A program made the translations under genes and the position numbers. From IMG/VR virus record IMGVR_UViG_3300025896_000099, positions 1 through 33,759 of that record: a stretch of DNA of 33,759 nt. One strand, written 5' to 3'. Below the pieces are notes generated by a model, which searched no databases, was not told where the DNA came from, and saw only the letters and a program-made list of their open reading frames with translations. This stretch comes from a virus. Shown here piece by piece: positions 1 to 33,759 of this stretch (its first letter is position 1; the number at the start of each line of letters is the position of its first letter).

Positions 1-117
1 GTCTAAATTTAACAGAGGTGGGGCGACCTCCCCCCCTCCTCTCCCCCTATTTATTTATGAATTAAAAAACAAATTGAATACAAAATTTATTTACATTTAT
101 TTGCCAGTCACCGGCGC

Positions 118-146
118 TTGGTGGGGCTTGGTGGCGGTGATATAAT
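118..146 (+). promoter_or_regulatory. Promoter of the glycosyltransferase operon
   Basis: A perfect TATAAT lies at 141-146, preceded by TGA, which makes an extended -10. A partial -35 (TTGGTG, 118-123) sits exactly 17 bases upstream. Transcription would start near 153, giving a leader of about 25 bases before the GTG at 179. The rest of 1-163 is non-coding: a GAGGT/ACCTC hairpin at 15-30, a pyrimidine tract at 26-49, and an A/T-rich stretch. Confidence 0.65.
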
Positions 147-178
147 CATAAGTAATAAAAGAATTGGAGTATAAAAAG

Positions 179-1519
179 GTGATTGATTTAAGCATACTAG
201 TCTGCAGTGTTCACTCAAGATACAAAACATTTTTACCTAAGATACAAGAGCAGTTGTATGACCAACTTGCAGCGCTCTCAGAGGATGACCAGCAGCGCGT
301 AGAAATAATAGTGCTGACTGATAACAAACAGATGATGCTAGGTCACAAGCGCAATACAATGATTGATATTGCCCAAGGTAACTACATAGTCTTTGTAGAT
401 GATGATGACCGCATTGCTGATGACTACATAAGCACACTGCTCAATGCCACTGCCAAGGGTACTGATGCCATAGTATTTACAGCTATGGTGAGCCTCAATG
501 GTGAGCCAGCCAAGCCATGTTACTACTCTAAGGTGCATAGGCGTGACTACAATAAGCCTGATGCATACTACCGAATACCTAACCATATCTGCTGTGTTAA
601 GCGCTCAGTGAGCCTTAAAAGCAGCTTTCCTAACATCCTATACGGTGAGGATGCTGGCTATGGTAAGCTCTTGCTGCCACATCTAAAGACTGAGCATGTT
701 ATTGATAAGGTGCTTTACTACTATGACTACAACATTGACACCACAGAAACCCAAGGCTGGCGCAATAACAGCACCAAACAGCGACCCGGCAAGGCTATTG
801 TAGATGTGGTGATACTCTCTAAGGCTAGCAAATATAGAGATAGCCTAATGACTCAAAAAGCCATTGATAGCTGTATAAAGGGCGCTAATGGCTTGCCTAT
901 CAACATCATTGTCATGGAGGGTGGTGTTGGTCAGTACCATAACGCTGTTACCATTCCAAAGCGCGGCAAATTCAACTATAACCAATATGCTAATGAGGGT
1001 GCTGCGCTAGGTAAGGCTGATTGGATTATGATAGCCAACAATGACCTAGAATTTACTGATGGGTGGCTACATAACCTGCTCTCTGCTGACAATCCAGTAG
1101 TTAGCCCACATGAGCCAACTGATATGCGACAAAAGGGCATTATTGATAACCAGCTAGGCTTTGAATGCGGTAGGCACTTTAGTGGATGGTGCTTTATGGT
1201 GAGCCGCGAGTTATGGCTTAAGATTGGTAAGTTTGATGAGGATGTAGATTTTTGGTGCAGTGATGATGTTGTTATAGAGCAGGTCAGAGCAGCCGGTGTG
1301 ACACCAATGCTGGTAAAAGAGTCCATAGTGCGACATGCAGGCTCTGTGACCCTTAAACAGCAGCCAGAGGAAACAGCCAATGATTTAAAGTGGCGCAATG
1401 TGTTTATTTACAATACCAAGTACACTAAAAATAAGTTTGCGGACCATCCAAGTTACATTGCTTGGCTGCGCGACAATAAGGCATTAATAGAGGAGTTACA
1501 AAATGGGCTTACTAAATGA
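179..1519 (+). CDS. Two-domain family-2-type glycosyltransferase
   Basis: Probably transfers sugars from nucleotide-sugar donors. The 446-residue product has two GT-A-like halves. In the first, a beta strand (SILVCSVHSR) leads to an acidic metal/nucleotide site, VFVDDDDR at 71-78, with an ED pair at 157-158 in the catalytic-base position. The second half, from about residue 207, repeats the plan: VVILSKAS, ANNDLEF around 286-292 and CSDDVV around 360-365. I chose GTG 179 because TTGGAG at 164-169 reads as its ribosome site; TTG 164 would put that site inside the gene. It is the first gene of a four-gene operon and overlaps the methyltransferase gene by 17 bases. The acceptor is unknown; virion protein or host glycan are both possible. 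Confidence 0.85.
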   Translation: MIDLSILVCSVHSRYKTFLPKIQEQLYDQLAALSEDDQQRVEIIVLTDNKQMMLGHKRNTMIDIAQGNYIVFVDDDDRIADDYISTLLNATAKGTDAIVFTAMVSLNGEPAKPCYYSKVHRRDYNKPDAYYRIPNHICCVKRSVSLKSSFPNILYGEDAGYGKLLLPHLKTEHVIDKVLYYYDYNIDTTETQGWRNNSTKQRPGKAIVDVVILSKASKYRDSLMTQKAIDSCIKGANGLPINIIVMEGGVGQYHNAVTIPKRGKFNYNQYANEGAALGKADWIMIANNDLEFTDGWLHNLLSADNPVVSPHEPTDMRQKGIIDNQLGFECGRHFSGWCFMVSRELWLKIGKFDEDVDFWCSDDVVIEQVRAAGVTPMLVKESIVRHAGSVTLKQQPEETANDLKWRNVFIYNTKYTKNKFADHPSYIAWLRDNKALIEELQNGLTK

Positions 1520-2120
1520 TATTGGGCTAAAGTACGATGCTGATAAGAGCAGCCGTTTGCATCATTACCTAGATTTTTACCAAAAGCATCTGCCGGACCA
1601 GTCATTTAGCGGCAGGCTGCTAGAGATTGGTGTTATGGATGGTCTGAGCATGAAAATGTGGCGCGAGTATTACCCTAATGCTGAGATTGTGGGCATTGAC
1701 ATTAAAGAGGATATGGCTAGCTATATGCATAACTCTGATTGGCAAGTGCCTGAAAGCGTTAAGCTCATTACCTGTGATGCAACTGACCCTAAGCAAGTAA
1801 AGGCTCTAGGCAAGTTTGACATTATCCTTGATGATGGTAGCCACTATTGGAGTCACCAGCAAAAGAGTTTTGAACTACTTTATTACTCACAGCTCAATAA
1901 AGGCGGCATCTACATAATTGAGGATTTATGGACCAGTGAGATAGACTTTTACGCTGATGCCAAAATTAATACACTAGAGTATTTAAACCAGCTCAAGAAA
2001 AAAGGCTTTAAAATGACATTCTTTAAACACAAACATAATGGACCGGGCATATCGGTTGCATTCCCTGATTACAAAGATTTGGATAGCCAAACTGTAGTTA
2101 TAAAGGCAGGGCAGAAATGA
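1503..2120 (+). CDS. Class I SAM-dependent O-methyltransferase, macrocin/CmcI-like
   Basis: Likely methylates a sugar hydroxyl, going by its family and neighbours. The N-terminus (YDADKSSRLHHY, 11-22) resembles the DKS-H-Y signature of demethylmacrocin-type sugar O-methyltransferases. Motif I is EIGVMDGLS (41-49), the acidic loop is GIDI (64-67), and a metal-binding-like ILDDGSH lies at 108-114, followed by IIEDLW (139-143). These residues suit a Mg-dependent enzyme of the MycE/TylE/CmcI group. Length (205 residues) is slightly short for the family. A GAGGAG ribosome site lies inside the end of the glycosyltransferase gene. The stop overlaps the next start as ATGA, so translation is coupled. 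Substrate is inferred, not seen. Confidence 0.82.
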   Translation: MGLLNDIGLKYDADKSSRLHHYLDFYQKHLPDQSFSGRLLEIGVMDGLSMKMWREYYPNAEIVGIDIKEDMASYMHNSDWQVPESVKLITCDATDPKQVKALGKFDIILDDGSHYWSHQQKSFELLYYSQLNKGGIYIIEDLWTSEIDFYADAKINTLEYLNQLKKKGFKMTFFKHKHNGPGISVAFPDYKDLDSQTVVIKAGQK

Positions 2121-2860
2121 TACTTATAGCCGGTGGCAAAGGCTTTATTGGTAGTCATGTTGCTAAGGTATTTGATGGGCTAGATGCCGGACTTTACGAC
2201 ATTGTAGACCTTAAGGATGGGCAAGACATTTGCAACCTTAAAGACACCAGCAAATATGATGTGATTGTGCTGCTTGCAGCCAACCTAGGGCATGATATGG
2301 ATATGTTCCAAGACAACCTAGCAATATACCGCTGGGCTGCCCGGCAATCTGCACACATTATTTATACAAGCTCTGCAGCGGTGTATGGTGACAACAATGC
2401 AGCTCATACAGAGAATGAGGCAACACCAGCACCTACTTTATACGGCAGGTCTAAGCTGATTGGTGAGCAAATCATTAGCCAAGCCTGCCAGCGCCGCACT
2501 ATTTTACGACTCGCTAATGTTTACGGTAATGGTGATGGTAATGGCGCAATAGACATATTTAAGCGTGGTGGTAATAAGATTTATGGCAATGGTGAGGATG
2601 TGCGCGATTATGTACATGTTTCTGTTGTGGCTGAGGCTATCAAGCGCATTGCTCTAAATCCAAGTGCCTACAATAAAGAAATATTTAATATATCTAGCTT
2701 TGTGCCAGTTACTACTAATGAGGCATACATGAAATACGCTAAAGCCTATCTGACTGAGGGCTTGCCGGCTGAATACCTGCCAGCGCGCGGTTTTGATGTT
2801 AGCTACTCACTGCTTTGGAATGCCAAGGCTAAAGAGGCTGGGCTGATAGATGCAAATTAG
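2117..2860 (+). CDS. NAD-dependent epimerase/dehydratase (extended SDR)
   Basis: A nucleotide-sugar-modifying enzyme. The Rossmann motif GGKGFIG (6-12) fits GxxGxxG. The catalytic Ser/Tyr/Lys set is present: TSSAAVYG (84-91) and YGRSK with Y109 and K113. RLANVYG (131-137) and RDYVHV (163-168) are typical of UDP/dTDP-sugar 4-epimerases and dehydratases. At 247 residues it is shorter than the usual 300-330, so the C-terminal substrate domain is trimmed. It overlaps the methyltransferase by 4 bases and the next gene by 11. Within this operon it probably makes the donor sugar that the two transferases use. Epimerase, dehydratase and reductase cannot be told apart by eye. Confidence 0.85.
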   Translation: MILIAGGKGFIGSHVAKVFDGLDAGLYDIVDLKDGQDICNLKDTSKYDVIVLLAANLGHDMDMFQDNLAIYRWAARQSAHIIYTSSAAVYGDNNAAHTENEATPAPTLYGRSKLIGEQIISQACQRRTILRLANVYGNGDGNGAIDIFKRGGNKIYGNGEDVRDYVHVSVVAEAIKRIALNPSAYNKEIFNISSFVPVTTNEAYMKYAKAYLTEGLPAEYLPARGFDVSYSLLWNAKAKEAGLIDAN

Positions 2861-3500
2861 TGTTACCGTCATGGCTGTGCCAGCGCGTAAGCTGCAGGCT
2901 GAGTATCTAGCGGCTATATTGCGGTATTACCCATTTAGCGATGTTTCAGTTACCTATGATGAGGTTGCAGCCGGTACGCATGAGTCAGAATGGCTTAATG
3001 GTAAAAGCTCGCTACTGGCTGGTGTTGGTAAAGGTGATTGGCATGTAGTTATTCAGGATGATGCCATACTGACACCTAATTTGTATGAAAACATTGAGGG
3101 CGCTATAAACAATGTGCCTACTAAATCAATCATATCGCTCTACACTGGCAAAGCGCGCCCATTCCCTGAAAGGGTCAAAGAGGCGGTCAATAAAGTGGTA
3201 GATGAGACCTTTTTGCAGTACATCCTGCTTATGTGGGGTGTGGGCATCGTAATACCTACTAGCCACATTGAGCCATTGCTTGATTTTGTTGCGGACCGCA
3301 CAGAGCCTTATGACACTCGCATTGGTATCTTTTACCAGCGCAACCGCTTGCCTGTTTATTACACTATGCCAAGCCTTGTAGACCATGATGATGACTTAGG
3401 CACTGCAATACCCGGACATGGCACAAAGCCCGGTGCTAGAGTCGCACATAGGCTTGCTACAGGACCAGTCAAATGGCACAACAAAGTAATCACCATCTAA
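2850..3500 (+). CDS. Phage-type glycosyltransferase (GT-A, QDD motif)
   Basis: A second, single-domain glycosyltransferase of 216 residues. GDWHVVIQDDAILTPN (62-77) carries the QDD metal/nucleotide motif, placed as in short glycosyltransferases found in actinobacteriophages. A second acidic cluster, LVDHDDDLG (176-184), may be the catalytic or acceptor side. No signal peptide or membrane segment is seen, so it acts in the cytoplasm. It is the last gene of the operon; its start overlaps the epimerase end and uses GAGG at 2833-2836. The acceptor could be a structural protein or a sugar already added by the first transferase. Confidence 0.72.
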   Translation: MQISVTVMAVPARKLQAEYLAAILRYYPFSDVSVTYDEVAAGTHESEWLNGKSSLLAGVGKGDWHVVIQDDAILTPNLYENIEGAINNVPTKSIISLYTGKARPFPERVKEAVNKVVDETFLQYILLMWGVGIVIPTSHIEPLLDFVADRTEPYDTRIGIFYQRNRLPVYYTMPSLVDHDDDLGTAIPGHGTKPGARVAHRLATGPVKWHNKVITI

Positions 3501-3505
3501 TACAG

Positions 3506-3527
3506 AAAAACGCCCCTAAAGGCGCTT
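3506..3527. terminator. Convergent terminator between the sugar and early operons
   Basis: A short hairpin, CGCC (3511-3514) with GGCG (3521-3524), is flanked by AAAAA on the left and CTTT on the right. Read on the minus strand it ends in five U residues, so it is better as the terminator of the leftward early operon. It could also stop the rightward operon, whose last stop codon ends at 3500. Confidence 0.55.
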
Positions 3528-3552
3528 TCCTGCTTTAAACCACACCTCACGA

Positions 3553-3638
3553 GTGGGTTAGGGCTGGCTGCTGCAACTGCATTACTGCATTCGGACCATT
3601 GAACTATATTAAACCCACATGGGGTACGCACCAGCCTT
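3553..3638. other. Possible pseudoknot or tRNA-like RNA structure
   Basis: GTGGGTT (3553-3559) is fully complementary to AACCCAC (3612-3618), and GGCTGG (3562-3567) to CCAGCC (3631-3636). The order A-B-A'-B' is that of an H-type pseudoknot, with a 2-base first loop, about 44 bases in the middle and 12 in the third loop. It lies in the untranslated gap between convergent operons and would be in the 3' end of the leftward early transcript. It is not a standard tRNA: the arms and spacing fail. Confidence 0.35.
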
Positions 3639-3646
3639 GTGCTATT

Positions 3647-4069
3647 TTACTCAGCTAAATCAGACAGGGCAAATACAACGCCCCGGCAAAATTTATCACC
3701 ATCCTCTAGGACATCAAAATAAGCAGCGTTTGGTATGTTGGTCTCAATGTACCAACTGTAATCATTGGTAGACCACTGAGCATCAATTTTAAGTTTGGCA
3801 TTCAAGCCGCGTTGTATAGCGCTGCAATGGTCACAAGCCTCATCACAGCCAGTAATCATGCCATCTTTATCAAACATGATAACAACACCATCATAAGCGC
3901 CTACCTCATCATAAATAGCGCCCTCAAATTCTACATTGTCATCAGAGTAGCCAGTTACAATAACCAAGCCATTGGCTTTAGCCATGTTTAAATCATCCTC
4001 TGCGATTTTATTACCATATTCCATGCCATTTAGCTTTTGCGCTAGGTACTGTGGGTGTGTTAGTTCCAT
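3647..4069 (-). CDS. Hypothetical conserved phage protein
   Basis: The 140-residue acidic protein begins ELTHPQYLAQKLNGMEYG and contains NGLVIVTGYSDDNVEFEGAI, a pattern I associate with small early proteins of many Gram-positive phages, of unknown function. Cysteines at GCDEACDHC could bind metal. A GGAG ribosome site (AAGGAG) lies about 10 bases before the ATG. It is the last gene of the leftward early operon and follows a tiny membrane protein gene closely. Confidence 0.75.
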   Translation of the reverse strand: MELTHPQYLAQKLNGMEYGNKIAEDDLNMAKANGLVIVTGYSDDNVEFEGAIYDEVGAYDGVVIMFDKDGMITGCDEACDHCSAIQRGLNAKLKIDAQWSTNDYSWYIETNIPNAAYFDVLEDGDKFCRGVVFALSDLAE

Positions 4070-4075
4070 AATTAT

Positions 4076-4216
4076 TTACTCCTTAATTTCGTAATAACAG
4101 GTTATGTTTGCACAAATTACTTGTTCATATTTGTTTGTGGGTGGCTTAGTGGACATTGCAGCAATGATAAATATTGCCACAAAAAGAAACAGTACAAATG
4201 CTACAAAGTCTCTCAT
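4076..4216 (-). CDS. Small single-span membrane protein (46 aa)
   Basis: The ATG at 4216 overlaps the stop of the upstream gene as ATGA, so translation is coupled. The product begins MRDFVAFVLFLFVAIFIIAA, one strongly hydrophobic helix, followed by a polar tail with two cysteines (ICANITCYY). A spanin subunit, a superinfection-exclusion peptide or a toxin are all possible; nothing in the sequence chooses between them. The TAA at 4076-4078 lies just before the next start. Confidence 0.6.
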   Translation of the reverse strand: MRDFVAFVLFLFVAIFIIAAMSTKPPTNKYEQVICANITCYYEIKE

Positions 4217-4710
4217 TGCCCTGCAATCCTATAGAGGAATGTGTTACTAGCTCTGCCATTCTTAAGGTATTGGCGCTCTGTTACGATGTTATGCCCATCC
4301 TTGCGTAACTCAAATATAGTGCCACCATATCGCAAGCTAATGCGTGACAGCTCAAAATTGAATGCACCGCCGGGGCGCTTAATCATTTCAAGCACTCTAC
4401 CATGCTGGGTTTTATTCTTGAGCTTTGTTTTGCCTATATGTGCTGGCAACTCATACTGCGGTAGCCTAGCCCTGCCATTGAGCTTAATGCCCTCTTGCAG
4501 ATACGCCAGTATTACTTTGTTAGCAGTTTGAATGCCTGTTTGCCTACGCATCTGCAGCACAATGCTTTTTGTACCAGCCGCGCACATCGCAATGTATTCC
4601 ATTTGGTGTGTAGTCAGCTCTATATTGAAATACGCTTTGGCAAAGCGCTCAATGTCTGATATTTGCCTTTTGCCCATTGGTTGTATTGCCGGTGGTTTAA
4701 CTTGCGGCAT
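4213..4710 (-). CDS. Hypothetical protein, P-loop-like N-terminus and winged-helix-like C-terminus
   Basis: The 165-residue product is basic. Residues about 20-75 (HQMEYIAMCAAG, then IVLQMRRQTGIQTANK) look like the start of a terminase-type ATPase, where an adenine-binding Q is followed by a Walker A loop. Here the loop reads RRQTGIQT, without the GK[ST], so ATP binding is unlikely. The C-terminal 65 residues (HGRVLEMIKRPGGAFNFELS to NTFLYRIAG) have the length and pattern of a winged helix. A DNA-binding regulator or packaging accessory is plausible. It overlaps the next upstream gene by 14 bases. Confidence 0.7.
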   Translation of the reverse strand: MPQVKPPAIQPMGKRQISDIERFAKAYFNIELTTHQMEYIAMCAAGTKSIVLQMRRQTGIQTANKVILAYLQEGIKLNGRARLPQYELPAHIGKTKLKNKTQHGRVLEMIKRPGGAFNFELSRISLRYGGTIFELRKDGHNIVTERQYLKNGRASNTFLYRIAGQ

Positions 4711-5143
4711 AAAAATTACCCTCCTTAGCTATTAATGGTATCTGTTTAGCCCATGAATTATCATAAGCACCAATACCGCTGTTACTGATTACAATGCCCT
4801 GTGGCTTATCCGCTGGCGCATCGTACTTTTTAAGCTCATTAAGCCGGGGTAGCCATTCAGGTATTAGCTCTAGTAGCTTTATGCACCGGCTGCGGTCATC
4901 CCTATCACTAGGCGGCATAAATCCAAATGCTTGCTCACTGCTAAAGCCAGTCATGTGTTTGGCTATGGCTTTTGACGATGTGCCAGTAGAGCCAGCCAGC
5001 GCCCAAAACAATGCGCGTTGCTCTACACTCTTGCCATGACAGATAGCCGGCTGATTGCAGCTAGGGCAGCAGCCAACACCATCTATTTGCTTAACACTGT
5101 ACATGGCATTGCCATCATAGTTGCGGTCACATATTTTACTCAT
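4697..5143 (-). CDS. Hypothetical zinc-ribbon-like conserved phage protein
   Basis: N-terminal cysteines (GCCPSC, then C35) could form a zinc site. The centre, LAGSTGTSSKAIAKHMTG (about 50-67), followed by DRDDRSRCIKLLELIPEWLP, matches a pattern I recall from conserved early proteins of unrelated phages, of unknown function. Length is 148 residues. It sits in the early operon between two small genes, overlapping both neighbours by a few bases. Confidence 0.72.
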   Translation of the reverse strand: MSKICDRNYDGNAMYSVKQIDGVGCCPSCNQPAICHGKSVEQRALFWALAGSTGTSSKAIAKHMTGFSSEQAFGFMPPSDRDDRSRCIKLLELIPEWLPRLNELKKYDAPADKPQGIVISNSGIGAYDNSWAKQIPLIAKEGNFYAAS

Positions 5144-5285
5144 ATCCGCACTCCTTTTTACCGTTGCTCATTGTACGGTGGTGGCAGTTATAGCCGGCTT
5201 GCTCTTTAGGGCAAGGCTGCCAGCTATCTAGCCAGTCTTGGAATGCCAGCCGTTTAAGCTCAATCCATGCAATTAATTTATTCAC
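5136..5285 (-). CDS. Small hypothetical protein (49 aa), start uncertain
   Basis: The frame is open to 5366, but that would overlap the next gene by about 90 bases. GTG 5285 gives MNKLIAWIELKRLAFQDWLD and is preceded by GAGG at a good distance, overlapping the upstream TAA. ATG 5306 or 5312 are alternatives. The C-terminus holds CPKEQAGYNCHH and a further cysteine, a possible zinc site. No function can be assigned. Confidence 0.5.
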   Translation of the reverse strand: MNKLIAWIELKRLAFQDWLDSWQPCPKEQAGYNCHHRTMSNGKKECGYE

Positions 5286-5559
5286 CACATGCCTCACTTT
5301 CATGCTCATGCTTACAGGGCTTATAAATATTGCTTTTCCATAGAGCCTTTTTAGATATTCGCTCAATCTTGGTAATGATGCCTTTTTTAGATGCTCGCTT
5401 AAATGCGCCGCCTAGTGGGGTGTAATCATCTAAGCCATAGCCAGCGGACTCAAGAAACATAATTAGAATATCGGCTATTATGTATTGATTGTCTCGCGCA
5501 AATGCCTCTAGCAATCGGTCTGCTGCATCTGCCCATGCTTGGGTTTTTCCATCAATCAT
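5278..5559 (-). CDS. Hypothetical actinophage-like early protein
   Basis: The 93-residue product has DRLLEAFARDNQYIIADIL, then LGGAFKRASKKGIITKI. This resembles a small protein family in actinobacteriophage early regions, where WGAAFRSAARAGLI is typical; the function is not known to me. An AAGGAGG ribosome site precedes ATG 5559, and the start overlaps the upstream stop by 8 bases. The C-terminus is rich in His, Cys and Glu (CKHEHESEACGE), perhaps metal-binding. Confidence 0.7.
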   Translation of the reverse strand: MIDGKTQAWADAADRLLEAFARDNQYIIADILIMFLESAGYGLDDYTPLGGAFKRASKKGIITKIERISKKALWKSNIYKPCKHEHESEACGE

Positions 5560-5740
5560 GTAAACCCTCCTTATGACCTTTATTTAATGCTGCTCTGAGC
5601 TTTTGCCTAGCCCGGCTGTCTATCTTAGGCTGTATTTCTTTTTCTGGCACAACTAACACCTGCACAAATGCTTTTGCATCACAGCCAGCCTTTGGGCATT
5701 TCATGGTGATGTGCTTAACGCCGGGCTTTTCATTGGGCAT
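5552..5740 (-). CDS. Small hypothetical protein (62 aa)
   Basis: ATG 5740 is chosen because GAGGAG lies 7 bases upstream; ATG 5770 and 5746 fit the ribosome site badly. The product has HITMKCPKAGCDAKAFVQV near the start, with one Cys pair that could be half a zinc ribbon, and a basic C-terminus (RARQKLRAALNKGHKEG). Neighbours are early-operon genes overlapping by about 10 bases on each side. Function unknown. Confidence 0.65.
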   Translation of the reverse strand: MPNEKPGVKHITMKCPKAGCDAKAFVQVLVVPEKEIQPKIDSRARQKLRAALNKGHKEGLHD

Positions 5741-6092
5741 TTGCATACTCCTCAAGTTTTGCCAGAGCATCTACTGACCTTTGTTTTTGCTCATCAGTCA
5801 TGTGCTTTAAGTGGTAATTATCCCCATCAGTGGTACATTTCTCACAGTCTTTGCGCCAAAATCTACCAAGGGCTATGTCTGGACTAATCTCATCCCACAA
5901 CTTGCGCTCTTTTTTGGCTAACTTTTTAAGCTCTGGTGTTGCTTTGACCGTATGACCAGTACCTAATGCGCCGCCAGAATGACCGCCGGACATACAATAA
6001 TATTCAGCGTATGGAAATTTGAAAGTCCATATAAGCGGTGTTTCGTGATTATTGCAAACTATTATCTCTGCTGGTTTTGTTTGCTCAGGCAT
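5730..6092 (-). CDS. Hypothetical zinc-binding-like phage protein
   Basis: Metal-ligand candidates are C13 and H16 (VCNNHE), C33 and H38 (YYCMSGGH), and C83 and C86 (KDCEKC). The pattern CNNH-WTF-AEYYC-GGALG resembles small zinc proteins of actinobacteriophages. Length is 120 residues, with a charged helical middle. The ATG overlaps the upstream TAA by one base (TAATG), so it is coupled to the secreted-protein gene. Role unknown. Confidence 0.68.
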   Translation of the reverse strand: MPEQTKPAEIIVCNNHETPLIWTFKFPYAEYYCMSGGHSGGALGTGHTVKATPELKKLAKKERKLWDEISPDIALGRFWRKDCEKCTTDGDNYHLKHMTDEQKQRSVDALAKLEEYANAQ

Positions 6093-6442
6093 TACTTACC
6101 TCCGCACTCAGACACCTTTGCTGGCGCTGTATTAAAGGCTGCATCATGCTCTGCAATCGCTTGCTGCTTTTCTGCTGTGCCTTGGTTTTGTGCTACAAAT
6201 TCTGCAATGCAGGCATCCTCACCGGCTTTGGTACTAAATGCCTTAATGCACTCTGGCACTGCTGGGTCTGAGTTATCACAGCTATCTACCGGGTTACTCC
6301 ATCGGTCTGGGTATTGGCAGTTGCTGTGGTCAAATGTCTGGGCTGCGCTGGCTGGCTGTGGGCGCGTTTGGACCGGCAAAGCGGTACTTATGCCAACTAT
6401 CAGGATTGATACGCCTAGAGCGCTTAATATAAGCCGTTTCAT
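6092..6442 (-). CDS. Secreted or surface Cys-containing small protein
   Basis: A classic Sec signal peptide is visible: MKR, a hydrophobic core (LILSALGVSILIVGIS), and an ASA-A cleavage site near residue 33. The mature part (about 83 residues) has five cysteines, in NCQYPDRWSNPVDSCDNSDP, EC, DAC and SEC, so disulphides are likely. An exported early phage protein could block superinfection or modify the envelope, but no known domain is recognised. The ATG overlaps the stop of a 29-residue membrane peptide gene. Confidence 0.68.
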   Translation of the reverse strand: MKRLILSALGVSILIVGISTALPVQTRPQPASAAQTFDHSNCQYPDRWSNPVDSCDNSDPAVPECIKAFSTKAGEDACIAEFVAQNQGTAEKQQAIAEHDAAFNTAPAKVSECGGK

Positions 6443-6528
6443 CTGCGCTTGTTACCTTTCAGTGCCTGCATACATAGTGTTGCAAAAAACATTAAGCCTA
6501 GTATTTGAAAAAATAGTGTCCACTCCAT
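6439..6528 (-). CDS. Tiny membrane peptide (29 aa)
   Basis: ATG 6528 has an excellent ribosome site (AGGAGG, 8 bases upstream, within the end of the previous gene). The product MEWTLFFQILGLMFFATLCM continues with a basic tail, QALKGNKRR. This is one helix with a positive C-terminus. The TGA overlaps the next ATG, so it is coupled to the secreted protein. Its ribosome site and coupling argue that it is real. Confidence 0.6.
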   Translation of the reverse strand: MEWTLFFQILGLMFFATLCMQALKGNKRR

Positions 6529-6529
6529 G

Positions 6530-7183
6530 TTATTTGCCTCCTAAGATTGCATCTGCTTGGGCAAGTAATTGCTCTGGGTCAGTATCATTAATTAGTTTCT
6601 CTGCACCCTCCATTGATATTTCAAGATTGGTGTATTCAATAGCACCACCCTTGGCGCGAGTCCGGGCGCTTACTAATGACTCACCGGCTAGCTGCAGTTG
6701 CTTGCCTGCTTTTGCATATGCGGCTGTTTCAGCTACCCTAGCCTCTGCCTCCACAATCTGTAGCTCTAAATCACCTTTAATCATTTCTAGGCGCTCTCTG
6801 GTGCTTGTCATGCGGTTTTTCATATCCACTAGACCTTTGCGCGTATTGTCAGCAACAACCAAGCGGCGCGCCCACTCGCGTTTTTTGATTGGGTCTTTAG
6901 TGTTTCGGTATGTTGCAGCGGCAACTGACCTAGCGCTTTGAGCCTTTTTAATTTGATTACCAACTTCTATTGAGCGAGTCACGCCAATGGCTGACAACAC
7001 TTCTTGCTGGTTATCTTTAAGAATTTTTACATCCTCACGCTGTATGTCTACCAATGCCTCTGTTTCGCCTTGGCTCAACCTGACACCATGCGGCGCTTTG
7101 AGCTTGATGCCCACTTTAAAGCGATTAATAAAGCCACTCATGCCAGTGGAATATGGTGTTACTACTTTTGCTTTAGTTGCCAT
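6530..7183 (-). CDS. Coiled-coil protein, distantly PspA/ESCRT-III-like
   Basis: The 217-residue product is almost all charged helix. Heptad-rich stretches run about 40-150, and Ala/Glu-rich helices (LELQIVEAEARVAETAAYAK) about 138-157. There is no signal peptide or membrane segment. A short acidic tail motif (DTDPEQLLAQADAILGG) ends it. The size and helical layout recall PspA/Vps24-type membrane-remodelling proteins, but no signature residue proves this. A recombination annealing or scaffold-like role is equally open. A GGAGG ribosome site precedes ATG 7183. Confidence 0.7.
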   Translation of the reverse strand: MATKAKVVTPYSTGMSGFINRFKVGIKLKAPHGVRLSQGETEALVDIQREDVKILKDNQQEVLSAIGVTRSIEVGNQIKKAQSARSVAAATYRNTKDPIKKREWARRLVVADNTRKGLVDMKNRMTSTRERLEMIKGDLELQIVEAEARVAETAAYAKAGKQLQLAGESLVSARTRAKGGAIEYTNLEISMEGAEKLINDTDPEQLLAQADAILGGK

Positions 7184-7184
7184 T

Positions 7185-13619: not shown

Positions 13620-14039
13620 ATGGACCGTACACCAAAAAAGCCATGCAAGCATTGCGGCTTGATGGGTCACTTTGCATATGCTTGCTACCAAAACCCTAAG
13701 CGCGCACTAAAACAGCTCAAGCGCACTGAGCTAAAACGCTCTACCAAACCAATCAATAAAGTAGGTAAACAAACTAAGCAATGGCTGGTAACTCGCGCCT
13801 CATGGATTAGGCATAACCCACCGCCTATTGAGGGCAAATATTGGATGTGCTACCTGCGTATACATCCTTGGTGTCCGGGGCGCATTGATGTGGCACACCT
13901 TACCTTGGACCATGTTGTTAGCCGGTCACGCGACCCAAGCAAGCGGTTTAAAGCGGATAATCTCAAGCCTGCCTGCATATATTGCAATGGTGAAAAAGGC
14001 AGTAAATCACTTGACCAAGTTAAGCCTGATGCTGTATAA
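13620..14039 (+). CDS. HNH endonuclease with N-terminal zinc knuckle
   Basis: A CCHC zinc knuckle, C9-x2-C12-x4-H17-x4-C22, starts the 139-residue protein, an RNA/ssDNA-binding element. The HNH core is at 92-125: LTLDHV (D97, H98), DNLKPACIYC and NGEKGSKS. Further cysteines (C77, C85) suggest zinc. TTGGAGG (13602-13608) is the ribosome site of ATG 13620. It runs opposite to its neighbours beside the terminases, where an HNH often helps cut cos ends; a selfish homing enzyme is the alternative. Confidence 0.82.
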   Translation: MDRTPKKPCKHCGLMGHFAYACYQNPKRALKQLKRTELKRSTKPINKVGKQTKQWLVTRASWIRHNPPPIEGKYWMCYLRIHPWCPGRIDVAHLTLDHVVSRSRDPSKRFKADNLKPACIYCNGEKGSKSLDQVKPDAV

Positions 14040-14076
14040 AATAGTTATTCAATAACAAAATAAATATTGACCAATA

Positions 14077-14108
14077 AAAAAGAGCGCTGTTGCGAGGGCG
14101 CTCTTTTT
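14077..14108. terminator. Bidirectional terminator between HNH and holin genes
   Basis: AAAAAGAGCGC (14077-14087) pairs with GCGCTCTTTTT (14098-14108), 11 base pairs with a 10-base loop and T runs on both sides. It ends the rightward HNH gene and the leftward lysis operon. Confidence 0.9.
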
Positions 14109-14114
14109 GGTTAC

Positions 14115-14381
14115 TTACTTAGTAAGTGGTGTGCTGGGTGTTGGTGTACTGCGTTTGCCAATGATACCAAGGGCAGACAAGCTACCCGATGTACCAAAGC
14201 CGGCAGCGATGCCAGAGACTAATGTAAGCCCCTCAACTCCGAACAGTCCGAATAGTCCACCAATGGCGGCGGCTGTGGCTACTGTTAGCGCTGTCCAATA
14301 ATCTTTTGCGCGTAAACGGTTTAAGAATTCCGTTACACCAGCAATGACTGCTGCCAGTAAAACATATTGGGTAATATCCAT
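14115..14381 (-). CDS. Holin-like membrane protein
   Basis: 88 residues with two to three hydrophobic helices: YVLLAAVIAGVTEFL near the start, ALTVATAAAIGGLFGLFGV, then a Gly-rich segment, LVSGIAAGFGTSGSLSALGI. It ends in a short polar tail. Position directly after the endolysin, size and topology suit a holin that lets the endolysin reach the wall. AAGGAG precedes ATG 14381. Confidence 0.78.
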   Translation of the reverse strand: MDITQYVLLAAVIAGVTEFLNRLRAKDYWTALTVATAAAIGGLFGLFGVEGLTLVSGIAAGFGTSGSLSALGIIGKRSTPTPSTPLTK

Positions 14382-14396
14382 ATTAATACTCCTTAT

Positions 14397-15254
14397 TTAC
14401 TTAGTTTTCCCTACGCTGTAAAGCCCATCAGCCAGAGGCGTGGCAACAGCGCCGGTGGTTTTGAGCTTATCAACTGCGGTTTTAATACTTGCTGGGCTTA
14501 CATCTTGGATGCCTAGGTTTGCGCGGATTGCATCAATGGCTGGGTAGCAAAATGTATCACGCTCATTAACTAAGCCCTTAATTGTTTCGGCGCGGTTATT
14601 GTTATCAGTAATTACAGCGCGGATATAATTAACATATTCTTTATGAGGTGGCGCATTTCGCAATTCGTTATACACCTCATTGAAAGGTCTGCCAACATAA
14701 GTTTTTAGTTGCTCTTTAGTTGGACCAGTTCCAAATAGGTCAATAAAGAATGCTGTTACAAAGTTTTCGTCTGTCATCGGGATATTCCCTCCTTTTTCAT
14801 TATACGACTTTAATCTATAAATGTTAGGTACTGGACTGCGCCAGCTCTCATTTAAGCTGCCAGTGCGTGATGCATAAACATACGCCCCATCAACTAATTT
14901 GCGAGCAACACCGCCAACATTAACATTTTGCTCAAATGTTCTGTCATCACTAAGCACTACAGTAATATGCCCATAGATGCCAAACTTATACACAGCTATG
15001 TCACCGCGTTTGTGCTGGCTGTAAGGTACTTCAATGGCATGACCCTCAGCAACTAGCCTGTCACCTACATAACGCGCATCACCGCGCGCATTGAATGGAT
15101 TAGGCACACTGGACATTTCAGCCATAAACCATTTAACCAGAGTCACACATTGCCCGGTTAAATTACCGTCAGCCGGTGTTTGATTGTTGGCAGTAAAGAA
15201 TATGCCATTGCGCGTTGCTGCGTAGTCATCAGCGTTATTCGCTACTTGGCTCAT
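14397..15254 (-). CDS. Endolysin, CHAP domain with C-terminal binding region
   Basis: Cuts peptidoglycan at lysis. The CHAP domain (about 14-135) has Cys36 (GQCVTLVKW), His96 (YGHITVV) and Asn110 (FEQN). The C-terminal half (155-285), with FFIDLFGTGPTKEQLKTYVG, resembles a short DUF4214-like helical repeat, likely wall binding. No signal peptide, so it needs the holin. The start overlaps a 40-residue upstream gene by 20 bases and has AAGGTG just before it. Confidence 0.85.
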   Translation of the reverse strand: MSQVANNADDYAATRNGIFFTANNQTPADGNLTGQCVTLVKWFMAEMSSVPNPFNARGDARYVGDRLVAEGHAIEVPYSQHKRGDIAVYKFGIYGHITVVLSDDRTFEQNVNVGGVARKLVDGAYVYASRTGSLNESWRSPVPNIYRLKSYNEKGGNIPMTDENFVTAFFIDLFGTGPTKEQLKTYVGRPFNEVYNELRNAPPHKEYVNYIRAVITDNNNRAETIKGLVNERDTFCYPAIDAIRANLGIQDVSPASIKTAVDKLKTTGAVATPLADGLYSVGKTK

Positions 15255-15357
15255 ATATCACCTTACCCTGTTTAATAACATCATCCTCAAGCACTTCAAT
15301 AGGTGGCGCTGGGCGGTCTGACTTTGGTTTTTCTGGTGGTGTAATGTCGTTTATCAT
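15235..15357 (-). CDS. Small Pro-rich protein upstream of the endolysin (40 aa)
   Basis: MINDITPPEKPKSDRPAPPI then EVLEDDVIKQGKVIYEPSSE. ATTGGAG sits 4 bases before ATG 15357, and TGC-TATAAT lies upstream (15383-15391). It is probably the first gene of the lysis operon. No domain is recognised. Confidence 0.6.
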   Translation of the reverse strand: MINDITPPEKPKSDRPAPPIEVLEDDVIKQGKVIYEPSSE

Positions 15358-15382
15358 GGTACTCCAATCCGTTTATGTTCTA

Positions 15383-15391
15383 ATTATAGCA
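15383..15391 (-). promoter_or_regulatory. Extended -10 promoter of the lysis operon
   Basis: On the minus strand: TGC-TATAAT (-10 at 15383-15388), about 25 bases before ATG 15357. No clear -35. Confidence 0.6.
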
Positions 15392-15392
15392 T

Positions 15393-15707
15393 CTACCAAG
15401 GGTTTGATAGTGGTACAGGGTTTGTAATCACCTGCCCTGCGTAATCCTCAGCCATCTTAGCGCCCTTTTTACGGTTGCACCTATGATGTGTAAGTTGTAG
15501 GTTTTCTAAGGCATACAGCGACCCACCACGCGACCTAGGCACAATATGGTCTACCTCTACTGCAAATGGGGTATTCTTTGCAGCCTCTAGGTCAATAGGT
15601 CTGTGACATATCGCACACACAGCATCTAGGCTGGCTATGGCGCGCTTGCGAGCTGCCGCCCATTCAGTACCATTTAACTTTGGCTGCGCTGGTATATAGC
15701 CATCCAT
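15393..15707 (-). CDS. HNH endonuclease
   Basis: A compact HNH nuclease of 104 residues: C31-x2-C34 (CAICHRP), then VDHIVPRSRGG (52-62; D53, H54), ENLQLTHHRCNRKKG (68-82). This is the arrangement of terminase-associated HNH proteins of HK97-like phages. Here it sits between fibre and lysis genes instead. There is no obvious ribosome site; it probably depends on the gene ending 4 bases upstream. Confidence 0.88.
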   Translation of the reverse strand: MDGYIPAQPKLNGTEWAAARKRAIASLDAVCAICHRPIDLEAAKNTPFAVEVDHIVPRSRGGSLYALENLQLTHHRCNRKKGAKMAEDYAGQVITNPVPLSNPW

Positions 15708-15710
15708 ATG

Positions 15711-16238
15711 CTATAGGTATTCAATTAGCGTAACATCAAAGGTGAATGCGCCAGTAGCTAATGTACCACCTGCATAGTTGTTACCAACTAGACCTGTAAT
15801 AGATGTGGCAGATGTAAAACTTCCTACACCTACACCTACAAAGAAGTTACCGGGATAACCAGTACCGCGAATTTCAAGGCTTGAAATAAGGGTGTTAGTT
15901 AGATTGGTCATGCCTGTAGGTAAGGTGATAGCCGTAAAGCCAGCGCGGTCAGATGCGCCAATATTAAAAGTGGCTTGCGATACTGACTTTGTATAGACTT
16001 TGTACTTACCCATGTTTATAACGCGCCAGCCTGCGGCATCAGTAGTAACACGCGCCGCCATAGATGCTGCTGACCAATCAATCATGCCGCCAGTAATCCA
16101 AGCTGTTAGCGACTGTAGCCACTCTTTCATTTTGGTAAGCGTGATTTTTTTTGTGCTACCGGCGCTATCATCAACAATAGGGGCTGGGTCTGCTCCGTCT
16201 GCTGATGTCATTGCTGGTAGTGCGCTAATCTTTGGCAT
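15711..16238 (-). CDS. Tail fibre or spike protein
   Basis: 175 residues. The N-terminus (PKISALPAMTSADGADPAPI, then VDDSAGSTKKITLTKMKEWL) is the virion-attachment segment of many phage fibres. The C-terminal part is beta-rich with Gly and Thr (ITGLVGNNYAGGTLATGAF) and probably forms the receptor-contact trimer. TATAAT at 16258-16263 (minus strand) and AAGGAATT lie upstream. Confidence 0.78.
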   Translation of the reverse strand: MPKISALPAMTSADGADPAPIVDDSAGSTKKITLTKMKEWLQSLTAWITGGMIDWSAASMAARVTTDAAGWRVINMGKYKVYTKSVSQATFNIGASDRAGFTAITLPTGMTNLTNTLISSLEIRGTGYPGNFFVGVGVGSFTSATSITGLVGNNYAGGTLATGAFTFDVTLIEYL

Positions 16239-16265
16239 AGTTTAATTCCTTATGGTTATTATACC

Positions 16266-18449
16266 CTAACTTGGTGCTGATGGGTTAGCAATAGTCTGCT
16301 CATTGGTCATTTCTCTGTTTAGGCGCTGCACCTCATCATTCATGCGAATTGGTAGCCTACCCAAAGTAAGATTAACAATGCCATCACTAAAATTAGGCTC
16401 TCGGCGCACAATCTGCAGCACCATATCATCAATAAAGTTGCCAAAGTTTTTAAAGCCTATGGTCTTGCCCGGCGTAAGCAGGGTAATATCAATGTGCTTA
16501 TTTAGAATGGTTAGTGTAGTCTCTTGTATTTCGCTTGAATTTTCCTCAATGAAAGTATCACCAATGGCATCTGCGGTAGCCGCAAGAGTTATACGGTTAT
16601 CGGATTTTGTAGATGTCCTAATGCCATAGTTGCTGGCGCTTTGAGTATCAGTATAGTCGCGGTAAAGGTTTACGCCTGCAGTTGGACCACCAGAAAGCAG
16701 CAGGTAGTTTTTAACCTGTTCAATGCTCATGGCTAAGTTTAGCTCATTAATATGCCTACCACGCACTACTGTAAAATCTGCAGTTGTAGATATTTGCTTA
16801 ATGTCTATCTCAGCTTTGCCAAGGTCAATATAGTAATAGTAACCAGTAGGGCAAAGCTCTAGTATTTTTCTAAGGGCATCTAATATAGTAGCAACCACAA
16901 AAGTATAAGTGAGTGATAAGCCAGTAGCCTCAAAATCACCCTCTGTTATATAGCCACCGCGCGAGTTGTAATCAAGTAGAATGCCATGAGCCATATCTGC
17001 CACAGGGTCATCAGTGCTGTAGGTTGTAGTCGTGGTAGGCGCGCCATATTTGGTAACAAACATTAAATCACCAGCCATAGAGCTATATGAGCCACCGCCT
17101 GAGCCGCCAGAATAACTTGACTCATACATTGCGCCGCCGGCATATACGCTACTTGTCCAGTAATACAAATCAAGAGATTGCCCCGGCTCTACACTAACTG
17201 TAAAAAAGTATTCTGTGCTTGGTGACACTGGTATGAGTTGTGGAAATTCAAATTGTATGTCATCCACCTCTGTCATGTTCATATCTCTTGTAACTGAGCC
17301 AAGGAAGTTGCCTATTGGACCATCATAGAGCGAAACGGTTACTCTTGCTGTACCAAAAATGACTATTACTATAGCCCCAATGTTTGTAACTGCACCACCA
17401 GTAGTAAATGTTTGCCCATAGCGTTGCCACTCACCATGAATGCCCTGAGACACAACAACATGCCCATTTTGGTTAGTTTGTGACTGGTCTACTGAATAAG
17501 AGAATGGATAGCCGCGAGTAATATAGTTGTTCAGGTCTAAACCATCGCTGTATACAGTCAGCTTAACGGTAGGGTCTGCGCCGCCATATTTAAATTCAAC
17601 GCGATTTACCTGACCGCTAAATACCAGCTTGCCGTTAGGGTAATACTGGTTATACATCCAAACCTTTAGCCGGTTTGAATTCTTAAATATTGCATCATCT
17701 GGTGAGTCACCAGTAGTAACTAATAGCTCTGTAGAGGTGGTTAAAATTGGCAAATCACTCTCAGTTGTAATAACATCACCTGCCTCAGTGAGTAATGGGC
17801 TTACAGTCACTTCATTTTTTACGAATTTTCCGCAAGTAACTTGTATTGATGACCCGGCGCTATTTATATCCTGTGAAAAACCAAATTTGCTGGTCACTTT
17901 TGGCAGTAGCCCTAAATACCTGCCATCGCGTGAATACATTTTGTAGTCAAAGCGAGTAGGTACATCTGTTGGCACTGATGCCATTTCAATATGCCAGAAT
18001 ACAGTTATAGACAGATAATCAATAGAGGCAATGCCATCACCGCCGGACACATCGCTTGCGCTAACAGCCACTGAAATACTTGCTATAGCAGCCGGGCTTA
18101 TGCTACTAGCGCCCCATAAATCAGTAGGACCGCCATAAACACCACTTAAAGCACCCAAGTCTTTGTAAGTTGTACCAGATATGTTTAGTGTTAAATCGCC
18201 ATAGCAGCCAGTCTGTGAGCCATCCACAAATACAGAGATACCATCAATGACTGCGCCATCTGGTAATTGCTGAAAGCCAAATGTAGAGCCAGTAATAAGT
18301 GAATGCTGACCGCCTGCAAATGCGCCCCAAGATGCAGAGCTACCATCATCTGCTGTTATACGGCTTGGGTTACTCCATGCACTTGCACCGCCAATAGCTG
18401 ATGATGCGCCAACTGTGGGTAATTTAGTGCTAGAGTAATTTTGCTCCAT
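16266..18449 (-). CDS. Tail hub (Tal/gp37-like) protein with lectin-like insertions
   Basis: 727 residues. Residues 1-150 are a Gly/Ser-rich beta domain, probably carbohydrate-binding. About 165-330 (FDYKMYSRDGRYLGLLPKVT to VKLTVYSDGLD) is the hub start typical of siphophage Tal/Pepy6-gp37 proteins. A jelly-roll-like insert (FTTGGAVTNIGAIVIVIFGT to YYWTSS) occupies about 345-430, and the hub resumes to the end (LTLGRLPIRMNDEVQRLNRE). Located after Dit, it anchors the fibre and contacts the surface glycan. Confidence 0.8.
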   Translation of the reverse strand: MEQNYSSTKLPTVGASSAIGGASAWSNPSRITADDGSSASWGAFAGGQHSLITGSTFGFQQLPDGAVIDGISVFVDGSQTGCYGDLTLNISGTTYKDLGALSGVYGGPTDLWGASSISPAAIASISVAVSASDVSGGDGIASIDYLSITVFWHIEMASVPTDVPTRFDYKMYSRDGRYLGLLPKVTSKFGFSQDINSAGSSIQVTCGKFVKNEVTVSPLLTEAGDVITTESDLPILTTSTELLVTTGDSPDDAIFKNSNRLKVWMYNQYYPNGKLVFSGQVNRVEFKYGGADPTVKLTVYSDGLDLNNYITRGYPFSYSVDQSQTNQNGHVVVSQGIHGEWQRYGQTFTTGGAVTNIGAIVIVIFGTARVTVSLYDGPIGNFLGSVTRDMNMTEVDDIQFEFPQLIPVSPSTEYFFTVSVEPGQSLDLYYWTSSVYAGGAMYESSYSGGSGGGSYSSMAGDLMFVTKYGAPTTTTTYSTDDPVADMAHGILLDYNSRGGYITEGDFEATGLSLTYTFVVATILDALRKILELCPTGYYYYIDLGKAEIDIKQISTTADFTVVRGRHINELNLAMSIEQVKNYLLLSGGPTAGVNLYRDYTDTQSASNYGIRTSTKSDNRITLAATADAIGDTFIEENSSEIQETTLTILNKHIDITLLTPGKTIGFKNFGNFIDDMVLQIVRREPNFSDGIVNLTLGRLPIRMNDEVQRLNREMTNEQTIANPSAPS

Positions 18450-18452
18450 AAC

Positions 18453-19247
18453 CTAAAGCCACCTTTTTGTATAGATTGCTGCCACATCCACTGTGCGAGT
18501 TGTAAAACCGTCTGTATAAGTAATTGAGTTAGCGCCCGGCTCTAGCTCTAAGAATGTGCCATAATAATCTACTTCATTACCATTAATGGTAACTATGCGC
18601 TCTACACAATCAATTACTATTACATCGCCGGCTGTTAGACCCAAGCCATAAATCATCAATTCTTGGTTGTTATTATCATTTGAGATTTGCACATAGTCAC
18701 CTGCGCCAGTCAAAGCATCTATAGTGATTGTGATTACTGGTAGCTGTGAGGGTGCATTTCCGCCCACTGTAGGCGTTTCAGTAAAGGTAGCAGATGTAAA
18801 GTTATTCTTAATAGTCCATAGGTCTGTAGTGCTTGTATCAAGCCCAAATGGATTAGTGCAGGTAATAGGCACTTGGAATACGGCAATATATGCGTTTTGC
18901 CGGCGCTGTATTCTTGGTGTACCTGCAGTGGCAATATAGCGCCTAGTGCCTGCGCCATATGTAATATCTAGGTTTTTATCTTTGCCAGTAAAATAGCCCT
19001 TAAAAGTATCAATGCGGCTGTCTAGGTCTGCTTGGCTACTGCCCTTTATAACGCCAGCTAGAGCTATAGGCTTGCTTGGGTAGTTGATTGCCGGTATTGA
19101 GCTGCCATCAGCATCTGCCAAGCCAAAAAGCCCCATGACCATATCAGGACCATCAGTATGGTCAATGACATTGGTAATAATGCCAGTGTCTGTTGCCGGG
19201 CTATAGGTCTGCAAGTTATTAGTATTAAAAGTTAGTGCGCCATTCAT
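18453..19247 (-). CDS. Distal tail protein (Dit)
   Basis: 264 residues, beginning MNGALTFNTNNLQTYSPATD. A RIDTFKGYFTGKDKNLDITY segment and a C-terminal beta domain (GLTAGDVIVIDCVERIVTIN) fit the Sipho_tail/Dit family. It forms the ring that joins the tail tube to the hub. It overlaps the tape measure gene by 4 bases and lies before the hub gene, the standard order. Confidence 0.88.
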   Translation of the reverse strand: MNGALTFNTNNLQTYSPATDTGIITNVIDHTDGPDMVMGLFGLADADGSSIPAINYPSKPIALAGVIKGSSQADLDSRIDTFKGYFTGKDKNLDITYGAGTRRYIATAGTPRIQRRQNAYIAVFQVPITCTNPFGLDTSTTDLWTIKNNFTSATFTETPTVGGNAPSQLPVITITIDALTGAGDYVQISNDNNNQELMIYGLGLTAGDVIVIDCVERIVTINGNEVDYYGTFLELEPGANSITYTDGFTTRTVDVAAIYTKRWL

Positions 19248-21172
19248 GCTGTTGCCCCTTGGTTTGGTGTCATCCCCATATCTACATAGATTGTATCGCG
19301 GTTAAGCTGTCTAAAGAATTCTTTTACAGCACTTTCATCAGCAAGCACAACTTTTTCAATATTTGTGGTTTGGTTTCTAGTAGTGTTGCCCATGCCTGCA
19401 GCGCCTGCGCCATAACCGCCGCTAGAGCCAAATGCTACTGATGCATCTACTACCGGGCTAGTCATGCCAGCTAGAGCCTTATTAGCCATGCTGTCTGCTG
19501 CTTTGGCTACCATATCGCTATTGGCATCAATACCCTGCGCTAAACCTGCAGGCACTTGCTTACCAAGCGCTGCAGCTACCCTTGATGGTGAGTGGATGCC
19601 TAGAGCTGATTTAATTGGACCGGGTATTTTATCCTTTACAAATCCAATGATTTTGTCTTTGAGCCATCCGCCCATATCTTGTATACCATTCCACAAGCCT
19701 TTGACTACATCTTTACCAATGTTAAGCAAGCTGCTTGGGCTGAGTACATTACCAATAGATTTAATAATATCCCATGATGCTTTTACTATGCCGCTTACCA
19801 TGCTCACCATGCCTGATATGACAGCTTTAAGTAGTTGCACACCTGCATTAATCATTGCGGCAATAAATGTAGGGTTGGTCAGCACAGCCAGAATGTTTTT
19901 AATGATGACCGGCAGAGCCGCGACTAGGGCATTTACAATAATTGGTATTGCGGTAATCAGTGCCATCATAAGCTGCACCATGCCCATTAGGATAGCTTGC
20001 AGTGATGCTGGGTCAGTTAGGCTGGTAACAATGGCATTTACTATCTCTGGTATGGCTGTAGCAATGATTTGGATGATTTGCGGTAATGCCTGCAGTAGCG
20101 CTAGGAATAGCTGCACAAAGGCTTTAATTAGCATAGGCAATGCAGCAACCAATGTTTGGAATACGGTAGGCAGGGCAGTGATAAGCGCATTTAAGAGGTC
20201 TTGGACTGCAGTAATCAGAGCAGGTACTAATACAGGCAGTGCTTTAGCCAATGCCGGCACAAGCGCCTTTAGGACCGCGCCAATGCCTTGGACAATCTTA
20301 GGTAGCATGGCAACAATCTGCGGTATGGCAATCTCTATAGTGCCAAGCAGCGAGTCTACAAAGCCGTCAATATCGCCTTGCCCGGCTAGTAAGTTATCAA
20401 ATGCTTTTTTGGTTGTGTTTAGGCTGCCTGATAGTGTCTCATTCTCTTTTGCGTAGTTACCGGCATACTTAGCCGTCTTTTCCATAAACATCTGCTGTGC
20501 CAAGCCAATTTTCTCTTGGGCAGTCATTGATGCGGTAGATTTATCAATGCCCTTGGAAACTGCGTATGCTTGGATGCTGGTATCATTCATAGCCACACCT
20601 AAGTTATCCATCATGGTAAAGTTGCCCTTAGCCATGCCGGTGACAGCCTCTAGCGCATCAGTTGTGCTAATACCCATGATAGATGCAATGTCTGAGGCGC
20701 GCTGCATACTGTCCGCGCTCATGGTCATTGACTGTTGGACACTAAAGCCAGCGCCTTGGAATAGAGACCCCATTTTGTTTGCGCCCTGCAAAAATTCTTG
20801 CTGTGATAACCCGGCGCTTGAATAGGCTGTTTTGGCTTTTTCTTGGATGCCCTTAGCAAACTCACCAAATACTGCCTCAGAGCCGCCTAGTTGCTGCTCT
20901 AGCTCTGCTGCTGACATAACGGCTTTAGTAGTCAGTGCGGCAAGCCCTGCAGCGCCTGCAAGCATACCGCCGGCAATGGCAATGCCAGCGCCCTTAGCAA
21001 AACCGCCTAGCTTACCTAGTGCGTTTTGAAATGGACCGCTGCTTTTCTCTACCTCCTCGCCCAATGCAGCAGTAGCCGGACCAGCAGAGCCTTTAAATCC
21101 AGCGGCAATTTTGCCTTGGATGCCCTGCATGTTCGGGGTTACTCTAACTGTTGCTGTTCCAATGTCTGCCAT
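19244..21172 (-). CDS. Tape measure protein
   Basis: 642 residues setting tail length; the tail should be short-to-medium (about 95 nm by the usual 1.5 Angstrom per residue rule, an inference). The N-terminal part holds the conserved region ELEQQLGGSEAVFGEFAKGI, then SADSMQRASDIASIMGI. A long hydrophobic Ala/Leu/Val-rich stretch about 290-450 may be the membrane-crossing part. A C-terminal amphipathic segment (LKDKIIGFVKDKIPGPIKSA) then LGIHSPSR is typical of tape measures of Gram-positive phages. Confidence 0.93.
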   Translation of the reverse strand: MADIGTATVRVTPNMQGIQGKIAAGFKGSAGPATAALGEEVEKSSGPFQNALGKLGGFAKGAGIAIAGGMLAGAAGLAALTTKAVMSAAELEQQLGGSEAVFGEFAKGIQEKAKTAYSSAGLSQQEFLQGANKMGSLFQGAGFSVQQSMTMSADSMQRASDIASIMGISTTDALEAVTGMAKGNFTMMDNLGVAMNDTSIQAYAVSKGIDKSTASMTAQEKIGLAQQMFMEKTAKYAGNYAKENETLSGSLNTTKKAFDNLLAGQGDIDGFVDSLLGTIEIAIPQIVAMLPKIVQGIGAVLKALVPALAKALPVLVPALITAVQDLLNALITALPTVFQTLVAALPMLIKAFVQLFLALLQALPQIIQIIATAIPEIVNAIVTSLTDPASLQAILMGMVQLMMALITAIPIIVNALVAALPVIIKNILAVLTNPTFIAAMINAGVQLLKAVISGMVSMVSGIVKASWDIIKSIGNVLSPSSLLNIGKDVVKGLWNGIQDMGGWLKDKIIGFVKDKIPGPIKSALGIHSPSRVAAALGKQVPAGLAQGIDANSDMVAKAADSMANKALAGMTSPVVDASVAFGSSGGYGAGAAGMGNTTRNQTTNIEKVVLADESAVKEFFRQLNRDTIYVDMGMTPNQGATA

Positions 21173-21238
21173 ATGGTTGGGTTTCTACCTTTTATTAAGC
21201 CAGTTTTACCGCAACCGTAGCGTGGTTTTATATTGTAA

Positions 21239-21247
21239 ATTATAACA
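21239..21247 (-). promoter_or_regulatory. Extended -10 promoter of the tape measure operon
   Basis: On the minus strand TTATGTTATAAT: TGT-TATAAT (-10 at 21239-21244). It has the same 12 bases as the promoter at 13562. The leader to ATG 21172 is about 60 bases. Confidence 0.62.
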
Positions 21248-21260
21248 TAACCTGTTTGAG

Positions 21261-21548
21261 TTAGCGCCCGGCATCTTTTGCCCTAGCCAGCACATAATGC
21301 CCAATGTAGTTTTGGTGGGCATTGCCGCCCTCAGCTTTGATTTCAGCAATGGCGCGCACACCGCGCTTAATAGTGCCTATCCTAGTGCTTACAGAAATGG
21401 TAGGCGGTGTCTTTGACATACTGCCTGCCATTGAATTGGCGCGCGCTGCAATAGCCTCAGCCTTTTGTTTTACAACTGGCATTGCCATGACTGTAAGTAT
21501 TTCCTCAGCGGCTGCAGTGTCCAAATAAAATGATGTGTCACTACTCAT
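21261..21548 (-). CDS. Minor structural protein, HK97-gp10-like
   Basis: 95 residues with an Ala-rich helix (VKQKAEAIAARANSMAG) and a beta hairpin. This matches the small HK97-gp10-type neck or minor tail protein of actinophages. Its place between the chaperones and the tape measure is unusual. No ribosome site is seen; TATACT (21556-21561) ends 7 bases before ATG 21548, so a leaderless transcript is possible. Confidence 0.65.
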   Translation of the reverse strand: MSSDTSFYLDTAAAEEILTVMAMPVVKQKAEAIAARANSMAGSMSKTPPTISVSTRIGTIKRGVRAIAEIKAEGGNAHQNYIGHYVLARAKDAGR

Positions 21549-21555
21549 GCTTATA

Positions 21556-21561
21556 AGTATA
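21556..21561 (-). promoter_or_regulatory. Possible -10 for a leaderless transcript
   Basis: TATACT on the minus strand, 7 bases before ATG 21548. The TGn element is not directly adjacent and no -35 is seen, so this is weaker than the others. Confidence 0.35.
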
Positions 21562-21590
21562 GCTCATGCGTAATGGTGATGCTATTGGTT

Positions 21591-21753
21591 ACTCCCCTGC
21601 TCTGCCTTGGGTGTCGCTATAAAAAAAGCTGTAAGGTGTTTGACAGGCTGTAAATTTTATTATGATAGGGCAGGGGAGTGGTCACCACCCCTGTTAAGCG
21701 TTGCAATGCATACAATGCCACTTTTTGGCTAAAAAAGCCAGCAGGGGAGTGGT
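21591..21753. repeat. Non-coding gap with hairpins and a repeated 10-13-mer
   Basis: GCAGGGGAGT occurs three times: inverted at 21591-21600, direct at 21670-21679 and at 21741-21750; the latter two share GCAGGGGAGTGGT. Each direct copy is followed by CCCCT and can fold (AGGGG with CCCCT). The 206-base gap 21549-21754 has no gene of its own. Confidence 0.6.
21621..21649 (-). terminator. Terminator after the tail chaperones
   Basis: On the minus strand AGCCTGT pairs with ACAGCT with one bulge, followed by seven T residues. It would stop transcripts from the chaperone genes before the minor structural gene. Confidence 0.5.
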
Positions 21754-21754
21754 T

Positions 21755-22168
21755 TTACACCCCTCGCGGTAGGGCAAGAATGCTTTTAATGTCATCCACA
21801 GTGCGCTTTTCAGTTTCCTTATTAATCTCACTAACAGGCTGGTCACCTTTAAGGAATTCAGGCACAAATGGCTTTGGCTTTTTGCGGTTGTGGGCGGCTC
21901 TCTCGCCTTTTTTAACCGGCGTATCTTGCCACAGTTTCAGCTCAAGTAGGTAATTGGCTTTGTTTAAAAAGGTCTCTTGCCATCCCCACTGTGCTGCAGG
22001 ATTAATGGCAGTAAACACCCGGCACTCACGCGGTAACTGAAACATCAGCCGCGCTGCTCTTTTGCGGCTGGTGGTTAGAATATCCGCGATGTCTAAATTA
22101 TAGTATTGCTGAAAGTCCGCCTCTAATTCGTCAGGATGCTCGCGGAGTACCTTGATTAGAGCTAGCCT
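21755..22168 (-). CDS. Tail assembly chaperone, -1 frameshift extension
   Basis: This 137-codon frame has no good start of its own. It begins at the slip site and reads KRLALIKVLREHPDELEADF onward, ending LALPRGV. Made only as a fusion to the upstream 104 residues plus Pro-Lys, total about 243 residues, like lambda G-T. It is basic and Gln-rich in parts and includes an APHNRKK-like basic stretch near 105. Its role is to coat the tape measure during tail assembly. Confidence 0.85.
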   Translation of the reverse strand, partial: RLALIKVLREHPDELEADFQQYYNLDIADILTTSRKRAARLMFQLPRECRVFTAINPAAQWGWQETFLNKANYLLELKLWQDTPVKKGERAAHNRKKPKPFVPEFLKGDQPVSEINKETEKRTVDDIKSILALPRGV

Positions 22169-22485
22169 TTTGGGTCAAACTTCTCAATGATTGCAAGGTA
22201 AACATCACTCAGCACTTCAATACGCATACGCGCTTTGTAGCCCTCTTGGTCTTTATGCGCCTCACCATCAGCAGCAACAAAGTGAGCTTTCAATTTCTCA
22301 AATTCTTGCGCGCCCATGATGTGCTTAAGCAATGACAATACTACTGCAGTCTGCCCTTGGCTCTCAATGCGCTCAATATATTCTAGTGAGTCTACATCAT
22401 CCAATAGGTCAGTATCTACATTAAATTTGTAGCCCTTAACATCAATTTCTTTTACGGTGTTTTGTGCTTGGTTGTTTTCATCCAC
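22162..22485 (-). CDS. Tail assembly chaperone (G-like)
   Basis: 107 residues, acidic, helical, directly after the major tail gene and before the tape measure, where G-type chaperones lie. GTG 22485 is the likely start (GGAG 8 bases upstream). It ends FDPKG-stop over a slippery heptamer. The unslipped product is made in excess in this family. Confidence 0.85.
   Translation of the reverse strand: MDENNQAQNTVKEIDVKGYKFNVDTDLLDDVDSLEYIERIESQGQTAVVLSLLKHIMGAQEFEKLKAHFVAADGEAHKDQEGYKARMRIEVLSDVYLAIIEKFDPKG
22168..22174 (-). promoter_or_regulatory. Programmed -1 frameshift heptamer
   Basis: On the minus strand C CCA AAA sits in frame (GAC CCA AAA GGC TAG), two codons before the stop. A -1 slip gives CCC AAA AGG CTA and joins the frame that runs to 21755. 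The heptamer fits X XXY YYZ. Confidence 0.9.
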
Positions 22486-22517
22486 AGCGATTGCTCCAAT
22501 CCTTAATTAATATCCAA

Positions 22518-22526
22518 ATTATAGCA
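22518..22526 (-). promoter_or_regulatory. Extended -10 promoter of the chaperone genes
   Basis: On the minus strand TTTATGCTATAATTT, with TGC and TATAAT (22518-22523), just after a terminator and about 33 bases before GTG 22485. Confidence 0.65.
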
Positions 22527-22536
22527 TAAACAAAAA

Positions 22537-22553
22537 CGCCCCGGATAGGGGCG
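22537..22553 (-). terminator. Terminator after the major tail gene
   Basis: CGCCCC pairs with GGGGCG around a 5-base loop; on the minus strand five T residues follow. It would stop most transcripts of the abundant tail protein before the chaperone genes. Confidence 0.85.
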
Positions 22554-22575
22554 CTCTTGCTGGCTGTGGTTGCTA

Positions 22576-23136
22576 CTAGCTACTAAGAGCTGTTGCAATA
22601 TACTCTTTGTGAGTATCACCGTTTTCATCGGGATAAGCGACAAATACGGCAGGGTAGGCAATAGCCTCACCATCCACATAAGTGATTTCGCCACTGCGGT
22701 CTGCGATTTGTGCGTAAGGCACAACGATGCGCTTGATGCGCCCGCCGGTCATTACAAGCTCAAATACAACAGAAACACGCGGTAACATTTCATTGGTTTG
22801 GGTAATGGTTATTGAGCCGTTACCTTCCTCAACTACATTATCACTACCATAATAGACTTTAAGTGCCTCTGCGTTGGTCTCAATGAGATTGACAGTAAAC
22901 ATTTCCTTAAAGGTGGTTTGACCAGTTAAAACTAAGTCACCGCCCCAAGCGTTTATGTCCTCTACATCGGTCTCAACACCATTGACAAGCCCATCCTCAC
23001 TAACATAGCCCAAGCCCTTGAAAGCTGCATTGAGGGTTGCCCAAGCAGTCGTAGGTAGGGGTGTGCCAGCAGGTGCTACATACACAGCACCGGTGGATTT
23101 TGGCTTACCAAATGACACATTATCGGCATCATTCAT
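22576..23136 (-). CDS. Major tail (tube) protein
   Basis: 186 residues from ATG 23136 (AGGA upstream); a longer frame to 23184 lacks a good start. The pattern FGKPKSTGAVYVAPAGTPLP then LGYVSEDGLVNGVETDVEDI and the C-terminal YAQIADRSGEITYVDGEAIA is typical of siphophage tube proteins of Gram-positive phages. It follows the connector genes and has its own promoter and terminator. Confidence 0.9.
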   Translation of the reverse strand: MNDADNVSFGKPKSTGAVYVAPAGTPLPTTAWATLNAAFKGLGYVSEDGLVNGVETDVEDINAWGGDLVLTGQTTFKEMFTVNLIETNAEALKVYYGSDNVVEEGNGSITITQTNEMLPRVSVVFELVMTGGRIKRIVVPYAQIADRSGEITYVDGEAIAYPAVFVAYPDENGDTHKEYIATALSS

Positions 23137-23204
23137 GGTTAAGTTTCCTGTACAAGTTGGTTGGCACAACAGTGCGCTAGGCAAAGCTCTGCTTTATGCT
23201 TGTG

Positions 23205-23210
23205 ATTATA
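23205..23210 (-). promoter_or_regulatory. -10 element upstream of the major tail gene
   Basis: TATAAT on the minus strand at 23205-23210 (GTG before it). The leader of about 60 bases includes GCGCAC-TGTT-GTGC, a small hairpin. The promoter lies in the end of the upstream gene. Confidence 0.5.
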
Positions 23211-23212
23211 CA

Positions 23213-23572
23213 CTATTTTTCTTGGTCATTAAAATTCTCGCTGGCTAGGCGGTAGATGCGCCATAAGAGGTAGGACAGCAGTAATGTCTGCAGGTGGACC
23301 GCAAGCGAGTAAACCAAGCTAATAGGCTGTACTGTCTTTGGTCTGCCGGTCTCAATAAACAGAGTGACCAGATTTATAGCAATAGGTATTAAGCCCATGA
23401 TTAGGATTACCATAGATATTGCAAAAAGCGTATTTCTAAAGTGGCGCACAGTCTTGTCAGTGATAGTGTATTTGAGCAATGATAGCTGCTTTAAAATCAC
23501 CTTGACTATAAAAAACATTGCCACAGCACTTATGGCAAGCAACATCAGTATGTACGGTAGTAATTCAATCAT
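23213..23572 (-). CDS. Three-span membrane protein
   Basis: 119 residues with helices about 4-26 (LLPYILMLLAISAVAMFFIV), 48-74 (TLFAISMVILIMGLIPIAIN) and 86-107 (LVYSLAVHLQTLLLSYLLWR). Not a known virion component. Placed between connector and tube genes; it may be a lysis or exclusion protein, or have an early role. Starts over the stop of the previous gene. Confidence 0.7.
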   Translation of the reverse strand: MIELLPYILMLLAISAVAMFFIVKVILKQLSLLKYTITDKTVRHFRNTLFAISMVILIMGLIPIAINLVTLFIETGRPKTVQPISLVYSLAVHLQTLLLSYLLWRIYRLASENFNDQEK

Positions 23573-23796
23573 CTAGCTTTTCCCATCCTTTTTGGCTGAT
23601 GCCCACCAGCCGCTAGGTATATTTTAAGGGTAAAACCGTTTTCTACCAATAGCTCTTTAAGGTGTTTATTTGTATCATCTGCTTTTTTGGCTGCATCTTC
23701 ACTAGCATTTTTGTGTAATTGAACTTCTACCCGGCTAGCTGCAGGCGGTGTTACTACTATAGGTTGGTGTTTGGGCTTGCGATTAAATAAACGCAT
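23569..23796 (-). CDS. Small hypothetical protein (75 aa)
   Basis: A basic start (MRLFNRKPKHQPIVV), a charged helix (NASEDAAKKADDTNKHLKEL) and a basic tail (HQPKRMGKAR). No domain is recognised. It lies in a cassette of three membrane-associated or small genes. GAGAGG precedes ATG 23796. Confidence 0.6.
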   Translation of the reverse strand: MRLFNRKPKHQPIVVTPPAASRVEVQLHKNASEDAAKKADDTNKHLKELLVENGFTLKIYLAAGGHQPKRMGKAR

Positions 23797-23801
23797 GATT
23801 G

Positions 23802-24113
23802 TTATTTACCTCTCACCGACTCTATTTTACCAGCTAGTAATTCGCTTGCCTGTGCGTTTCCTAACAATACAGTCTGGTCATTTTTCGCCATTTCGCGGTA
23901 GTCAAGGGTATGAGTCTTATTATCCTCTAGCCGCGCATTTTGCAAAGCGTAAATTATTGCATCTTTTTCATCAACCTTTTTAGTGTAGTAGCTGAATAGA
24001 AAGCGAATAACTAGCGCCAATACTATAACTGTAACGCCTAAAACGCCCTGCGTAAAGTAGTAACCAATGGCACTGGTTGCCGGGTCAGTGGTAGTTGCAG
24101 CTAAATATTCCAT
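23802..24113 (-). CDS. Small membrane protein with cytoplasmic coiled coil
   Basis: 103 residues: a hydrophobic helix at about 23-43 (GVLGVTVIVLALVIRFLFSY), then a charged helix (KKVDEKDAIIYALQNARLED). Similar small proteins occur in actinophage tail or lysis regions, where some have been called holin-like. It directly follows the connector gene. Confidence 0.62.
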   Translation of the reverse strand: MEYLAATTTDPATSAIGYYFTQGVLGVTVIVLALVIRFLFSYYTKKVDEKDAIIYALQNARLEDNKTHTLDYREMAKNDQTVLLGNAQASELLAGKIESVRGK

Positions 24114-24116
24114 AGC

Positions 24117-24560
24117 CTAGCTGCTGTAGATATTTCCGTACAAATTCTGCGATGTACTTAAGCCGCCAAGAGTCTGAGTGCCATACAAGCCAACTGATGA
24201 TAGCTCAGATGTCTTAAACCATAAGTCACCACTAGGGTTACTATATTTAAAGTTTTCGCTGTATGGACCGGCGGTTTGTCCGTAAGTCTCTACCGGCTGA
24301 CCATCAACAGGTGATTGTAGTGCGCGCTTTACAGACTCCATAACCACCCATTGGACCGTCATAAAGTAAGCAGGGTCACTATTTACCTTTGCATCAACAT
24401 CAAGCCCTACATCCTGCCCTATGAGGCGTAAGCGGTTACTAGCCAGCTTAAGTAGGTACTCTGCGCGGTTGGTGCTGTCTGGTGCTTTCCAAAACAGCGT
24501 TAAATCATCCACATTTGCATATGTGTTAGGTGCTACAACTGGTACTACAACGCCTGCCAT
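24117..24560 (-). CDS. Head-tail connector protein
   Basis: 147 residues. YANVDDLTLFWKAPDSTNRA then LLKLASNRLRLIGQDVG, followed by QWVVMESVKRALQSPVDGQP and a Gly/Tyr/Ser-rich end, matches the Gp15/Gp19-like connectors that sit on the portal. The start overlaps the portal stop by 1 base (TAATG). Confidence 0.85.
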   Translation of the reverse strand: MAGVVVPVVAPNTYANVDDLTLFWKAPDSTNRAEYLLKLASNRLRLIGQDVGLDVDAKVNSDPAYFMTVQWVVMESVKRALQSPVDGQPVETYGQTAGPYSENFKYSNPSGDLWFKTSELSSVGLYGTQTLGGLSTSQNLYGNIYSS

Positions 24561-25915
24561 TACTGACCCCCTCCAAATACGCTGCCGGCGGTACTTGCAG
24601 CGCGGCGCGCCTGCAATTCCTCAGCCTCTTTAATACTGATGCCCAAAAAGCGGTAGCCGGCAATAGTGCCTGCAAGCTCTGGCATGGTTTCAAACAGCTT
24701 AAACACACCATCACCAACTGCACCAATATTGACCTCAAATACAGGTTTCCAAGCCGGTACAATCTGGCGCAATGCATCAGGTACTTGGTCATTCTCATCA
24801 AGCGCAAGGCGCAAGGTAATTGCAATCTCTTTAATCTGCCTGCCCATTTCCTCTTGTGAGTTGGTTGCCTCAAGCAGCAAGTCATCTGACATGGCTATTA
24901 AGCTCTCAGCGCTACTAGGGTTGTTGGTTTCATAGCCTAGGTTGCGTAGTGTTAAGCCGGTCTCTGCACAAAAATCACGCGCTTTATCTTTTTTGGCGGT
25001 CTCAAATTGGTCAATGGACATTTGGGCAAGCTGCCCAATTTCTGGTTTTTCGCCATCCTCATCTTTGGTGATTGTCCAAACTTTACCAATGGCACTATCT
25101 AGGGCATCATTTTCACCCTTTTTGTAGCCCTCAGCCAAGCCGCTAATGTAGCGCTGTGGTAGGCTGTAAAATTCCTCTGCGATTTCCTCGCGGCGCTTGA
25201 GCCTGCCAACTTCTTGGATAATGCGGCGGACCGTATTGCTTAGGCGTGACTTGCCTAGTGGTCTCCTAGCACTGGACCGGCGTGTTAGTGGGTGCAGCAA
25301 AGTACGCCCTGTAGGGTTTTCCACTATTTCTGATAATGTGCGACCTATGAAAATTGCAGTATAGACAGGGGTAAACACCATATAATCTGCTGGTGCAAAC
25401 AGCACACCGCGCTTTTTATTCTTTGCCTCTGGTTTTGCCCATCGCGTAACTGCCAAACCGTATTTAAGCAAGCCTGTGGTCTGGTCTACACAGCCAGTAG
25501 CCTCAGCCGCTGTAAATGGCACTAATATTTTCTTGTCACTATCCTCAGCATCAGAGACTGCTACAAAGGCACAGCCGCCAATATAGGTATCATGCTTGGT
25601 GTTATTGATTACCCTAAAACCATTGATGGTTTCCATGTAATCATTAATGCCAAAGTCATCTTTTACAAAGCCCTCAAATACAACGCGGTCTGAAAGGGTA
25701 TTAATGGCGCGGCTTGCCCATCCAATGCCGGGGCGCAAGTGGACCATCTTAGCAGGGGTAGAAATGCCATAATCGCGTATGTCATTGTCAGCATCGTAGT
25801 ATTCGTATTTATCCTGAACACTAGCCTCATGGCTTGCCAAATCTAGTAGCAGCTTATTAGCCAGTCTGTTGGCTGCATCTTCAAGTGGGTTTATCGGCTG
25901 CTGAGTTGGTTGCAT
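24560..25915 (-). CDS. Portal protein
   Basis: 451 residues from ATG 25915 (GAGGA 5 bases upstream; ATG 25927 is also possible). SPP1-gp6-like features: IGWASRAINTLSDRVVFEGF (about 70-90), a central crown, TGLTLRNLGYETNNPSSAES (about 315-335) with a clip/stem nearby, and IKEIAITLRLALDENDQVPD (about 360-380). The dodecamer is the gate for DNA. It is unusual in lying far from TerL. Confidence 0.92.
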   Translation of the reverse strand: MQPTQQPINPLEDAANRLANKLLLDLASHEASVQDKYEYYDADNDIRDYGISTPAKMVHLRPGIGWASRAINTLSDRVVFEGFVKDDFGINDYMETINGFRVINNTKHDTYIGGCAFVAVSDAEDSDKKILVPFTAAEATGCVDQTTGLLKYGLAVTRWAKPEAKNKKRGVLFAPADYMVFTPVYTAIFIGRTLSEIVENPTGRTLLHPLTRRSSARRPLGKSRLSNTVRRIIQEVGRLKRREEIAEEFYSLPQRYISGLAEGYKKGENDALDSAIGKVWTITKDEDGEKPEIGQLAQMSIDQFETAKKDKARDFCAETGLTLRNLGYETNNPSSAESLIAMSDDLLLEATNSQEEMGRQIKEIAITLRLALDENDQVPDALRQIVPAWKPVFEVNIGAVGDGVFKLFETMPELAGTIAGYRFLGISIKEAEELQARRAASTAGSVFGGGQ

Positions 25916-25973
25916 TTCTGTCCTCATTTAGCCGGATTTGCCGCACCGTATGCGTAGTTGTTATTTGATTAGT

Positions 25974-25982
25974 ATTATACCA
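25974..25982 (-). promoter_or_regulatory. Extended -10 promoter of the portal gene
   Basis: On the minus strand TGG-TATAAT (-10 at 25974-25979) with a leader of about 55 bases to ATG 25915. No -35. Confidence 0.65.
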
Positions 25983-26016
25983 GATATTGTAATTGTAACA
26001 TAAGGGCTATGGCAAG

Positions 26017-26376
26017 CTATTCAATCTCTGTTATGCGAATAAAAGCGCCGGGGCTGCCTTTACGGTATTCAGCCTGTATAGCAATGCGCGGTACATCCTG
26101 CCATTTATCATCACGCAACACCAATGCATCTACCAACATATCAAGAATGCTGCTTAAGCGGTTATCTAGGTCACTGCGGACCTTTGTGCCAAAGTAAATG
26201 ATTATCTCTATGCCAACAGGCACTAAAAAGCGCTGCCGGGTCTGTATGCGGACCTGCTTTAATGCATCATCCTGCCACTGAACAAATTTTTTACTCGGAA
26301 AGCTCTTACCATCGCCGCGATTGATGCGTTGGTTTTTCTTGCTTGGTACACTGCCCTCCAATTCAAGTGTAATCAT
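26017..26376 (-). CDS. rusA: RusA-like Holliday-junction resolvase
   Basis: 119 residues. The acidic RusA core is present: RSDLDNRLSSILDMLVDALV (68-87) with D69, D71, D79 and D83, then RDDKW (88-92). It cuts branched DNA before packaging or in recombination. A lone resolvase inside the structural block, between decoration and portal genes, is uncommon. It has no ribosome site and starts 4 bases after the previous stop. Confidence 0.88.
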   Translation of the reverse strand: MITLELEGSVPSKKNQRINRGDGKSFPSKKFVQWQDDALKQVRIQTRQRFLVPVGIEIIIYFGTKVRSDLDNRLSSILDMLVDALVLRDDKWQDVPRIAIQAEYRKGSPGAFIRITEIE

Positions 26377-26380
26377 GCTG

Positions 26381-27814
26381 TTAGTACAGCATTACGCGGT
26401 GTAAGACTGTTCCTGTATTCATAAGCGAATATAGCCACTTAGTATTGCTATCCTCTAGGTTTTTAACCCATATCTTATGTCCAAGCAGCGCTGCACCATC
26501 TGGGTATAGGTTTGTGGCAAGTGGGCGCATTGCATTATCAACTACTGAGTACTTAAAGAAACGGTTTGTGGCATCTTTACGGATGCATAGGAATTCACCC
26601 ATTGGAAACGCGCTAGAGCCAGTAGTAAAGGTTTCTGTGCCAATGTAGGTTACTGCTGCCCAAGCGCCTGCGCCTGCTGTACCGCCGGCAATATCAAAGC
26701 GGTCAATGGTTGCTGTTGCACCGCCACGCAATGAGTAAATGTAACGACCATTCAATATGGCGCTCTCAGATGCCCACAGAGCATCACCAGTAATACCAAT
26801 GGCATTGGCAGTCATTCCAGCAACTGGCGCGCCTGCGCGAGCTACAGTAGGTGCTAATACAGTCCATGTGTTGGCGCTGATTGAGTAGCGGTACATGGTT
26901 ACTGCGTTATTGCCTAGTAAGTACAGCCAATCTTCATTAGCGGTGATTTCATAGGTAGATGTTGCATCAGGGTTGGTAGTCCAAGCGCTTGATACCGTAA
27001 GTACAGTGCCGGTGTTGCTGGCAATAACTCTGGTCTGACCTATGCCTGTGCCGCCTGTTATTCGGACCATGTAATTAGTCCATTGGTTGGTAGTCCAAGA
27101 TTTACCTGAGTTTGTGAGTGTAGATGCAGCGCCTGCTGTAGCAGTACCAGTTGCAAATACTTCACTAAAGTTATAAGGCAATACTAGCTTGCCATCAGTA
27201 CCCCATGAGGCTGGTAAGTTCGTGGTAGCTAAGTTAGCCTGCCATGCCATAGTTGCAACATCAAACACTTTGAATATACCAGCAGCAGTTGTGCCGGCAT
27301 TCATTACATAAAAGCGCCCTGTAGTTACCCTAAAGGTGTGGTTATTCAATATAGCAGTTGGTGCAGCATCAGTAAGGTTAAGTGTGATTGTGCCAGCGCC
27401 GGCATTGTTTAAGATGCTGGCTACAGTTGTCCTAAAGCCGCTAGCTGTACCTGCAGATATAAATTCTATAGTTTGACCAACAGCGCGCCCGGTAATGTTG
27501 TGTGTGCCTGCAGCAACCGTAACACTTGTAGTAGAGCCGCCGTTAGCAGTGTAATTAATTGACCAGGGATGATAAACACCACATGCGCCTGCGCCAAATG
27601 TGCCGGCAAGAGCGCCAGAGGGGATTTGCATAAAAGCATCTTCATCATGGTTATACAGGTGGTGAACTGATGCAGAGACTACATAAAGAGCATTATTAAA
27701 GTTACCGCTGTCAGGGGCAATTACAAAAGCGCCGGCAACAGATGCTGCTGGTGCAGGTGTCATCATTTGGAATTCTTTGCGGTGTAACAGTGGTAAGTTT
27801 TTATTCGTAATCAT
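26381..27814 (-). CDS. Kelch/beta-propeller-like virion protein
   Basis: 477 residues, no signal peptide. Repeats of beta blades with aromatic/Gly motifs (AEDWLYLLGNN-like, NGRYIYSLRGG, KWLYSLMNTG) suggest a beta propeller. About 225-290 carries an inserted beta module (TGTATAGAASTLTNSGKSW to DATSTYEI) found in virion decoration proteins. An N-terminal LLHRKEFQMMTPAP resembles phage structural proteins from environmental siphophages. Likely a decoration or receptor-contact protein. AAGGGG precedes ATG 27814. Confidence 0.72.
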   Translation of the reverse strand: MITNKNLPLLHRKEFQMMTPAPAASVAGAFVIAPDSGNFNNALYVVSASVHHLYNHDEDAFMQIPSGALAGTFGAGACGVYHPWSINYTANGGSTTSVTVAAGTHNITGRAVGQTIEFISAGTASGFRTTVASILNNAGAGTITLNLTDAAPTAILNNHTFRVTTGRFYVMNAGTTAAGIFKVFDVATMAWQANLATTNLPASWGTDGKLVLPYNFSEVFATGTATAGAASTLTNSGKSWTTNQWTNYMVRITGGTGIGQTRVIASNTGTVLTVSSAWTTNPDATSTYEITANEDWLYLLGNNAVTMYRYSISANTWTVLAPTVARAGAPVAGMTANAIGITGDALWASESAILNGRYIYSLRGGATATIDRFDIAGGTAGAGAWAAVTYIGTETFTTGSSAFPMGEFLCIRKDATNRFFKYSVVDNAMRPLATNLYPDGAALLGHKIWVKNLEDSNTKWLYSLMNTGTVLHRVMLY

Positions 27815-27824
27815 TATATACCCC

Positions 27825-28337
27825 TTATGATTGTACTACATTATTAATATTTGCCAGTGTCGTAAGTGTGTTTTGGTTGGATGGTATAAGCACTCCTGCA
27901 GACAATCCACCAATGTTGGTGATGTTGGATAGGGTAGCTACTGTAGTCAATGCGCCACTTAGCAAGGTTACGCGCAAATCCGCTGCTATACCTCTTACAT
28001 TAGTTAGAAATGATATTTGCTGTGCAGTGTCTAAAATAGCCTCAGTTAAATCTTTAAGGTCTGTTTGCTGGTCATAGGTGGTAGGGTTATAATCTGGGTC
28101 ATCAAAATAGATTTGTAGCTTGTCGCTGTTATCCATAGCGCTGGTATCGTACTCAAGTGTAATTACATTGCCTGAGACTGTTGCGCCGGCTGCAGGGTCA
28201 GCAAAGTTATAAATTATAGCGCCGTCAGTGACATTGGTGATGAGTAGCAAACCCTCTAAATCAACAGAGGTATAATCTAGCAAAGTAACCGTCTTTGCGG
28301 TTTTATCAAATGCGTAGTTTTGTATCATTCTTTTCAT
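27825..28337 (-). CDS. Virion decoration/adaptor protein
   Basis: 170 residues. MKRMIQNYAFDKTAKTVTLL then DYTSVDLEGLLLITNVTDGA is a pattern I know from structural proteins adjoining the propeller gene in environmental phages. The middle is beta-rich and the end is a long helix plus Thr/Asn-rich turns, a likely trimer. Probably works with the next gene on the head or tail. AAGGATAA precedes ATG. Confidence 0.7.
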   Translation of the reverse strand: MKRMIQNYAFDKTAKTVTLLDYTSVDLEGLLLITNVTDGAIIYNFADPAAGATVSGNVITLEYDTSAMDNSDKLQIYFDDPDYNPTTYDQQTDLKDLTEAILDTAQQISFLTNVRGIAADLRVTLLSGALTTVATLSNITNIGGLSAGVLIPSNQNTLTTLANINNVVQS

Positions 28338-28348
28338 AATAGTTATCC

Positions 28349-29053
28349 TTATAATACCGTAGCCAAGGCAATTACTCTAGCATAATCAACAACACCATCC
28401 GCGCCATCAGTGCCATCCACACCATCAGTACCGTCTGCACCTGCAGCGCCGGGCGCGCCTTGTATACCTTGGATGCCCTGAATACCTTGCGCGCCAGTAT
28501 TACCAGTAGCGCCCTGTGGACCAGTTGCGCCGGTGTCACCTTTTATATCTGTTAGCAATACTAAGTTTGTCCATGAAACATCACCAACATAACGCCACTG
28601 TATATGGGTTGCTGATTTCTGTAATTCAACCTCGCGCCCATCATCGCCGTCAGCTCCATCTGTGCCATTCGTACCATTTGTGCCGTTAGTGCCTGCAGCA
28701 CCAGTTGCGCCAGTAGCGCCGGTGTTTCCAGTGTCACCTTTTACGCCCTGTGGACCTTGCGGACCAGTTGCGCCAGTATTGCCAGCCGGACCTTGCGAGC
28801 CGGTAGCGCCCTGCGCTCCTGTAGCACCTGTTGGACCGGCAGGACCAGTTTCACCCTGTAACTCAGCAATCGCAACTAGGTCATACCATACCGGCTCACC
28901 AGCATAGCGCCAGCGGACATTTGTGCCATCAGACTCAAGCTCAACCTCGCGCCCTGCAGAGCCAGTTTTACCTACACTGACTTGTATGACATTCTGGCGT
29001 AATACCGTTTTGATTGGTTGCTTTACGGCTATTTTAACGGTAATGCCCTGCAT
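28349..29053 (-). CDS. Collagen-like fibre with a duplicated globular module
   Basis: 234 residues. Two Gly-x-x collagen stretches, at 67-137 and 172-220, are rich in Thr/Ala/Asn (GATGAQGATGSQGPAGNTG), and each is preceded by the same short module, GREVEL..WRY..W..LV, at 34-64 and 139-170. This is an internal duplication. Collagen-like stalks trimerise in phage fibres. Many Thr and Asn make it a candidate acceptor for the phage glycosyltransferases. No evidence for attachment is in the sequence. Confidence 0.82.
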   Translation of the reverse strand: MQGITVKIAVKQPIKTVLRQNVIQVSVGKTGSAGREVELESDGTNVRWRYAGEPVWYDLVAIAELQGETGPAGPTGATGAQGATGSQGPAGNTGATGPQGPQGVKGDTGNTGATGATGAAGTNGTNGTNGTDGADGDDGREVELQKSATHIQWRYVGDVSWTNLVLLTDIKGDTGATGPQGATGNTGAQGIQGIQGIQGAPGAAGADGTDGVDGTDGADGVVDYARVIALATVL

Positions 29054-29055
29054 GG

Positions 29056-29409
29056 TTACGACCTTTTTGTTACATCTTGGACAATAGAGATTTTACCTAT
29101 GACTAGAGTTTTAACTTTATTCTCAGTATCTACATACTGCACATCATAGTAATAATCGCCGGTAGCTACATCAGTATCAGTTTTTAAAAGGTTTATGGTA
29201 GTCTTGCCGGCAGTAGGGTCAGAGTGAGTAGTAACATCTTTTTGGATTAATGCATTGTCATCGTCTGTATCACTCTTGCTTGCCCGGACCGTAAACATAA
29301 TAGTAGAGCCAGTTAAATCAACTGCAGCGCTTGTAAGTTCGTCAGTAAATTCTAGCTCTATAGCCTCATCATCACCGCGCACAATTTGAATATCTGTTGT
29401 ACTGCTCAT
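29056..29409 (-). CDS. Baseplate/fibre protein, BppU N-domain-like
   Basis: 117 residues. IQIVRGDDEAIELEFTDE then VDLTGSTIMFTVRASKSD and YYYDVQYVDTENKVKTLVIG fit the N-terminal domain of upper-baseplate/BppU-like proteins, which often attach fibres. No BppU C-domain is present. It starts a unit with the collagen, adaptor and propeller genes; TGG-TATAAT ends 6 bases before ATG 29409, so it is probably leaderless. Confidence 0.78.
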   Translation of the reverse strand: MSSTTDIQIVRGDDEAIELEFTDELTSAAVDLTGSTIMFTVRASKSDTDDDNALIQKDVTTHSDPTAGKTTINLLKTDTDVATGDYYYDVQYVDTENKVKTLVIGKISIVQDVTKRS

Positions 29410-29415
29410 GCTTGA

Positions 29416-29424
29416 ATTATACCA
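29416..29424 (-). promoter_or_regulatory. Extended -10 promoter of the fibre genes (leaderless)
   Basis: On the minus strand TTTATGGTATAATTC: TGG and TATAAT (29416-29421), 6 bases before ATG 29409, so transcription and translation may start together. Confidence 0.7.
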
Positions 29425-29431
29425 TAAACTG

Positions 29432-30106
29432 TTATTTCATTTGTGCTTGCAATTTCTTGATAATTTTAGGGTCATACACTGCAATTCCACCTAATGGGTC
29501 TACTGTTGCAGCGACCTCAGCAGCTTTGTAGCCAAGGTAGCGCACATAGGCAGGTATAAAGTCATTTGAGTCTAGGCTGTTGCCTGTGCGGACCGCCCAC
29601 TTTTGAGCATCCAATATTAATTTCTGGTATTGGTTATCACTGGCAATTAGTAATATGTCTTTGCTTTTAAGCGGTAATGATAATTGTGCGACATTGCCAA
29701 AATTGGCTGCAGTGGCAGTATCACGCGCAACATACAAGCCAGTGCCAAGCTCTAGCCCTGCTGGTGATACATTTGCACCTGTGCCTCTAAATACAACCTG
29801 CCCACCGTCTGGCGCAATCGGTGCTGCAGCGCCTTGCCCGGCTTTTGATTTGTAGTTACCTAGCAAGCCATTTTTAGACCTATAGCCCTTAGTGACAATT
29901 TTGCCCTCACATCCACCATGCCGCTCAAATACATCAGAGCCGGGGTTTTCGTATGTGCCAACTTTAGACCTGCACCACTTACATGCATCGCCTGACTCAG
30001 TGCGCGTAACAGTAGGCTTTTTGCCGGACTGCCGGGCGGTGGTCATTGCATCCTTTTGACCTTTGGCTGCCATAGTCATTAAGAAGTTGCGTATATACTC
30101 ATCCAT
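29432..30106 (-). CDS. MuF-like head protein with an ADP-ribosyltransferase-like domain
   Basis: 224 residues. A zinc site, C42-x2-C45...H63-x2-C66 (ACKWCRSKVG, FERHGGCEG), is the end of the MuF-type minor head domain; the usual N-terminal MuF part is missing. The C-terminal half (about 103-222) carries FRGTG (R107), ELGTGLYVARDT (119-130), AANFG and IAVYDP, the order of ADP-ribosyltransferase toxins (R, a STS/GLY strand, then the final strand). The catalytic Glu is not certain. MuF-toxin fusions are carried in virions and injected. Position after the capsid fits. Confidence 0.68.
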   Translation of the reverse strand: MDEYIRNFLMTMAAKGQKDAMTTARQSGKKPTVTRTESGDACKWCRSKVGTYENPGSDVFERHGGCEGKIVTKGYRSKNGLLGNYKSKAGQGAAAPIAPDGGQVVFRGTGANVSPAGLELGTGLYVARDTATAANFGNVAQLSLPLKSKDILLIASDNQYQKLILDAQKWAVRTGNSLDSNDFIPAYVRYLGYKAAEVAATVDPLGGIAVYDPKIIKKLQAQMK

Positions 30107-30696
30107 TATGCTGCTCCTGTAGATACGCTGTTACTGGCAACCTTAGCCATGCCATAGTAGCGGTCATCAATGCCCGGACCTTTGGTATGCTCAATTTCCA
30201 TATCAAATGCATTCATTTCATAGGTTTTTTCATAAACAGCTTTGGCAACCTCTCTCAAAAAGATTTCCTGATTGAGCTGCCGGGTATTAGGCTCAATCTC
30301 TGGGTTATTGAGTAGCCCTATTGCTTTAAGCACCTGTGGCGCAAGCGAGTTAGCCAGCTTGCCATAATCAGCCGGCTCAGAGGCGCTAGGAAAATCCCAA
30401 GCATCAATATCCTTTTTAATATCATCCAGTATGGTAGTAACGCTCTCTATGCGCTTTTTAGAGTAGGCTGTGCCGCGTGTTGGCTCTTTGGTGGCTATAA
30501 GTGCATCAATGAGCTTAGATGCCTGCAGGTCAGTCAGTGCGCCGGTAATTTCAGCTATTGTTTTGGCATTTTTAACAATTTCAGCATCAGCACCAATAAT
30601 CTCATTGGCAATTAGCAGCTCTTTGACCTCTTTAAATTCTTTGGTCTTGGCTACCGCTAAATCTGCAATATATTTACTCTGTGTCTCGCTTGCCAT
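30106..30696 (-). CDS. Hypothetical capsid-linked protein
   Basis: 196 residues, from ATG 30696, because TTGGAGG is 6 bases upstream (a frame to 30723 is open). SETQSKYIADLAVAKTKEF (about 2-20) and LTDLQASKLIDALIATKEP (about 54-72) have the short helical motif found at the ends of several phage nucleic-acid-handling proteins. The rest is helical. It sits between the capsid and MuF-like genes. Confidence 0.65.
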   Translation of the reverse strand: MASETQSKYIADLAVAKTKEFKEVKELLIANEIIGADAEIVKNAKTIAEITGALTDLQASKLIDALIATKEPTRGTAYSKKRIESVTTILDDIKKDIDAWDFPSASEPADYGKLANSLAPQVLKAIGLLNNPEIEPNTRQLNQEIFLREVAKAVYEKTYEMNAFDMEIEHTKGPGIDDRYYGMAKVASNSVSTGAA

Positions 30697-30946
30697 CTGC
30701 CGCCTCCAATTCCACTGGCTCATTACTCTCTGTCAAATCAACTATAGCAGTACCCATATGCACTTTGCCATCTTTGCCGGTAACCGGGGCGCTCAAATGA
30801 AACCTAAAGACCTTTTCGCCTTGCTGATTTTTAACAACTTTTGCAACTGCCCAATCCTCATTAAGCTCTTTGCCTTGGCGCTTGGTCATTATTTGGATTT
30901 CGCCATTAAACCTATTTATGTATGGGTACACTTTAGCTTTTGTCAT
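30674..30946 (-). CDS. Small hypothetical structural-region protein (90 aa)
   Basis: MTKAKVYPYINRFNGEIQIM, then a beta-rich part ending DGKVHMGTAIVDLTESNEPV. It is the first gene after the capsid terminator. ATG 30946 is 6 bases past TGG-TAAAAT; the ATG at 30952 overlaps that -10 and so cannot start it. Leaderless start likely. Function unknown; a capsid decoration or replication accessory role is possible. Confidence 0.62.
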   Translation of the reverse strand: MTKAKVYPYINRFNGEIQIMTKRQGKELNEDWAVAKVVKNQQGEKVFRFHLSAPVTGKDGKVHMGTAIVDLTESNEPVELEAADGKRDTE

Positions 30947-30952
30947 AAGCAT

Positions 30953-30961
30953 ATTTTACCA
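30953..30961 (-). promoter_or_regulatory. Extended -10 promoter after the capsid terminator (leaderless)
   Basis: On the minus strand TGG-TAAAAT (-10 at 30953-30958), 6 bases before ATG 30946. Confidence 0.65.
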
Positions 30962-30994
30962 CGCTGGCTGCATAAACTTATTACCCAATGAAAA

Positions 30995-31014
30995 GAGACC
31001 GCCGGGGCGGTCTC
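30995..31014. terminator. Terminator after the major capsid gene
   Basis: GAGACCGC pairs with GCGGTCTC around a G/C loop, and four T residues follow on the minus strand. It lies just after the capsid stop and insulates the most expressed gene. Confidence 0.85.
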
Positions 31015-31036
31015 AATTTCATCAGTGGTTAAGCTA

Positions 31037-31951
31037 CTAAGAGCTTGCGCCGTTTTCGCTGATGATGCTAAACGCAGCACCGTCAAAGATTGCAAAGCCA
31101 AACACTGCCTCAGCGCGGATTGCAATTTCGTTGGTTCGCTTTAGGTCACCTGCACCATCTGGGTCACCAAATTCTATGGTTTCCAGTGGTACTTCGCGAG
31201 CGACACCCCACTTAAAGGCGCGCCAGTCACCCAAGATAGCCTGAATGCTAACCTCAGATGCCTCTAGTTCCTGCCGACCACTTACTGTATCGCTAGATGC
31301 AGCAGTAAGACCTTGGAAACTTGAGAAACCAAACCCTAAGCCAAGCTCTGGGTATAGAGGGCGGTTTTCACCATCCTTTTTACGAGCGAGCTGACCGGCA
31401 AATACTGGGTCAAGCGCAATACCAGTTGCGATGTAACCAGCCTCTTGCAAATCGCTAGCAGCGGTTTCAAGGTCAGCTTGTACATCACCAGTTGCTACTA
31501 CTCGCGCAACACCGTTGCCGGCTTTGTCAAAGTAGTTAGTAACGCTGGATGAGATTACACCAGTAAGAGGGTTAATGCCATGAATGGCAACCAAGTCTAA
31601 TGCGCGGCTCAAGGCTGTTGCAACATTAGCTACCAAAGCATCAACAATGCCTGCTTGGTAGTCCTCATCTTCCCACATAACTTCATTGCTAAAGCGGTAG
31701 GTAATTTGGACCTTGTAAGTTTTGACAGTAGCCTTGCTAGGCGTACCATCCATTGAGCTTTTCTGTGCAGACTCACCCACCAGCTCTGCTTTTGGTGTAC
31801 CTGTAAAGGTAAAGTGGTCTGTGCTGCCTACTTTAACATCTGGCAAAGATGGTGCTAGTGATGCCAAGACACCACCGCGAATGTTTTTGCTCCAAGACTC
31901 ACCAGTGTGATTGGCAAGGTTTAGGGCAGAAGTTCTAAGGGGATTTCCCAT
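31037..31951 (-). CDS. Major capsid protein (HK97 fold)
   Basis: 304 residues. Typical HK97-fold pieces: N-arm, FTGTPKAELVGESAQKSS (about 48-65, E-loop region), KVQITYRFSNEVMWEDEDY (spine), a P domain with LVANVATALSRALDLVAIHG, and the A domain (DPVFAGQLARKKDGENRPLY). The end has EIAIRAEAVFGFAI typical of the family. AAGGAG lies 10 bases before ATG 31951. Scaffold is directly upstream, the standard order. Confidence 0.95.
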   Translation of the reverse strand: MGNPLRTSALNLANHTGESWSKNIRGGVLASLAPSLPDVKVGSTDHFTFTGTPKAELVGESAQKSSMDGTPSKATVKTYKVQITYRFSNEVMWEDEDYQAGIVDALVANVATALSRALDLVAIHGINPLTGVISSSVTNYFDKAGNGVARVVATGDVQADLETAASDLQEAGYIATGIALDPVFAGQLARKKDGENRPLYPELGLGFGFSSFQGLTAASSDTVSGRQELEASEVSIQAILGDWRAFKWGVAREVPLETIEFGDPDGAGDLKRTNEIAIRAEAVFGFAIFDGAAFSIISENGASS

Positions 31952-31993
31952 AACGATTTACTCCTTTAAGAGTTTAAAATTTAATCGTCAGGA

Positions 31994-32461
31994 CTATTCT
32001 TTTGAGCCGAATAGACTTTTAGCAATTTTCTTGCTATCAGTATCTTTGCCCTCTGGCTTGCCGTCTTTTTTAATTACGACTTTTCCGCCCGGTAAGCCCT
32101 TAGACAGCTTTTCAGCTCTCTCGCGCATTTCGTCTGCGGTTTCGCCAGTTACAAACTCTGATAGTTCGTCTGACAGCTTGAATTCGTGGATAATTTTTAC
32201 CTTATCGGTCTCAAGTTTAGCGCTTTTTACTTCGCCAGACAGTGTGCCAATGGCAGTGTCTTTTTCCTTAAGTTTATCCTCGTATTCTGACTTGATTGTA
32301 GACACCTTGCCGGCGGTCTCTTTGAGTGTATCGTAATCCGCAAATTTCTTGCGCTCACGCTCCAAGCGACTCTCAACAACTTTGTCTAAATCTGCCTGAG
32401 TATGCAAAGCATCATCTACTTTTTTGTACTCATCGCCATCTTTGTAAAAGTATTCAGCCAT
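31994..32461 (-). CDS. Capsid scaffolding protein
   Basis: 155 residues, charged helical. LHTQADLDKVVESRLERERK (about 19-38) is the common scaffold start, followed by a coiled coil (YDTLKETAGKVSTIKSEYED) and a basic, Gly/Lys-rich C-terminus, the likely capsid-binding end. It guides capsid assembly and is lost later. Its place before the capsid gene fits. Confidence 0.9.
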   Translation of the reverse strand: MAEYFYKDGDEYKKVDDALHTQADLDKVVESRLERERKKFADYDTLKETAGKVSTIKSEYEDKLKEKDTAIGTLSGEVKSAKLETDKVKIIHEFKLSDELSEFVTGETADEMRERAEKLSKGLPGGKVVIKKDGKPEGKDTDSKKIAKSLFGSKE

Positions 32462-32513
32462 TCCCCTCTTTCCTTTCCGGTGAGTAACCGTTTATTAGTC
32501 TGACTTAATTACA

Positions 32514-32522
32514 ACTATACCA
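32514..32522 (-). promoter_or_regulatory. Extended -10 promoter of scaffold and capsid
   Basis: On the minus strand TTATGGTATAGTTG: TGG and TATAGT (32514-32519), about 53 bases before ATG 32461. The gap 32462-32561 is otherwise A/T-rich and empty. Confidence 0.6.
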
Positions 32523-32561
32523 TAACCATAATTAATGCAACAAATTTATTGAACACAATTT

Positions 32562-32936
32562 TTAACTGTTACGCGCGCCCCATACATCACAGTAGATTTG
32601 GTAGCGGTGGAATTGGGCAAGCGTATCATCTAAATTGACTACTGAATTTACTGATGCATGTGTGATGTCTGCACTGTAAGCCTCAAGCCCTACAACTTGG
32701 TCAGCTATGGTGAGCGCCAAATTCTTTGCGGTGCTGCGGCTAGTCTTGTGGTAAACCTCAATTAGTATTTCCGCCTTGTCCAGCACCATGCTTTCACGCG
32801 GACCACCAGTACGGTCTACTAATACATATTGGTCTAAGCCGGTTGGCTTATCGCCGTATGCATCCCATCCACTGGCTAATATTGAATTTAGCCAAGCAAC
32901 TACTACTGCCTCAACATCAACCTTAGCCATTTGCAT
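32562..32936 (-). CDS. Tail terminator/completion protein-like
   Basis: 124 residues. VVVAWLNSILASGWDAYGD, then YVLVDRTGGPRESMVLDKAE and ILIEVYHKTSRSTAKNLALT, ending FHRYQIYCDVWG, is the pattern of actinophage tail terminator proteins. ATG 32936 overlaps the stopper gene; ATG 32930 is an alternative start. It caps the tail tube and meets the head. It lies unusually ahead of scaffold and capsid. Confidence 0.78.
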   Translation of the reverse strand: MQMAKVDVEAVVVAWLNSILASGWDAYGDKPTGLDQYVLVDRTGGPRESMVLDKAEILIEVYHKTSRSTAKNLALTIADQVVGLEAYSADITHASVNSVVNLDDTLAQFHRYQIYCDVWGARNS

Positions 32937-33264
32937 TTACACTTTCTGCTCTAAAGTACCTATTCCAGCGAGTAGGCGTATTGCCATCCATGAACTTAAC
33001 GGCAGAGCTGTCTAATCGGAATACTTTGCCATCATAGGTAAACTCGCTATTGCCAACATCAGTGCTATCGGTCTTTGGCATGTGTACGCGCACTTGGTCT
33101 TTGGACTGTTCCATTGCTTGCTGCTCACGCGCGGTAGTAGGCTCAGTAATTGGCGCAACTAAGCAATCATCAACTGTGATTTCTTGGGTGGTGTAAGTAG
33201 GGTTGTTTAAATCATCAACCGCACCGGCAACCTTTTGAGTAAATACTATTTCCATGCCTACCAT
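32923..33264 (-). CDS. Head-tail stopper-like protein
   Basis: 113 residues from ATG 33264. EIVFTQKVAGAVDDLNNPTY, then VDDCLVAPITEPTT and QVRVHMPKTDSTDVGNSEFT is the stopper pattern (a cvvaP box then a VyxP box, G-Y-V-G strand). It closes the portal channel. A TATAAT lies 7 bases before ATG 33264 (leaderless), so this starts the late block. ATG 33255 and 33270 are alternatives. Confidence 0.75.
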   Translation of the reverse strand: MVGMEIVFTQKVAGAVDDLNNPTYTTQEITVDDCLVAPITEPTTAREQQAMEQSKDQVRVHMPKTDSTDVGNSEFTYDGKVFRLDSSAVKFMDGNTPTRWNRYFRAESVNANG

Positions 33265-33271
33265 AACCATG

Positions 33272-33277
33272 ATTATA
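33272..33277 (-). promoter_or_regulatory. -10 promoter of the head genes (leaderless)
   Basis: TATAAT on the minus strand, preceded by TTG; 7 bases before ATG 33264. No -35. Confidence 0.6.
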
Positions 33278-33287
33278 CAACAACCTA

Positions 33288-33296
33288 TGGTAAAAT
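33288..33296 (+). promoter_or_regulatory. Extended -10 promoter of the rightward HNH gene (leaderless)
   Basis: TGG-TAAAAT (-10 at 33291-33296) ends 7 bases before ATG 33304. Divergent from the promoter at 33272; the two hexamers are 13 bases apart. Confidence 0.6.
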
Positions 33297-33303
33297 GCTT
33301 TTA

Positions 33304-33702
33304 ATGAATGAATTGGAGAAATGGTCTGACATTATTGGCTATGAGGGTCACTATCAAGTGAGCAATTTAGGTAATGTACGCTCATTAGACAGAGGCATGT
33401 ATGTTAGGCAAGACCGCTATAGCCAGCCGCGTTGGACAAACCGCAAGGGCAAATTACTAAACATGTACTTGGATGGCAAAGGTTACCGCATGGTTAGACC
33501 CTGCCTATTTGGTGTACCAAAAACTTTGATGGTGCATAGGCTAGTAGCACAAGCCTTTATTCCAAACCCTGAAAACAAGCCGGCGGTAAACCATATCAAC
33601 TCAGACTGCCTAGACAATAGGGCAGTAAATCTTGAGTGGTGTACCATTGCTGAAAACAACCGCCATGCCCTGCTAAATGGCAGGCGCAAACCTAAAAAAT
33701 AA
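33304..33702 (+). CDS. NUMOD4-HNH homing endonuclease-like protein
   Basis: 132 residues from ATG 33304; the frame is open from 33235 but the domain begins here. NUMOD4 (WSDIIGYEGHYQVSNLGNVR, 7-26) is followed by an HNH_3 core: HRLVAQAFIPNPENKPAVNH (about 78-97), INSDCLDNRAVNLEWCT, NNRHAL. Such free-standing genes spread as homing elements between phages. It is on the strand opposite the late block. Confidence 0.88.
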   Translation: MNELEKWSDIIGYEGHYQVSNLGNVRSLDRGMYVRQDRYSQPRWTNRKGKLLNMYLDGKGYRMVRPCLFGVPKTLMVHRLVAQAFIPNPENKPAVNHINSDCLDNRAVNLEWCTIAENNRHALLNGRRKPKK

Positions 33703-33704
33703 CC

Positions 33705-33759
33705 CTATTTTCTGCCCACAATAAAACGCATGTCAGACTTACCCCCAAGAATTCGGCAT
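33705..33759 (-). other. Possible end of a gene cut by the window edge
   Basis: An open frame enters from the right edge and stops at TAG 33705-33707. Only about 17 codons (ending SDMRFIVGRK) are visible, so it may be a real gene end or chance. The rest of 33703-33759 shows nothing else. Confidence 0.2.

Follow-up and report, generated by a model that had tools for sequence, protein, structure and literature searches.

Described systems of virion glycosylation

Che8 gp110 and Corndog gp38 have been described as essential to capsid glycosylation (PMC12363180), and glycans have been reported on the C-termini of the capsid and tail-tube proteins of Che8 and Corndog virions (PMC12619734). In phages of cluster O an O-methyltransferase occurs together with three transferases (PMC11600133; PMC4351075). 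Outside phages, TylE and MycE are sugar O-methyltransferases of macrolide pathways (PDB 8ia9, 3ssm).

Here we analysed a stretch of viral DNA of 33,759 nucleotides (positions 1 to 33,759 of the IMG/VR record IMGVR_UViG_3300025896_000099), hereafter called the window, which carries the following features at its left end.

118-181, plus strand: promoter and ribosome-binding site, read from the sequence (TTGGTG; extended -10 TGaTATAAT, 138-146; GGAG, 165-168; start GTG 179)
179-1519, plus strand: GT1, two-domain GT-A glycosyltransferase, 446 aa (Glycos_transf_2, 1e-12; phrog_8858, 6e-102)
1503-2120, plus strand: sugar O-methyltransferase of the TylE/MycE type, 205 aa (methyltransferase domain, 4e-9; phrog_21658, 8e-37)
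2117-2860, plus strand: nucleotide-sugar epimerase, short SDR, GalE-like, accessory (PF01370, Epimerase, 1e-22)
2850-3500, plus strand: GT4, GT25-like GT-A glycosyltransferase, 216 aa (phrog_854 'glucosyltransferase', 1e-35)

Genes 108-110 of Che8 (cluster F) have in common with the window the N-terminal domain of GT1 (gp108), a methyltransferase domain, GT4 (gp110) and capsid and tail-tube proteins that end in Ser, but the methyltransferase fused to gp108 is a different one, gp109 takes the place of the second GT1 domain, an epimerase is lacking and the genome measures 59 kb. The cluster O cassette of Corndog and Firecracker, consisting of an O-methyltransferase, two transferases and an N-acetylglucosaminyltransferase, resembles the window operon in its four adjacent genes, its combination of O-methyltransferase and transferases, its GT4 homolog gp36 and the Ser-ended capsid and tail-tube proteins. 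In contrast to the window operon, it lacks an epimerase, lies between the portal and protease genes and encodes a MycF-type enzyme (3''-O-methyltransferase) instead of a MycE/TylE-type one; MycF- and MycE-family enzymes are two solutions for methylating what are probably different hydroxyls. The Gordonia phages Forza and GodonK encode a GT1 with both domains (53-57% identity) and, after it, GT4, and their capsid and tail proteins end in Ser, whereas they have neither methyltransferase nor epimerase, carry the pair inside the structural gene block and have genomes of more than 110 kb. TylE and MycE share with the window methyltransferase a profile match (1e-33) and the DDGSH and EDL motifs, but they act on macrolide-bound deoxysugars and are longer than the 205 aa of the phage enzyme.

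The operon and its enzymes

The sequence-only reading had proposed a four-gene sugar-modifying operon in a small phage genome. All four open reading frames were found between 179 and 3500 on the plus strand, with overlaps of 4-17 bases between neighbours, behind a conserved promoter, and the operon is opposed by minus-strand blocks containing small unknown genes (from 3647) and the virion genes. Position 118, given earlier as the start of the operon, does not hold as a gene start but does as a promoter position: the -35 region (TTGGTG) lies at 118 and TATAAT at 141-146. The order TGnTATAAT, GGAG and start codon recurs in five diverged relatives (L014, L015, L016, L018 and L019; TATACT as the -10 variant in L016), and this conserved extended -10 site was not listed by a simple promoter scan of the window. 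GT1 starts at GTG 179 and not at TTG 164, because its homologs begin M-IDLSIL and the relatives have ATG or GTG at this position. The operon of four genes is also present in L014 (GT1 74% identical) and L018 (GT1 92% identical), and L015 and L016 carry a three-gene operon from which the epimerase is missing.

The small genome size, about 34 kb, was likewise borne out. In the relative G002 the left and right ends of the window lie side by side with approximately 450 divergent bases between them, so that the window, at about 34 kb, represents a nearly complete genome; G021 is similarly cut within GT1, with the pieces at its two ends. Portal, capsid, tape measure, terminase and Dit proteins were recognised in the window, and its capsid and terminase are nearest to those of actinophages and some Firmicutes phages. 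The GC content is 45%, and an actinobacterium is a plausible host. A nucleotide search among phages returned no close relative of the window, and defence-system models had no match in it.

GT1 is 58% identical to gp123 of the Gordonia phage Ziko, and its N-terminal half is homologous to Che8 gp108 (5e-44). The two catalytic-like halves suggested earlier are confirmed by homology and by a confident structure model (pLDDT 92.5) with two GT-A domains, which carry the motifs FVDDDD near residue 72 and IANND near residue 285. The closest solved folds are heparosan synthase 2 and K4CP, two-domain heparosan/chondroitin synthases, as well as ppGalNAc-transferases. Since such synthases are the best whole-model matches, GT1 could be imagined as a two-site polymerase that, instead of a short glycan, makes a polysaccharide of repeating units, either attached to the virion or free. 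We find this very improbable, as the whole-length TM-scores are low (~0.3) and may reflect merely the presence of two GT-A domains in both, and as the two halves are separate genes in Lucky2013 and others, and the second is missing in Che8. The resemblance of the GT1 fold to protein O-GalNAc transferases, among others, counts in favour of virion glycosylation.

The macrocin O-methyltransferase proper is TylF, and TylE and MycE methylate the sugar at the 2-O position. The description of the second gene product as macrocin-type came close, but the type itself is TylE/MycE, as judged by the match to demethylmacrocin O-methyltransferase: a family profile built from relatives matched TylE (8ia9) at 2.6e-33 and MycE (3ssm) at 1.1e-32, and the motifs LDDGSH (at 109) and EDLWTS were found. 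The same family profile (A9) did not match Firecracker gp33 or the C-terminal half of Che8 gp108, which argues against membership of the MycF/TylF family, and a profile-profile comparison gave a weak match (probability 55%).

The epimerase has the GxxGxxG cofactor motif, the Ser and the YxxxK motif, and its best solved relative in a PDB search was a UDP-glucose 4-epimerase (4zrm, 1.3e-11). All of its NCBIfam matches fell far under any cut-off. Among the GT1-bearing viral contigs it was seen, apart from the window, only in the nearest relatives L014 and L018 and the near-identical L013.

GT4 had no match in Pfam, but is homologous to Che8 gp110 (8.6e-15; 4e-83 with a profile) and to gp36 of Firecracker, of the Corndog genus (3.6e-14). 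Its model has a GT-A fold (pLDDT 92.9) matching viral and GT25-type transferases, including COLGALT1 and the capsid transferase of PBCV-1. The glycans of PBCV-1 are N-linked. Its capsid glycosyltransferase (2p6w) is comparable to GT4 as a viral GT-A enzyme for a capsid glycan with a matching fold, but the similarity is a remote one of fold only and the virus is unrelated.

Viewed across 80 GT1-bearing viral contigs, a GT4 homolog lies near GT1 in many and a methyltransferase in some. The core of the cassette is GT1 plus GT4, and methyltransferase and epimerase are optional. A single profile covering every GT1 variant proved too diverse to scan the collection with. GT1 adjoins capsid and tail genes in Forza and GodonK, where it is part of the structural block, and in Lucky2013, where it directly follows the capsid gene; in an Erwinia prophage GT1 and GT4 directly follow the tail-tube gene.

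C-termini of the capsid and tail-tube proteins

Two virion proteins of the window are predicted acceptors.

31037-31951, minus strand: major capsid protein (MCP), C-terminus NGASS (PF05065, 9e-15; phrog_10, 2e-29)
22576-23139, minus strand: tail-tube (major tail) protein (MTP), C-terminus TALSS (Phage_TTP_17, 2e-14; phrog_117, 5e-50)

The acceptor idea was formed on the window, Jabbawokkie (MCP/MTP ends DES/DES) and GodonK (GS/GS), and most other cases were read afterwards. Siblings of the window end in GASS/ALSS or ASS/VSS, with one exception (G003, PSA/ASS). Corresponding ends were observed in Che8 (TGS/DGS), Ziko (AGS/PAS), Yvonnetastic (TAS/ASS), ThetaBob (DGS/DAS), Firecracker (VGS/GDS) and Forza (VGS/SGS, its tail protein being assigned by position likeness to that of GodonK), as well as in Erwinia (SGS/QGS) and Rhizobiales (AGS/EGS) prophages. 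Thr-ended capsid proteins (ATT) occur in four more GT1 clusters. Relatives from cluster J fail the pattern, as the capsid proteins of Lucky2013, G076 and G014 end in APTFA or VAPSF. Cassette-free phages with homologous capsids end in ATV/TTP (PhorbesPhlower), AEN/SNN (PA6) and ANS/VTP (the Kenna group).

When capsid proteins were clustered at 60% identity and the clusters counted, both MCP and MTP were Ser/Thr-ended in 11 of 12 cassette clusters as compared to none of six cassette-free clusters (Fisher p 0.0004), and MCP alone in 19 of 21 as compared to one of six (p 0.0014). The six control clusters consist largely of fragments or of close lineages, and different searches yielded the cassette-bearing and the cassette-free set. 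One contig, G072 (DGS/DGS), was first scored as cassette-free and moved to the positives after its C-termini had been seen, when homologs of Che8 gp108 and gp109 were found, a change that favours the hypothesis; phrog_854 and PF00535, which missed these homologs, are an imperfect test of cassette absence. Conversely, L170 (DGS/SGS), a 23-kb fragment without cassette, was kept in the negative set, and the Microlunatus locus L202 fell outside the comparison with its capsid gene beyond the locus. Ser/Thr ends are not rare, being found in eight of 50 window genes, including another protein ending in SS at 24117-24560. Because the sample is small and the sets were collected differently, we regard the sequence-based link between the cassette and a C-terminal Ser/Thr as supportive but not conclusive.

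The sequence-only reading had instead named a collagen-like fibre (28349-29053) as candidate acceptor. This fibre is Thr/Asn-rich and a tail protein by family, and the GT4 fold resembles the collagen galactosyltransferase COLGALT1, one among many GT-A matches. However, the collagen domain is missing in G002, G003, G021 and G023, all of which bear the cassette, and in Che8, Ziko, Yoshi, Forza and GodonK, and G004 has a collagen-like gene at another site, indicating that the fibre is a changeable part. Glycosylation of a virion protein with the fibre as acceptor is therefore very unlikely in our view: relatives that keep the operon (G002, G003 and G021) and characterised phages do without the collagen gene, and this comparison of presence and absence rules the fibre out as a required acceptor.

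Predicted function of the operon and its reach

We consider it likely that the operon acts on the virions of its own phage, with sugars beginning at a hydroxyl residue of the extreme C-terminus of MCP and MTP. The homology of GT4 to Che8 gp110 and of GT1 to gp108, together with the reported role of gp110 and the reported C-terminal glycans of Che8 and Corndog, supports virion glycosylation, which is the best-supported function given the homology to the cassettes of Che8 and the Corndog genus, the adjacency to capsid and tail genes in other phages and the matching C-terminal Ser/Thr. Judged by its genes, the window would belong with the Che8/Corndog kind, having a gp110 homolog (GT4), a further transferase in the operon (GT1) and hydroxyl C-termini; that the latter are a defining feature of the kind is what we infer.

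A change of the host surface glycan during infection, blocking re-infection or other phages, was the other option put forward. Phage glycosyltransferases that alter the host surface are known (PMC12619734), and nucleotide-sugar synthesis genes would suit such a role. Against this, no flippase or lipid-linked sugar transferase family of the Gtr type was found above cut-off among the four operon proteins, the absence of an integrase among the proteins examined makes lysogenic conversion unlikely, and the closest homologs of the operon enzymes act on virions and lie within capsid and tail gene blocks. As nothing found among the genes examined supports it, we hold this option to be improbable. Glycosylation of hypermodified bases of the phage DNA, as a protection against restriction, is hardly probable at all: virus-encoded transferases can glycosylate DNA bases (Pyle 2024, as cited in PMC12619734), but no protein scanned was recognisable as a thymidylate-synthase-like enzyme, a hydroxymethylase, a base-hydroxylating enzyme or a DNA methyltransferase, although small unknown genes remain, and a MycE-type sugar methyltransferase and linkage to virion genes do not fit this function.

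For virion glycosylation, the epimerase would turn a host nucleotide sugar into the required donor, and GT1 and GT4 would add the sugars. One GT1 domain may place the first sugar on the terminal Ser, the last Ser/Thr being the presumed attachment point, and the second GT1 domain and GT4 may then extend the glycan, in an order of enzymes that is equally tentative. The TylE/MycE-type enzyme would finally cap the glycan by O-methylating one of its sugars. Such a modification could benefit the phage by shielding or by altered surface properties. The earlier suggestion that the operon is enough for making, attaching and methylating a sugar is plausible, although some relatives manage without the epimerase and a host nucleotide sugar is needed as the start.

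We conclude that the operon is functionally coherent and probably a differently built version of the known C-terminal virion O-glycosylation, and we predict the termini of MCP and MTP to be its acceptors. Virion glycosylation is documented in few mycobacteriophages only, and this compact uncultured phage adds an epimerase of its own and another class of sugar methyltransferase, while other phyla have prophages in which related enzymes adjoin capsid and tail genes. The C-terminal Ser/Thr pattern narrows the question of which proteins are modified to two named predicted residues. The most interesting part is this acceptor rule and its reach beyond actinophages: the chances seem evenly balanced that the GT1/GT4 cassettes of phages from Actinomycetota, Pseudomonadota and perhaps Bacteroidota form a widespread and mostly unrecognised system acting on one minimal signal common to them, a Ser/Thr at the free C-terminus of capsid and tail-tube proteins, in which the final residues would reveal the acceptor and head and tail alike would bear the glycan.

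Virion gene order and HNH endonucleases

The terminase and capsid genes lie at opposite ends of the virion block, and this placement of the terminase genes after the tail genes, far from the capsid gene, is an unusual order. Three HNH endonuclease genes are present in the 34-kb genome, one of which carries the homing-type NUMOD4 domain.

10679-12990 (-), terminase genes, downstream of the tail genes
33235-33702 (+), 15393-15707 (-), 13602-14039 (+), HNH endonucleases
7893-8384 (-), protein with a HAD domain of the RNA-repair 'Swiss Army Knife' type

CHAP-domain genes and repeats

Two separate CHAP-domain proteins are encoded, one carrying LysM and lysin-like, the other sitting among the tail genes. 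Upstream of the LysM-CHAP lysin gene is an operator-like pair of direct repeats, TCTATATAGTATGTAAAA.

9663-10403 (+) and 14397-15254 (-), CHAP-domain proteins
9270-9287 and 9306-9323, two identical 18-base copies, 36 bases apart

C-termini of virion proteins

In the cassette-free phage PA6 (L111), the capsid and tail-tube proteins (4645-5592 and 7172-7813) share Pro/Asn-rich C-terminal tails (NPPAEN, NPPSNN). In L115 (contig G032), the capsid protein (C-terminus SESSSAAAESSSAA) and the tail-tube-like match (C-terminus GESSSAASAESSSA) share a Ser/Ala-rich tail, despite which known homologs of the glycosylation cassette were not found within its 34-kb contig. The glycosyltransferase GT1 (57% identity) is also encoded by a contig binned as Sphingobacterium, L201 (1763-2227 and 5227-6303). 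There the C-terminus of the capsid protein is PATT, and of the two tail-tube-like proteins one ends in PITT.

In the window, the SS-ended head-tail connector is a candidate third acceptor.

24117-24560 (-), Gp19/Gp15-type head-tail connector protein, C-terminus IYSS
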